Positions 1 through 64,000 of a stretch of DNA of 64,000 bases are shown here, one piece after another. The notes below the pieces were generated by a model. That model made no database searches and was not told the DNA's origin. It saw only the letters and a list, made by a program, of their open reading frames with translations. Source of the DNA: Candidatus Competibacteraceae bacterium (lineage in GTDB: Bacteria; Pseudomonadota; Gammaproteobacteria; Competibacterales; Competibacteraceae). A program made the translations under genes and the position numbers. The stretch lies in assembly GCA_016790045.1 (NCBI GenBank), contig JAEUPW010000016.1, positions 1-64,000 of the forward strand. Reading direction: 5' to 3'. Within the stretch, counting starts at the first letter, position 1. Each line of letters starts with the position of its first letter.

Positions 1-495
1 CTGGCGCTGGCCGCCGGACAATTCGTGCGGCAAGGCGTTCAGGCGTCGGGCGGCGTCGGGCAAGCCCACCCAATCCAGCAGCTCCAGAATCCGCGCGCGC
101 AAGCGGCCGCCGCGCAGTCCTTTGTGCAATTCCAGCGTCTCGCCGATCTGCTTTTCGATCGAGTGCAGCGGGTTGAGCGAGGTCATCGGCTCCTGAAACA
201 CCATGGCGATCTGATCGCCGCGAATCTGGCGCATCCGCTCCGGCGGTGCGCCCACCAATTCCTGCCCCCGCAAGCGGATGCTGCCGCCGGGATGGTGGGC
301 GTGCGGATACGGCAGCAATTGCAAAATGGACAAGGCCGTGACCGACTTGCCGGAACCGCTCTCGCCCACCAGCGCCAGCGTCTCGCCGCGATCCAGCGCG
401 AACGAAACTCGCTTGACCGCCGCCAGCGCGCCGAACGACACCGACAGATCGCGGACTTCCAGCAGCGGGGCGGTTTCAGAAAGCTCGGCGCTCAT
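1..495 (-). CDS. Peptide/microcin C-type ABC transporter ATP-binding protein (C-terminal part outside window)
   Basis: The visible N-terminal 165 codons encode an ABC ATPase of the oligopeptide/dipeptide uptake type (DppD/OppD/YejF-like), which would power peptide import from the cytoplasmic face of the inner membrane. The Walker A motif GESGSGKS is at residues 44-51, a Q-loop reads VFQEPMTSLNP, and the signature LSGGQRQ sits exactly at the window edge. The rest, including Walker B, lies left of base 1. The start ATG at 495 lies inside the upstream aminopeptidase gene (20-bp overlap), so the two are probably translationally coupled. Whether it is a single-domain DppD-type or a double-domain YejF-type protein cannot be decided here. 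Confidence 0.85.
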   Translation of the reverse strand, partial: MSAELSETAPLLEVRDLSVSFGALAAVKRVSFALDRGETLALVGESGSGKSVTALSILQLLPYPHAHHPGGSIRLRGQELVGAPPERMRQIRGDQIAMVFQEPMTSLNPLHSIEKQIGETLELHKGLRGGRLRARILELLDWVGLPDAARRLNALPHELSGGQRQ

Positions 496-1615
496 CGTCG
501 GTCCTGTCGGTGATCAGGGGCTGGAGGGCGCTCGGTTCGACTCCGCCCGGCAAAGCGGGCGCGGGCTTCGCTAGCGCGGTCAACCGCGCCGCGCGCTCCG
601 GCGGCGACAAAGACGCGATCGCGCCCGCCGCCCGATAAAAAGCGGCGAAATCGCGGCCCTCCTGTTCGTGTAAAGCCATAAAAGCCGGAACCCAATGATA
701 GTAGGTGTTGTGACCAGCCAGTTTCGCGTTATTGAGATCCTGATCGAACCAGCGGTCGTAACCCGCGTAGCCGCCCCAGGATTGTTTCAACGCCCGATAC
801 CGCTCGCGCAATTCCGCCAGGATGCGCCGTTTCTCCAGACGTTTGGCGGCATCCGGACGCGAAGCATCGTAAACGGCCGCCAACTCCTCGCGCGACTTGG
901 TCACCGCTTGCAAAAACTGCTCGCGCCGCCGGCTATCGAGCGCGTAGGCTTCCCGTTCCTCGGCCGACCCTTGGCTCGCCAACCAGCGTTCCGCGCCCAA
1001 GCGGCCCACGGCGGTGGCGAAGGCTTCATCGAACGCGCTATCGCCTCCGACATATAACCGCTGATGCGCCAGCTCGTGAAACATCAGCTCCGCCAACCGT
1101 CCGACCGGCCAGTGAACAAAGGTGTTTAACAGCGGATCGTCGAACCAGCCCAAGGTCGAATAGGCCGGAATGTCGGCGACGTAAACGTCATCGCCGGCCG
1201 CCCGCAGTTCGGCGGCCAGCCGCCGCGCGGCTTCGGCGTCAAAATAGCCGCGATAGCTCAAACAGCCGACTGTCAGATAACACCAACGGCGGGGTTCCAG
1301 CGAAAGCTCGGAAGCCGCGAAGACGTTCTTGACCGCTTGAGGTCGCCCGAGGTCGGCATAATGCCGATAGCTGCCGTTTTCGGGCAACCCCAGTTCCTTG
1401 CTGGCGAAAGCGCGCATGGTTTGCGCCCGCTCCAGCCGCCGGCGCAGCTCCGGCGCGGTTTCGGGGTCGGCCAGCACCTCCGCCACCGGCCGGCGCGCCC
1501 GCAACAAATCCCATTGGCCGACCGCCGCCTGCCGGTAATAGCCCAGCTCGGCGCAACCCGACAGCGCCAACCCGCAAGCCAGTGCCGTTAAAAATATCCA
1601 GAAAGCGCGCCGCAC
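476..1615 (-). CDS. Putative zinc aminopeptidase, lipoprotein (PF10023-type)
   Basis: This 379-residue protein belongs to the 'putative aminopeptidase' family of gammaproteobacteria. It begins with a lipoprotein signal peptide whose lipobox LSGC places the lipidated cysteine at residue 21, so it should be anchored in the cell envelope. A gluzincin-like HELAH motif is at residues 180-184, and Glu197 in DEAFAT is a possible third zinc ligand. The gene overlaps the following ABC ATPase gene by 20 bp, which suggests a shared role in peptide breakdown and uptake. Substrate specificity is not evident from the sequence. Confidence 0.85.
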   Translation of the reverse strand: MRRAFWIFLTALACGLALSGCAELGYYRQAAVGQWDLLRARRPVAEVLADPETAPELRRRLERAQTMRAFASKELGLPENGSYRHYADLGRPQAVKNVFAASELSLEPRRWCYLTVGCLSYRGYFDAEAARRLAAELRAAGDDVYVADIPAYSTLGWFDDPLLNTFVHWPVGRLAELMFHELAHQRLYVGGDSAFDEAFATAVGRLGAERWLASQGSAEEREAYALDSRRREQFLQAVTKSREELAAVYDASRPDAAKRLEKRRILAELRERYRALKQSWGGYAGYDRWFDQDLNNAKLAGHNTYYHWVPAFMALHEQEGRDFAAFYRAAGAIASLSPPERAARLTALAKPAPALPGGVEPSALQPLITDRTDDERRAF

Positions 1616-1700
1616 CGTTTAAAACCGTCTAAGGTTTATCAGCCGGCGCGGCGATCGCGCCCTCGCCGGCTCTCGAATTAGCCCTTCAACCCCCGGACCG

Positions 1701-2969
1701 ATGGACACAAACGCCTTAACAATCTACCTGGTCGGCGGCGCGGTGCGCGATGAGTTGCTCGGCCTGCCGGTCAAGGAACGCGATTGGGTGGTGGTCGGCG
1801 CGACGCCCGACGACTTGCTGGCGCGCGGCTTTCAGCCGGTCGGCAAAGATTTCCCGGTGTTTTTGCACCCGCAAACCCGCGAGGAATACGCCCTCGCCCG
1901 CACCGAGCGCAAGACCGCGCCCGGCTATTACGGTTTCGCCGTCCATGCCGGCACCGAGGTCACGCTCGAAGACGACCTCTTGCGGCGAGATCTTACCATC
2001 AACGCCATGGCCCGCGACGGCCAAGGCCGGCTGATCGACCCTTATCGTGGCCGCCGCGATTTGGAGGATCGCTGGTTGCGCCACGTTTCGCCGGCCTTTG
2101 CCGAAGACCCGGTGCGGATTCTGCGCCTGGCCCGTTTCAGCGCCCGCTACGCCGCGCTCGGTTTCCGCATCGCGCCGGAAACGCTGGCGCTGATGCGCCA
2201 AATGATCGCCGGCGGCGAGGCCGACGCACTGGTGCCGGAGCGGGTTTGGGCGGAAACCGTGCGCGCCCTCGGCGAAGCTCGGCCGGAACGGTTTTTCGAA
2301 ACCCTGCGCGACTGCGGCGCGCTGGCGCGGATATTCCCGGAAATCGACCGGCTGTTCGGGGTGCCGCAACCGCCCGCGCATCACCCCGAGATCGACACCG
2401 GCGTCCATACCCTGATGGCGCTCGGCCAGGCGGTCCGGCTGCGCGCCGATGTCGTGACCCGCTTCGCGGTGCTGGTGCACGATCTCGGCAAAGGGACCAC
2501 GCCGCCCGAACAATGGCCGCGCCATCTCGGCCACGAACAGCGCGGCGCGGAGCTGGTGCGCGCCCTGTGCCAGCGGTTGCGCATCCCCAACATGTTCCGG
2601 GAGCTGGGCGTGCTGACCGCCCGCTACCATACCCACTGCCACCGCGCCTTGAGCTTGCGCCCGAAAACTTTGCTCAAGACCTTGTTGGGCGTGGACGCCT
2701 TGCGCAAGCCGCAGCGCTTCGCCCACTTTTTGCTCGCCTGCGAGGCGGACGCGCGCGGCCGGCTCGGCCTGGAAGATCGTGCCTACCCGCAGCCGGCGCT
2801 GCTGGCTCAGGTCCAGCGAGCCGCCGCCGCCGTCAGCGCCCGGCCCCTGGTCGCGCAAGGCTTGAGCGGTTTGGCGCTGGCGGAGGCGCTGCAAGCGCGA
2901 CGCCTCGCCGCGATCGCCGAAGCCAAGCACGCCTTCGACGGCGCGAGCCGCGCCTTCGCGCGCCATTGA
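1701..2969 (+). CDS. cca: CCA-adding tRNA nucleotidyltransferase with HD domain
   Basis: The 422-residue protein adds or repairs the 3' CCA end of tRNA. The class II nucleotidyltransferase head carries [10 protein letters not shown] at residues 12-21 and [10 protein letters not shown] at 95-104. A C-terminal HD phosphohydrolase domain is present with VHDLGKG at about 259-265, as in the multifunctional E. coli-type enzyme with 2',3'-cyclic phosphodiesterase and phosphatase activity. Length agrees with that group (about 410 residues). It is divergent from the aminopeptidase gene and convergent with lpd, with only 5 bp between stop codons. Confidence 0.95.
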
Positions 2970-2974
2970 TCGCT

Positions 2975-4408
2975 TCAGGTATTGATTTTGTGCAAGGCGC
3001 GGCCGTGGACCGACAAGGCCGCTTCGTGCACGGCCTCATAGAGCGTCGGATGACCGTGAATGGTCCGGGCCAGATCTTCGCTGCTGGCGTGGAACTCCAG
3101 GGCCAGCACCGCCTCCTGAACGAGTTCGGAAGCGAACGGGCCGATGATGTGGCACCCCAACAACGCATCGGTCTGGGCGTGAGCCAGGATTTTGACCATG
3201 CCGTTGGCCGCGTCCATGGCTTTGGCCCGGCCGTTGGCGGAAAACGGAAAACTGCCGACTTTGTAGGGGATGCCCGCGCTCTTGAGCGCCTGCTCGGTCC
3301 GGCCGACCCAGGCGATTTCGGGGTTGGTGTAGATCACCCACGGAATGGCGTCGTAGTTGAGATGCCCGTGCTGGCCGGCGATATTCTCGGCCACCATGAT
3401 GCCCTCCTCGGACCCCTTGTGGGCCAGCATCGGCCCGCGCACCACGTCGCCGATCGCGTAAACCCCCGGCAGGTTGGCTTCGCATCGGTCGTCCACATGG
3501 ATGAAACCGCCTTCGTTGAGCAGCAACCCGGCTTCCGGCGCGGCGACGTTATCGGTGTTTGGCCGGCGGCCGACCGACACCAGCAGCTTCTCGACGGTGA
3601 TTTTTTGTTCGCCGTCTTTGTCCTTGAACGAAACCTCGACGCCGCCGGCGGTCTTTTGGGTGGCGATCACGCGGGCTCCCAGCCGGATATCGAGCCCCTG
3701 CTTTTTGAACTGGCGCAAGGCTTCGCGCGCGACTTGCTGGTCGGCCAGGACCAGAAAATCCTCGACCGCTTCCAGCATGATCACTTTGGAGCCCAGGCGG
3801 TTCCAGACGCTGCCCAGCTCCAGCCCGATCACGCCCGCGCCGATCACGCCCAGCGTCTCCGGCACTTTGCGAAAATCCAGCGCGCCGGTCGAATCGACGA
3901 TCAGACCTTCGGCGTTGTCCACCCGCGCGGCGTCGATATCGATCGGCCTGGAGCCGGTGGCGACAATCACGTTGTCGGCCCCGACGACTTCGACCGAGCC
4001 GTCTCGCGCGGTGATCTCGACCTGGCGCTCCGCCAGCAGCTTGCCGTGGCCTTGCAACCATTCGACGCCGTTGGCCTTAAACAGCGCGCCGATGCCGTTG
4101 GTCAGTTGCAGCACGATGTCGTCCTTGCGCGCCATCATCTTGTCGAGGTCCAGGCGGACGCCCTCGACGTGGATGCCGTGCGCGCCCATGCCGTGCCGGA
4201 GATGGTGGTATTGCTCGGAAGATTCGAGCAGGGTCTTGGAGGGGATGCAGCCCACGTTCAGGCAGGTGCCGCCCAGCGCCGGGTCGCCTTTGAAATTGAT
4301 CCACTCTTCCACGCAGGCGGTTTCCAGCCCGAGCTGCGCGCAGCGGATCGCCGCCACGTAGCCGGCGGGACCGCCGCCGATGACGACCACATCGTAAGTC
4401 TTTGCCAT
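2975..4408 (-). CDS. lpd: Dihydrolipoyl dehydrogenase (E3)
   Basis: This FAD flavoprotein of 477 residues reoxidises dihydrolipoamide with NAD+. It shows the N-terminal dinucleotide-binding GGGPAG at 11-16, the redox-active disulfide in GGTCLNVGC (Cys49 and Cys54), a central NAD-binding GAGVIGLELG, and a C-terminal dimerisation domain with the HGHPTLYEA active-site segment supplying the catalytic His-Glu dyad. It is the third gene after sucA and sucB on the same strand, so it is most likely the E3 of 2-oxoglutarate dehydrogenase. It could also serve pyruvate dehydrogenase. A terminator-like hairpin precedes it. Confidence 0.96.
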   Translation of the reverse strand: MAKTYDVVVIGGGPAGYVAAIRCAQLGLETACVEEWINFKGDPALGGTCLNVGCIPSKTLLESSEQYHHLRHGMGAHGIHVEGVRLDLDKMMARKDDIVLQLTNGIGALFKANGVEWLQGHGKLLAERQVEITARDGSVEVVGADNVIVATGSRPIDIDAARVDNAEGLIVDSTGALDFRKVPETLGVIGAGVIGLELGSVWNRLGSKVIMLEAVEDFLVLADQQVAREALRQFKKQGLDIRLGARVIATQKTAGGVEVSFKDKDGEQKITVEKLLVSVGRRPNTDNVAAPEAGLLLNEGGFIHVDDRCEANLPGVYAIGDVVRGPMLAHKGSEEGIMVAENIAGQHGHLNYDAIPWVIYTNPEIAWVGRTEQALKSAGIPYKVGSFPFSANGRAKAMDAANGMVKILAHAQTDALLGCHIIGPFASELVQEAVLALEFHASSEDLARTIHGHPTLYEAVHEAALSVHGRALHKINT

Positions 4409-4450
4409 GCTGCCCCCGAATAACGCTAAACGTTCGTAAAGGATGGGAAA

Positions 4451-4485
4451 TAAAAAGTGGCGCGCCCGCGCCGCCGGCGCGGGCG
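4451..4485 (-). terminator. Terminator-like hairpin between sucB and lpd
   Basis: A 10-bp perfect GC-only stem pairs cgcccgcgcc (4463-4472) with ggcgcgggcg (4476-4485) across a 3-nt loop. On the minus strand it is followed after about six bases by a run of five T (4452-4456). It lies between the sucB stop and the lpd start, so it would act as an intra-operon attenuator lowering lpd expression relative to sucAB. The offset of the T-run from the stem makes full efficiency doubtful. Confidence 0.5.
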
Positions 4486-4564
4486 ACGCGCGCTCGATCC
4501 GGACGGCGGCTCGGCAAGCGGCCGCTGTCCGCCGCTTTCGCTTTCGGGCTTGCGCCGCGACCGC

Positions 4565-5839
4565 CTAAACTTGCAACACCAGGCGGGCCGGGTCTTCGAT
4601 GCATTCCTTGACGGTCACCAGAAACGTCACCGCCTCGCGGCCGTCGATGATCCGGTGGTCGTAGGAATGGGCCACGTACATCATCGGCCGGATCGCGACC
4701 TGGCCGTTTTCCGCCACCGGCCGATCCTTGGTGGCGTGCATCCCGAGAATGCCGCTTTGCGGCGGGTTGAGGATCGGCGTGGACATCAGCGATCCGAACA
4801 CGCCGCCGTTGGTGATGGTGAAGGTGCCGCCGGTCATCTCCTCCACCGTCAGCGTGCCTTCCTTCGCCTTCTTGCCGAATTCGCCGATGGTTTTTTCGAT
4901 TTCGGCCAGGCTCATTTGGTCGGCGTCGCGCAGGATCGGCACCACCAGACCGCGCGGCGAGGAAACCGCGATGCCGATGTCGTAATAGCCGTGATAGATG
5001 ATGTCGTTGCCGTCGATGGAGCCGTTCACCGCCGGATAGCGCTTGAGCGCCTCGATCACCGCTTTGACGAAAAAGCCCATGAACCCCAGCCGCACGCCGT
5101 GTTTTTTCTCGAAATCGTCCTTGTAGCGGTTGCGCAGGTCCATCACCGGCTTCATGTTGATTTCGTTGAAGGTGGTGAGCATGGCCGTGGCGTTCTTGGC
5201 CATCAACAAGCGCTCGGCGATGCGGGCGCGCAGCCGGGTCATCGGCACCCGCTGTTCCAGCCGGCCCTGGGCATCGGGGGGCGCGGGCGCGCCGGCGGGC
5301 GCGGCCACCGGCGCTGCAGCCGGGGACCCGGCTTGCGGCGCGGCGGGCGGCGCTGACGCTGGCCGGGCCGGTTGGCCGCCTTCCAGAAACGCCAGCACGT
5401 CGGCCTTGGTGACGCGGCCGCCGCGACCGCTGCCCGCCACCTTGGCGATGTCCAGGCCGTGTTCGGCGGCCAGCCGGCGCACCGCCGGGCTCAAGCCGTC
5501 CAGATCGGCTTCGGCGACCGGCGTCGCGGGCGCGGGGGACGGCATCGCGGGCGCGGGGGACGGCGTTGCGGCGGCAGCCGCGTTTTCCGCCCGAGCGCTC
5601 TCCCCTTCCCGCAAAGTCGCGATCACGTCGCCGGTGGTCACGATTTCGCCGTCCTGGCGCAAGATGTCGCCGAGCACCCCGTCGGCGGGCGCGGGGATGT
5701 CGAGCACCACCTTGTCCGTTTCCAAGTCCACCAGATTTTCCCCTCGCTTCACCGCCTCTCCCGGTTTTTTCTTCCAGTTGACGAGCGTGCCGTCGGAAAC
5801 GGATTCGGGCAACGAGGGGACTTTCACTTCGATGGTCAT
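4565..5839 (-). CDS. sucB: 2-oxoglutarate dehydrogenase E2, dihydrolipoyl succinyltransferase
   Basis: The 424-residue core subunit transfers succinyl groups from lipoamide to CoA in the TCA cycle. The N-terminal lipoyl domain (about 1-75) has the lipoylated Lys43 in ETDKVVLD. An Ala/Pro linker follows (about 82-110, with a short PSPAPA repeat), then the peripheral subunit-binding domain at about 114-151, a second Ala/Pro linker, and the catalytic domain ending in SYDHRIIDG with His395 and Asp399. It has a single lipoyl domain, as expected for SucB. It lies 51 bp downstream of sucA on the same strand and upstream of lpd. Confidence 0.96.
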
Positions 5840-5890
5840 CTTCTTTCTTCCCTTGAGTTCCGGGTCGTTGGTCGATCTGGGTCGCGGTGG

Positions 5891-8716
5891 TTACTGGCCC
5901 AGAGCTTCGTTCACAAGCTGCTGCTGCTGCTCGACATGGACGCTGTGATAGCCCACCGCCGGCGAGGCCGAATGCGGTCGTCCGGCGTAACGGATCTTGA
6001 CCCGGGACGGCAAATCCCGGTCCAGGTGATGGAGGCTTTCAAACCAGGCGCCTTGATTCTTCGGCTCTTCCTGACACCAGATCAGATCGCTCAGATTCGG
6101 GTAACGCTCGATCTCGGCGGTGTAGAGCGCCTGCGGGAACGGATAAAGCTGCTCGATGCGGACGATGGCCACATGGTCCAAGTTGCGCTCGCGGCGGGCT
6201 TCCAGCAAGTCGTAAAAAACCTTGCCGCTGCACGCCACTAGGCGGGTAATCTTGCTCGGATCGTGCGGGTCGATTTCCGGGATGAGCTCCTGAAAGTGGC
6301 CCTCGGTCAGCTCCTCCAGGCTATTGACCGCCAGCCGGTGCCGCAGCAGGCTCTTGGGGCTCATCACGATCAGCGGCTTGCGGAACGTGCGCCGCATCTG
6401 CCGGCGCAGCATGTGGAAGCATTGGGCCGGGGTCGAGGGCACCACCACTTGCATGTTGTTTTCGGCGCACAGCTGCAAATAGCGCTCCAGCCGCGCCGAG
6501 GAATGCTCCGGCCCCTGCCCCTCGTAACCGTGCGGCAGCAGCATCACCAGCCCGCACATCCGGCCCCACTTGGTCTGGCCGGATGAGATGAACTGGTCGA
6601 TGACCACCTGCGCGCCGTTGGCGAAATCGCCGAACTGGCCTTCCCAGACGATCAGGCCATTCGATTCGGCGGTGGCGTAACCGTATTCGAACGCCAGCAC
6701 CGCTTCCTCGGACAAAATCGAATCGATGACGATGAAGTTCGGCTGGCCGGGATAGAGGTTCATCAGCGGCACGTAGCTGGTGCCGTCTTTTTGGTTGTGC
6801 AGCACCGAATGGCGGTGGAAGAAGGTGCCGCGCCCGCAATCCTGCCCGGAAATCCGCACCTGATAACCTTCCTTGAGCAAGCTGGCGTAGGCCAGGTTTT
6901 CGGCGAACCCCCAATCCAGCGGCAGCGCTCCGGCCGCCATCTTGCGCCGGTCGTCCATCAGCTTGGCGACGCGGGGATGCATTTCGAAGCCTTCCGGCAA
7001 TTTGAGCAGGCGGTCGGAGAGATCGCGCAGGGTTTCCACGGGGACGGCGGTGTCGACCGGCAGGCTCCAGTCCTCGACGGCGAACGGCGTCCAGTCGATC
7101 GAATAGGGGCCTTTGGCGTGCGGCAGCGTGGGGCGCGATACCTGCCGGCCGGCGTCCAGGTTGGCGCGATAGCGCGTCTGCATCTCCTGGAAGTCGGCTT
7201 CCGCGATCACGCCCTCGCCGATCAGTTTCTCGGCGTACAAGGTCGCGGTGGTTTTGCGCGCCCGGATCTTGGTGTACATCATCGGCTGGGTGGCGGCCGG
7301 CTCGTCGGCTTCGTTGTGGCCCAGGCGGCGGTAGCAGATCATGTCGATGACCACGTCCTTGTTGAAGGTCATCCGGTATTCCAGCGCCAGCCGGGTGACA
7401 AACAGCACCGCTTCGGGGTCGTCGCCGTTGACGTGAAAGATCGGCGCCTGCACCATCTTGGCGACATCGGTGCAGTACATCGCCGAGCGGGTGTCGAGCG
7501 GGTTGCTGGTGGTGAAGCCGATCTGGTTGTTGATGACGATGTGCACGGTGCCGCCGGTGCGGTAGCCGCGCACCTGGGAGAACTGCAACGTTTCCATGTT
7601 GACGCCCTGGCCGGCGAAGGCGGCGTCGCCGTGAATCAGCAGCGGCATGACGGAATTGAACGGCGGCGTTTCCGCGCCGGGTTCGCGCCGCCGCTCCATG
7701 CGGGCGCGCACCGAGCCCTCCACCACCGGGTTGACGATTTCCAGATGGGACGGGTTGAACGCCAGCGCCAGATGCAGCGGGCCGCCCGGCGTTTGCACGT
7801 CCGAGGAAAAGCCCATGTGATATTTCACGTCCCCGGTGCTGCCGACCCGGCGCTTGCCCTCGAACTCGTCGAACAGTTCGGCGGGCGATTTGCCGATGAT
7901 GTTGACCAGCACGTTCAACCGGCCCCGGTGGGCCATGCCGATGATGATTTCCTGGATTCCTTGCGCGCCGGCCTGCTGGATCAGCTCGTCCATCATCGGG
8001 ATCAAGCTCTCGCCGCCTTCCAGCGAAAACCGTTTCTGGCCGACGTAGCGGGTGTGGAGATAGCGCTCCAAACCCTCGGCGGCCACCAGCCAGTGCAGCA
8101 GTTGCTTGCGCTCCTCGCCGCTCAAGTCGAGCCGGGCGCGCTGGCCTTCCAGCCGCTTTTGAATCCAGCGCTTTTCCGCCGTCTCGTTGATGTGCATGTA
8201 TTCCGAGCCGATGGAGCCGATGTAGACATCGCGCAGCAGGCTCATGATCTCGCTCAAGGTCCATTGCGACGGCGCGACCAGCGAACCGGTGTTGAACGAA
8301 GAGCCCATGTCGGCCTCGCTCAAGCCGTGGTAGCCGGGGTCCAGCTCCGGCACCGGCGGCCGGTCGCGCAATTTTAACGGATCGAGATCGGCGGCCTTGT
8401 GGCCCCGGGTCCGATAGGCGTTGATGATCCGCAGCACCGCCGCCTGATTTTCGGCCGCAGCCGGGCTGAGCACCTGCGCCCGGCCCACGCCGGCCTGCGG
8501 CTGCAACGCCCGGCGGGAGAAAGACTCGCGAATCGGGCCGTGGGCCACGTCCCGCGCGCCCTGGGTCTGGGCCTCCATGTCGCGGAAATAGTGCCGCCAG
8601 TTGTCGCTGACCGACTCCGGGTCGCTCAGAAAGCTCTCGTACAGTTCCTCGATGAAAGCCGCGTTGCCGCCGAACAGCGGCGAACTTTGGCGAAATTGCT
8701 CGATGAGTGTGCTCAT
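5891..8716 (-). CDS. sucA: 2-oxoglutarate dehydrogenase E1 (decarboxylating)
   Basis: This thiamine diphosphate enzyme of 941 residues decarboxylates 2-oxoglutarate and succinylates the lipoyl arm of SucB. Recognisable segments are an N-terminal E2-binding region (SPLFGGNAAFIEELY), the IGMAHRGRLNVL segment, GDVKYHMG, and the C-terminal transketolase-like half with NQKDGTSYVPL. Length is close to the E. coli protein (933). It is the first gene of sucA-sucB-lpd. A TATAAT hexamer about 345 bp upstream on the same strand is a promoter candidate. The adjacent succinate dehydrogenase genes seen in E. coli are absent here. Confidence 0.97.
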   Translation of the reverse strand: MSTLIEQFRQSSPLFGGNAAFIEELYESFLSDPESVSDNWRHYFRDMEAQTQGARDVAHGPIRESFSRRALQPQAGVGRAQVLSPAAAENQAAVLRIINAYRTRGHKAADLDPLKLRDRPPVPELDPGYHGLSEADMGSSFNTGSLVAPSQWTLSEIMSLLRDVYIGSIGSEYMHINETAEKRWIQKRLEGQRARLDLSGEERKQLLHWLVAAEGLERYLHTRYVGQKRFSLEGGESLIPMMDELIQQAGAQGIQEIIIGMAHRGRLNVLVNIIGKSPAELFDEFEGKRRVGSTGDVKYHMGFSSDVQTPGGPLHLALAFNPSHLEIVNPVVEGSVRARMERRREPGAETPPFNSVMPLLIHGDAAFAGQGVNMETLQFSQVRGYRTGGTVHIVINNQIGFTTSNPLDTRSAMYCTDVAKMVQAPIFHVNGDDPEAVLFVTRLALEYRMTFNKDVVIDMICYRRLGHNEADEPAATQPMMYTKIRARKTTATLYAEKLIGEGVIAEADFQEMQTRYRANLDAGRQVSRPTLPHAKGPYSIDWTPFAVEDWSLPVDTAVPVETLRDLSDRLLKLPEGFEMHPRVAKLMDDRRKMAAGALPLDWGFAENLAYASLLKEGYQVRISGQDCGRGTFFHRHSVLHNQKDGTSYVPLMNLYPGQPNFIVIDSILSEEAVLAFEYGYATAESNGLIVWEGQFGDFANGAQVVIDQFISSGQTKWGRMCGLVMLLPHGYEGQGPEHSSARLERYLQLCAENNMQVVVPSTPAQCFHMLRRQMRRTFRKPLIVMSPKSLLRHRLAVNSLEELTEGHFQELIPEIDPHDPSKITRLVACSGKVFYDLLEARRERNLDHVAIVRIEQLYPFPQALYTAEIERYPNLSDLIWCQEEPKNQGAWFESLHHLDRDLPSRVKIRYAGRPHSASPAVGYHSVHVEQQQQLVNEALGQ

Positions 8717-9361
8717 GGGCGCTGATCGACTCCCGGTGGTGAAAGATTTCCAGGCACGGACCCGGCGGAAACGGCGGCTCCCGAATCGGTCCAGAACAGG
8801 TCAGGACGAAGCAAAACCTCGGTCGCCGATGCGCCGACCCGGCGCCGACCGAGCCGGGGCTTAATTGGACGATACCGGCGCGAAACGGTCGCCAGCGCCG
8901 CGCCTGTCATGCGCGGCGCGAAAGTATTGGCCGCAATCGCGGCGCGCAAAGACCCGAAAGGGGCGCGTTGGCGCTCTGGCGCGGGCAAGCCGGCGAGCCG
9001 GCGAGCCGGCAGGCAGCGCAATGCAACGGAACGCCCGGCGGCCGCCCGCTTTTGCAGCCCGATTATATCCACGGCTCAAATTCGGATAAACCGCCCATCG
9101 CCTTTTTTAATTCACGCCCGCATGACCAGGATAGAGGAACACCGTTCGGCGTTTTATCCGACGTTTTGAAGCCGCCGCCGACGCCTCGAAAGCTATTGAC
9201 TCGCAAAACAGCCAAAAATCGCTCTATATTTTTGCCATCGGGAAGGGTCTGCGGTACATTTTCCGCGATGGCGTCTCGGCTTTTCGAGCCCAGCAGCGCG
9301 GCGGATGAATTTCCGGCTGGTTCCGCCGTTTAGCTTTAGTTCCATTTAGGAGGGAATCGCA
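8717..9361. other. Intergenic region between divergent sucA and dksA (645 bp)
   Basis: No convincing gene is present. Open frames here are arginine/alanine-rich and typical of GC-rich non-coding DNA. The stretch holds a short direct repeat, three tandem copies of an 8-bp unit gccggcga (last copy imperfect) at about 8989-9012, and the TATAAT element listed separately. The dksA-proximal part (9180-9240) is AT-richer and contains TTGACT (9196-9201) and TATATT (9225-9230), but their 23-bp spacing is too long for a normal promoter. Confidence 0.6.
9062..9090 (-). promoter_or_regulatory. Candidate sigma70 promoter for sucA-sucB-lpd
   Basis: A perfect TATAAT hexamer occurs on the minus strand at 9067-9062. 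A weak -35 element TTTATC lies at 9090-9085 with a 17-bp spacer. It would give a 5' leader of roughly 340 nt before sucA. The -35 matches only three of six consensus bases, so the site would probably need an activator. The call is tentative. Confidence 0.3.
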
Positions 9362-9790
9362 ATGGCTGCCACCCATTCCCTCGCTCAGGCAACGCCCGCG
9401 TCGTATCAAGCCGCTGACGGCGAGCCTTACATGAGCGAGGCCCAGTTGGCTCACTTCCGCAAGCTCCTGACGGAGTGGAAGGAAAGCCTGCTGCATGGGG
9501 TCGACCGCACGGTCAACCACATGCAGGACGAATCCGCCACCTTTCCCGATCCGAACGATCGCGCCACCCAGGAAGAAGAGTTCAGTCTGGAGCTGAGGAC
9601 ACGCGACCGGGAACGCAAGCTGATCAAGAAGATCAACGAGTCGATGGCTCTGATCGAAAGCGGCGACTACGGCTACTGCGAAGCCTGCGGCGTGGAAATC
9701 GGCCTGCCGCGCATGTTGGCCCGACCCACCGCCACCTTGTGTATCGACTGCAAAATGCTGGAAGAAATCCGCGAAAAGCAGGGTAATTGA
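9362..9790 (+). CDS. dksA: RNA polymerase-binding transcription factor DksA
   Basis: DksA inserts its coiled coil into the RNA polymerase secondary channel and, with ppGpp, represses rRNA and activates amino-acid promoters. The 142-residue protein has the coiled-coil tip FPDPNDRATQEEEF with both acidic tip residues of the DPND motif, and a C-terminal four-cysteine zinc finger (CEACG and CIDCK). Length and sequence closely follow E. coli DksA (151). An AGGAGG ribosome-binding site at about 9348-9353 supports the ATG at 9362. It is followed by gluQ, a conserved pair. Confidence 0.97.
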   Translation: MAATHSLAQATPASYQAADGEPYMSEAQLAHFRKLLTEWKESLLHGVDRTVNHMQDESATFPDPNDRATQEEEFSLELRTRDRERKLIKKINESMALIESGDYGYCEACGVEIGLPRMLARPTATLCIDCKMLEEIREKQGN

Positions 9791-9838
9791 CGCCGGCCCT
9801 CACCGAATTTCCGCCTCAAAACCCGTCTGTCTCAGGCG

Positions 9839-10837
9839 ATGGCTTCCACCGCCGGGCTTGTTGTGCCTCAGCGCGGCCGCTTTGCGCCGTCCCCGACCGG
9901 CCCCTTGCATTTCGGCTCGCTGATCGCCGCGCTGGGCAGTTTCCTGGAAGCGCGCCGGCGCGGCGGCGAATGGTGGGTGCGCATCGAGGACCTCGACCGA
10001 CAGCGCAGCCAAAACGGCGCGGCCGACGCCATCTTGCGAACGCTGGAACGCTACGGGTTGCACTGGGACGGCCCGGTGCTTTACCAAAGCGCGCGGACCG
10101 CCGCGTATCGCGCGGCCCTGACCCGATTGATCGACGCCGGCTTGGCCTATTCTTGCGCGTGCAGCCGGCGGGAACTCGCCGCCTGCACGCGCGCTAGCGA
10201 CGGCGGCCCGATCTACCCCGGTTACTGCCGTCTCCGTCCCCGCCATCCCGACCGACCGAGCGCGATCCGTTTGCGGGTGGATGACCGGTCGGTGGCGTTT
10301 CAAGACGCGGTTCAAGGGGCGCGCCAGCAGCTTTTGGCGACCGAGGTCGGCGATTTTGTGATCCGCCGCGCCGACGGCGCGTTCGCTTATCAGTTGGCCG
10401 TCGTGGTGGACGACGCGGCGCAAGGCATGACCCAAATCGTGCGCGGCAGCGACCTGCTGGAATCGACTGCCCGCCAGATCTACCTGCAGGGACTGCTGGG
10501 CCTTCCCACGCCCGAATACGCCCATCTCCCGCTCGCGCTCGACCGGCGCGGCTGCAAGTTGAGCAAGCAAACCGGCGCCGCTCCCATCGACCGAACCGAA
10601 CCCGCGCCGGTACTGGCATCGGCTCTGCGCTTTCTGGGGCAGGAACCGCCGGCGGACCTGCAACGCGGGCCGCCCGCCGCGCTGCTGGCCTGGGCGCTCG
10701 AACATTGGCGCCTGGCGGCGGTGCCGAAAACGCTTTCCCGCCGCCGGGAAGATGCGGGCACCGCGCAGAGCCCCCGATCCGATCCGATCGGCGAATCGGA
10801 ATCTCGCTCTATAGACAAGGCCAGGGACGTGGTCTAG
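9839..10837 (+). CDS. gluQ: Glutamyl-queuosine tRNA(Asp) synthetase
   Basis: This truncated glutamyl-tRNA synthetase paralogue attaches glutamate to the queuosine base of tRNA(Asp). It shows a class I signature RFAPSPTGPLHFGSL, a zinc-binding cluster (CAC followed by YPGYC), the EDLDRQRS segment, and a KLSKQ version of the KMSKS loop. The anticodon-binding domain of true GluRS is absent, as expected. At 332 residues it is about 30 longer than E. coli GluQ; the extra C-terminal tail is Arg/Ser-rich and probably dispensable. It lies 48 bp after dksA, in the conserved dksA-gluQ order. Confidence 0.93.
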   Translation: MASTAGLVVPQRGRFAPSPTGPLHFGSLIAALGSFLEARRRGGEWWVRIEDLDRQRSQNGAADAILRTLERYGLHWDGPVLYQSARTAAYRAALTRLIDAGLAYSCACSRRELAACTRASDGGPIYPGYCRLRPRHPDRPSAIRLRVDDRSVAFQDAVQGARQQLLATEVGDFVIRRADGAFAYQLAVVVDDAAQGMTQIVRGSDLLESTARQIYLQGLLGLPTPEYAHLPLALDRRGCKLSKQTGAAPIDRTEPAPVLASALRFLGQEPPADLQRGPPAALLAWALEHWRLAAVPKTLSRRREDAGTAQSPRSDPIGESESRSIDKARDVV

Positions 10838-10930
10838 AAAATAACAGACAAGAAGCCGATGCGGCTGGCTTCAACGCTGTCCGGCTTCACCCAATTCCGC
10901 CATAACTTCCACCAAAGGAGAACTACGGTA

Positions 10931-12868
10931 ATGTCCGATGTCAAGGTCTATCCCGTACCGGCTGAAGTCGCTTCCAAAGCCTGGATCAACAACGACCAAT
11001 ACCAGTCGATGTACAAGCGTTCGGTCGACGATCCCGAAGGCTTCTGGGCCGAGCAGGCCGATCAATTGCTTTCTTGGTCCAAGCGTTGGGACAAGGTGCT
11101 GGACTGGGATTTCACCAAAGGCCACATTCGCTGGTTCGAGGGCGGCAAGCTCAACGTCAGCCAAAACTGTCTGGACCGGCACCTGGCCACCCGCGGCGAT
11201 CAAGTGGCGATCATCTGGGAAGGCGACAACCCGGCCGAAGACAAGAAAATCACTTACAAGCAGCTCCACGAGGATGTCTGCAAATTCGCCAACGCCTTGA
11301 AAGGCTTGGGGGTCAAGAAGGGCGACCGGGTTTGCATTTACATGCCGATGATCCCCGAAACCGCCGTCGCCATGCTGGCCTGCACCCGGATCGGGGCCGT
11401 CCACTCCATCGTGTTCGGCGGCTTTTCGCCGGATTCTTTGAAAGACCGCATCCTCGATGCCACCTGCAACGTGGTGATCACCTCCGACGAAGGGCTGCGC
11501 GGCGGGCGCAAGGTGCCGATGAAGGCCAACGCCGACAAGGCGCTGCAAAGCACGCCGAGCGTCAAGAAGATGGTGGTGGTCAAGCGCACCGGCGGCAACG
11601 TCGCTTGGGAGAACGGCCGCGACGTGTGGTATCACGACGTGATGGCCAAGGCCAGCGCCGACTGCCCGCCGGAGCCGATGGACGCCGAAGACCCCCTGTT
11701 CATCCTCTACACCTCCGGCTCGACCGGCAAACCCAAGGGCGTGCTGCACACCACCGGCGGCTATTTGCTGCACGCGGCGATCACCCACAAGTACATCTTC
11801 GACTATCACGACGGCGACATTTACTGGTGCACCGCCGACGTGGGCTGGGTCACCGGTCACACCTATATCGTCTATGGGCCGCTGGCCAACGGCGCGACCT
11901 CGATCATGTTCGAGGGCATCCCGACCTACCCGAACGTCAGCCGCTTCTGGGAAGTGGTCGACAAGCACAAGGTCAACATCTTCTACACCGCGCCGACCGC
12001 GATCCGCTCGCTGATGCGCGAGGGCGAGGAGCCGGTCAAGCGCACCTCCCGCAAGAGCCTGCGGCTGCTGGGTTCGGTCGGCGAGCCGATCAACCCCGAA
12101 GCCTGGGAGTGGTATTACAACAACGTCGGCGACGGCCGCTGCCCGATCGTCGACACCTGGTGGCAGACCGAAACCGGCGGCATCCTGATCACCCCGCTGC
12201 CGGGCGCGACCCCGCTCAAACCTGGCTCCGCCACCCGGCCGTTCTTTGGCGTGTGCCCGGCGCTGGTCGATGCCGAGGGCCAATTCCTGGAAGGCGCGAC
12301 CGACGGCAATTTGGTCATCACCCGGCCGTGGCCGGGCATGATGCGGACCGTGTACGGCGATCATCCCCGCTTTATCGAGACGTACTTCTCGATGTACAAG
12401 GGGTTGTACTTCACCGGCGACGGCGCGCGGCGCGACGAGGATGGGTATTACTGGATCACCGGCCGCGTGGACGATGTCATCAACGTCTCCGGGCACCGCA
12501 TGGGCACGGCCGAGGTCGAATCGGCGCTAGTGCTGCACCCGGCGGTCGCCGAAGCGGCGGTGGTCGGCTACCCGCACGATTTGAAGGGCCAGGGCATTTA
12601 TGCGTATGTCACTCTGAAAGTCGGGGTCGAGCCGACCGAGGAGCTGCGCAAGGAACTGATCGCGCACGTGCGCAAGGAAATCGGCCCGATCGCCTCGCCG
12701 GATGTCTTGCAGTGGGCTCCCGGCCTGCCCAAGACCCGTTCCGGCAAGATCATGCGCCGCATCCTGCGCAAGATCGCCGCCAACGAAGTGGATCAGTTGG
12801 GCGATACCTCGACCTTGGCCGATCCGAACGTGGTGACCGATCTGGTCGATAATCGCGCCGTCAAGTAG
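10931..12868 (+). CDS. acs: Acetyl-CoA synthetase
   Basis: The 645-residue AMP-forming enzyme activates acetate to acetyl-CoA through acetyl-AMP. It has the adenylation motif [11 protein letters not shown], the acetate/CoA segment WWQTETGG, the [17 protein letters not shown] hinge region, and the C-terminal [11 protein letters not shown] motif containing the lysine that is acetylated to silence the enzyme in many bacteria. The ATG at 10931 is chosen because AAAGGAG lies 11 bp upstream; an in-frame start at 10859 lacks this. It is probably monocistronic, with a strong terminator directly after it. Confidence 0.97.
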
Positions 12869-12912
12869 AGTAGCTCGGAAGCCGATAACGATAACGGTGT
12901 ATTTCGCTTCGA

Positions 12913-12945
12913 CCCGGCCTTTCCCCCGAAGAGGCCGGGTTTTTA
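12913..12945 (+). terminator. Intrinsic terminator of acs
   Basis: An 8-bp perfect stem pairs cccggcct (12913-12920) with aggccggg (12932-12939) and is followed directly by a run of five T (12940-12944). It lies about 45 bp after the acs stop. Its T-tract overlaps the stop codon of the convergent IF-2B-family gene. Confidence 0.9.
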
Positions 12946-13815
12946 TTGCGCGGCGTTTCGGCGGACGCCCGTCTCGTCGATCCACGCGCCGATCAGCCGC
13001 GCCGGCGTCACGTCGAAATAGATATTTCTGACCGTCACTCCCGGCCAGGCCGGAACCTTTAATTCGGACGGGTCCATTTCCTCCAGTCCGGGCGGCGGGT
13101 CGCTCGCATCGCGCCATTTGAAGCTCTCGCACGCCACGTAAAACGGTATCCCCCGCTCGCGCGCCGCCAGCGCCAGCAAAGCGGTGCCCGCTTTGTTGAG
13201 CGCCGACCCGTCCGCCAGCACGCTGTCGGCTCCGACCAGCACCGCATCCGCTTGACCGACGAATAAGGCCATCTGCGCCTCGGTGATATACACCGTCGGC
13301 ACCTGCCAAACCGAAAGCTGCTCCGCCAACCGGCGTCCCTCCTCCAGCGGCCGCGATTCAGTGACGATCATCCGCAAACCCTTTTCCTTGAGCAGACGAC
13401 AGCTTGCCAGCACGGTGGAACTGAAGCTGTGGGTCATGATCGTCCGTTCGGCTCCCAACAGCGCGGCGACGTGTCTGGCGCAGTCGATGACAGCCCGCCG
13501 CGACCGCTCGCTCAATTCCTCCGCCCGCGCGGCGGCGGCCTGACGGGCGAGGGCCAAAGGCGCCGCCGCATCCGCGGCAAGGCCATTGCGCCAACACCGC
13601 AGCAAATTTCTGAGCGGCGTCATGCTGGGCCGGGTTTCGGCCAGTTCCAGAGACAGGCCCGATAACCGCTCCCGCCATTCCTCGCCGCTCGCGGCAGGCA
13701 GCTCGCGCGCCGCTTGCGCCAGGATCGCCAGACAGCAACGCGCCAGCTCGCTCGCGCCTCTATTCCGATCATCATGAATTTCCGCGATTTTTAGGTTGAA
13801 ATCTGCAGGAATCAT
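12943..13815 (-). CDS. IF-2B / ribose-1,5-bisphosphate isomerase-like protein
   Basis: This 290-residue protein belongs to the eIF2B-alpha/beta/delta-related fold (PF01008), which in bacteria includes sugar-phosphate isomerases such as MtnA and ribose-1,5-bisphosphate isomerase. Family segments seen are VTESRPLEEGRRLA, VGADSVLADGSALNKAGT and the C-terminal FDVTPARLIGAWIDETG. It lacks the longer N-terminal region of classical MtnA, so methylthioribose-1-phosphate isomerase is not assured. No methionine salvage genes are adjacent. The true substrate is unknown; an aldose-phosphate isomerase is the likeliest activity. Confidence 0.75.
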   Translation of the reverse strand: MIPADFNLKIAEIHDDRNRGASELARCCLAILAQAARELPAASGEEWRERLSGLSLELAETRPSMTPLRNLLRCWRNGLAADAAAPLALARQAAAARAEELSERSRRAVIDCARHVAALLGAERTIMTHSFSSTVLASCRLLKEKGLRMIVTESRPLEEGRRLAEQLSVWQVPTVYITEAQMALFVGQADAVLVGADSVLADGSALNKAGTALLALAARERGIPFYVACESFKWRDASDPPPGLEEMDPSELKVPAWPGVTVRNIYFDVTPARLIGAWIDETGVRRNAAQ

Positions 13816-13893
13816 TGCTCAAAATTCCCGGACAAGTTTCGATTGAGCCCGGCGCCGACGCTTCAGCGCCCTTTGTCAGTCAGGAGACCCGCC

Positions 13894-14181
13894 ATGAGCG
13901 ACGTTGATCCCATCATCGGCAACTGGTATCGCAACGAGGAAACCGGCAACGATTTCGAAGTCGTCGCGCTGGACGAAGACGCCCAGACCATCGAAATCCA
14001 GTATTTCGACGGCGAAGTGGAAGAGCTGGATTTGGACGCCTGGTACGAATTGCCGCTGGAAATGATCGAGGCACCGGAAGATTGGTCCGGCCCCTTTGAC
14101 GCGGACGACGACCTCGACTACGAGGACGAGGATGAGCTGAGCGACGAAGACGACCTGCTGGCCGACCGCGACGAGGATTGA
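13894..14181 (+). CDS. Small highly acidic conserved protein (possibly DUF6763)
   Basis: This 95-residue protein has a folded-looking N-terminal half (PIIGNWYRNEETGNDFEVVA, then IQYFDGEVEELDLDAW) and a C-terminal tail made almost entirely of Asp and Glu. It resembles a small gammaproteobacterial family of unknown function that I recall as DUF6763. The ATG at 13894 is chosen because CAGGAGA lies 10-15 bp upstream; the in-frame codon at 13843 has no such site. The acidic tail could mimic nucleic acid or bind cations, but no role can be assigned. Confidence 0.7.
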   Translation: MSDVDPIIGNWYRNEETGNDFEVVALDEDAQTIEIQYFDGEVEELDLDAWYELPLEMIEAPEDWSGPFDADDDLDYEDEDELSDEDDLLADRDED

Positions 14182-14219
14182 ACGATGCGCGCGAAATCGG
14201 CGCGCGGGCGCGGCCGGCG

Positions 14220-16553
<2,334 letters not shown>

Positions 16554-16811
16554 AGTCGATGAGGCGATCGGGTTGAAGGAAAACGCTGCGCTATTTTGCT
16601 AGTTCCGCTTTCCGCAGGAAACCGCCATTCCCCGCAAACCTCGATCGAGAGGCCGATGCGCTTATGGCGACCATACAACCACCAAAACCGGGATGAGCGA
16701 GCACCTGTCCGCCTGCCCGCAACGTCGGTCGGGCCGCCCTATTAGAGGAAGGGCGCACGAACAGCGAGGGCAACACACTCCCGCCCTCCCGGCAAGCAAC
16801 CCTCGGTCGAG

Positions 16812-17291
16812 CTAAAGCAGCGGCTTTTCCGAGACGATCAAGCCGTCCTCGTCGGCGTATAAGTAATAGCCTGGAACGAACTGCACGCCGGCGAAGCGCA
16901 CGGCCACATCCCGCTCGCCGACGCCGCGCTTGACGCTTTTGAGCGGGTGCACGGCCAGCGCTTTGACGCCGATGTCGATTTCGGCGATGGCGGCGGAATC
17001 GCGGATGCAGCCGTTCACCACCACGCCGGCCCAACCGTTTTCTTCGGCCAGTTCGGCCAGTTGATCGCCCAGCAGCGCGCAGCGCGTCGAGCCGCCGCCG
17101 TCCACCACCAGCACCCGGCCCTTGCCGGGCTCCTCCAGCGCGGCGCGAACCAGCGAATTGTCTTCAAACACCTTCACGGTCGCGATGGCGCCGCAGAACA
17201 GGGTCTCGCCGCCGTAATCGCCAAACAGCGGCTCGGCGATTTGCAACCGGTCGGAAAACTCGTCGCACAGATCGGTCGTTTTAAAGTCCAT
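16812..17291 (-). CDS. rraA: RraA-family regulator of ribonuclease E / HMG aldolase-like
   Basis: The 159-residue protein matches RraA in length and sequence ([38 protein letters not shown]). In E. coli RraA binds RNase E and inhibits mRNA decay; related proteins are 4-hydroxy-4-methyl-2-oxoglutarate aldolases. The Gly-Asp (LGDQLA) and Arg-Asp (CIRD) residues that bind metal and substrate in the aldolases appear present, so catalytic activity cannot be excluded. It lies between tex and the motor-like gene pair on the same strand. Confidence 0.88.
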
Positions 17292-17352
17292 GGGAGTACT
17301 CTCGCGAATTGAAAACGGGAATTTCGGCAGTCTAGCACAGTCGCCCGACCCC

Positions 17353-18375
17353 TCAGCGGCTGGTGATTTTCAACTCGATGCGGCGGTTGCGGCGGTAAGC
17401 CTCCGGGCTGTCCGCCGGTTCGATCGGGTGATATTCCCCCATGCCGACCGCCGCCAGCCGCTGCGGCGGCACGCCTCGCTGGATCAAATAATTCACCACC
17501 TGTTGCGCTCGCGCCGCAGATAATTCCCAGTTGGACGGAAAGCGGCCGCCCCGGATCGGCGCGCGGTCGGTGTGGCCCTGCACCTCGATAATCACCGGCA
17601 AATCCGCCGGCAGGCGCGCCGCCAACTGTTGATAGACCATCGCGAATTTGTCCAAATCGCCGCTGCCGGAAGCCGAGAGCGTCGACTCGCCTGAAGCGAA
17701 CAGCACCTCCGATTGGAACACGAAACGGTCACCCACCACCTTGATGTCCGGATTGTTGGCGAACACTTCGCGCAAGCGCCCGAAAAATTCGCTGGCGTAT
17801 TTCTCCAATTCCTCGACCCGTTCCAGCAGCTTCTTTTTTAAAGCGCTGTCGAGCGCCTCGATCCGGCCTTTCTGCTCGACGATGACCGCATCGCGCTGGC
17901 TCAATTCCTGCTGGTTGGCGGCCAGCGCGCGGTTGAGCCGCTCCAGCTCCGCCGCCAGCCGCTCGGCGCGGGCGCTCAGCGAGGCCGCCTGTTCTTGCGC
18001 GCTGGTCAGACCTTGCTCGGCCTTGCTTTTATCGGCGTCTGACAGGGCGCGCGCGGCTTGGACCGCCGCCAGCTCGTCGCGCAATTGCGCCAATAAATTT
18101 TCCCGCTCCCCGACCGCGCTTTCCAGGCCCTGCACCCGGCCGCGCAGTTGCGCCGCCGCTTTTTCGGCGTCGCCGGCCAGCCCTTGCAGATGGTCGACGA
18201 TCCGCTGCAACTGGCCGATGGCGGTTTCCTTGCCGAGGATTTCGCGGCCGACCAACACTTCGGTGATGACGAACACCGTGATGAGAAACACCAGCACCAT
18301 CACCAAGCCGCCCAGCGCGTCGGTGAAGGCGGGCCAGATGTTGAATTCGCCGACCGCATCACGCCGTCGGCGCAT
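17353..18375 (-). CDS. MotB/OmpA-family protein with long periplasmic coiled coil
   Basis: This 340-residue protein has one N-terminal transmembrane helix (about 20-42) preceded by Asp19 in [14 protein letters not shown], which corresponds to the ion-carrying aspartate of MotB-type stators. A coiled coil of roughly 150 residues follows (about 50-200, rich in Gln, Ala, Glu and Leu). The C-terminus is an OmpA-like peptidoglycan-binding domain ([38 protein letters not shown]). Its start overlaps the MotA-like gene by 17 bp, so the two form a stator-like pair. No flagellar, gliding, Tol or TonB genes are nearby; the driven process is unknown. Confidence 0.85.
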
Positions 18376-19456
18376 GGCGTTTCAAATCCCAATGATCGTT
18401 CGCTTGCCGCTCCAGCAACCGCGCGATGGTCCGCAGTTCGTAGCGCAGGTCGGCGGTGCGGTCGCTTTCGATGTTTTTCAGGGTTTCCCGCAGCGATTCG
18501 ATCCGCTCGCCCAAATTCGCTACCTGTTCCGCCACCCGCGACGCGCCCTGACCGTGGCGCGTCATGTACTCCGCGGTCGCCGCCACCCGCTCCAACCGGT
18601 CGGCGAGGGATTGCAGCAAGGCGGTCAGATGGCGCGGCGAAAGCGCCTCGGTTTGGGCGGTAACCGCCACCACCGGCCGCCACAGCGGCGCCAAATCGCT
18701 CACGACCAGTGCCTCCAGTTGCGCGTGATGGTCGTTCTGGGCATGGGACAGTTGCAGCTCCAGAAATCCCAGCGCCAGCGCGCCCAACAAACCGAACAAG
18801 GAGGCCGAAAACGAGGTGCCCATCCCCCCCAGCGGCGCGGCCAGGCGATCCTTGAAATTGGCGATCAGGCTCATGGTGTCGGCCGCCTGCTCGGCGGAGA
18901 GGCCGCCGATCACATCGCGCACCCCGGCGATGGTCAGCAGCAGGCCGTAAAAGGTGCCGATCAGCCCCAGCAGCACCAGCGCGCTCACCAAGTAACGCAC
19001 CAGCGCCCGCTGATCGTCGCCGCGCGCGGATAGCGAATCCAGCAAATAAGGCAAGGTCACCGCGGCGTCGCCGTGGCCGACGACGCGGTGGACCTTGTGC
19101 AGAAAATCCCTGATGTTCCGCCGCCAATCCGTTCCCAGCAACACCGCGTCAGCTTGCGCAAACGGCAGTTCGCGCCGGCGCGTTTGCAGCGCCACGGCGG
19201 CCGCCCGCTCGGCGGAACGTCCGTCCGCGAGCGTGTCCAGCAGGGCCTTGAGGGTGTAGCTCACCCCAAACAGAAACGCGACGGCAATCGTGCCGTTCAG
19301 ATAGGGATTGGTCAAAAAAGCGGCGGTCAGCGGTTTGCGAAAAAATAGCGCCAGCACCGTCAAGCTCGCCAGGAATAACAGAGAACGCATCAAGTAGCGG
19401 GTGACGCCCCGATTGGAGCGCCGGTCGGAACGAGTCATGGCCATGGGTCTATCCAT
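18359..19456 (-). CDS. MotA/TolQ/ExbB-type proton channel protein
   Basis: The product is 365 residues from the ATG at 19456. It has about four hydrophobic helices: two near the N-terminus (LMRSLLFLASLTVLALFF and IAVAFLFGVSYTLKALL) and two bearing family hallmarks (VLLGLIGTFYGLLLTIAGV and MGTSFSASLFGLLGALALGF). These correspond to the channel helices of MotA, ExbB and TolQ. A C-terminal cytoplasmic helical region follows, without the very long tail of Zorya ZorA. It is coupled by a 17-bp overlap to the OmpA-domain partner. An upstream in-frame extension is possible, but no ribosome-binding site favours it. Confidence 0.83.
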   Translation of the reverse strand: MDRPMAMTRSDRRSNRGVTRYLMRSLLFLASLTVLALFFRKPLTAAFLTNPYLNGTIAVAFLFGVSYTLKALLDTLADGRSAERAAAVALQTRRRELPFAQADAVLLGTDWRRNIRDFLHKVHRVVGHGDAAVTLPYLLDSLSARGDDQRALVRYLVSALVLLGLIGTFYGLLLTIAGVRDVIGGLSAEQAADTMSLIANFKDRLAAPLGGMGTSFSASLFGLLGALALGFLELQLSHAQNDHHAQLEALVVSDLAPLWRPVVAVTAQTEALSPRHLTALLQSLADRLERVAATAEYMTRHGQGASRVAEQVANLGERIESLRETLKNIESDRTADLRYELRTIARLLERQANDHWDLKRHAPTA

Positions 19457-19821
19457 CGTCTCCCGAGCTGAGGGAGCGCACTTTACAGGAATCCGGCCGA
19501 CGATGGATACGCCAAACAGGCTCTGACAACGGGCGCCAGGCTCTACAAGCGTGCGTTTACTAACCCTAAAACACACAATTGTTCAATAGCTTATATTTTT
19601 TAGAACGGTAATCTTTTCACGCTTGCCGACCGGCCAAACTTTCGGCGCCCGGGATGGCCGATCACGCTCGTCGCCCTGTCGCCACAAGCGGTGAAAATCG
19701 CGGATCGAGGCTTGCTTGAACCTCTCTTACCCGCTTGGAGCAACGCGGTTTCATTAGAGGTCACAGAGCGCGCAAAAAGCGCGAGAATGCGCGGGTTTGA
19801 TTGGCAACCGAGAGCGCCCTT
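19457..19821. other. Intergenic region with an AT-rich core (365 bp)
   Basis: This divergent spacer separates the MotA-like gene from the thioesterase gene. Its centre (about 19560-19615) is markedly AT-rich compared with the window and probably holds promoters for both directions. I could not identify a -35/-10 pair with acceptable spacing. No gene or RNA is apparent. Confidence 0.5.
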
Positions 19822-20274
19822 ATGGCCCACGAGCAGGAAATCAACGACTACCTTAACCACCACGTCCCTCTGTTCCAGGCCATGCGGGCGCGGTTGGCTC
19901 GCTGCGACGCCGCCGGCCTGAGCATGACCGCGCCGCTGGCCCCGAACATCAATGACAAAGGCATCGCCTTCGGCGGTTCGATGGCGGCCATCGCCTCGCT
20001 CACCGGCTGGGCGCTGACCCGCATCACCCTGCACGAGCACGGCGAAACCGCCGAAATCGCGATCACCGAGAGCAGTTTAAAATTTCTGCGGCCGGTGCGC
20101 GGCGAGATCGTGACCGACTGCGCGCGCCCGGAACCGGAACTCACCGCGCGCTTCATCGACCGTTTCCGCCAGCGCGGCAAAGCCCGCTGGACGGTCGAGG
20201 TGCTCATTGTGGCCGACGGCGAGCCGGCGATGACCTTCAGCGGTCAGTACGGTATTTTCCGGCAGCCGCTATAG
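19822..20274 (+). CDS. YiiD_C-type hot-dog thioesterase
   Basis: This 150-residue protein resembles the C-terminal thioesterase domain of E. coli YiiD (PF09500). Segments typical of that family are MTAPLAPNINDKGIAFGGS near the start of the fold and VRGEIVTDC further on. It probably hydrolyses an acyl-CoA or acyl-ACP, but the substrate is unknown. The acetyltransferase domain found in YiiD is absent, so it is a stand-alone version. The ATG at 19822 is chosen over an in-frame TTG at 19801. It stands alone between divergent neighbours. Confidence 0.78.
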   Translation: MAHEQEINDYLNHHVPLFQAMRARLARCDAAGLSMTAPLAPNINDKGIAFGGSMAAIASLTGWALTRITLHEHGETAEIAITESSLKFLRPVRGEIVTDCARPEPELTARFIDRFRQRGKARWTVEVLIVADGEPAMTFSGQYGIFRQPL

Positions 20275-20862
20275 CCTTGGCCGAGGCCGTGAGCGCGCGG
20301 GTCATCTTCCAACAAGGCGGGCGCGAGCCTCGTTTCACCGCGCCCGCGCGAATCGCGACGGCTTGGCGGCCGGAACAGGTCAGCCCGGCTTGGCCGGCAC
20401 CTTGCGGGCGTGGCTGCTCGCCTGCGGCCAGATTCGAGAGCGGGTGCCGACGCCGGCCGATTGGCGCGCGCCCGCCGCGTCGCCTCGATCGACTCGGTCC
20501 GGCAAGGGCGAGCGGCCGCTCTCGTTGACCGGGCGATGTTCTGCCGCCCGCCGGGCGCTTGCGGGGCGGGGCGCGGCCGTTCAGCCCGGCAGCGGCCCAC
20601 GGCTCATTAGGCAAATTGCGCGGCGCATGCTACAGTGTTTGGCAAGTTTGTCGCCGTGCGGCCCGGTCCGCACTTTGAGTTTCTTGATCGATTCCGGCTG
20701 GAATCGTCGCAAGCGGATCACGCGATCCCTGTTTCTCCTGCAAACCCGTCGTGGTCTGTGCCCTCTGCCGGGCTGCCCCGATCTCCCAATCACTTAATAA
20801 CGTCAGTCTGCCTGGACCGGCTACGCGCCCCGCGCGTGAGCAGGCGGATTCAGGAATCTCGT
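20275..20862. other. Long GC-rich spacer upstream of the rhlE-like gene (588 bp)
   Basis: No gene is recognised. Frames open in the first 330 bp read as Arg/Ala/Pro-rich translations without family resemblance, and no frame has a good ribosome-binding site. The last 220 bp would form the leader of the helicase mRNA if the extended -10 at 20631 is used. It could be a decayed gene remnant plus a long 5' untranslated region. Confidence 0.45.
20607..20636 (+). promoter_or_regulatory. Candidate extended -10 promoter for the rhlE-like gene
   Basis: TACAGT at 20631-20636 is preceded by TGC, giving an extended -10, and a poor -35 (TTAGGC, 20607-20612) lies 18 bp upstream. It would generate a leader of about 220 nt. 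Long leaders are common on cold-induced helicase mRNAs. The evidence is weak. Confidence 0.22.
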
Positions 20863-22224
20863 ATGCCTTTTAGTTCCCTCGGCCTGGCGGATCATCTGGC
20901 GCGCGCCGTCGCCGCTCAAGGTTACACCGCCCCGACCCCGATTCAAGCCAAGACGATCCCGCTGGTATTGGCGGGACGCGACCTGCTCGCCTCCGCGCAA
21001 ACCGGCACCGGCAAGACCGCCGCGTTCATTCTCCCCCTATTGCAGCGCTTGCAGGACAGCATCCCGGAACGCTCGCCGTCGCGGCTTCAACCCGTGCGCG
21101 CCCTGGTGCTGACCCCCACCCGCGAACTGGCGGCGCAAGTGGGCGACAGCGCCCGCCGTTACGGCCGCCACGCTTCGATCCGCAGCACGGTCATCGTCGG
21201 CGGGGTGAGCTTGAAGCCCCAGTGCGACGCGCTGCGGCGCGGGGTCGATTTGTTGATCGCGACGCCCGGACGGTTGCTGGATCACGTCAGCCAGCGCAAT
21301 GTCGATTTGTCCAGAATCGAAATCCTCGTGCTGGACGAGGCCGACCGCATGCTGGATATGGGTTTTATTCCGGCGATCCGGCGGATTCTGACCCTGTTGC
21401 CCCGGCAACGGCAGAATTTGTTGTTTTCGGCCACGTTGCCCGAGACGATCCGCCACTTGGCGGCGGAGCTGCTGCGCGATCCGGTCACGGTCGATGTCGC
21501 CCCGCGCAACGCCACCGCCGATTTGGTGCGCCAGCAGGTCCACCCCGTGGATCACGCGCGAAAATCCGAATTGCTCGCCCACCTGCTGCATACCGGCGAC
21601 GCCGGCCAAACCCTGGTGTTCACCCGCACCAAACACGGCGCCGACCGGCTGGCGCGCCAGCTCGATCGCGTCGGCCTGCGCGCCGCCGCCTTGCACGGCA
21701 ACAAGAGCCAGTCGGCCCGCACCCGCGCCCTGGACGATTTCAAACAAGGCCACGTGCGGGTGCTCGTGGCGACCGACATCGCCGCGCGCGGTTTGGATAT
21801 CGCGCAACTGCCGCTGGTGGTCAATTACGAGCTGCCGCACGTCCCGGAAGATTACGTCCACCGCATCGGCCGCACCGGCCGCGCCGGCCGCGACGGCGTC
21901 GCGCTGTCGCTGGTGTGCGAGGACGAAGCGCCGCGCTTGCAGACCATCCAGCGCCTGCTGGGCCGCACCCTGCCCTCGGCGGTGGTGGACGGTTTCGCGC
22001 CGGCGCGGAGCGCTCGTCCCAAGCCGTTGGCGTCGCCGGCTCAAACGCGCGCCGGGCGACCGGCGGCAACGGGGCCGCTCAACCCGGCTCGCGCCGCCCG
22101 GCCGCCGGGCGACCGGCCGAATCGAACCCCCCGGCCGCCGGCGACTCCAACCCAGCGTGACGCCCATCGCTCGCGTGACCGTCAACCCACCTCTTCTTTG
22201 GCGAAATCAGGAGAACCTAGATGA
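20863..22224 (+). CDS. rhlE: DEAD-box RNA helicase, RhlE type
   Basis: The 453-residue ATP-dependent RNA helicase has the Q motif ([11 protein letters not shown]), motif I AQTGTGKT, Ia [30 protein letters not shown], and V/VI ([10 protein letters not shown] and [13 protein letters not shown]). The C-terminal tail is basic and Pro/Ala-rich, as in RhlE proteins involved in ribosome maturation and mRNA decay. Its stop overlaps the start of the RRM gene in an ATGA arrangement, implying coupled translation. A ribosome-binding site is weak at the chosen ATG, but the Q-motif position fits family starts. Confidence 0.93.
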
Positions 22225-22487
22225 AGATGATTTTCGTCGGCAACCTGCCCTCGGATGCGACGGAGCAGGAAATCACCGAATTATTCTCGGGCCACGGCCG
22301 CGTGCGTTCGCTGCGGCTGGTGCGCGATGTCTTCAGCGGCAATTGTCGCGGCTTCGGGTTTGTGGAGATGGAAGGGCACGAGGCGCGGGCGGCCATCGGC
22401 GCGCTCAACGGGTGGGAGCTGCGCGGTCAGCGGCTGAAAGTCAATGAGGAACGGCCCAAGGAACGCTCCGGCGGACGCCGCCGCTAA
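22221..22487 (+). CDS. RRM-domain RNA-binding protein
   Basis: This 88-residue single RNA-recognition-motif protein has RNP-2 as IFVGNLP (residues 4-10) and RNP-1 as CRGFGFVEM (about 42-50), followed by an Arg-rich tail ending in GGRRR. Such bacterial RRM proteins bind RNA and are often cold-inducible. It overlaps the helicase gene by 4 bp and has an AGGAGA ribosome-binding site, so the pair is probably co-translated and may act on the same RNA structures. Confidence 0.93.
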
Positions 22488-22680
22488 CCGGTCGAAAATC
22501 CTGGGCCCGGAACGCTTTGTCTCGGGTCTTTCCGCCAGGTTCGCCGCCCTCGCAGCATCGGCCGGCTCGCTGGATTTCACCAGAGCGGCGGCGATCTCGA
22601 ACCACCGAACTTGCCCCGAAAGGCGGCGGTTTTGCGGGCAAGAGCGCGATCGGCTCGATGGACGCCCTTGAGTAACCCGA

Positions 22681-23589
22681 TTACGAAGGCGCCGATCCCG
22701 TCAATCGCTCTTGCGCCTCCCGGTACTTGGCGGCGGTCTTGGCGACGATGTCCGCCGGCAGCGCCGGCCCCGGCGGCCGCTTGTTCCAGGCCAGCGTCTC
22801 CAGGTAATCGCGCACGAACTGCTTGTCGAAGCTGGGCGGGCTGACGCCGGGCCGGTACTGATCGAGCGGCCAAAATCGCGAGGAATCGGGGGTCAGCACT
22901 TCGTCCATCAACACCAGTTTCCCCCGCTCGTCCAACCCGAATTCGAATTTGGTGTCGGCGATGATGATGCCTCGTTTTAGGGCGTAGTCAGCCGCTTCCC
23001 GATAAATCGCCAAGCTGACCGCCCGGACCTGCTCGGCCAATTCTCGGCCGATCGCGCCCGCGATGGTCTCGAAGCTGACATTCTCGTCGTGCGCGCCCAG
23101 CGCCGCTTTGGTCGACGGGGTGAATAGCGGCTCCGGCAACCGATCCGCCAGCCGCAAGCCCGCCGGCAAGCGAATGCCGCACACCGCGCCTTCGCGCCGA
23201 TAATCCTTCCACCCCGAGCCGATCAGATAGCCGCGCACGATGGCTTCCACCGGCAGCCCCCGCAACCGGCGCGCCACCACCGCTCGGCCGGCGACCCGCT
23301 CCCGCTCGCGGGGATCGACCAACACCTGCTCCAGCGTTTTTTCGGCCCGCTGCAAATGGTCGGGGACCAAGTGGCGAGTGCGGCCGAACCAAAAATTCGA
23401 CACCGCTGTCAATACAGTACCCTTGCCCGGAACCGGGGTCGGCAAAATCACATCGAAGGCCGAAAGTCGGTCGCTCGCCACCATCAGAAGATGATGGTCG
23501 TCCGCCGCGTACAAATCGCGCACTTTGCCGCGATAAATCAGGGGCAGGCTCTCGATTTCGGGCGGCGTGGGGACAGTCGGCGTGGACAT
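22681..23589 (-). CDS. purC: SAICAR synthase
   Basis: The enzyme joins aspartate to CAIR in purine synthesis, using ATP. At 302 residues it is the longer, ADE1-like form rather than the 237-residue E. coli form. Family segments are [22 protein letters not shown], the Arg/Gly-rich [23 protein letters not shown] and [12 protein letters not shown]. It is a single gene here, separate from purH-purD at 52-55 kb. It is divergent from the CbiM-like gene. Confidence 0.96.
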
Positions 23590-23733
23590 GGCAGGACAGG
23601 CTCCTGAAACGAAAGGGATCGGCGCCCCGCATTGTAACCGGCCGACCGGGCCGCGAACATGGCGACACCTTGGCCCGTTGCGGCCTGGCGTTTGCTATAG
23701 GTGTCCTTTTGAGCAATACGTTATGCTTGACCC

Positions 23734-24396
23734 ATGAATCTCACCGATAGCCTGCTGCCCGCCGATCTGCTGTATCTCGCCTATTTCTTGTGGGTGCTGG
23801 TGTTGGTTCAAGCCGCGCGCAAAGCGCCTTGGCGGTCGTTTCTGGCTCGCTCCACGCTTCAACACGTGTTTTTGGGCGCATCCGCCGCGCTGTTTTTGAT
23901 GTGGATTTTCGAGGCCGGCATCCGGCCGGCTTTGGGATTTCATTTTCTGGGCGTGACCGTGTACACGCTGATGTTCGGTTGGGGTTTGGGCGTGATCGGC
24001 GTCAGTCTGGTGGCGGTGGGGGTGGCTTTGACCAGCGGCGAATGGTCGGCCTTGGCCATCAACGCCCTGCTGTTGGGCGTTCTGCCGGTTTCGACCAGTT
24101 ACGGGATTTATCGCCTGGTCTACCGCTACCTCCCGCGCCACCTGTTTATCTATATTTTCCTGTGCGCCTTCTTCAACGCCATGGTCGCCGCCGGGACGGC
24201 GATTCTGACGCTGGTGACGCTGCTGGTCTTCGCCGAGAGCTACAGTTTCGGGCGGATCAGCGCCGAATATCTGCCTTTCGTGCCACTTTATTTGCTGCCA
24301 GAAGGGATGCTGAACGGAATGGTGACGACCGTCTTGATCGCCTTAAAGCCGGATTGGTTGAAAACGTACGACGACGATATTTATTTGAAGCCGTGA
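23734..24396 (+). CDS. CbiM-like energy-coupling-factor membrane protein, orphan
   Basis: This 220-residue protein has about six hydrophobic helices and resembles the CbiM/NikM substrate-binding permeases of ECF metal transporters (PF01891). The central GFHFLGVTVYTLMFGWGLGVIG and LPLYLLPEGMLNGMVTTVLI-like stretches are typical of a proteobacterial subgroup. Unlike true CbiM/NikM it lacks the N-terminal Met-His-Ile metal site, beginning MNLTDSLLP instead. No ECF ATPase or T-component gene is adjacent. Transport of cobalt, nickel or another ligand is therefore unproven. Confidence 0.75.
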   Translation: MNLTDSLLPADLLYLAYFLWVLVLVQAARKAPWRSFLARSTLQHVFLGASAALFLMWIFEAGIRPALGFHFLGVTVYTLMFGWGLGVIGVSLVAVGVALTSGEWSALAINALLLGVLPVSTSYGIYRLVYRYLPRHLFIYIFLCAFFNAMVAAGTAILTLVTLLVFAESYSFGRISAEYLPFVPLYLLPEGMLNGMVTTVLIALKPDWLKTYDDDIYLKP

Positions 24397-24481
24397 TTCG
24401 AGCAGCGCCGAAAGCTGTTCGGGAACCGATTGGCGTCAAAGTCACTCTCTACAATTCTTTCAATGAGGTTTTAAAACGACA

Positions 24482-25345
24482 GTGTTAGGAAAACTGTTTG
24501 GCGGCGCGTTCGGCTTTGTGGTCGGCGGACCCTTGGGCGCGCTATTGGGAGCGGCGGTCGGCCATAATCTCGACCACAATCTCAATCAAAAAACCTGGAA
24601 AATAGGCGCGGACGCGGCGGATGGAGACCCCAATCAACAAGTCCCGGAACATTTCGTGCGGATCGCGTTTGAATTGATGGGGTATATCGCCAAAGCCGAC
24701 GGCCGGGTTTCGGAAGCGGAGATCAAGGCGGCTCGCGCCATTATGGATCACCTGCATCTGAATAGCGGCCAACGGCAAGCGGCGATCGATTGTTTCACCG
24801 TCGGCAAACAGCCGACTTACCCGCTCAATGCGGCGCTTGAGACGCTGCGTCGGGTTTGCGCCAAGCGCTTTATGCTATTGCACCAACTTTTGGAAATGCA
24901 ATTGAATATCGCCTACGCGGATGGCGCGTTGCACCCGCAAACCCACGAGCGGTTGCTGAACATTGTTGGAGAGTTGGGCATCCCTCGCTTGCAATTCGAG
25001 GCGCTGCACAATCTGTTTCGCGCCCGCCACCAGCATAGCGGCCAACAGCACTATCGAAGCGGCGCCGGGCAGACCGGCGAAGAGCGCGCCCATCACCGCC
25101 GCAACCAGGGGTCCCGGCCGACGACCGCCGTCAATTCCCTCAGTCAGGCTTACGCGGTGCTCGGGCTGAAACGGGAAGCCAGCATCGATGAGATCAAGCT
25201 GGCTTATCGCCGGCTAATCAAGCGCCACCACCCCGACAAGCTGGCGGCCAGCGAGACCTCGCCTGCCGAATTGAAAAAAGCCACCGAAAAAACTCGCGAA
25301 ATTACCGCCGCCTACGAGCGCATTCGAGAAGCGCGCGGATTCTGA
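24482..25345 (+). CDS. djlA: DnaJ-like membrane co-chaperone DjlA
   Basis: The product is 287 residues. It starts with a glycine-rich hydrophobic N-terminal segment (FGFVVGGPLGALLGAAVG), which anchors DjlA in the inner membrane. A TerB-like helical domain follows (about 50-170), then a polar Gln/His-rich linker, and a C-terminal J domain (about 220-287) with the HPD triad in RHHPDKLAA that stimulates DnaK ATPase. The start is GTG at 24482, just before the hydrophobic segment. The order of domains matches E. coli DjlA (271). Confidence 0.93.
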   Translation: MLGKLFGGAFGFVVGGPLGALLGAAVGHNLDHNLNQKTWKIGADAADGDPNQQVPEHFVRIAFELMGYIAKADGRVSEAEIKAARAIMDHLHLNSGQRQAAIDCFTVGKQPTYPLNAALETLRRVCAKRFMLLHQLLEMQLNIAYADGALHPQTHERLLNIVGELGIPRLQFEALHNLFRARHQHSGQQHYRSGAGQTGEERAHHRRNQGSRPTTAVNSLSQAYAVLGLKREASIDEIKLAYRRLIKRHHPDKLAASETSPAELKKATEKTREITAAYERIREARGF

Positions 25346-25364
25346 ACGCCTTGAGGGCAACGAC

Positions 25365-25910
25365 CTAAGCTTTGGCGGGACTGGCCAGCTTTTTGTTGCC
25401 AAAACCGAACAGCTTTTTTATCCGCCCAAAAAAAGTTTCTCGTTGTCCCTGATTGACCGTTCCGTGCTTGACCAAATAGTCGCCCATCGCTTTGTCGTCC
25501 TTCATGATGTGTTCGACGAGCCAGCGCTTGAGAAAGAACAGTAAATCGTAGTTGGAAGCGCTCGGGTCTTCATTGTATTTTTTGATGTAACTTCCGACCA
25601 TGTCGATCAGTTGTTCGTGCTGCCTTTTGTGGGCATGCGCACCCGGATAATTGGAGATCGTCATCAAGCTTTCTTCGGTCGCGAAATGGACTTTGGTGTA
25701 TTCGACCAAACGGGTCAACACCTCGTCTCTCGCTTCTTTGCCCCAACCACCCTTGATGCCTTCACTCATTTCGTTCACCATCCCGGCCAATCCCTTATGC
25801 TGGTCGTCAATTTCCTTAACGCCAATACTCAGGCTATCCGACCATTCGATAAAATTCTGACTCACGACAGAGGCAGGCTCTTTCATTCTGATGGAAGTGG
25901 GCTCTTTCAT
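25365..25910 (-). CDS. Bacteriohemerythrin 1
   Basis: This 181-residue oxygen-binding di-iron protein of the hemerythrin family has the expected ligands in order: His38 in DDQHKG, HFATEES, HKRQHEQ and HIMKDD. The basic C-terminal tail (FFGRIKKLFGFGNKK) is extra and could associate with membrane. Two near-identical start contexts occur (MKEPTSIR and MKEPASVV), a short internal duplication; the first is used because AGGA precedes it. It probably delivers or buffers oxygen. It is convergent with djlA, 19 bp apart, and related to the second hemerythrin at 41.7 kb. Confidence 0.93.
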   Translation of the reverse strand: MKEPTSIRMKEPASVVSQNFIEWSDSLSIGVKEIDDQHKGLAGMVNEMSEGIKGGWGKEARDEVLTRLVEYTKVHFATEESLMTISNYPGAHAHKRQHEQLIDMVGSYIKKYNEDPSASNYDLLFFLKRWLVEHIMKDDKAMGDYLVKHGTVNQGQRETFFGRIKKLFGFGNKKLASPAKA

Positions 25911-26169
25911 GATAGTTTCCTCTCGTTGACCTTCTATTCGATCAAGGCATCAATCAAGGCAGGAGCTGAGACACCCATTGATAGAAGCGCCAGCCTTGGG
26001 ACGCGCGACAGATAGAGTATCTGACCTATCATGGAAATTACAAGCGATAAATAAAACATGTTTTAATAACTCAACTTTTTATTGGATTAGATAGCAGATT
26101 TTATAACATTAATTTATCAACAGATAAGCTCGGCTCTACAAACGCGCTGTTAGCGAAATAGAGACCTTT
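25911..26169. promoter_or_regulatory. AT-rich hemerythrin upstream region with a palindrome
   Basis: This 259-bp stretch is far richer in AT than its surroundings. It contains a 12-bp perfect palindrome aaaacatgtttt (26053-26064). On the minus strand a weak -35 (TTGAGT) and -10 (TTTATC) flank the palindrome with 17-bp spacing, so a bound regulator would compete with RNA polymerase at the hemerythrin promoter. A stem-loop-like sequence sharing words with the 61.3-kb element lies at 26130-26166. No regulator can be named. Confidence 0.35.
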
Positions 26170-26844
26170 TCAAAGGAGTCCTCGTTCCGCCAGCGAAATC
26201 GTTTGGCTGTCGCCGACGACGACATGATCGAGCAGGCGGACATCGACCAGCGCCAGCGCCTCCTTCAGCCGCACCGTGATCAGTTCATCGGCGCGACTGG
26301 GTTCAGCGATCCCAGAGGGATGGTTGTGCGCCGCAATCGCGGCGGCGGCGTTGTGGTAAAGCGCCCGCTTCACCACTTGGCGCGGATGAACCGAAGAGTT
26401 GTCGATGGTGCCAAAAAACAGTTCCTCAAATTGAATGACCCGATGCTTATTGTCCAAAAACAACACAGCAAAGACTTCGTGGGCGTGGTGGCGCAGGCGG
26501 GACATCAAATAGCGTCGGGTATCGGCGACGCTTTGGATGGCATCGCCCCGTTGCAGAGACTCTGCCAGATAGCGGTGCGCCAACTCCATGACGGCCTGCA
26601 ACTGGACATACTTGGCCGGCCCCAAACCCGGCGTCGCGCAAAACGCCGTCTGATCCAATTCCAGCAAAGCCCGCAGACCGCCGTGCTGCTTAAGCATATC
26701 CCGGGCCAGATCGATGGCGCTGCGACCCGGCAGGCCAGTCCGCAGAAAAATTGCCACTAGTTCGGCATCCGACAACGCGGAAGCGCCGCGCTGGAGAAGC
26801 TTTTCGCGGGGACGTTCATCATCGGGCCAATCGCGAATCGACAT
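26170..26844 (-). CDS. radC: RadC family JAB/MPN-domain protein
   Basis: The product is 224 residues from the MSIRDWP start. It has an N-terminal helix-hairpin-helix region ([15 protein letters not shown]) and a C-terminal JAMM-type metallohydrolase domain with the metal motif AAHNHPSG followed by a conserved Asp. RadC was long annotated as DNA repair, but its biochemical role is still unsettled. It is divergent from coaBC, an arrangement conserved in E. coli and relatives, which supports chromosomal rather than mobile origin. Confidence 0.95.
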
Positions 26845-27109
26845 CGGATACGTTCTACCCAAAAGACTGCCGAATAAGCTGAAACGGGTCGTTAAGCGCT
26901 TGACTGGAAAAATTCCAATTATCGCTGAAAGCTAAAAACCTACCCTTCTGCTCCGTTATAAAGCAAATTCGGTGCCGAGAGCACCACGATAGCGCACCTA
27001 ACTATATTATTGGGTTGTTTGAGGCCATCACAACCGAGCGCTGTTCTATTTTATTTATTTGAAACAAATATATATATAGTTTGGCAAACCAATTGCTTAC
27101 CCGTGGTGA

Positions 27110-27179
27110 GAATTCGCGCTTTCGGGCTCCTGTCAGGATTTCGACAGCGCGAATTCCCGGCGGCTAACGGGGGCCGCCG
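27110..27179 (+). ncRNA. Candidate structured RNA or leader (two hairpins before a terminator)
   Basis: Two perfect inverted repeats lie in tandem. The first pairs gaattcgcgct (27110-27120) with agcgcgaattc (27146-27156), an 11-bp stem, with a smaller tcctg/cagga dyad in its loop. The second pairs cggcggc (27158-27164) with gccgccg (27173-27179). Together with the terminator at 27192 they look like a small RNA or an attenuated 5' leader for coaBC. No known RNA family is recognised, and a palindromic DNA element is an alternative. Confidence 0.35.
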
Positions 27180-27191
27180 TCGCGGACTAAT

Positions 27192-27240
27192 GGCGTCCGA
27201 TTTCGCGCGGCCACGATGCGCGATTCGGACGCCCTTTTTA
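27192..27240 (+). terminator. Strong intrinsic terminator upstream of coaBC
   Basis: A long stem pairs ggcgtccga (27192-27200) with tcggacgcc (27225-27233), continued inward by tcgcgc (27203-27208) with gcgcga (27218-27223). It is followed by CTTTTTA. It points toward coaBC but lies 107 bp before its start and after no recognised protein gene. It therefore ends either a small RNA or a coaBC leader transcript. Confidence 0.75.
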
Positions 27241-27346
27241 TCTGCGCTGACCTTGCAGACGCGATTTGACCTTTCTCTTCGATTGTTGTGGCTCTTCAAG
27301 CTGCGTTAAGCTTGTTTGGAATCCCCTGCCCGCGCGGAGACCCGTC

Positions 27347-28618
27347 ATGCCGCAACCTCTGGCCAAGAAACGCATTCTTTTGGGCGTGACCGGCGGTATT
27401 GCCGCCTACAAAAGCGCCGATTTGGTGCGTCGCTTGCGCGAGGCCGGCGCGGAGGTTGAAGTGGCGATGACGCCGGCGGCGACCGCCTTTGTCGCGCCGC
27501 TGACTTTCCAGGCGGTTTCCGGCCGGCCGGTTCACACCGAATTGTTGGACGCCAACGCCGAAGCCGGAATGGGACACATCGAACTGGCGCGCTGGGCTGA
27601 TTTGATTTTAATCGCGCCCGCCACCGCAGATTTTATCGCCCGGCTGGCTCACGGTCTGGCCGACGATCTGCTGAGCACCTTGTGCTTAGCCACCGATCAA
27701 GCCATCGCCGTCGCTCCCGCCATGAATCGCTTGATGTGGCAAAATCCGGCCACGCGAGACAACTGCCGGCTGCTGGAGCGGCGCGGCGTCAAAATTTGGG
27801 GGCCGGGGGTGGGCGAGCAGGCTTGCGGAGAAATCGGGGCCGGGCGAATGCTGGAGCCGGTGGAATTATGCACCTTGGCGATCGAACAATCCGGCGCGCG
27901 TCCCCTCGCGCAAGCCGTTCGAGACGCACCGGCCACCGCGCCGCTGGCGGTTCACGACCTGCAAGGCTTGACGGTGTTGTTGACCGCCGGTCCCACCCGC
28001 GAAGCGCTCGATCCGGTGCGCTTTATCAGCAATCGCAGCACCGGAAAAATGGGCTTCGCCACCGCCGAGGCGGCAGCGGCGGCGGGTGCGCGGGTTGTCG
28101 TGGTGAGCGGGCCGGTTTCGCTGAAAACGCCGCCGGGCGTGGAGCGGATCGACGTGGAAAGCGCGCTGGACATGCACGCGGCGGTGATGGAGCGCGCCCA
28201 TCAAGCCGATATTTTTATTGCTACCGCCGCTGTCGCCGACTATCGCGCGGCCAACCCCGCCGAACGCAAGATTAAAAAAAACCGCGACGCGCTGACCTTG
28301 GAGCTGCTGCGCAATCCCGATATCTTGTCCGAAGTCGCCGCGTTGCGCTCGCATCGCCCGTTCACCGTCGGGTTCGCCGCCGAAACGCACGATGTGCTGC
28401 GCTATGCCGACGAAAAACGCCGCCGCAAAAATCTGGACATGATCGCCGCCAATCAGGTCGGCGTCGCCGGCAGCGGTTTCGAAAGCGAGCAGAATGAATT
28501 ACATGTGCTGTGGGAAGGCGGGGAACGGACTTTACCGCTGGCTGACAAGGCGCTGCTGGGCCAACAGTTGATCGCGCTGATCGGGCAACGGTATCGATTG
28601 TGGAAGGGCGAGCGATAG
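27347..28618 (+). CDS. coaBC: Bifunctional phosphopantothenoylcysteine synthetase/decarboxylase
   Basis: The 423-residue enzyme performs two coenzyme A steps. The N-terminal FMN-dependent CoaC domain has [18 protein letters not shown], the active-site histidine in [10 protein letters not shown], and PAMNRLMW. The C-terminal CoaB domain has [24 protein letters not shown] and the [18 protein letters not shown] dimerisation and catalytic stretch. The start at 27347 matches family N-termini; an upstream in-frame codon at 27266 would add 27 unrelated residues. It precedes dut, as in E. coli. Confidence 0.96.
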
Positions 28619-28762
28619 CGAGCGGAGTCAGTTAGTTAAGAAACTCTAGAATCCATACCAGCGCGAGCCAGCACGAGCATCACCTGCGTCCATCTCGCCA
28701 CCCATCCCGCGTTGGGATTGACGTGGCCAAAGCTTGTTCAACAGCATGGGGCCGAACACGGC

Positions 28763-29224
28763 ATGACCCACCAAACCATCGAACTCAAAATCCTCGATCC
28801 TCGCCTGGGCCGTGAGCTGCCCCTGCCCGATTACGCCACCGCCGGCTCGGGCGGCTTGGACCTGCGCGCCTGCTTGCCGGAACCGCTGACCGTGCGACCG
28901 GGCGAAACCCATTTGATTCCGACCGGAATGGCCATCCACATCGCCGATCCCGGCTTGGCGGCGCTGGTGCTGCCCCGCTCCGGCCTCGGCCACAAACACG
29001 GCATCGTGCTCGGCAATTTGGTCGGCTTAATCGATAGCGATTATCAGGGCGAATTGCTCGTTTCCTGTTGGAATCGGGGACACGCGCCGTTCACCGTCGC
29101 CGTCGGCGAGCGGATCGCCCAACTGGTGATCGTGCCGGTGGTGCGAGCACAATTTTCTGTTGTCTCCGAATTTACTCCCAGCGCGCGCGGAGCCGGCGGC
29201 TTCGGCCACTCCGGCCGACACTGA
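28763..29224 (+). CDS. dut: dUTP diphosphatase
   Basis: The 153-residue trimeric dUTPase hydrolyses dUTP to dUMP, keeping uracil out of DNA and feeding dTMP synthesis. The five family motifs are visible: [40 protein letters not shown] and the C-terminal arm [12 protein letters not shown]. The ATG at 28763 is chosen because the first residues then align with E. coli Dut. It lies between coaBC and the algC-type gene, a conserved order. Confidence 0.96.
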
Positions 29225-29281
29225 ATCCCCAAACGAAACGCGCCAGACGAATGCGGCGCGAACAGCCGTGTTGACACCCTC

Positions 29282-30655
29282 ATGCTGAAATCCATTTTTC
29301 GGGAATACGACATTCGCGGCGTGGTCGATCGCGATCTGACACCCGAAGGAGTCCAAGCCATCGGTCAGGCCGTCGGCAGCCTAGCCGGCGAGCGGGGCGA
29401 AACCGCCGTGATCGTCGCCCGCGACGGGCGCTTGTCCAGCCCCCGGCTGTGCGCAGCGCTCAAGGCGGGCATCCGCGCCGCCGGTCTGGACGTGCTGGAC
29501 GTGGGCGCGGTCTCGACCCCGCTGCTGTATTACGCCACGCACACCCTGGGCATCAGCCAAGCTGGCGTGATGGTCACCGGCAGCCACAACCCGCCGCACT
29601 ACAACGGCTTGAAGATCGTGATCGACAAAATCGCGCTGCACGGCGAAGTGATCCGCGATCTGCGCCGGCGGATCGAGACCGGCGACCTCCGGCGCGGTCG
29701 GGGTCGCGAGCGCTCCGCCGACATCCGCACCGATTACGTGCGCCGCTTGGGCGCTGCCTTGCCGCTGCCTCGGCCGTGCAAGGTGGTGGTCGATTGCGGC
29801 AACGCCATCGCGGCGGAAACCGCGCCGCTGTTATTGCGGTCGCTGGGCTGCGAGGTGGTGGAACTGTATTGCGAGGTAGACGGCCGCTTTCCCCACCACC
29901 ATCCCGACCCCAGCGTCCCGGACAATCTGATCGACCTGCAAGCGGCGGTGCTGGCCCACCGCGCCGACATTGGCTTGGCCTTCGACGGCGACGCCGACCG
30001 GCTCGGCGTCGTCACCGACGCCGGCGAAATTATCTGGCCGGATCGGGTGTTGATGCCGCTCGCGGAAGAAGTGTTGGCCGGCCACCCCGGCGCGGCCATC
30101 GTCTACGACATCAAATGCTCGTGGCATCTGACCCGTTTGATCGAAAGTCTGGGCGGACAGCCGATTCCCTGGAAAACCGGCCATTCGCTGATCAAGGCCA
30201 AGATGCGGGAAACCGGCGCTTTGCTGGGCGGTGAAATGGCCGGGCACTTCGTTCATGCCGATGAGTGGTTCGGTTTCGACGACGCCTTTTACGCCGCTGC
30301 GCGCTTGTTGCGGCTGCTGGCCCGCCAACGGCGCTCCAGCGCCGAATTTTTCGCCGCGTACCCGACCGGCTTCAGCACGCCCGAATTGCGGCTGGAGATG
30401 GCGGAAGGCGAACCGTTCGATTTCATGGCGCGCCTGTGCGAGCGAGCGGATTTTGGGGCGGGCGCCCGGATCGTCGCCCTGGACGGCTTGCGGGTGGAAT
30501 TTCCGCACGGTTGGGGGCTGGTGCGCGCGTCCAACACCACGCCCAGCTTGACCTTGCGCTTCGAGGCTGACGACCCAGGCGCGCTCCTCGATATTCAAGA
30601 CCGGTTCCGGCGACAATTGTGGGCCTTGCAAGCGGATTTGATTCTGCCTTTCTGA
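29282..30655 (+). CDS. algC: Phosphomannomutase/phosphoglucomutase (AlgC type)
   Basis: This alpha-D-phosphohexomutase of 457 residues interconverts 1- and 6-phosphates of mannose and glucose, for exopolysaccharide, lipopolysaccharide and glycogen precursors. The phosphoserine loop is in VTGSHNPPHYNGLK, the Mg-binding loop is FDGDADRLGV, and the substrate-specificity loop reads GGEMAGHF. Pseudomonas carries the same dut-algC-argB order. A dual role with the downstream glgP in glycogen use is plausible but inferred. Confidence 0.94.
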   Translation: MLKSIFREYDIRGVVDRDLTPEGVQAIGQAVGSLAGERGETAVIVARDGRLSSPRLCAALKAGIRAAGLDVLDVGAVSTPLLYYATHTLGISQAGVMVTGSHNPPHYNGLKIVIDKIALHGEVIRDLRRRIETGDLRRGRGRERSADIRTDYVRRLGAALPLPRPCKVVVDCGNAIAAETAPLLLRSLGCEVVELYCEVDGRFPHHHPDPSVPDNLIDLQAAVLAHRADIGLAFDGDADRLGVVTDAGEIIWPDRVLMPLAEEVLAGHPGAAIVYDIKCSWHLTRLIESLGGQPIPWKTGHSLIKAKMRETGALLGGEMAGHFVHADEWFGFDDAFYAAARLLRLLARQRRSSAEFFAAYPTGFSTPELRLEMAEGEPFDFMARLCERADFGAGARIVALDGLRVEFPHGWGLVRASNTTPSLTLRFEADDPGALLDIQDRFRRQLWALQADLILPF

Positions 30656-30690
30656 CTTTACCTTTTTTCAATCTCTCGGAGGTTCGATAA

Positions 30691-31587
<897 letters not shown>

Positions 31588-31671
31588 CTTCAAACGGTAC
31601 CTCTGATCCGAAATCTTTGCTCTCGGCCTTCAGGACCGCCGGCTCGGGCTTTCGCCGACCGGGCCGGCAAT

Positions 31672-31959
31672 TCACTCCTGAAGCGACGTGACGAACCGCG
31701 CCAACAGGAAAGCCGCCAAAATCGCCGCCACGATCAAGGCGATCCGATAGAGGCGGCCGAATTGCGCCCGCATCTTGACCGACCGGGCTTGCTCTTCGAT
31801 GGCTTTGTCTTGATTGTCCAGCGCCCGTTTTTGCAGTTCTGGCGCTTCGCGCTACAAGGCCAAGGACTCGCCGCTCGCCCGTCTGTATTCGGCTTCAAAA
31901 GTCCGCTGAGCGTCGCGCAATTCGGTCAGCAACTTTTCGATTTCGCCGTTTTTGTCCAC
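31672..31959 (-). pseudogene. Small coiled-coil/transmembrane protein gene interrupted by an amber codon
   Basis: Reading the minus strand from a GTG at 31959 gives one continuous frame of 95 codons, with a single TAG at codon 36 (31854-31852). The first part (EIEKLLTELRDAQRTFEAEYRRASGESLAL) and the second (REAPELQKRALDNQDKAIEEQARSV) form one charged coiled coil. It ends in a transmembrane helix (YRIALIVAAILAAFLLARFV). GGAG lies 7 bp before the GTG. Similar small coiled-coil/TM proteins commonly have Gln where the stop is, so a CAG-to-TAG change is likely. It is either a recent pseudogene, a sequencing error, or a read-through gene. Confidence 0.6.
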
Positions 31960-32113
31960 TTTGCAGCTCCATTGAACGCTTCTGTCATAACGCCCACCTC
32001 AATTCCGCCGTGACGCTCCAGCGACTTGAAGGCTTCGCGAGCCCTGCGCCTCGACGCCCCGGCGCGACTTGGCTACACTTGTGGGAAACCCTTACAAAAC
32101 CCTGGGAAAAGCC

Positions 32114-32878
32114 ATGCGCCGAGTCGTTTTTAACCAAAAAGGGGGGGTGGGCAAATCCACCATCGCGTGCAATCTGGCCGCCATCAGCGCCGCGCGGGGC
32201 AAGCGGACCCTGGTCATCGATCTGGACCCTCAAGCCAACGCCTCCCGCTATCTGCTGGGAAGCAGCTTGGACGGGCAGAAAAAAACGCTGGCGCACTTTT
32301 TCGACGACATTCTCGCCTATAAATTATTCCCGGAAAAACCAGAAAGTTACGTTGTTGGCACGCGCTTTCCCAACCTGGATGTCATGCCGTCCGACCCCCG
32401 GCTGGAAGACCTCCAAGTCAAGCTGGAATCGCGCTACAAAATGTACAAGCTGCGCGAGGCGCTGGAGACGTTCAAAAATTTCGACAACATTTTCATCGAC
32501 ACGCCGCCGGCCTTGAATTTCTTCACCCGCTCGGCGCTGATCGCCGCCGACACCTGCCTGATTCCTTTCGACTGCGACGATTTCTCCCGTCGCGCCCTGT
32601 ACACGCTGATGGACAGCGTGCGGGAAATCCAGTCCGATCACAACCGGTCGCTGCGGGTCGAGGGCATCGTGGTGAACCACTATCAGGCCCGCGCCAACCT
32701 GCCGGTCAAGGTGGTCGAGGAATTGCGCGCGGAGAGCTTGCCGATCTTGAACGCTTTCTTGTCCGCCTCGATTAAAATCCGCGAATCGCACGCCCAAGCG
32801 CTGCCGATGATCCATCTCGATCCCCGGCACAAGCTGACCCGCGAATTCGAGGCGCTGTACGATTTGCTGGCCGCTTGA
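32114..32878 (+). CDS. Orphan ParA/MinD-family ATPase
   Basis: The 254-residue P-loop ATPase has a deviant Walker A KGGVGKST near the N-terminus, switch I DLDPQANAS and the FIDTPPALNFFTRSAL Walker B region. The family positions cargo such as plasmids, chromosomes, pili or chemoreceptors on the nucleoid or membrane. No ParB gene or parS-like repeat is seen nearby, and the chromosomal parAB is normally elsewhere, so the cargo is unknown. The ATG at 32114 has GGGAAAAG upstream. A sirtuin gene follows 58 bp later on the same strand. Confidence 0.88.
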   Translation: MRRVVFNQKGGVGKSTIACNLAAISAARGKRTLVIDLDPQANASRYLLGSSLDGQKKTLAHFFDDILAYKLFPEKPESYVVGTRFPNLDVMPSDPRLEDLQVKLESRYKMYKLREALETFKNFDNIFIDTPPALNFFTRSALIAADTCLIPFDCDDFSRRALYTLMDSVREIQSDHNRSLRVEGIVVNHYQARANLPVKVVEELRAESLPILNAFLSASIKIRESHAQALPMIHLDPRHKLTREFEALYDLLAA

Positions 32879-32936
32879 ACGCCCGAACGCCGCCGGCCAG
32901 CGCTTGCCCGATTTAGCCACCCAGCGAGGCCGCGCC

Positions 32937-33713
32937 ATGTCCGAACCCGATCCCGCCACCGTCGCCCGCATCGCCGATGAAATGCGCCGCGCCCGCCGGT
33001 TGCTGTTCGTCACCGGGGCCGGCATTTCCGCCGAATCCGGCCTGCCGACCTATCGCGGGATCGGCGGCCTGTACAACGATCAGGCGACCGAGGACCACTT
33101 TTCCATCGAAACCGCGCTGTCCGGCTCGATGCTGCAAGCTCGGCCCGCCATCACCTGGAAATATCTGCACCAAATCGAATGCTCGTGCCGGGGGGCTTGC
33201 CACAACGACGCCCACGCCATCATCGCCGAGTGGCAAGACCGCTTCGAGGTGTGCGTGCTGACCCAGAACATCGACGGTTTCCACCGCAGCGCCGGCAGCC
33301 GCAATTTGATCGAGATCCACGGCGACATCCACGATCTGCATTGCACCCGCTGCGACTATGCGGCCACGGTGACCGATTACAGCGCGCTGGAATTGCCGCC
33401 TTCCTGCCCGCAATGCCGGGCGCCGGTCAGGCCGTGCGTGGTGCTGTTCGGCGAGATGTTGCCCTCCGACGCCATCCAGCACCTTTACGCCGAACTGGAC
33501 AAGGGCTTCGATCTGGTGTTCAGCGTCGGCACCACCAGCGTGTTTCCCTACATCGCCGGACCGGTGGTGCAAGCCAGCCAGATGGGCATTCCGACCGTGG
33601 AAATCAACCCGACCGACACCAACGTCACCCGCTTCGTGGAATACAAGCTGGCGTCGGGCGCGGCGGCGAGCCTGCGGGCGATCAAACAAGCTTTTCAGGC
33701 CGCTTTAAGCTGA
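32937..33713 (+). CDS. SIR2-family NAD-dependent protein deacylase
   Basis: The 258-residue sirtuin has the NAD-binding GAGISAESGLPTYRG, the catalytic segment TQNIDGFHRSAGSRNLIEIHG with the active-site histidine, and a CXXC pair of zinc motifs (CTRC and CPQC). The C-terminal SVGTTSVFPYIAGPV and VEINPT complete the NAD pocket. It would remove acyl groups from lysines; Acs, encoded in this window, is the classical bacterial target. Which acyl group is removed is uncertain. Its 3' end overlaps the convergent glycosyltransferase gene by 9 bp. Confidence 0.92.
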   Translation: MSEPDPATVARIADEMRRARRLLFVTGAGISAESGLPTYRGIGGLYNDQATEDHFSIETALSGSMLQARPAITWKYLHQIECSCRGACHNDAHAIIAEWQDRFEVCVLTQNIDGFHRSAGSRNLIEIHGDIHDLHCTRCDYAATVTDYSALELPPSCPQCRAPVRPCVVLFGEMLPSDAIQHLYAELDKGFDLVFSVGTTSVFPYIAGPVVQASQMGIPTVEINPTDTNVTRFVEYKLASGAAASLRAIKQAFQAALS

Positions 33714-34796
33714 GTCGAGCAAGCGCTCCAGCCAGCCGACGGCCTCAGCGATCCCTCTGGGCTCCACCGGCGGCTTGGCGGGTCGCTCCAGCAAAAGCCG
33801 CAAGGCATCCGCCAGATCGCCGGAATCCAACCGCGAGCGGCCAACCTTGACCGCGTTACCATGCTCCACGAGCCACCGGCTCAGCCACGGCTCTTCCGGC
33901 CAGTCGTCCCGCGCCACGTAAAGCGCGCGCGCGCCGTTGCACGCCGCCTCGGTGAAAGCGCCGTAGCCGGGCTTGGTGAACAGCACGTCGCAGGAGCGGA
34001 TCAAATCCACCATCGAACAATCTTCCAGCACTCCCCAATCCAGCATGTCGGGCCGCGAAACCGCCCAGTTGGGCGGCACCAGCCAGCGAACGCCGGGCTG
34101 CTCCGGCCACGCTTCCAAGGGGGGCCGCATATCCACGCCGCCCAAGCCCATCAGCACCACGATTTCGCGCTCGCGCAAACCCAGACGGCGGTCGATCTCC
34201 GCTCTCCGGTTCCGGCCTACAGCGGCGATGGGTCCCAATTTCTGGACATTGCTCAAATCGGGCATCGGCATGCTGGGGGTCGGTTGCAGAAACGCCTTGG
34301 CGCTGTTGTAGGCTGACAACATCGGTTTCCGCAATTCCGCCAAATCCGGAATGTTCGGGCAATAGCCCGCCAGAATGTCGGCCCAGTTCAGCGAACAGAG
34401 CGCGAGCGCCGGAATCCGCAAACGATGCGCCGCCGCCAGAGTGAGATAGGGCACATCGGCCAACACGCCATCGGGCTGCGCCGCGCGCAACGCGCGTTCC
34501 TGTTCGGCCAAGCGCGCCTCCCATTCGGCGTGAAATTGCCGATAAGCGGCTAAACTTTCGGGAATTTTCGTTTCCAGGGCATCCACCATCACCATGCCGA
34601 AATCGGCGGCGAGCGCGACATGGTCGAACGGTCCATCAATCCGCTGGCGCAACGCCGCCTCGGAAAGCGCGCTTTGCAGCGTCAACTTTGCTTGCGGCCA
34701 ACGCTCTCGCCAAGCGTTCAACACCGGCGCGACCTGCGCCAGATGGCCGAACCCATGCCCCGAAAGCGCCACGTACAGGCGCTTGGTTGAAGCCAT
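33705..34796 (-). CDS. GT-B-fold glycosyltransferase-like protein
   Basis: This 363-residue protein has the two-domain look of GT-B glycosyltransferases related to MurG and UDP-glucuronosyl/macrolide transferases. An N-terminal GHGFGHLAQVAPVLNAW replaces the usual glycine-rich acceptor loop, and the C-terminal donor region contains VLMGLGGVDMRP and DVLFTKPGYGAFTEAACNGARALYV. No signal peptide or membrane helix is seen, so it is cytoplasmic or peripheral. Donor and acceptor are unknown. The start at 34796 is supported by GGGAG about 10 bp upstream. Confidence 0.75.
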   Translation of the reverse strand: MASTKRLYVALSGHGFGHLAQVAPVLNAWRERWPQAKLTLQSALSEAALRQRIDGPFDHVALAADFGMVMVDALETKIPESLAAYRQFHAEWEARLAEQERALRAAQPDGVLADVPYLTLAAAHRLRIPALALCSLNWADILAGYCPNIPDLAELRKPMLSAYNSAKAFLQPTPSMPMPDLSNVQKLGPIAAVGRNRRAEIDRRLGLREREIVVLMGLGGVDMRPPLEAWPEQPGVRWLVPPNWAVSRPDMLDWGVLEDCSMVDLIRSCDVLFTKPGYGAFTEAACNGARALYVARDDWPEEPWLSRWLVEHGNAVKVGRSRLDSGDLADALRLLLERPAKPPVEPRGIAEAVGWLERLLDSA

Positions 34797-34873
34797 TATG
34801 CGCATTCTCCCATCACTGTCCCATCCGGCACGCCTATTTCCGAGCAAACCAGTAGTTGCTTTTTTAAAAAAAT

Positions 34874-34889
34874 TGTGATAGCAATGACA
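34874..34889. promoter_or_regulatory. CRP/Vfr-like binding-site candidate
   Basis: TGTGA (34874-34878), six bases, then TGACA (34885-34889) matches nine of the ten defined positions of the enteric CRP site. It lies in an AT-rich block between the divergent glycosyltransferase gene and the small unknown gene. This is a single-site sequence resemblance without any other evidence. Confidence 0.3.
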
Positions 34890-34996
34890 CAATACAACAG
34901 CTTATCTAATATCAAACAAATATTGTCATTTTTGATACAACCATCCGCAAGCTGATTAGCAGTTCCGATTATCGGCTCGATGTAGAGGTTATCATC

Positions 34997-35314
34997 ATGG
35001 CGCAGGCGCTTACCCCGGAACTTATCAAACGCACCAGCCGCGCATTCGAAGGCACCTATGGCACCAGCGAGGGAAACCGGTCTCTGGGCTTTACCCCCGG
35101 CTTTCGGGACGAGGAGACCGGCGCGATCTACATCTCCTGCTGGTCCGACGGTTCGCCGGCGCCTTTTCACGCGCTCGACGGCCTGCCCGATCACCTGATC
35201 CTGGCGCGCGGCCCCAACGGCCGGGTGGCGGCGGTCAAAGCCAGCATCGTCGCCGGCTTCATCCGCTGGGGGCTGTTTTACACCCGCGAACAGGCCGCTC
35301 ACTGTCTCGATTGA
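34997..35314 (+). CDS. Conserved hypothetical small protein
   Basis: This 105-residue protein is soluble by appearance, without signal peptide or membrane helix. It has a compact mixed composition with aromatic residues (FTPGFRDEETGAIYIS, ALDGLPDHLILARG, GFIRWGLFYTREQA). I do not recognise the family. Codon use and GC content resemble its neighbours, so it is probably a real resident gene. GAGG about 8 bp before the ATG supports the start. It lies upstream of glgP on the same strand but 299 bp away. Confidence 0.65.
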   Translation: MAQALTPELIKRTSRAFEGTYGTSEGNRSLGFTPGFRDEETGAIYISCWSDGSPAPFHALDGLPDHLILARGPNGRVAAVKASIVAGFIRWGLFYTREQAAHCLD

Positions 35315-35613
35315 GGTTTCCCGATTTTCCCACCGGTCGGTTTTTGCCCAGGACCCGCGCCTTTTGCCGCCGTTTGACCGTCGCTTCGATCGGCAAATCG
35401 CGCCTTAGCGGCCGCCGGCCCGCGATGGCTCGCGCCGGTTTGACTTGAATTTGAAAACAGCCCGACTATCGTTGTAAAGGTTGATGGCATACGCCAGCCA
35501 CCCAGCGCGAGCACGGGCGCGGGTCAAACATCGCCACAGGCCACAGCATCACTAGCCGTCCCGGATCGCCGGGGGTTTCCGATTCTCAAGAACACGCAAC
35601 GGACTCCATTGCC

Positions 35614-38124
<2,511 letters not shown>

Positions 38125-38437
38125 ACCTTCCCTCAACCCACTCCCGAACGACTCTCCAACTGCGGGGTCTCGTTCGGGGATGCGGTTTCAAGCCGTCGCG
38201 CCCGTTCAAATTCCGCTGGCGACTATCCCGAGCCGGGCCAAATCCGACTCGTGACCGCCGCGCCGGCCGCCGATTGCCCGCGCCAGCGCCGAGCGATTCT
38301 CTGACCGATCGCCGCGGCAAGCCGGTGTAAAATTCCACGCTTCCCAACTCCGGCGTCACGGTTCGTCAGCATCTCGGTCCGGCCGTCGGAGCGCCTCGAT
38401 TGCGGTCGGCACCACCATGCCTGTCAGGGGGTACAAC
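38125..38437. other. glgP-gor intergenic region with a 9-bp inverted repeat (313 bp)
   Basis: Just after glgP, cccgaacga (38143-38151) pairs with tcgttcggg (38170-38178) around an 18-nt loop. It is placed like a terminator but has no T-run, so it may instead protect the mRNA 3' end or require Rho. The rest of the spacer shows no gene and no convincing promoter. Confidence 0.45.
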
Positions 38438-39787
38438 ATGAGCAAACACTATGACCTTATCGCCATCGGCGGCGGCAGCGGCGGTTTGTCGGTGGCGGAA
38501 CGCGCCGCCCGCTACGGCGCGCGCTGCGCGCTGATCGAAAGCGGCCGTCTCGGCGGGACTTGCGTCAACGTCGGTTGCGTGCCCAAGAAAGTGATGTGGT
38601 ACGCCGCCCACCTCGCCCACGCGCTCGACGATGCGCCCGGCTACGGTTTCCGCCTGGATTATTTCGATTTTGACTGGCGCAAGCTGCAAGAAGCCCGCGA
38701 CCGCTTCGTGCGCGGCATCAACGATTGGTATCAGGGCTATCTCGCGGAATCCGGGGTCGATTTGATTCGCGGCTTTGCCCGCTTCGCGGACGACCGCAGC
38801 GTGGACGTCGCCGGCGAACGTTTCAGCGCCGACCAGATCGCCATCGCCACCGGCGGTCGGCCCCGAATTCCCGATCTGCCCGGCGCGGAATTCGGCATCA
38901 GCTCGGACGGATTTTTCGAACTGGCTGCCTGCCCGCCGCGCGCGGCCATCGTCGGCGGCGGCTACATCGGCGTCGAACTGGCCGGCATGCTGCACGCCCT
39001 GGGTTCAGAAGTGACGCTGCTGGTGCGCAAGGATCAGGTGCTGGGCGCTTTTGACGCCATGATCCGCGAACAGCTCATGGAACGACTGCGCGAAGACGGC
39101 ATCAAGGTTTTGATCCAGACCCAAATCCGCGCGGTGGCGCGCGCGGTCAACGGCACGCTCAACCTGCATTGCGACGGTCAAGCCGAGGCCTTGAACGTCG
39201 ATCAACTGCTCTGGGCCATCGGCCGCATCCCCAACACCGACCGCCTCAACCTCGCGGCGGCGAAGGTCGCGGTCAACTCCGACGGCTCGATTCCGACCGA
39301 TCCCTACCAAACCACCAACGTCGCGCACATTCACGCGCTCGGCGACATTACCGGACAGTTTCATCTGACGCCGGTGGCCATCGCCGCCGGCCGCCGCTTG
39401 GCCGACCGGCTGTTCGGGCAACAGCCGGATCGGCGTCTGCCTTACGAAAATATTCCGAGCGTGGTGTTCAGCCATCCTCCCATCGGGACCATCGGTTTAA
39501 CCGAGGAAGAGGCCAGGTCGCGGCACGGCGAAGCGGTGCGGGTCTATCAAACCCGTTTCCGGCCGATGTACCATGCTTTCACCGCTCGCCCGACCGAGAC
39601 CTCGATGAAACTGGTCTGCGTGGGACCGGAGGAAAAAATCGTCGGCTGCCACCTGATCGGCGAGAGCGTGGACGAAATGTTGCAAGGTTTTGCCGTCGCC
39701 ATCCGCATGGGCGCGACCAAACGCGATTTCGACGACACCGTGGCCATCCACCCCACCAGCGCCGAGGAGTTGGTGACGATGCGTTGA
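38438..39787 (+). CDS. gor: Glutathione-disulfide reductase
   Basis: This FAD- and NADPH-dependent enzyme of 449 residues reduces oxidised glutathione. It has the FAD motif [17 protein letters not shown], the redox disulfide [13 protein letters not shown], the second dinucleotide fold [18 protein letters not shown], and the C-terminal catalytic HPTSAEE. The lysine pair after the second cysteine and the E. coli-like length support Gor over mercuric or dihydrolipoyl reductases. GGGGG 7 bp before the ATG at 38438 decides this start over the in-frame ATG at 38417. Confidence 0.93.
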
Positions 39788-39855
39788 AGCGCGCTCGGCT
39801 TGCGCCGTCGCCGGTCGCCCGAAACCCCGTCGCTTTTGAAACCGTTCGAGGATTT

Positions 39856-40398
39856 ATGCCGATCCGCCCGTTTGAAGGCCGCGCGCCGCGCATCCATCCC
39901 ACCGCGTTCGTCGACGACACCGCCGCCGTCATCGGCGATGTCGAAATCGGCGCGGACAGCTCCATCTGGCCGCTGTGCGTGGTGCGCGGCGATGTCCACC
40001 ATATCCGCATCGGCGCTCGCACCAGCATTCAAGATGGCTCGATCATCCACGCCACCCACGACAGCCGCTTCTGTCCGGGCGGTCAGCCGACGCGGGTCGG
40101 CAACGAGGTCACGGTCGGCCACAAAGCGATCCTGCACGCCTGCACCGTCGAGGATTTTTGCCTGATCGGCATGGGCGCGATCGTGATGGATCAAGCCGTG
40201 GTGCAAGCGTGGGTGACGCTCGGAGCGGGCAGCCTGGTCCCGCCCGGCAAAGTGCTGGAAAGCGGTTATTTGTACGTCGGCAGCCCGGCCAGACGCATCC
40301 GCCCGCTGAGCGAGCGCGAACGGGAATTTCTCGCCTACTCGCCGCAAAATTACCAGCGGCTAAAAGAGCGGCATCGAGCGACAACCGTCCTGTCATAG
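39856..40398 (+). CDS. Gamma-class carbonic anhydrase-like protein
   Basis: This 180-residue left-handed beta-helix protein is of the YrdA/CaiE/gamma-CA group. It shows hexapeptide repeats (HPTAFVDDTAAVIGDVEIGADSSIW) and the conserved VRGDVHHIRIG, QDGSIIHATHD and VGHKAILHACTVEDFCLIGMGA segments, whose histidines bind zinc in the trimer. Many YrdA-like proteins show little carbonic anhydrase activity in tests, so hydration of CO2 is not assured. It is followed 11 bp later by an MFS transporter gene, suggesting cotranscription. Confidence 0.9.
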   Translation: MPIRPFEGRAPRIHPTAFVDDTAAVIGDVEIGADSSIWPLCVVRGDVHHIRIGARTSIQDGSIIHATHDSRFCPGGQPTRVGNEVTVGHKAILHACTVEDFCLIGMGAIVMDQAVVQAWVTLGAGSLVPPGKVLESGYLYVGSPARRIRPLSEREREFLAYSPQNYQRLKERHRATTVLS

Positions 40399-40409
40399 CG
40401 CATTTCCCC

Positions 40410-41633
40410 ATGTTCCACGCGCTCCGCAAACCCGATATCCTCGCGCTGACCCTGGCCGCCGCCAGCATCCTGATGGTCACCATGGGCGCGCGCCAGTCGC
40501 TCGGTTTGTTCGTCAATCCCTTGAACGCGGCGACCGGGCTCAGCATCACCACCATCAGTCTGGCGCTCGCCATCGGCCAATTCACTTGGGGCGCGATCCA
40601 GCCCGTCGCCGGCGCGTTCGCCGATCGCTACGGCTCGCGCGCCGTCCTGATCGGCGGCCTGCTGGTGATGGCGCTCGGCAGCGCGCTCACCCCGTTCATG
40701 CAATCGGGGTTCGGGATCATCGTGTCGCTGGGCTTGCTGTCGGCCATCGGCTCGGGCGCCGGCAGTTTTTCGGTGCTGATCGGCGCGGCCGCCCAGCGCT
40801 TGCCGCCAGACGCGCGCGGCGCGGCCTCGGGCGTGATCAACGCCGGCGGGTCGTTTGGCCAGTTCGTGTTCGCGCCGATCATGCAAAAGCTGATTCAGGC
40901 GCTGGGATGGACCGCCGCGCTGTGGTCGATGGCGCTGATGATCCTGGCCGCGCTGCCGCTGGTCGGCAAGTTGACCCGGAACGAGCGCGCGCCATCCCGG
41001 TCCGCGCCTGGCGTTCAGGGCCAAGAAGCGGGCGTGCTGAAAGCGGTCGGCGCTTCGCTGCGCGATCCCAGCTATCTGCTGCTTCACGCCGGCTTTTTTA
41101 CCTGCGGCTTCCATATCGCCTTTCTGGTCACCCATCTGCCGGGCGAGGTGCAACTGTGCGGCCTGCCCGCCTCGGTCGCCAGTTGGTCGCTGGCGATCAT
41201 CGGGCTGGCCAACATCTTCGGCAGTTTGTACGCCGGCTGGTGCGTGTCCCGTTACCGCAGCAAATGGGTGCTGGCGATCATGTACGGCTCGCGCGCGCTG
41301 TTGATCGGTTGGTACATGCTGATGCCGAAGACGGAACTGGTTTATTATGTGTTTGCGGCCGGCTTGGGTTTCACTTGGCTGGCCACGGTCCCCCCGACCG
41401 CCGCCATCGTCAGCAAACTGTTCGGCGTTCGCTATCTGGCGACGCTGTTCGGGCTGACGCTGCTTTCCCATCAAACCGGCGGCTTTCTGGGCGCCTATCT
41501 GGGCGGGCTCGCCATCACCCATTTCGGAGATTTTAGCTGGATGTGGTACGCGGACATGGCGCTGGCCGCGTTGGCCGCCGCGGTGAATTTACCGATCAGG
41601 GAAGCGCCGGTGCTCAAGCCCCTGACCGCCTGA
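40410..41633 (+). CDS. Major facilitator superfamily transporter
   Basis: The 407-residue inner-membrane protein has twelve predicted hydrophobic helices. The MFS loop 2-3 motif appears as GAFADRYGSRAVLIGGLLVM. A charged loop after helix 6 (LTRNERAPSRSAPG) separates the two halves. The C-terminal half contains a second related motif (YAGWCVSRYRSKWVLAI). The substrate cannot be read from the sequence; related proteins include monocarboxylate and nitrate/nitrite-like carriers. It is close behind the gamma-CA gene. Confidence 0.88.
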   Translation: MFHALRKPDILALTLAAASILMVTMGARQSLGLFVNPLNAATGLSITTISLALAIGQFTWGAIQPVAGAFADRYGSRAVLIGGLLVMALGSALTPFMQSGFGIIVSLGLLSAIGSGAGSFSVLIGAAAQRLPPDARGAASGVINAGGSFGQFVFAPIMQKLIQALGWTAALWSMALMILAALPLVGKLTRNERAPSRSAPGVQGQEAGVLKAVGASLRDPSYLLLHAGFFTCGFHIAFLVTHLPGEVQLCGLPASVASWSLAIIGLANIFGSLYAGWCVSRYRSKWVLAIMYGSRALLIGWYMLMPKTELVYYVFAAGLGFTWLATVPPTAAIVSKLFGVRYLATLFGLTLLSHQTGGFLGAYLGGLAITHFGDFSWMWYADMALAALAAAVNLPIREAPVLKPLTA

Positions 41634-41727
41634 ATTCGCCTCCTCCGGTCCGGCATCCCGCGTTTTCCGTTTTCTTCATGCGCGCGTCACCCGATTCACT
41701 TTTTTAATGCTTGGGAAGTAAGTCATC

Positions 41728-42276
41728 ATGGCTCAATCCATCACCCCTCACGATCAAGCCTCGATACGGCCGGACAATCTAGTCTCCAGAAGAAGAATCG
41801 AGAATGCCCGCGAGTTCCTGGCATGGTCCGATGAGCTCAGCGTCGGCATTCAGGAAATCGACGAGCAACACAAGATTCTGGCGGGGCTGACCAACTGTCT
41901 TTTCAATGAAGCGATCTTGAACAAAGGCGATCCCGCCGTCATCGAAAGCATCCTCAACGAACTCATTCAGTACACCCAGATCCATTTCTCGGTCGAGGAG
42001 AGCCTGTTTCGGATCTTCAACTACCCCGAAGCCGATATCCACCAGCAACACCACAACCAATTAAAAAAAGAAGTCTTTGAAATCAAGCAGAAATTTACGT
42101 CCGGCGCGGCCGTCGATCTGGATTTGATGCACCTTCTGCGAGAATGGTTGACCAAACACATCATGATTGAAGACAAACAATATACGCAGTTTTTTTTGAG
42201 CAAAGGATTGAAGGCCAACTGGCCGAAATCGCGTTCGTGGATCGGTAAAATCTGGGACTCGATGCATCTCCAATAA
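41728..42276 (+). CDS. Bacteriohemerythrin 2
   Basis: This 182-residue hemerythrin-family protein has ligands in DEQHKI, HFSVEES, HQQHHNQ and HIMIEDK, equivalent to the di-iron site. It resembles the hemerythrin at 25.4 kb (for example LLREWLTKHIMIEDK against LKRWLVEHIMKDD), so the two are paralogues. It has a longer N-terminal polar extension and a C-terminal Trp-rich tail. The sequence before it (41680-41720) is AT-richer and may contain its promoter. It most likely binds oxygen. Confidence 0.93.
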   Translation: MAQSITPHDQASIRPDNLVSRRRIENAREFLAWSDELSVGIQEIDEQHKILAGLTNCLFNEAILNKGDPAVIESILNELIQYTQIHFSVEESLFRIFNYPEADIHQQHHNQLKKEVFEIKQKFTSGAAVDLDLMHLLREWLTKHIMIEDKQYTQFFLSKGLKANWPKSRSWIGKIWDSMHLQ

Positions 42277-42306
42277 ACCCAAAAATGCTGGCAGGAATTC
42301 CGCGCG

Positions 42307-44346
42307 ATGACCAATCCGTTACTCGCTTCCGACGACCTTCCCTCCTTCGCGGCGATCCAAGCCGAGCACGTCGAACCGGCCATCGACCGGATTTTGGCCG
42401 AAAACCGGGAGGCCATCGAACGCCTGCTGGCGGCCAATACCGATTACACCTGGGCCAACTTGATCGAACCGCTGGAAGCCCTCGAAGACCGCCTGAACAA
42501 AGCGTGGTCCCCGGTCAGCCACTTGCACGGGGTGATGGACTCCGACGCTTTGCGCCTCGCCTACAACGCCTGCCTGCCCAAGCTCAGCGCTTACGCCACC
42601 GAAGTCGGCCAGCACGAAGGGCTCTATCGCGCCTACCGCCAGATCGCCGACGGCCCGGAGTACGGGCGGCTCGATCGGGCGCAACGCAAGGTCATCGACA
42701 ACGCCCTGCGCGATTTCCGCCTGTCCGGCATCGCCCTGCCGCCCGATCAACAAACCCGCTATAAGGATATCCAGCAAGAATTGTCGCGACTGAGCGCCAA
42801 ATTCGCCGAGAACGTGCTGGACGCCACCCAAGGCTGGACCAAACAGGTGCTCGATGAGCGACAGCTCGACGGTTTGCCGGACTCGGCCAAGGCGCTGGCC
42901 CGCCAGACCGCCCAGCAGCGCGGCCTAGACGGCTGGTTGCTGACGCTGGAGATGCCGTCATATTTGCCCGCGCTCACCTACGCCGACGACCGGGAATTGC
43001 GGCGCGAGCTGTACGACGCGTCCTGCACGCGCGCCTCCGATCAAGGCCCGAACGCCGGAAAATGGGACAATGGGCCGATCGTGGAGCGCATTCTGGCCTT
43101 GCGGCACGAACTGGCCCGCTTGCTCGACTTCGAGGATTACGCCGGCTTATCGCTGGCCACCAAGATGGCCGAGTCGCCGGACAGCGTTTTGGCTTTTCTG
43201 AACGACCTTGCCGGTCGGGCGCGGCCGCAAGCCCAGCGAGAGCTGGACGAACTGCGGGAATTCGCCCGCGCGCGCTACGGGATCGACCGGCTGGAGCCCT
43301 GGGATGTCGGCTACTATGCCGAAAAGCTGCGCCAGGACCGCTACCAGCTCTCGCAGGAAGAACTGCGCCCTTATTTCCCGATCACCCGCGTGCTGCCGGG
43401 TCTGTTCGCCGTGGCCGAGAAACTGTTCGGGATTACGATCCGACCGCTGGAAGGCGTCGAGGTCTGGCATCCGGACGTGCGGGTCTACGAAATCAGCGAC
43501 GCGGCCGGCAACCGGCGCGGGCGGTTTTATCTGGATTTGTACGCCCGCCCGCACAAGCGCGGCGGGGCCTGGATGGACGGCTGTTTGGCCCGGCGGGTGA
43601 TCGGGGGTCAAGCGCGGCGGCCGGCGGCTTATCTGGTGTGCAATTTCACGCCGCCGGTGGGCGACGATCCGGCGCTGCTGACGCACGGCGACGTGGTGAC
43701 CATGTTCCACGAATTCGGCCATGGCCTGCACCACCTGTTGACCACCGTCGATTACCTGCCGGTCGCCGGCATTCACGGCGTGGAGTGGGACGCGGTGGAG
43801 CTGCCGAGCCAATTTTTGGAAAATTGGTGCTGGTCGCGGGAGGCGCTGGCGCTGCTGTCGGGCCATTACCGGACCGGCGAACCCTTGCCGGACGAACTCC
43901 ATCAGCGGATGCAAGCGGCCAAGAATTTTCAGGCCGGCATTCTGATGGTCCGCCAACTGGAATTCGGCCTGTTCGATTTTCGCCTGCACCGCGAATTCGA
44001 TCCGGCGCGCGGCGGCCGGGTGCTGGAGATGATCGAGCGGGTGCGCCAGCAGGTGGCGGTGATCTTCCCGCCGCCTTACAACCGCTTTCCCAACGCCTTC
44101 ACCCACATTTTTTCGGGCGGCTACGCGGCGGGTTATTACAGCTACAAGTGGGCGGAAGTGTTGTCGGCGGACGCCTTTAGCGCCTTCGAGGAAACCGGGA
44201 TTTTCGACGCCTCGACCGGCGCGCGCTTCCAGCGCAGCGTGCTGGAGGTCGGCGGCTCCCGCCCGGCGCTGGAGAGCTTCGTCGAATTTCGCGGCCGGGA
44301 GCCGCAGATCGAGCCGCTGCTGCGGCTGAGCGGCATCGCGGCCTGA
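42307..44346 (+). CDS. prlC: Oligopeptidase A
   Basis: The 679-residue M3-family zinc metallopeptidase degrades short peptides in the cytoplasm, including cleaved signal peptides. The zinc site is HEFGHGLHH, and the downstream GVEWDAVELPSQFLENW supplies the third ligand. The C-terminal FTHIFSGGYAAGYYSYKWAEVLSADAF segment is typical of PrlC and Dcp. Length equals E. coli PrlC (680). No signal peptide is present. It starts 30 bp after the hemerythrin gene, so cotranscription is possible. Confidence 0.96.
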   Translation: MTNPLLASDDLPSFAAIQAEHVEPAIDRILAENREAIERLLAANTDYTWANLIEPLEALEDRLNKAWSPVSHLHGVMDSDALRLAYNACLPKLSAYATEVGQHEGLYRAYRQIADGPEYGRLDRAQRKVIDNALRDFRLSGIALPPDQQTRYKDIQQELSRLSAKFAENVLDATQGWTKQVLDERQLDGLPDSAKALARQTAQQRGLDGWLLTLEMPSYLPALTYADDRELRRELYDASCTRASDQGPNAGKWDNGPIVERILALRHELARLLDFEDYAGLSLATKMAESPDSVLAFLNDLAGRARPQAQRELDELREFARARYGIDRLEPWDVGYYAEKLRQDRYQLSQEELRPYFPITRVLPGLFAVAEKLFGITIRPLEGVEVWHPDVRVYEISDAAGNRRGRFYLDLYARPHKRGGAWMDGCLARRVIGGQARRPAAYLVCNFTPPVGDDPALLTHGDVVTMFHEFGHGLHHLLTTVDYLPVAGIHGVEWDAVELPSQFLENWCWSREALALLSGHYRTGEPLPDELHQRMQAAKNFQAGILMVRQLEFGLFDFRLHREFDPARGGRVLEMIERVRQQVAVIFPPPYNRFPNAFTHIFSGGYAAGYYSYKWAEVLSADAFSAFEETGIFDASTGARFQRSVLEVGGSRPALESFVEFRGREPQIEPLLRLSGIAA

Positions 44347-44486
44347 GGCCGGCTCCGCGCTCGACGACCGCGCCGGCAGCGGAACGCGGCACCGTTCTTG
44401 CTACCCTAGATCGGGTGGCGAGAGCGACGCTCGCGGCGCGTTCTCGCCATGCCGCCATCGCGACCCACGACGTTCAGGAGAAGGCC

Positions 44487-45407
44487 ATGACTCTTCCATT
44501 CCGCGCTCCCGGCCCGCTCGGCATCGCGCCCAATACGGGCGGAGGACGGCCGCCGGGGCCGCTGGGCTTCGCGCCCGGCGTTTATCTGACGCCAAACTCA
44601 ACCGCCGGCGCGACGAAAAAACCCAGCGCGCCCAAACGGCTCAAAATGCCGCCGCCGGCCGCAGACAGCGTGACCAAGGTCGCGCGCGACCTCAAATGGA
44701 GCCTGTTCACCGGCGACGGCTCGCCGGCTCTAAACGACGTGAAACAAGGCGCGCTCGCCAATTGCCCACTGGCGTCGCTACTGGCGGCTCTCGCCTTCAC
44801 TTCGAGCGGTCAAAGATACCTGCTCAGTCTGGTCAACGAACAGAAAGCCACCGTCGAAACCGACTTGTCGGCCGTCGCCAAGGACCTTGAAGAGGCGCCC
44901 GGCAGCAACAAAATTATCACTGACCGCTATTTTGCGGTCACGCTGGAAAGGCAAGCCTTCGAAGTCAGCGGCGTCCTTTACACCGACGAAGCCCGAGACC
45001 CCAACCCGATCTACATGACCTCGCCCAATCAGGCCCTTTGGCCTTGCGCCATCGAGAAGGCGCTGGCGGCGAAAGTCGGCGGCTACAACGAAGTCGATGA
45101 CTCCAGCAAGCTGACCGCCAACAGGATTTGGGAAATCGTGATGGCCGCCAAGCCGGACGGCTTCGACGTGACCGACCAGACGCCGCACGCGAAGCTCTTG
45201 GAAGTCGCCAAAAACGCCAAGCGGGTTCCGACCATCGCCGCTTCGAAAGACGACGCCACCGACGTGTCGGGATGGCACGGCTTTGCCGTGCTTGGAATGA
45301 AAGAGAAACAAATCGAGCTGTACGATCCGAGCGCGGCCAAGCGCAAGCTGCTCTCGCTACCGACCTTTATCAAGAACTTCAAAGCGGTTTTGCACGGGAA
45401 ATCCTGA
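44487..45407 (+). CDS. Calpain-like (C2-type) cysteine peptidase
   Basis: This 306-residue protein contains a bacterial calpain-type catalytic core. DVKQGALANCPLASLLAALA aligns with the calpain cysteine segment (consensus DvxQGxLGDCWFLAALaaLA), and GWHGFAVLGMKEKQIELYDPSA provides the histidine and an Asp where the classical Asn lies. The N-terminal 60 residues are Pro/Gly-rich with a duplicated PGPLGxAP motif and no signal peptide. The ATG at 44487 has AGGAG upstream. Target and localisation are unknown; secreted effector or regulatory protease are both possible. It converges with the HAD gene, 6 bp apart. Confidence 0.72.
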   Translation: MTLPFRAPGPLGIAPNTGGGRPPGPLGFAPGVYLTPNSTAGATKKPSAPKRLKMPPPAADSVTKVARDLKWSLFTGDGSPALNDVKQGALANCPLASLLAALAFTSSGQRYLLSLVNEQKATVETDLSAVAKDLEEAPGSNKIITDRYFAVTLERQAFEVSGVLYTDEARDPNPIYMTSPNQALWPCAIEKALAAKVGGYNEVDDSSKLTANRIWEIVMAAKPDGFDVTDQTPHAKLLEVAKNAKRVPTIAASKDDATDVSGWHGFAVLGMKEKQIELYDPSAAKRKLLSLPTFIKNFKAVLHGKS

Positions 45408-45413
45408 CAGGGC

Positions 45414-46043
45414 TTATTCGGGCGCCCGAGAATAACCGCCGCCAAACGGGCGCACGTCGGTCGCCAGCATCCCGGCCAGGCGGGCCGCTTCCAGTCCGGA
45501 ATCGGCGTCCTCGAACACCTGGCACGCGCGAGGCTCCACCCGCAAACGGCGAGCCGCCTCCAAAAATAGATCCGGCGCGGGTTTGGGCGGCAAGCCGTCA
45601 TCGGCGGTCAGCACCACGGAAAACAGCGCGGTCAACCCCGCCGCTTGCAAGGCCAACTCGACATTGGGGCGGTTGCTGCCGGAAACCACCGCCATCGGCA
45701 GTCGGCCGTGATGGCGTCGCGCCAGCGCCGCGACCGGCTCCAGGGGTCGGGCCTGACCGAGCAAAGCATGAGTCCGCCGTTCCTTGTCCGCCGTAAATCG
45801 CCCGACATCGATTTGCTGCCCGAAGCGAGCGTTGTACAAACCCACGATTTGGTCGGTGGGTTTGCCGTTGTGCTCGATCAAAAAATCCAGCGGGCACGAC
45901 AACCCAAGCTCCGCGAACGTCGCTTTCCAGGCCGCGTAATGCAAAGGCAGCGTATCGACCAGCGTGCCGTCGCAGTCGAAAATCAAACCGCGCGCGCCGC
46001 TCGAAACCGCCAGCGTCGAATCCGAGTTCGCCTGCGCCGCCAT
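45414..46043 (-). CDS. HAD-superfamily sugar-phosphatase (YqaB/beta-PGM-like)
   Basis: This 209-residue haloacid dehalogenase-fold hydrolase has motif I DCDGTLVDT with the nucleophile Asp, motif II VVSGSNR, motif III with PPKPAPDLFLEAARRL, and motif IV EDADSGLEAARLAGM. The alpha-helical cap resembles beta-phosphoglucomutase and YqaB fructose-1-phosphate phosphatase. Catalysis of phosphomonoester hydrolysis is likely; the substrate is not clear. Its ATG shares one base with the pilU stop (TGATG), so it is translated from the same message. Confidence 0.88.
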   Translation of the reverse strand: MAAQANSDSTLAVSSGARGLIFDCDGTLVDTLPLHYAAWKATFAELGLSCPLDFLIEHNGKPTDQIVGLYNARFGQQIDVGRFTADKERRTHALLGQARPLEPVAALARRHHGRLPMAVVSGSNRPNVELALQAAGLTALFSVVLTADDGLPPKPAPDLFLEAARRLRVEPRACQVFEDADSGLEAARLAGMLATDVRPFGGGYSRAPE

Positions 46044-47254
46044 CAGACCGTACCCGGCCGCACCGGCGGTCGCGGCGCTGCGGGCGCCGCCGGCTTTTCG
46101 TCCTCTTCCGCTTCGGGCATCGCTTCGAGCGACAGCCCCAGACCGCCCGGCTTCTCGGCGCTCGCCGCGCCCCCGGACAGATTGATCCGCAGCCGCAGAT
46201 TGTTGGCGGAATCGGCGTTCTTGATCGCCTCGTCCACGCTGATCTTGCCGGCCTGATGCAGCTCGAACAGCGCCTGATCGAAGGTCTTCATCCCCAATCC
46301 GCCCGATTTCTCCATGATTTCCTTCAAACCGCTGACTTCGCCGCGCTTGATCAACGCTTCCACCATCGGCGAGTTGAGCAACACTTCGATGGCCGCCACC
46401 CGCTTGCCATCGATAGTCGGAATCAGCCGCTGCGACACGAACGCCCGCAGGTTGCCCGACAGATCGGCCAGCAACTGCGGCCGGCGCTCTTCGGGGAAGA
46501 AATTGATGATCCGGTCGAGCGCCTGATTGGCGCTGTTGGCGTGCAGGGTGGAAATGGCCAGATGGCCGGTTTCGGCGAACGCCAGCGCGTGCTCCATGGT
46601 CTCGCGGTCGCGGATTTCGCCGATCAGGATCACATCCGGCGCTTGCCGCAGCGTGTTTTTGAGGGCGTCGGCGTAGCTTAGGGTATCGACGCCGACCTCG
46701 CGCTGGTTGACGACCGAGCGCTTGTGGCGGTGGACGAATTCGATGGGGTCCTCGATGGTGATGATATGCCCGCCGCTGTGGGTGTTGCGGTGGTCGATCA
46801 AGGCCGCGAGCGAGGTGGATTTGCCCGAACCGGTGCCGCCCACGAACAGGATCAAACCGCGTTTTTCCATGATGACCTGGGTCAATATCGGGGGCAAACC
46901 CAAGGTTTCCACCGAGGGAATGTCGGTCTTGATGTTGCGGATCACCATCGAGATTTCGCCGCGCTGCTTGAAAATATTGACCCGGAACCGGCCGATGCTG
47001 GGTTCGCTGATCGCCAGATTCATCTCCAGGGTTTTCTCGAACTCGGCGATCTGGGCCGGGTCCATGACCGAATAGGCGATCTCCTTGACTCGCCCCGGCG
47101 GCAGCACCTCTTTGTCCAGCATCTTCAGCACGCCCTGAAACTTGCCGCACGGCGGCGCGCCGGTGCTGAGGTAGATGTCCGACCCGTCTCGCCGGGCCAG
47201 CATGGTCAAAAAGTCCTTCAACGTCGTGATCTTGGTTCTCATGGTCATCGCCAA
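46043..47254 (-). CDS. pilU: Type IV pilus retraction ATPase, PilU-like
   Basis: The 403-residue secretion ATPase of the PilT/PilU group has Walker A GGTGSGKSTSL, the Asp box ITIEDPIEFVH, the Walker B region VILIGEIRDRETMEHAL and the His box HLAISTLHANSANQALDRI. The length and long C-terminal extension fit PilU rather than PilT (about 345). PilU assists PilT in pulling back pili during twitching. PilT itself is not in the window; instead ggt precedes it by 12 bp and the HAD gene follows with one shared base. Confidence 0.88.
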   Translation of the reverse strand: MAMTMRTKITTLKDFLTMLARRDGSDIYLSTGAPPCGKFQGVLKMLDKEVLPPGRVKEIAYSVMDPAQIAEFEKTLEMNLAISEPSIGRFRVNIFKQRGEISMVIRNIKTDIPSVETLGLPPILTQVIMEKRGLILFVGGTGSGKSTSLAALIDHRNTHSGGHIITIEDPIEFVHRHKRSVVNQREVGVDTLSYADALKNTLRQAPDVILIGEIRDRETMEHALAFAETGHLAISTLHANSANQALDRIINFFPEERRPQLLADLSGNLRAFVSQRLIPTIDGKRVAAIEVLLNSPMVEALIKRGEVSGLKEIMEKSGGLGMKTFDQALFELHQAGKISVDEAIKNADSANNLRLRINLSGGAASAEKPGGLGLSLEAMPEAEEDEKPAAPAAPRPPVRPGTV

Positions 47255-47266
47255 AACTCCTTCGAG

Positions 47267-48784
47267 TCAACCGGCGGTCCGCGCCTGACCGCCGCGCCGG
47301 GAATCGCCCGCGCCATCGCCGTCCGCCGCGATGGCGTGCACGCCGCCAAAATAGAGGTCGCGCACCGTCCAGCGGTTCAGCGGCCAGCGCGCCTCCAACG
47401 CTGTCAATGCTTGATCGGCAAAACCCGGCTCCACTTGAGCCCGCTCGCCGTCCCAGTGCAGGCGGGGCGCTTCCACCGCCGTCCGGGGATCGAAACCGAA
47501 ATCCACCACGTTGCTGACGACCTGCACCAGGGCCGAACGGATGCGCTTGCTGCCGCCGCTGCCCAACACCAGCCGCACCCGATCGCCCCGCATCAACAGC
47601 GACGGCGCCATCATCGAGGCCACCCGCATCCCGGGCGGACTGGCGTGAAAGCCGTCGGGGTGCAAATCGTCTTCGCCCATCATGTTGTTGAGCATGATGC
47701 CGGTTCCGGCGACATAGCAGCCGGAGCCTTCGCCGTTGGACGTGGTCATGCTGGCGGCGTTGCCCTCGCGGTCGCACACGCTGACGTGGGTGGTGCCGCC
47801 GGATGCGGTGCGGACCCGCGCCAGACTTTCGCGCAACGCGGGCGGGTCGATGTCGTCCGGGCTCAGATAGCCTGCGGCCCGCTGGCGGTCGACTTCCTGC
47901 ATGACGGCGACCAACAGCGCCAAATGCGCGGGCGAGCCGAAGCCGAGTTCGCCCAGTTCGCGCGCTTCCAGCAACCGCAGCGACAGCGCGATCAACGCGC
48001 CCCCGAACGAGGGGGGCGGATTGGTCAACAGCCGGTAGCCGCGATAATTCACCGGCAAGGGTTCGCGCTCGATCACCCGATACGCCGCGAGATCGGCGGC
48101 GGTCAGCAAACCCGCCCCTTCGCGCATGTCGCGGGCGACGCGCTCGGCCAGCGCGCCCTCATAAAACTCCCGCTCGCCGTCGCGCGGCAGCCGCTCCAGA
48201 AAATCCGCCAGTTCGGGATTGCGGATCACATCCTCCTCGCCAAGATAGCGCCCTTCCGGTTGGAACAGGGCGCGGCCGGGCGCGGTCAGGGTCATGATCG
48301 GCGTCAGCAGTTCGAGAAAATAAGCTTGCTTGGCGTTGAGCGCGACCCCTTCGCGGGCCAGCCGGATGGCCGGCGCCAATATCTCCGACAGCGGCAATCG
48401 GCCCAGCCGGCGCTGGACGTGCAGATAGCCCTTGAGCGCCCCCGGCACCGCGACCGAGCCCATGCCGGCGTTGAATAGCTGCTCGCTGCCGGGGAAACGC
48501 ACGGTCACCGGCACGAAATGCGGCTCCAGGTCGCCGCCCTGCAACCCTCGTCCGGGAGTGTCCACAAAAAAATCGAACAGGACTGCCCGCCCCGCCGCCG
48601 GGCGCGCCAGCAAAAAACCGCCGCCCCCCAGGCTGGTCAAGGCCGGTTCGGCCACGGCGGCGGCAAAGCCGGCGGCCACGACGGCGTCGAAGGCGTTGCC
48701 GCCCGCGCCGAGGATGGCGCACGCGGCGTCGGTGACGTCGGGATGGCCGCTGGCCGTCCCGCCTTTAAGGGCGAGTTCCACCAT
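47267..48784 (-). CDS. ggt: Gamma-glutamyltranspeptidase-family protein, no signal peptide
   Basis: This 505-residue Ntn-hydrolase family member should self-cleave before the nucleophile Thr in GGTTHVSVCDREGNAAS. It has the GAGGNAFDAVVA and SLGGGGFLLAR segments of the large chain and GSGGSKRIRSALVQVV of the small chain. Classical GGT is periplasmic, but no signal peptide is seen here, so a cytoplasmic role or a different acylase specificity is possible. It lies between rhlB (35 bp upstream) and pilU (12 bp downstream). Confidence 0.85.
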   Translation of the reverse strand: MVELALKGGTASGHPDVTDAACAILGAGGNAFDAVVAAGFAAAVAEPALTSLGGGGFLLARPAAGRAVLFDFFVDTPGRGLQGGDLEPHFVPVTVRFPGSEQLFNAGMGSVAVPGALKGYLHVQRRLGRLPLSEILAPAIRLAREGVALNAKQAYFLELLTPIMTLTAPGRALFQPEGRYLGEEDVIRNPELADFLERLPRDGEREFYEGALAERVARDMREGAGLLTAADLAAYRVIEREPLPVNYRGYRLLTNPPPSFGGALIALSLRLLEARELGELGFGSPAHLALLVAVMQEVDRQRAAGYLSPDDIDPPALRESLARVRTASGGTTHVSVCDREGNAASMTTSNGEGSGCYVAGTGIMLNNMMGEDDLHPDGFHASPPGMRVASMMAPSLLMRGDRVRLVLGSGGSKRIRSALVQVVSNVVDFGFDPRTAVEAPRLHWDGERAQVEPGFADQALTALEARWPLNRWTVRDLYFGGVHAIAADGDGAGDSRRGGQARTAG

Positions 48785-48819
48785 GTCGGATGCGGGCGAA
48801 TCGGCGCGCCGCCTTTCGC

Positions 48820-50091
48820 TCAGCTCCGGTTGGCCGGCCGCCGGTGCGGCGTGCGGCCGCGCGGGCGGTGCTCCCCGCCCGAAAACGGCGGCCGCCGGCG
48901 CTCCAAACGCTTGGGCGGTTTGTATTCGATCAACAGTTCCTCGGTCACCGGCAACACCGGAATCTTTTGGCCGATGAAATCCTCGATTTCCGGCAACGAA
49001 TAGACGTATTCCTCGCAGGCGAAACTGATGGCGTCGCCGCTGGCGCCGATGCGGGCGGTGCGGCCGATGCGGTGGACGTAGTCTTCCCGATCTTGCGGCA
49101 GGTCGAAGTTGAGCACGTGGGTGACATCGGGAATGTGCAGGCCGCGCGCCGCCACGTCGGTCGCCACCAAGATCGGCAGCTCGCCGCGCTGGAACGCTTC
49201 CAGCAACCGCAACCGCTTGTTTTGCGGGATGTCGCCGGAGAGCACTTCGGCTTCGTGGCCGTTGCCCAGAAGATAGCCGGTGACCCGATCCGCCGCCCGC
49301 TTGGTGTTGACGAAAATCATGGTGCGTTTCGGGTCTTGCTGGCGCAGCACGCCCAGCAGCAGGGAAATCTTGTCGTGGGCCGAGACGTGATAGAGCGATT
49401 GCCGCACTTTATCGGCGGTCACCTGTTCGGACTCGATCCGGATCACTTGCGGGTCGTTCATGTGCTCGTAGGCCAGCTCCATGACCCGGTTGCTCAAAGT
49501 CGCGGAAAACAGCATGTTGATGCGCTGGCCGGGCGGCGGCATCTTGCGCAGCAGGTAACGGATGTCGGCGATGAAGCCGAGATCGAACATCCGGTCGGCC
49601 TCGTCCAGCACCACGACCTCGATGGCGGACAGCCGGTACACGCCCTGCTTGAAATAATCGATCAGCCGGCCGGGCGTGCCGATCAACACGTCCACCCCGG
49701 CTTCGAGCTGGCGGCGCTGGCTGTCGTAGCCGGTTCCGCCGTAAACGGCGGCGAATTTGAGTCCGGTATAGCGGCCGATCCATTCGGCGTCGCGGTGGAT
49801 CTGCACCGCCAGTTCGCGGGTGGGCGCCAGGATGAGCGCCCACGGCCCGGCCGCGTCCTCGGGGGCCGGCGTTTCCATCAGATGGTGCAGAGCGGCCAAC
49901 AGAAACGCGGCGGTCTTGCCGGTTCCGGTCTGCGCTTGGCCGGCGATATCCTGCCCCTTGAGCGCCAGCGGCAGCGTGGCGGCTTGAATCGGCGTGCAGT
50001 GGACAAAACCGGCATCCTCCAGGCTTTCCAACAGCGAATCGTTCAAAGCGAGCGAGGAAAACAGGACGGAAGTTAAATGGTCTTTTTGCAT
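48820..50091 (-). CDS. rhlB: ATP-dependent RNA helicase RhlB
   Basis: The 423-residue DEAD-box helicase helps the RNA degradosome unwind structured mRNA. It has the Q motif ([11 protein letters not shown]), [56 protein letters not shown] and [10 protein letters not shown]. The C-terminal basic tail ([13 protein letters not shown]) resembles that of E. coli RhlB, which binds RNase E. Length matches (421). It is divergent from trxA-rho, the same arrangement as E. coli, which fixes the assignment among DEAD-box paralogues. Confidence 0.95.
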
Positions 50092-50362
50092 GAGTGAGTG
50101 ACGATCCCGAGTCAGCAGGGGTACGGGGACAACGACGGCTGACCGGTTCCAGGCCAGGCGAAACTGAAAGAAATTTGTCCCCCCGCCAAATATTTTGCCA
50201 CAATATCCACCATCGAACGTCAAACGCTGTGTTTTACAGCGCTCTCGTGGCGGTGGCCGCCTTGAAATTGCTTGAAGCGACCCGCATCTTGTCGGTATCC
50301 GACTTTAAACCGCATAAGGCGACCCTCACCTAACGCCTTTCCCGATTGGAGAACGCCATCTC

Positions 50363-50692
50363 ATGAGCGAGCGAATCCTGCATGTCACCGATGACTCTTT
50401 CGAGGCCGAGGTACTCAAAGCCGACAAGCCGGTTCTCGTCGATTACTGGGCGGAATGGTGCGGCCCCTGCCGGATGATCGCGCCGATCCTCGACGAAATC
50501 GCCGGCCAGTACGAGGACCGCATCAAAATCTGCAAGCTGAACGTGGACGAGAACCAGAACACGCCGCCCAAGTACGGCATCCGGGGCATTCCCACCCTGA
50601 TGCTGTTCCGCAACGGCAACGTGGAAGCCACCAAAGTCGGCGCGCTGTCCAAGTCGCAACTGGTCGCTTTTCTCGACAGCAGCTTGCGTTGA
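50363..50692 (+). CDS. trxA: Thioredoxin 1
   Basis: The 109-residue disulfide reductase has the active site WCGPC at residues 32-36 and the cis-proline region [11 protein letters not shown]. It supplies electrons to ribonucleotide reductase, PAPS reductase and other enzymes. Length and sequence follow E. coli TrxA closely. GGAG about 10 bp before the ATG supports the start. It lies between divergent rhlB and downstream rho, as in E. coli. Confidence 0.97.
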
Positions 50693-50882
50693 GATTTCGC
50701 CCGGCGCCATCCCAAGGGTAGACGCCGTTTCGCGGGCGTGCTAGCTTAACTGGCACGCCGCTCCACCGCCCCAGCCATACCTCTTAGACCATTCCGCATC
50801 GCCTCCTCCCGCGACGCGAACCCTAACTTCTCTCCCCCCGGCTCTCCAGGCGAGCGCTGGACGCTTCGAGCATGTAGCTTCC

Positions 50883-52139
50883 ATGAATTTGACCGAACTC
50901 AAAAAGAAATCCGCCGCCGACCTGATCGCCATCGCGCAGGAGCTCAAGCTCGAAGGGATGGCGCGCTCTCGCAAACAAGACGTCATCTTCGCCATCCTCA
51001 AGGCGCTGGCCAAGAGCGGCGAGGATATTTCGGGGGACGGCGTGCTGGAAATTTTGCAGGATGGCTTCGGCTTCCTGCGCTCCGCCGACAGCTCGTATCT
51101 GGCCGGACCCGACGACATTTACGTCTCGCCCAGCCAAATCCGCCGCTTCAACCTGCGCACCGGCGACACGGTCAGCGGCAAGATCCGCCCGCCCAAGGAA
51201 GGCGAGCGCTATTTCGCGCTGCTCAAGGTCAACGACATCAATTTCGAGCCGCCGGAAGCGTCCAAGAACAAGGTGCTGTTCGAGAATCTGACCCCGCTGC
51301 ACGCCGACGAGCGGCTGACCCTGGAGCGCGGCAACGGCAGCACCGAGGACATCACGGCGCGGGTGATCGATCTGATCGCGCCCATCGGCAAAGGCCAGCG
51401 CGGCTTGATCGTCTCGCCGCCCAAGGCCGGCAAGACCATGATGCTGCAAAACATCGCGCAAAGCATTGCCGCCAACCATCCCGAATGCTATCTGATCGTG
51501 CTGCTGATCGACGAGCGGCCGGAGGAAGTCACCGAAATGCAGCGCTCGGTGCGCGGCGAGGTGATCGCCAGCACCTTCGACGAGCCAGCCACCCGCCACA
51601 CCCAGGTGGCGGAGATGGTCAACGACAAGGCCAAGCGGCTGGTCGAGCACAAGCGCGACGTGGTGATCCTGCTCGATTCCATCACCCGGCTGGCGCGGGC
51701 CTACAACACCGTGGTGCCGGCCTCCGGCAAGGTGCTGACCGGCGGCGTGGACGCCAACGCTTTACAAAAGCCCAAGCGCTTCTTCGGCGCGGCCCGCAAC
51801 ATCGAGGAAGGCGGCTCGCTGACCATCATCGCCACCACGCTGATCGACACCGGATCGCGCATGGACGATGTGATTTACGAGGAATTCAAGGGCACCGGCA
51901 ACATGGAAATCCATCTCGATCGGCGGATTTCCGAAAAGCGGGTGTTTCCGGCCATCGACATCAACCGCTCCGGCACCCGTCGCGAGGAGCTGCTGACCGA
52001 TCCGGACGATTTGCAGAAGATGTGGATTCTGCGCAAGCTCTTGCATCCGATGGATGAATTGCAGGCGATGGAATTCATGCTGGAGCGCTTGAAGGCCAAC
52101 AAAACCAACCGGGAATTCTTCGAGGCCATGAAGCGTTGA
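50883..52139 (+). CDS. rho: Transcription termination factor Rho
   Basis: The 418-residue hexameric RNA-dependent ATPase ends transcription of untranslated RNA. It has the N-terminal helical domain ([17 protein letters not shown]), the cold-shock-like primary RNA-binding site ([22 protein letters not shown]), Walker [10 protein letters not shown], Walker [18 protein letters not shown], the Q/R loops and the C-terminal FEAMKR. Length equals E. coli Rho (419). No insertion domain is present. A 190-bp leader separates it from trxA; rho mRNAs are typically autoregulated there. Confidence 0.98.
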
Positions 52140-52250
52140 CGGGCTTTTGACCTGTTTTTCAGCGGCCTCGTCCAAAATCGGTCCGTCTACCTCGCGGCAT
52201 CGCGGCAACCGTCAAAGCGGCTCGCTGATCGGCGGCGTGAGGCCCAGCGG

Positions 52251-53546
52251 TCACTCGTTTCCCCGCTCGCGCTCGATTGCCCGATACCCGATGTCGGTTC
52301 GATAGTGAACGCCTTCCCAACGCACGTGTTTGGCCAAGTCATACGCCAAGCGTTGCGCCTCGGCGACCGTGGCGCCGAGCGCGGTGGCGCACAGCACCCG
52401 CCCGCCGTGCGTAACCACGGAGCCGTTTTCTGACTCGCGGGTTCCCGCGTGAAAAAGTTTGATGTCTGCCTCGGAGGATTGACGCGGCAAGCCTTCGATC
52501 ACGTCGCCCTTGCGGTAGGGGCCGGGATAGCCGGCGGCGGCCATCACCACGCCCAGCGCCGGCCGCGAATCCCAATCGGCCTCGACCTCGTGCAATCGCC
52601 CGTCCAGCGCCGCCTCGCATAAGTCCACCAGATCAGAGCGCAGGCGCATGATCAGCGGCTGCGTTTCCGGATCGCCCAGCCGGCAGTTGTATTCCAGCAC
52701 CTTGGGGCCGTCGGCGGTGATCATTAGCCCCGCGTAGAGAAATCCGATATAGCGGTTGCCTTCCAAGGCCATGCCGCGCACGGTCGGTTCGATCACCTCG
52801 GCCATGATCCGCTCGTGCAATTCGGGCGTGACCACCGGCGCGGGCGAATACGCGCCCATGCCTCCGGTGTTGGGGCCTCGGTCGCCGTTGTCGCGCGCCT
52901 TGTGATCTTGCGAGGTGGCGAAAGGCAGGATGTGTTCGCCGTCGGTCATCACGATAAAACTGGCTTCCTCGCCTTCCAAAAACTCCTCTACCACCGCCCG
53001 CCGACCGGCCTCGCCGAAATCCGCGCCGCTCAACATGCCGCGCGCGGCGGCGATGGCTTCCAGTTCGCTTTGCGCCAGGATCACGCCCTTGCCGGCGGCC
53101 AATCCGTCCGCCTTGACCACGACCGGCGCGCCCATTTGGCAGATGTAGGCCTCGGCGGCGTCGGGGTCGGTAAAGCTTTGATAGCGGGCGGTGGGAATGC
53201 GGTGGCGGGCCAGAAAATCCTTGGTGAAGGTTTTGGAGCCTTCCAGTTGCGCCGCCGCTTTCGACGGGCCGAAACAGCGCAATCCCGCGCGTTCAAACAG
53301 ATCGGTAATGCCCAACACCAGCGGCACCTCGGGGCCGATGATGGTGAGATCGACGCCGTGGCCTCGCGCGAATTTGAGCAGTTCCGGCGGATCGTCGGCG
53401 GTGATGGCGAGGTTGGTCACCTTCGCCTCGCGCGCGGTGCCGGCGTTGCCCGGCGCGACGTAAACGTTGCGGACGCGGCCCGATTGCGCGACTTTCCAGG
53501 CCAGGGCATGTTCGCGGCCGCCGCCGCCGACGATCAGAATATTCAT
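52251..53546 (-). CDS. purD: Phosphoribosylamine-glycine ligase
   Basis: The 431-residue ATP-grasp enzyme makes glycinamide ribonucleotide in purine synthesis. It shows the N-terminal GGGGREHALAWKV, IGPEVPLVLG, the ATP-grasp segment VVKADGLAAGKGV, GPNTGGMGAYSPAPV and the metal site VLEYNCRLGDPETQ. It lies 29 bp after purH, giving the conserved purH-purD operon. It is convergent with rho. Confidence 0.97.
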   Translation of the reverse strand: MNILIVGGGGREHALAWKVAQSGRVRNVYVAPGNAGTAREAKVTNLAITADDPPELLKFARGHGVDLTIIGPEVPLVLGITDLFERAGLRCFGPSKAAAQLEGSKTFTKDFLARHRIPTARYQSFTDPDAAEAYICQMGAPVVVKADGLAAGKGVILAQSELEAIAAARGMLSGADFGEAGRRAVVEEFLEGEEASFIVMTDGEHILPFATSQDHKARDNGDRGPNTGGMGAYSPAPVVTPELHERIMAEVIEPTVRGMALEGNRYIGFLYAGLMITADGPKVLEYNCRLGDPETQPLIMRLRSDLVDLCEAALDGRLHEVEADWDSRPALGVVMAAAGYPGPYRKGDVIEGLPRQSSEADIKLFHAGTRESENGSVVTHGGRVLCATALGATVAEAQRLAYDLAKHVRWEGVHYRTDIGYRAIERERGNE

Positions 53547-53575
53547 GACGAATTTTTGCCTTAAGCACGTGGAAT

Positions 53576-55156
53576 TCAGTGGCGGAAATGCCGCATCCCG
53601 GTAAACACCATGGTCATGCCGTGTTCGTCGGCGGCGGCGATCACCTCCTTGTCCCGCATCGAACCGCCCGGTTGGATGACGGCGGTGATGCCGTAACCGG
53701 CGGCCAGATCGACGCCGTCGCGAAACGGGAAAAAGGCGTCCGAACCCATCGCCGCGCCCTTCAAATCGAGCGCTTCCTCGGCCGCTTTCATGGCGGCGAT
53801 CCGCGCCGAGAACACCCGGCTCATCTGCCCCGCGCCGACGCCGAGCAGCATCCCGTCCCGGCCGTAGACGATGGCGTTGGACTTGACGAATTTGACCACC
53901 CGCCAGACGAATAGCAGATCAGCCATTTCCCGCTCGCTGGGCTGGCGTTGGGTGACCACTTTCAAATCGGCGGGCGCGACCTGGCCCAAATCCCGATCCT
54001 GCACCAGCAAGCCGCCGGTGACCCGCTTGTAATCCCAACCCGGCGCGCGCTCCTCGCCCCATTGACCGCAGGCCAGCACCCGCACATTCTGTTTGCTGGC
54101 GGTCGCCGCCAGCGCCTCCGCCGTCACCTCCGGCGCGATGATCACCTCGACGAACTGCCGGTCCACGATGGCCTTGGCGGTCGCGCCGTCCAGCGGCCGG
54201 TTGAAGGCGATGATCCCGCCGAATGCCGAGGTCGGATCGGCTTGATAGGCCCGATCATACGCTTCCAGCAACGTGGAGCCGACCGCCGCGCCGCACGGGT
54301 TGGCGTGCTTGACGATCACGCAAGCGGGCGCGCTGAAACTTTTGACGCATTCCAGCGCGGCGTCGGTGTCGGCGACGTTGTTGTAAGACAATTCCTTGCC
54401 CTGCAACTGGCGGGCGGTCGCGATACCGGCTTCCGCCGGCGCGGGCTCGACGTAGAAGGCCGCGCCTTGATGGGGGTTCTCGCCGTAGCGCATGTCTTGC
54501 GCCTTGCGAAATTGCGCGCTGAAGGTGCGCGGAAAGGGGTCGCGTTCGCCTTCGAGCTTGATCGAACCGAGATAATTGGCGATGGCGCCGTCGTAGCGGG
54601 CGGTGTGCTCGAACACCTTGACCGCCAGATCGAAGCGGGTGGCGGCGGATATCGCGCCGTCGCGCTCGCCCATTTCCCGCAGCACCCGCGCGTAGTCGGC
54701 GGCATCGGTCACCACCGCGACCGCCGCGTGATTCTTGGCCGCCGCCCGCAGCATCGCCGGCCCGCCGATGTCGATATTTTCGATGGCGTCCGCCAACGAG
54801 CAATCGAGTTTGGCGACCGTGGCCTCGAACGGATACAGGTTGACCACTAGCAAATCGATGGGCGGAATATCGTGTTTCGCCATCGCCGCATCGTCCTCGC
54901 CGCGCCGGCCCAGCAGACCGCCGTGAATCTTCGGGTGCAAGGTCTTGAGCCGCCCGTCCATCATCTCCGGAAAGCCGGTGTAATCGGCGACTTCGATGAC
55001 GGCAACGCCGTTGCTCGCCAGCAGTTTGGCGGTGCCGCCGGTCGAGAGGATTTCCACGCCCCGCCCGACCAAGGCGCGAGCGAAATCGACGATGCCGGTC
55101 TTATCGGAAACGCTCATCAAGGCGCGGCGGATGGGGCGAGAGGAAGTCACGTTCAT
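53576..55156 (-). CDS. purH: Bifunctional AICAR transformylase/IMP cyclohydrolase
   Basis: The 526-residue enzyme performs the last two steps to IMP. The N-terminal cyclohydrolase domain (about 1-200) includes [20 protein letters not shown] and [15 protein letters not shown]. The C-terminal transformylase domain has [25 protein letters not shown] with the catalytic Lys-His, [10 protein letters not shown] and [14 protein letters not shown]. It is the first gene of purH-purD. The purine riboswitch sometimes found before such genes was not recognised. Confidence 0.97.
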
Positions 55157-55225
55157 GCGGAAGTCCGTCAGGGTCGGAGAAAATTGAATCAGGCTTGGAG
55201 GATTTGGCGGCAGCGCGCTTTCCAG

Positions 55226-55891
55226 TCAATCGCCACCGGCGGCTATCGGTCCGAAATATAAATCATAAAACCGGTTTTTCTCCGGGTCGTACTGCATCAG
55301 CTCGCCGTTTTCCAGGTCGTAATACCAACCGAACAAATGCAGTCGGCCGTCCTCGACTCGCGCGCGGATGAACGGAAAACTCATCAGGTTGGTCAAGGAC
55401 GCATGGATGCCGGCCCGCTCGCAGGCCCGCTGTTTGAATTCCCGGCTGGCGTTCGGCCAGCGCTCCAGCACCTGATCTCGCGCCGAACGCGCGATTTTCA
55501 TCCAAGGGCCAATGAAGCCCTCGCCTTCGGCGTTATCGCCGTAACCGTCCAACAGCGCTCTGATTCCGCCGCAGTGCGAATGCCCGAGCACGATGATATT
55601 GCGCACGTTCAGGTTGCAAACCGCGAATTCCAGGGCGGCGCTGGTGCCGTGATACACGCCGGTGGTTTCGTAAGGCGGCACCAGATTGGCGACGTTGCGC
55701 ATCACGAACATGCTGCCCGGCGCGGCATCCATCAAGATCGCCGGATCGACCCTGGAATCGATGCAGCCGATCAGCAGCGTGTGCGGCGTTTGACCTTTCA
55801 TCGCCAGCCGGTTGTACAGCTCTCGGTTTGGCTCGAAAATCTTGACCCGGAAACGCTGGAAACCTTCCAGCAGATCGTTGACTTCGCTCAC
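55226..55891 (-). CDS. can: Beta-class carbonic anhydrase
   Basis: The 221-residue zinc enzyme interconverts CO2 and bicarbonate in the cytoplasm. The ligands Cys43 (in CIDSRVDP, with the Asp45-Arg47 dyad), His104 and Cys107 (in GHSHCGG) are all present. Length matches E. coli Can (220). It ends 69 bp before purH on the same strand; bicarbonate is needed for purine and pyrimidine synthesis, so cotranscription would make sense but is not shown. The gamma-class homologue at 39.9 kb is a separate family. Confidence 0.95.
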   Translation of the reverse strand: MSEVNDLLEGFQRFRVKIFEPNRELYNRLAMKGQTPHTLLIGCIDSRVDPAILMDAAPGSMFVMRNVANLVPPYETTGVYHGTSAALEFAVCNLNVRNIIVLGHSHCGGIRALLDGYGDNAEGEGFIGPWMKIARSARDQVLERWPNASREFKQRACERAGIHASLTNLMSFPFIRARVEDGRLHLFGWYYDLENGELMQYDPEKNRFYDLYFGPIAAGGD

Positions 55892-55977
55892 GCCGCATTA
55901 CCTTGGTTTGTTGGGTTATTGGGTTTGGTTTGGCATTATACCCGTCGTGACCGAACCTTGCGCCCCGGAGAACGCCC

Positions 55978-56244
55978 GTGCACTGCGCCATCTACAAAAG
56001 CTTGAAAAAGCAAGACACCTATCTTTACATGGCCTCCAAGGATGATTTTTCCAAGGTGCCCGAGAGCTTGTTGCGCTTGCTGGGCGCGCCGGTCCACGTG
56101 ATGGATTTGGACCTGTCGCCCGAGCGCAAACTGGCGCAAGAGGATGCGGCGGACGTGCTGCGCAACCTGCAAGAGCGCGGCTGGCATTTGCAGATGCCGC
56201 GGCAAGAGCAATGGCCGGGCTTCACGCCGCAGCCCAAACATTGA
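55978..56244 (+). CDS. ycgL: YcgL-domain protein
   Basis: This 88-residue protein of the YcgL family of gammaproteobacteria shows CAIYKSLKKQDTYLYMASKDDFSKVPESLL and ends in LQMPRQEQWPGFTP-like sequence. Structure and function in cells are poorly defined; some relatives are proposed to take part in RNA metabolism. The start is GTG at 55978 with GGAG upstream. It is followed 19 bp later by the aminotransferase gene. Confidence 0.88.
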   Translation: MHCAIYKSLKKQDTYLYMASKDDFSKVPESLLRLLGAPVHVMDLDLSPERKLAQEDAADVLRNLQERGWHLQMPRQEQWPGFTPQPKH

Positions 56245-56263
56245 CCGACCGGACCCCCCGCCC

Positions 56264-57460
56264 ATGTTCTCCGAGCGCATCGACCGCCTGACCAGCTCCC
56301 TGATTCGGGAGCTGTTGGCCCTGACTCAAAAACCCGACATCATCTCCTTCGCCGGCGGCTTGCCGGCCCGCGACGCCATGCCGCTTCTGGATTTGAGCGG
56401 CTTGCCGCCCGATCTGAGCCAGTACGGCACCACCGATGGCGAACCGGAGCTGCGGGCGGCCATCGCCGGCCAGTTGGCCGGCTTGGGGTTGCGCTGCCGG
56501 CCGGAACAGGTGCTGATCACCACCGGCTCGCAGCAGGGCATCGACCTGGTTTCCAAGCTGTACATCGATCCCGGCACGCCGGTGGCGGTGGAAGCGCCCA
56601 GCTACCTGGCCGCCCTGCAATCGTTTCGGCTGTTCGGCGCCCGCTTCGAGGAGTTGCCCCTCGGCCCCGCCGGCCCCGATCCCCACCAGCTCCGCCACAT
56701 CGCGCTCCGCCACCGGCCGGCGTTGGTCTATCTGATCCCGACTTTCCAAAATCCGGCCGGCGTCTGTTACGACGAAGCGACCCGCGCGGCGGTCGCCGCC
56801 ATCCTGCGCGAAACCGGCACGCCGCTGCTGGAGGACGAACCGTACCGGGAGCTGGTCTACGAGCCGGTCGACCGCACCCCGCTTTGCGCCCGCATGGGCG
56901 AGGGCGACACCTGGATGTACATGGGCACCTTCTCCAAAACCGGCATTCCCGGCTTGCGGGTCGGCTATATCGTGGCCTCCGACAACGTTCACCCCTATCT
57001 GGTGCGGCTCAAGCAATCGACCGACCTGCACACCAACCGCATCGGCCAATGGTGGTGCGCCCGGTTTGTCAACGGCCGGGACTATCCCGCGCATTTGGAA
57101 CGGCTGCGAGCCTTTTACCGGGAGCGGCGCGACGCCATGCAAGCGGCGCTCGACCGCCATCTCAGCGATTTCGCCGAATGGACCCCACCCCACGGCGGCC
57201 TGTTTTTTTGGGTGCGCTTGAAAGGCGGGGGCGACACCCGCGCCCTGCTGGTGAAAGCCCTGGAACGCAAGGTGGCGTTTATGCCGGGCGAAGCGTTTTT
57301 CGCCAACCCCGATCCCCGCCACGGCGCTTATATGCGACTGAATTTCAGCCACGCCACGCCCGAGCAACTGGAGCGCGGCATGCGGGTGCTGGCCGAGGTG
57401 ATCCGCGAGCAACAGCGCACGGCCGACCGCGAAAACACCGCCGGAATCGTGGAGATTTAG
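56264..57460 (+). CDS. PLP-dependent aminotransferase (LysN/2-aminoadipate-type, class I)
   Basis: This 398-residue fold-type I aminotransferase has FAGGLPARDAMP near the N-terminus, the cofactor-binding ITTGSQQGIDLVSKLY, PTFQNPAG, EDEPYRELVYE, and the Schiff-base lysine in TFSKTGIPGLRVGY. Overall it resembles the group of 2-aminoadipate/MocR-like transaminases without the GntR DNA-binding domain. The amino donor and acceptor are not predictable. The ATG at 56264 is preceded by a C-rich stretch with no clear ribosome-binding site, so coupling to ycgL is likely. Confidence 0.85.
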   Translation: MFSERIDRLTSSLIRELLALTQKPDIISFAGGLPARDAMPLLDLSGLPPDLSQYGTTDGEPELRAAIAGQLAGLGLRCRPEQVLITTGSQQGIDLVSKLYIDPGTPVAVEAPSYLAALQSFRLFGARFEELPLGPAGPDPHQLRHIALRHRPALVYLIPTFQNPAGVCYDEATRAAVAAILRETGTPLLEDEPYRELVYEPVDRTPLCARMGEGDTWMYMGTFSKTGIPGLRVGYIVASDNVHPYLVRLKQSTDLHTNRIGQWWCARFVNGRDYPAHLERLRAFYRERRDAMQAALDRHLSDFAEWTPPHGGLFFWVRLKGGGDTRALLVKALERKVAFMPGEAFFANPDPRHGAYMRLNFSHATPEQLERGMRVLAEVIREQQRTADRENTAGIVEI

Positions 57461-57942
57461 CTCGGCTTGAGGCGGCGGGCATTGCCCGGACCCGCCGAGG
57501 CCGCCTCCAATCCGGAAACTGGGGCTTTCGACCCAGTCTTGACCTGCCATCAGGAGCCGTTGGAGCCGCGAGCGTCGGGCGACTCATTTCGCGCCGGACC
57601 GGCCAGTTTGCTCGGTTCATTTTGAAACGGCCGCGTTCGGAAGCGAACTCGAATCAATCGACCCGACAGGCTTGCGGCCCGAAAACGAGATTGGACGATG
57701 GCGGCCGACAGGGCGCGCCCGCCTCCAAGTTTTTAGCCGCCGATCAATAAAATGGCCCCGACCAAGGCCGCCGCCTTCCTAGCCCTTCACTCGCGTTTTA
57801 TCATGCCGGGATGACGTGGCGCGATTCTTTCAATCGTTTCCATCATTGATGAATTTCCGAATTTCAACCGATTCCCCCCTTTCAACCTAACGGTCGCACC
57901 GTCTGATCGGCACCGACGAACGAGCCGCCAGGAGCAAAAGTC
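57461..57942. other. Intergenic region with an aminotransferase 3' stem-loop (482 bp)
   Basis: Shortly after the aminotransferase stop, gaggcggc (57469-57476) pairs with gccgcctc (57500-57507), enclosing a second hairpin gggc/gccc (57477-57480 and 57484-57487). There is no T-run, so it is at best a Rho-assisted 3' end. The remaining 430 bp contain no recognisable gene, although the last 120 bp before the PASTA gene are AT-richer and should hold its promoter. A GGAG ribosome-binding site lies before the ATG at 57943. Confidence 0.5.
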
Positions 57943-60900
57943 ATGAAAGCAAAACCGGCCCCTACCCTGTTAGCCCCTGCGGTCCTCGCCGCTCTTGGAG
58001 GGTTGCTGACTCTGTTGGGCGCGGCCGCTTGGTCCGCTCCGCTCGCTTATTTGGAATCCCCGTCGCCGCAAGCGTATTTCCGCAGCGGGATCGGCTTGAT
58101 CCGGGGGTGGTCGTGCGAGCCGGGACCCGTCGAAATCAGCGTCGACGGCGGACCGCTCCAGGCGACGGGCTCCGGCACCGAGCGGCCGGACACCGCAGCC
58201 GTGTGCGGGCGCACCAACACCGGCTTCGGGTTGATCTACAACTGGAACCGCCTCAGCCAAGGCGTTCACAATTTGCGGGCCTTGGTGGGCGGCGTGGAGT
58301 TCGCCAACGTCAACTTCACGGTCGCCACTCTGGGCGGCGAATTCGTGACCGGCCTGACCGGAAGCTACACGGTGCCGGATTTCCCCGCGCCGGGCGCATC
58401 GGCCAAAATCGCTTGGTCCCAGCCGCATCAAAATTTCATGTTTACCCGTCAAACCGAAGCGCCCCCGGTCCCCAATCCGCCCAGTTCGACGCAAGCGCGG
58501 CTGGAATCGCCCGAGCAAGGCTCGTCCGAAAGCGGCGTCGGTTTGATCCGGGGCTGGGTGTGCTCGGCCGGCCGGGTCGAGGTCAGCATCGACGGCGGGC
58601 CGCTGCTGGCCACCGCCCACGGCACCGACCGGCCCGACACCGCGCAAGCCTGCGGGCGGACCAACACCGGCTTCGGGTTGACGCACAACTGGAACAGCAC
58701 GGGCGACGGCGTTCACAACCTGCGGGCCTTCGCCGACGGCGTGGAGTTCGCCAACGTCAATTTCACCGTCACCACGCTGGGCGCTTCCTTCATCACCGGC
58801 GTGCTGGAGAAAATTCGCTTGCTCGGTTTTCCGGGCGGCGGCGCGGCGGCCAATCTCCAAGCCGCAGCGGGCGATCAAGCGGCCACGACCGTTCAATGGT
58901 CGGAACCCGATCAGAATTTCGTGATCGCCGATTCCACCGCCACTGGGACTAAAATCGCTATCGTCTCCGCCGTCACCGACCTTTTGAACAAATTTGCCGT
59001 GCTGGGAGTCGGTTCCAACTCGTCGGACGCTGTCGGCGTTCACGCCAGCAAAAACGCCCAGGGCCAAGCCAGCGACATCAGCGGAGTAACGTGGGCGGAC
59101 ACGAGCACCCAAGCCTGGGCCGATCTGCGTCTGGGCGCGGATGGCCTGCCCGACGCTTATCAGGACTCCTCCGGCACCCAGGCGCACATCAGCCAGATCA
59201 CCTCGAACTCGGTAACGGTTCAATTTCTCAACCCCTCCGGTCAGGCTCAAGGCAACCCGGTGACCACACCGCTCAACGGCGCCTTCCTGCAAATTTTGCA
59301 GCAAGCCGTCGGACGGATCCGCCAAGCGGCGGGGCTGACGGCGACTTCAGCAGCCCAGTTCTCCTCGGCCACCGAGACGCGGGCGGAAGCGGCCGCTTCC
59401 ATTGCCGACACCATCCGCTTTTCCTTGAATTCTTTGCTGGTGAGATTGTTCGGGTCGGGCAGCGTGGCATCTGGCGAGATGCTGTGCGCCATCCGCACCG
59501 CCGCCAGCACCGCCGGGATCGCCGCACCCGTCGCCGCCACTGGCTGCCAGTCACCCATGATCGCCAATTTGCTGGCGCTGGCGAACAGCCCTGTCACTCA
59601 AGCCGCCACGACCGATGCGTCGCCGGACCTCAGGGTGGAACCCGCTTTGTTGCTGGTGCAAGATGTGTTGCTGGCACCTTGCGCCGCTCCGGGCGACAGC
59701 GCTGGCTGTCTGTTCCCGGCGTCGGCCGCGCTGCGGCAAATCGCCGCTCCCCCCGCCAAGCAAATTCCTCCCGATGACTCGCCGCCCGGCAACATCTCCG
59801 TACCTGACGTGGTCGGACTGAATTCGAGCGCCGCCGCCACCGCGATCAGCAACGCCGGTCTGACGGTCGGCAACATCCGCGATCAAGCCAGCTCCACGGT
59901 GGCAGCGGGGATCGTCATCAGCCAAGACCCCGCCGCCGGCGCATTGGTGTCACGCGGTGCCACGGTCAACCTGATCAGGTCGGCGGGGCCGGCTCTGGTC
60001 ACTGTTCCCAACGTGGTCGGCCAAAGCCAAGGCACGGCGAGCAACACTTTGCAGAACGTCGGTCTAACCGTCGGCAACGTGATCCAGCAGACCAGTTCCA
60101 CGGTTCCCGCCGGCAATGTGATCAGCCAGAATCCGGCGGCCGGCGCGTCAGTCGCGCCGAATTCGGCGGTCGCGCTGGTCGTGTCGTCGGGACCCGCCCC
60201 GGTCACCGTTCCCAACGTCGTCGGCCAAACGCAAAGCGCCGCCGCTAGCGCCTTGCAAAACGCGGGTTTGACGGTGGGTGCAGTCAGCGAACAAAGCAGC
60301 GCCACCGTTCCGCAAGGACAGATCATCAGCCAGAATCCGGCGGCCGGCGCAGCGGTCGCGCCGGGTTCGGCGGTCAATCTGGTCGTGTCGTCAGGGGCTG
60401 AATCGGTCACCGTTCCCAACGTGGTCGGCCAAAGCCAAAGCGCCGCCACTGGCCGCTTGGAAAGCACCGGATTGACGGTGGGGTCGGTCACTCAGGAGAG
60501 CAGCACCAGTGTTCCCCAGGGAACCGTCATCCGTCAAAATCCGGCAGCCGGCGCAGCGGTCGCGCCGGGATCGGCGGTCGATTTAGTCGTGTCGTCGGGA
60601 CCCGCTCCGGTCACCGTTCCCAACGTCGTCGGCCAAAGCCAAAGCGCGGCGAGCGCCACTCTGCAAACTGTCGGCTTAACCGTCGGCAACATCGCCCAGC
60701 AACCCAGTTCCACGGTTCCCGCCGGCAGCGTGATTAGCCAGAACCCGGCAGCGGGCGCGTCGGTCGCGTCGGGTTCGGCGGTCGCGCTGGCGGTGTCGTC
60801 GGGACCCGCGCCAGTCACCGTTCCCAACGTGGTCGGCCAAAGCCAAAGCGTGGCGGGCAGCACTTTGCAAAGCGCTGGATTGACTGCGGGGTCGATCACC

Positions 60901-61233
60901 ACGGAAAGCAGCACTGCGGCCCCCGCCGGTATCGTTATCCGCCAGAACCCGGCAGCGGGTGCAGCGGTCGCGCCGGGTTCAGCGGTCGCGCTTGTGGTGT
61001 CATCCGGTCCTCCGCCCGTTACGGTCCCCGATGTAGTCGGTCTGACTTTACAAAATGCTCAGAACGTCATCGCCCGAGCAGGTCTGCTTACCGGCTCCAT
61101 GACTGACCAAACCACCGGAAACTTTTCGCTCAACAATTTGATCGCCAGCCAAAATCCGGCAGCAGGCGCGTCGGTCGTTCGTGGCGCCAGCGTCAATCTC
61201 GTAATTTGGAGATATAGGCTCATCGTCAATTAA
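57943..61233 (+). CDS. Exported protein with two Cys-pair modules and seven PASTA repeats
   Basis: This 1096-residue protein has a Sec signal peptide (about 1-32, hydrophobic LLAPAVLAALGGLLTLLGA, cleavage near WSA). Two homologous modules of about 130 residues start at 37 and 187, each with GVGLIRGWVC-like and VCGRTNTGFGL-like segments; Cys58/Cys88 and Cys207/Cys237 have identical 30-residue spacing and probably form disulfides. A 290-residue Ser/Ala-rich middle region resembles no domain I know. Residues 620-1088 are seven PASTA repeats. PASTA domains bind muropeptides or act as spacers. No kinase domain or membrane anchor is present. Confidence 0.82.
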   Translation: MKAKPAPTLLAPAVLAALGGLLTLLGAAAWSAPLAYLESPSPQAYFRSGIGLIRGWSCEPGPVEISVDGGPLQATGSGTERPDTAAVCGRTNTGFGLIYNWNRLSQGVHNLRALVGGVEFANVNFTVATLGGEFVTGLTGSYTVPDFPAPGASAKIAWSQPHQNFMFTRQTEAPPVPNPPSSTQARLESPEQGSSESGVGLIRGWVCSAGRVEVSIDGGPLLATAHGTDRPDTAQACGRTNTGFGLTHNWNSTGDGVHNLRAFADGVEFANVNFTVTTLGASFITGVLEKIRLLGFPGGGAAANLQAAAGDQAATTVQWSEPDQNFVIADSTATGTKIAIVSAVTDLLNKFAVLGVGSNSSDAVGVHASKNAQGQASDISGVTWADTSTQAWADLRLGADGLPDAYQDSSGTQAHISQITSNSVTVQFLNPSGQAQGNPVTTPLNGAFLQILQQAVGRIRQAAGLTATSAAQFSSATETRAEAAASIADTIRFSLNSLLVRLFGSGSVASGEMLCAIRTAASTAGIAAPVAATGCQSPMIANLLALANSPVTQAATTDASPDLRVEPALLLVQDVLLAPCAAPGDSAGCLFPASAALRQIAAPPAKQIPPDDSPPGNISVPDVVGLNSSAAATAISNAGLTVGNIRDQASSTVAAGIVISQDPAAGALVSRGATVNLIRSAGPALVTVPNVVGQSQGTASNTLQNVGLTVGNVIQQTSSTVPAGNVISQNPAAGASVAPNSAVALVVSSGPAPVTVPNVVGQTQSAAASALQNAGLTVGAVSEQSSATVPQGQIISQNPAAGAAVAPGSAVNLVVSSGAESVTVPNVVGQSQSAATGRLESTGLTVGSVTQESSTSVPQGTVIRQNPAAGAAVAPGSAVDLVVSSGPAPVTVPNVVGQSQSAASATLQTVGLTVGNIAQQPSSTVPAGSVISQNPAAGASVASGSAVALAVSSGPAPVTVPNVVGQSQSVAGSTLQSAGLTAGSITTESSTAAPAGIVIRQNPAAGAAVAPGSAVALVVSSGPPPVTVPDVVGLTLQNAQNVIARAGLLTGSMTDQTTGNFSLNNLIASQNPAAGASVVRGASVNLVIWRYRLIVN
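59800..61209 (+). repeat. Seven tandem PASTA-coding repeats of about 205 bp
   Basis: Units begin with a VPxVVG codon string at about 59800, 60004, 60208, 60409, 60616, 60820 and 61024. Units 2 to 6 are the most alike (VPNVVGQSQ, then PAAGA and VVSSGPAPVT-type linkers), which indicates recent tandem amplification. Units 1 and 7 (VPDVVGL) are diverged end copies. The amount of sequence identity makes copy-number variation by recombination likely. Confidence 0.85.
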
Positions 61234-61258
61234 ACGATAGTCTGGACAGTGTTCCAGT

Positions 61259-61325
61259 GGCTAACAGCGTCAACTTCTCATTTCGGCTCTAACGTTGAAC
61301 CGAACGGATGATGGCGCTGTTAGCC
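61259..61325. repeat. Intergenic inverted repeat resembling an integron attC or structured element
   Basis: An 11-bp perfect inverted repeat pairs ggctaacagcg (61259-61269) with cgctgttagcc (61315-61325) across 45 bp, within which tcaac and gttga form a further dyad. The right end GTTAGCC is one base off the attC core consensus GTTRRRY, and the left end likewise. A small hairpin ctgga/tccag (61242-61257) lies just before it. It is 67 bp long, within the attC range, but no integron integrase or cassette array is visible. A convergent-gene structural element is an alternative. Confidence 0.35.
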
Positions 61326-61337
61326 TTCCATAAAAAA

Positions 61338-64000
61338 TCATTCACTCTCGGCGACCCGATCAGCCGAGGCCAACAGCGGCTCAAAAATCGCGCTCGCCAG
61401 CGCCGTGAACTCCGCATCCAAAGGATCGGTATCTCGAAACGCCAACCGATAAAACGGGTCGTCCCGTTCCGGCCTCGATTGACCGAAGTCATCGCCATCC
61501 CAAACCTTGCGCGCCGCCCATAGCGCCTTGTCCGCATCCTGCTCTTTACGCAACCGTTCCACATAGGCCAAGGCGCTTCTCGGAAAAAAAGGCAGCAACC
61601 GCCGCGAGCCTTGCCAATAAAGCTCCAGCAGCAGACGCAGCCGCTCCCGCGCATCGGGCAGCGGCGGCAGCACCACCTCCTTATCCTCGGCCACCCACTG
61701 GCTTTGCCAGGGTACTCCGGCCGGAGCGGTCGCGTTCAACGCCAGATGATACAGCCACAATCGCAAGTGGTCGTCGGCCTTCATGGACGCCAGCCGATAA
61801 CCCACCCAGCCCGCCGGCGTCAGCCCGGTCAGGCGATCCACCAACCGAAACTCGCCCAGCGTCAAATCGACGTTCAACCACTCGGTTCCTCGACGCGGCA
61901 ACGCGCGGCCCAACCGACCGGCAAAGCGCGCTACCCGCTCCTGCGCCGAGGCGAACACGCAATCGCCCACCTGACCGTGCGGCAAGGACCCGCTCGCCCG
62001 CATGACTTTCCGAATTTCCGAGGCCGCCTTGCCATTTTGGTGTAACGCCAACATTTGACCGACCAACTGATAGTTTTCCAGCCCGTCAAGGACGAAAGGC
62101 TCGCGGGTCGCCAAGACGTCTTCGCGCTCCTCCGGCCGAATGCCCAATCGCTCGCGCAACAGCCAGCGCGCGGGATTTTTGAAAAAGCGCGCCAGCGTTT
62201 CCAGGGTCACCGTGCGCATTCCAGGTTCCGGTTCCGGCAGTTCGCCGGACAACAGCGGGCTCGCCTCCCGCTCGCCACGCCCGGCCTGGCGGCTGGCCTC
62301 GATCCACTCCCGCGCGTAACTGAACAAAGCCGAGCGACCGTCAAAATAGCGCCGGCTAAAGGCTTGCAAGGGATGGCGGGTCATCAGGCGCTCGCTCGCC
62401 CGCCCGCCCTCCGGCCGATAAAATCCCCGATCCACCGCATCCAGCAGCTCGCTCAAGAGCACCGACGGCGGCAAAACCGAATTGTCGCGGATGCTTTGGC
62501 CGACGTAGCTCAAATACAAACAGCGCCGGGCCGAGAGCAGGGTTTCCAGAAACAGATAGCGATCGTCCTGGCGGCGCGACCGGTCGCCGCGCCGGAAACG
62601 GGCCGCCATCAAATCGAACCCCACCGGACGGCGCGGGCGCGGATAGGCGTCGTCGTTCATGCCGATCAAACACACCACCGCAAACGGAATGCTGCGCATC
62701 GGCACCATCGCGCAGCAGGTGACGCCGCCGCCCAGAAATCGGCCCGATTGTCCCTCGACGGTATTGAGCTGGAGCCGCAACGCCGATTTCACCACCCCCA
62801 AGCTCACCGGCTCATCGAAATCCGCCAAACCGGCGTGTTCCTCCAGCGCTTTCAACGCGGCGCGAATCACCTGTAGCTCGTTCTCCTCTCGCTCGCGCGC
62901 CTCGAAAAAATCGTTCAGCACCTGCTCCAGCGCGGTCGTCCACTCCGCCCAGGGTCGGGCTTGTCGCACGCGCTCGTCCAGCTCGAACAGGGTCTCGGCA
63001 AAGCGATACAGGCAGCCGAGCGCGAGCGCGTCGCCGCCCTCCACTTCATCGTAGGGCAACAGATCGCCGTACAAATCCTGACCGCCCCCCGGCAGCGCGT
63101 AACCCAACAGCAGACGGTCCAAACCCGCGCGCCAAGTGTGTTCGCCGGTGGCGGGCAGATCCCAGGTCCGCTTGATTTCGGCGTCGATGCCCCAGCGGAT
63201 TCCCGCGCCGCGCACCCAGCGCCGGATCCGCTCCAGATCGCCTTCGGATACGTCAAACCGCCGCCGAACCGCCGGCGGCTCCAGCAAACTCATGACTTGA
63301 GCGGCGTCAAACCGTCCGCCGCCCGAATCCAGCAGCTTGAAAAACACTTCGACCAAGGGATTTTCGACCCGGACGTTTTGATCGGCGACGCTGAATGGAA
63401 TCCGCCGCTCGCGCGGCGCGCTGTCGAACACCGCTTCGATCAGTGGCCCGTAGACGGCGATGTCCGGGGCCATCACGATCACGTCCGAAGGTAGCAGTTG
63501 CGGCCAGCGCTCGAACAGCGCCAGCAATTGATCGTGCAGCACCTCGACTTCCCGCATCGGCCCGTGACAGACGTGCACTTGCACCGAGCGGTCGCCCGGA
63601 TCGAGCGGCAACGGCGGGCAATCCTCCCCGCCCCGCTCGCGCAGGTGCAGGATATCGGCTTGCAAGCGCTGCAACAGTTCATCCCCGGCCGGCTCGACAA
63701 AGCGTTCCCACTCCGCGCGCGGATACGCTTGCAGCAGGTCGAGAAAATCTCGGCCCTGCTTGCCGAGCGACGCCAACAGCGGATTGCCGACCGTCAGATA
63801 GGCCTCATCCGCATCGATGTCCTCGCCCAAGCGGGCCAGATCGCGTTCGGCTTGAATATCGCCCCAGTACTCCTGACAGGGGTCCAGCAGAAACAGGTGG
63901 ATTTCCAGATAGCGGGCCAAAGCCGCCAGCAGATCGAGATAGGTGGGCGGCAGGGCGGCGACCCCGACGATGGCGACCCGCTCCGGCAACGCCCGGCGGT
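61338..64000 (-). CDS. recC: Exodeoxyribonuclease V gamma subunit (N-terminus outside window)
   Basis: At least 883 residues of the C-terminal part of RecC are visible. RecBCD processes double-strand breaks, and RecC recognises Chi and splits the strands. Family segments include LHIFLLDPCQEYWGD-like LEIHLFLLDPCQEYWGD, ERRIPFSVADQNVRVENP, GVTCCAMVPMRSIPFAVVCLIGMNDDAYPR and the C-terminal DPLDAEFTALASAIFEPLL. The frame is still open at the right edge, so roughly 250 N-terminal residues are missing. recB and recD are expected beyond the edge. Confidence 0.93.
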   Translation of the reverse strand, partial: RRALPERVAIVGVAALPPTYLDLLAALARYLEIHLFLLDPCQEYWGDIQAERDLARLGEDIDADEAYLTVGNPLLASLGKQGRDFLDLLQAYPRAEWERFVEPAGDELLQRLQADILHLRERGGEDCPPLPLDPGDRSVQVHVCHGPMREVEVLHDQLLALFERWPQLLPSDVIVMAPDIAVYGPLIEAVFDSAPRERRIPFSVADQNVRVENPLVEVFFKLLDSGGGRFDAAQVMSLLEPPAVRRRFDVSEGDLERIRRWVRGAGIRWGIDAEIKRTWDLPATGEHTWRAGLDRLLLGYALPGGGQDLYGDLLPYDEVEGGDALALGCLYRFAETLFELDERVRQARPWAEWTTALEQVLNDFFEAREREENELQVIRAALKALEEHAGLADFDEPVSLGVVKSALRLQLNTVEGQSGRFLGGGVTCCAMVPMRSIPFAVVCLIGMNDDAYPRPRRPVGFDLMAARFRRGDRSRRQDDRYLFLETLLSARRCLYLSYVGQSIRDNSVLPPSVLLSELLDAVDRGFYRPEGGRASERLMTRHPLQAFSRRYFDGRSALFSYAREWIEASRQAGRGEREASPLLSGELPEPEPGMRTVTLETLARFFKNPARWLLRERLGIRPEEREDVLATREPFVLDGLENYQLVGQMLALHQNGKAASEIRKVMRASGSLPHGQVGDCVFASAQERVARFAGRLGRALPRRGTEWLNVDLTLGEFRLVDRLTGLTPAGWVGYRLASMKADDHLRLWLYHLALNATAPAGVPWQSQWVAEDKEVVLPPLPDARERLRLLLELYWQGSRRLLPFFPRSALAYVERLRKEQDADKALWAARKVWDGDDFGQSRPERDDPFYRLAFRDTDPLDAEFTALASAIFEPLLASADRVAESE

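Follow-up and report, generated by a model that had tools for sequence, protein, structure and literature searches.

An exported PASTA-repeat protein of Candidatus Competibacteraceae with a tandem pair of cysteine-bearing Ig-like modules and a lineage-specific core

The stretch of DNA analyzed here (64,000 nucleotides of contig JAEUPW010000016.1, hereafter the window) belongs to a metagenome-assembled genome (MAG) of Candidatus Competibacteraceae, which comprises 2.76 Mb on 179 contigs and is 75.8% complete. The gene under study is an open reading frame of 1096 aa, the ATG start of which is preceded at a distance of 8 nt by AGGAG, a likely ribosome-binding site (Table 1). Judged by eye, the protein begins with a signal peptide, as had been claimed in a preliminary description of the locus; it is of the Sec type, with K2/K4, a hydrophobic core up to about A29 and a putative cleavage site between AAA and W. 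The same inspection revealed neither a lipobox nor an anchor at the C-terminus nor a transmembrane segment. Behind the signal peptide follow two homologous Ig-like modules, a middle domain referred to as the core, and an array of seven PASTA repeats.

Table 1. Features of the gene for the PASTA-repeat protein, with positions in the window
Feature	Position	Strand	Basis and remarks
AGGAG, likely ribosome-binding site	57930..57934	+	sequence reading; putative
Whole CDS, 1096 aa	57943..61233	+	open frame with ATG start; orthologues on L019 and L020 share the upstream gene
Sec-type signal peptide, residues 1-29, putative cleavage between AAA and W	57943..58029	+	sequence reading only
Ig module 1, residues 35-168, Cys58 and Cys88	58045..58446	+	HMM 1-133, 215 bits; beta-rich Ig-like model
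Ig module 2, residues 185-329, Cys207 and Cys237	58495..58929	+	HMM 1-133, 211 bits; VIA
Conserved middle domain (core), residues 332-612	58936..59778	+	alignment A6; model pLDDT 78.9; in 13/59 relatives
PASTA repeat 1	59797..59976	+	PF03793, 59.0 bits
PASTA repeat 2	59998..60189	+	PF03793, 68.8 bits
PASTA repeat 3	60202..60393	+	PF03793, 73.5 bits
PASTA repeat 4	60406..60597	+	PF03793, 71.4 bits
PASTA repeat 5	60610..60798	+	PF03793, 66.8 bits
PASTA repeat 6	60814..61005	+	PF03793, 62.6 bits
PASTA repeat 7, divergent	61018..61206	+	PF03793, 41.9 bits; 22-27% identical to the others

The closest records are MAGs of Candidatus Competibacteraceae, namely L019 (85%) and L020 (79%, both over module 2). 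The aminotransferase-like gene upstream of the CDS is kept in both and the large ORF downstream, which by reading we take to be RecC-like, in L019. This gene order is not common to the remaining family members, which sit elsewhere, and a conserved operon partner was not seen. Scans for promoters and terminators yielded nothing exceeding chance. An origin from a mobile element, plasmid or phage was rejected: module 1 had no plasmid match, module 2 had no viral relative, and the kept gene order also speaks against it. Elsewhere in the window, the G+C content falls to 0.55-0.57 between positions 24000 and 28000, where the ORFs resemble ordinary housekeeping genes (RadC-like and CoaBC-like by reading).

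The two modules are 55% identical across 143 columns (BLAST E 8e-54), a duplication far beyond chance, so that their claimed homology was confirmed; module 2 has a 12-residue insertion ahead of its WSEPDQNF tail. The two cysteines are spaced by 30 residues in both modules (58/88 and 207/237), as described before, but this spacing is not a rule, since among 71 full copies with both cysteines, taken from partner proteins of the same genome and from other genomes, it is 30 in 57, 29 in 8 and 32-39 in 6. All 71 full copies having the first cysteine also have the second, a co-occurrence compatible with, rather than proof of, a disulfide. Such a bond is proposed here; formed in an oxidising compartment, it would clamp the helix of the R-x-D-T loop onto an early strand, at the end of the latter.

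For the copies in the window, neither Pfam nor NCBIfam gave a noteworthy match, and also module 2 run in isolation was not matched by Big_7 (PF17957; cut-off 24.1 bits). However, two whole proteins with the module exceed this cut-off (L029, 25.5 bits; L035, 24.9 bits), and 6 of 22 isolated copies match PF17957 weakly (best E 0.0068). A bridge is provided by a Cys-less sister branch in Competibacteraceae, which is picked up by the module profile at about 1e-10 to 1e-14 and itself matches Big_7 at E about 1e-12. The hhalign alignment of module and sister branch has a probability of 99.1% (E 1.2e-18); its 134 columns extend into the tail (W....QNF versus W....QGF). In the AlphaFold model of the Ig pair and the core (pLDDT 86.4, pTM 0.83), VIA matched module 2 (model residues 152-251) mostly to Ig, E-set or filamin-like domains. 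The best match was a region of sulfite oxidase (Z 9.1, rmsd 2.4, 84 residues), that of its Ig-like dimerisation domain. Because of the two proteins above the cut-off, the Cys-less bridge and the Ig-like predicted model, the module is best described as a Cys-bearing branch of the Big_7-type bacterial Ig domains with an additional tail of about 35 residues. It shares with Big_7 the core RGW ... IDG ... G..R.D ... GF ... G.H and differs by the extra Cys pair, the conserved C-terminal tail W....QNF and the terminal tandem placement. The view of the module as an unnamed domain thus stood with respect to Pfam and NCBIfam matches of the window's copies, but not with respect to kinship, and a stand-alone novel fold was dropped given the bridge and the Ig-like model. 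Solved structures gave no significant match to the module by sequence, and the literature held nothing specific on a named module of this kind. A clean Cys-bearing branch beside Big_7 should be of use to domain databases.

In the source genome, eight module copies occur on four proteins, i.e. the window protein, a PhoPQ-related protein, an fn3 protein and a trypsin-like protease (Pfam domains were called directly for the protease, and via homologues for the PhoPQ-related and fn3 proteins); overall, the unrelated exported hosts are PhoPQ-related, trypsin-like, fn3 and ASST proteins. The module or its Cys-less sister branch is present in 26 of 59 related genomes, whereas the module was found in 4/274 sampled genomes of the class and in 1/398 of the phylum, the latter being the source genome itself. 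A scan of contigs, biased because it was seeded with one tail pattern, added Chromatiaceae and Binatia as carriers. Besides the window protein, 32 ORFs with two full modules were obtained. The pair lies directly behind the signal peptide in 10 and 2-9 residues ahead of the stop codon in 16 of them, while in six, all from Chromatiaceae, about 190 residues follow the pair, with DUF4214 there in the five scanned. The single modules of Binatia and of genome G052 are also located near the C-terminus. Similar terminal pairs exist in some Cys-less relatives, others have a BACON domain behind the pair. As a side observation, reprolysin-like metalloproteases and C-type lectin proteins encoded on L077, L078, L079 and L084 contain Cys-less Big_7 modules, mostly as tandem pairs and in some cases together with BACON. 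A carbohydrate-binding module tied to a substrate is unlikely because a protease as well as PhoPQ-related and fn3-only proteins are among the hosts.

We suppose that various exported proteins have the terminal Ig pair in common as a unit for binding or placement, by which they would be held on the cell surface or within the matrix; the pair could also be a plain protective or folding unit. Its position at either terminus of unrelated cargo would likewise suit a signal chiefly for export or sorting, for example by a type II system, in place of a binding unit, and the type II secretin GspD is present in nearly all relatives (56/59). However, relatives lacking the module have GspD just as often, so that the type II system gives no support for a link between the two; in addition, both N- and C-terminal placement is unusual for a sorting tag and no processing motif was seen. 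We consider a function chiefly in export or sorting quite improbable. In the source genome, incomplete as it is, GspD was not found, which is not read as true absence, since it is present in the larger genomes of the genus. The protein would also be carried across the outer membrane, perhaps through this system.

The core of about 280 aa is modeled as a beta-meander with helices after it, and has four conserved cysteines (515, 535, 580 and 589), which together with the invariant residues are kept in all 12 rows of the alignment. It occurs in 13 of 59 relatives, all of them Competibacteraceae, and sits behind two modules wherever the contig permits checking. Neither Pfam and NCBIfam (no match of note) nor the sequences of the PDB matched it, in agreement with the earlier statement that the middle region lacks a known domain. 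The structure prediction proposed in the preliminary description was carried out and gave an Ig-like module and, for the core folded alone, a model with pLDDT 78.9 lacking a clear fold match: Foldseek returned nothing at E ≤ 0.001 (best E 0.03) and VIA nothing over Z 5.2, with teneurin as best match. These weak matches are not taken for kinship, nor would they prove a new fold. The core may be the specific functional part of the family. A stricter version of this idea, in which the core would be an enzyme or ligand-binding receptor of an uncharacterised kind with the Ig and PASTA parts as accessories, draws on the limitation of family-wide conservation to Ig pair and core and on the invariant residues and cysteines, but is very doubtful in view of the missing Pfam, PDB-sequence or clear fold match and of the invariant polar residues, among which no catalytic set was recognised. 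This lineage-specific domain merits a structure.

Each of the seven PASTA repeats exceeds the PF03793 cut-off (41.9-73.5 bits; whole protein E 2.7e-112 with Pfam), as many as had been counted before. Repeats 2-6 show 69-83% mutual identity, and repeats 2, 3 and 5 contain neither Arg nor Lys. The Pfam profile detected no second PASTA locus in the source genome. PASTA was present in 12/274 genomes sampled from the class and in 13 of 59 relatives; in Gram-negatives, it is therefore rare, yet not unique. Its position outside kinases and penicillin-binding proteins (PBPs), noted before, was confirmed for the window protein. For three PASTA proteins from outside the family, the portions inspected lacked a kinase domain. 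Exported proteins of 1170-1355 aa with at least nine PASTA repeats followed by a beta-propeller are encoded at L087:2108-5617 and L088:1741-5499, and open frames comparable to these in length contain PASTA arrays in genomes G020, G025, G029 and G034. The propeller proteins resemble the window protein as exported, non-kinase PASTA-array proteins of the same bacterial family and differ by an N-terminal array, a YNCE/lactonase-like propeller and the absence of an Ig pair.

The nearest solved relatives of the array are PASTA domains of the PknB and PrkC type (2kui, the ectodomain of PknB, at E 4.8e-25). With PknB, StkP and PrkC kinases and with PBPs, the window protein shares the PF03793 repeats, but it has no kinase or transpeptidase Pfam domain and no membrane anchor, and its repeats are almost uncharged and part of an exported protein. 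An NCBIfam kinase model scored 409.8 bits, short of its cut-off of 450, the best stretch being its PASTA end (positions 365-562 of 563). According to a review, muropeptides are bound by PASTA domains in PknB and PrkC (PMC3601408), and no outer-membrane anchor was seen and GspD not found in the source assembly, so a periplasmic protein has to be weighed, the PASTA repeats of which bind the sacculus while Ig pair and core act on the envelope or bridge to it. However, the same review reports that muropeptide binding is not intrinsic to PASTA, as only one of the three domains of PrkC binds, via Arg500 (PMC3601408). Together with the three repeats devoid of Arg and Lys and the orthologues in which InlB-type or other repeats stand in for PASTA, this makes the periplasmic alternative unlikely; peptidoglycan binding by the array does not appear to be indicated by its sequence.

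As far as searched, the family of the window protein is limited to Competibacteraceae and has a common plan of signal peptide, Ig pair, core and a variable tail. PASTA tails are found in the window protein and on L019 and L020, where the copy number is uncertain because masked or missing sequence (L019:5825-8725) and the contig end (L020) lie inside the array, a place at which assemblies from short reads break. The tail of L022a combines an fn3-like part, PASTA and an unmatched domain. L021, L025 and L028 have InlB-type Flg_new_2 tails with or without an fn3-like part, L026 an fn3-like tail alone, and L023, L029 and L030 an fn3-like part plus the unmatched domain seen in L022a, the fn3-like assignments having been made mostly by reading. 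The tree supports the window clade by 100/100; L022a as the second PASTA-bearing lineage has a PASTA-less paralogue for its sister (100/100), and the InlB-type L028 is sister to L029 with its other domain (95/93). Because of these two groupings, tails must have been swapped, gained or lost repeatedly. Since orthologues bear InlB-type, fn3-like or other repeats in place of PASTA, the array is an interchangeable tail and not the defining trait; PASTA as the core of the family was rejected. A C-terminal domain of about 150 aa lacking a Pfam match (SSTICFTATANYG...) is common to L023, L029, L030 and L022.

Fibrillar adhesin-like proteins (PMC8286594, PMC9210967) offer a close parallel in design, as the window protein is exported and combines Ig-type and repeat arrays with an exchangeable stalk-like region, but it has no adhesive domain recognised by Pfam and, by eye, no surface anchor. 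Flg_new repeats, the kind replacing PASTA in orthologues, are classed as stalk domains (PMC9210967); PASTA is unnamed in the main text of both surveys (PMC8286594, PMC9210967). The PASTA array would form a long stalk or extension with almost no charge. For the protein, a role as an adhesin or in the matrix would be plausible, with the cell surface or the biofilm matrix as the probable site of action. The complete proposal of a Sec-exported, unanchored and rod-like scaffold or adhesin-type protein of Competibacteraceae is one to which we give roughly even chances. The protein consists mostly of known parts in a real, fairly modest new combination.

Activated and granular sludge harbors the Competibacteraceae as glycogen-accumulating bacteria. 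To our knowledge, it is poorly known what places their exported proteins in flocs; the literature held nothing specific on surface proteins of Competibacter. The terminal Ig pair, recurring on proteases, PhoPQ-related and scaffold-like proteins, is a concrete candidate for such a placement unit. A bolder version, which we regard as doubtful, takes the tandem pair as a general placement or retention tag of Competibacteraceae, some Chromatiaceae and Binatia, fixing unrelated exported proteins to the cell or within the matrix of the biofilm, with the core as a new, matrix-building fold.

Two observations concern the compared records. A third tandem paralogue at L022:1-1230 has frame breaks in the core and is apparently a pseudogene or an assembly error. 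Genes of the Competibacteraceae type are present on the contigs L022 and L027/L032, so that the titles of these records, Synechococcaceae cyanobacterium and Phycisphaerales, look wrong; L022 agrees in length and genes with G035:C232 from the GTDB family of the window, and the module matches of L027 equal those of L060 of genome G031.
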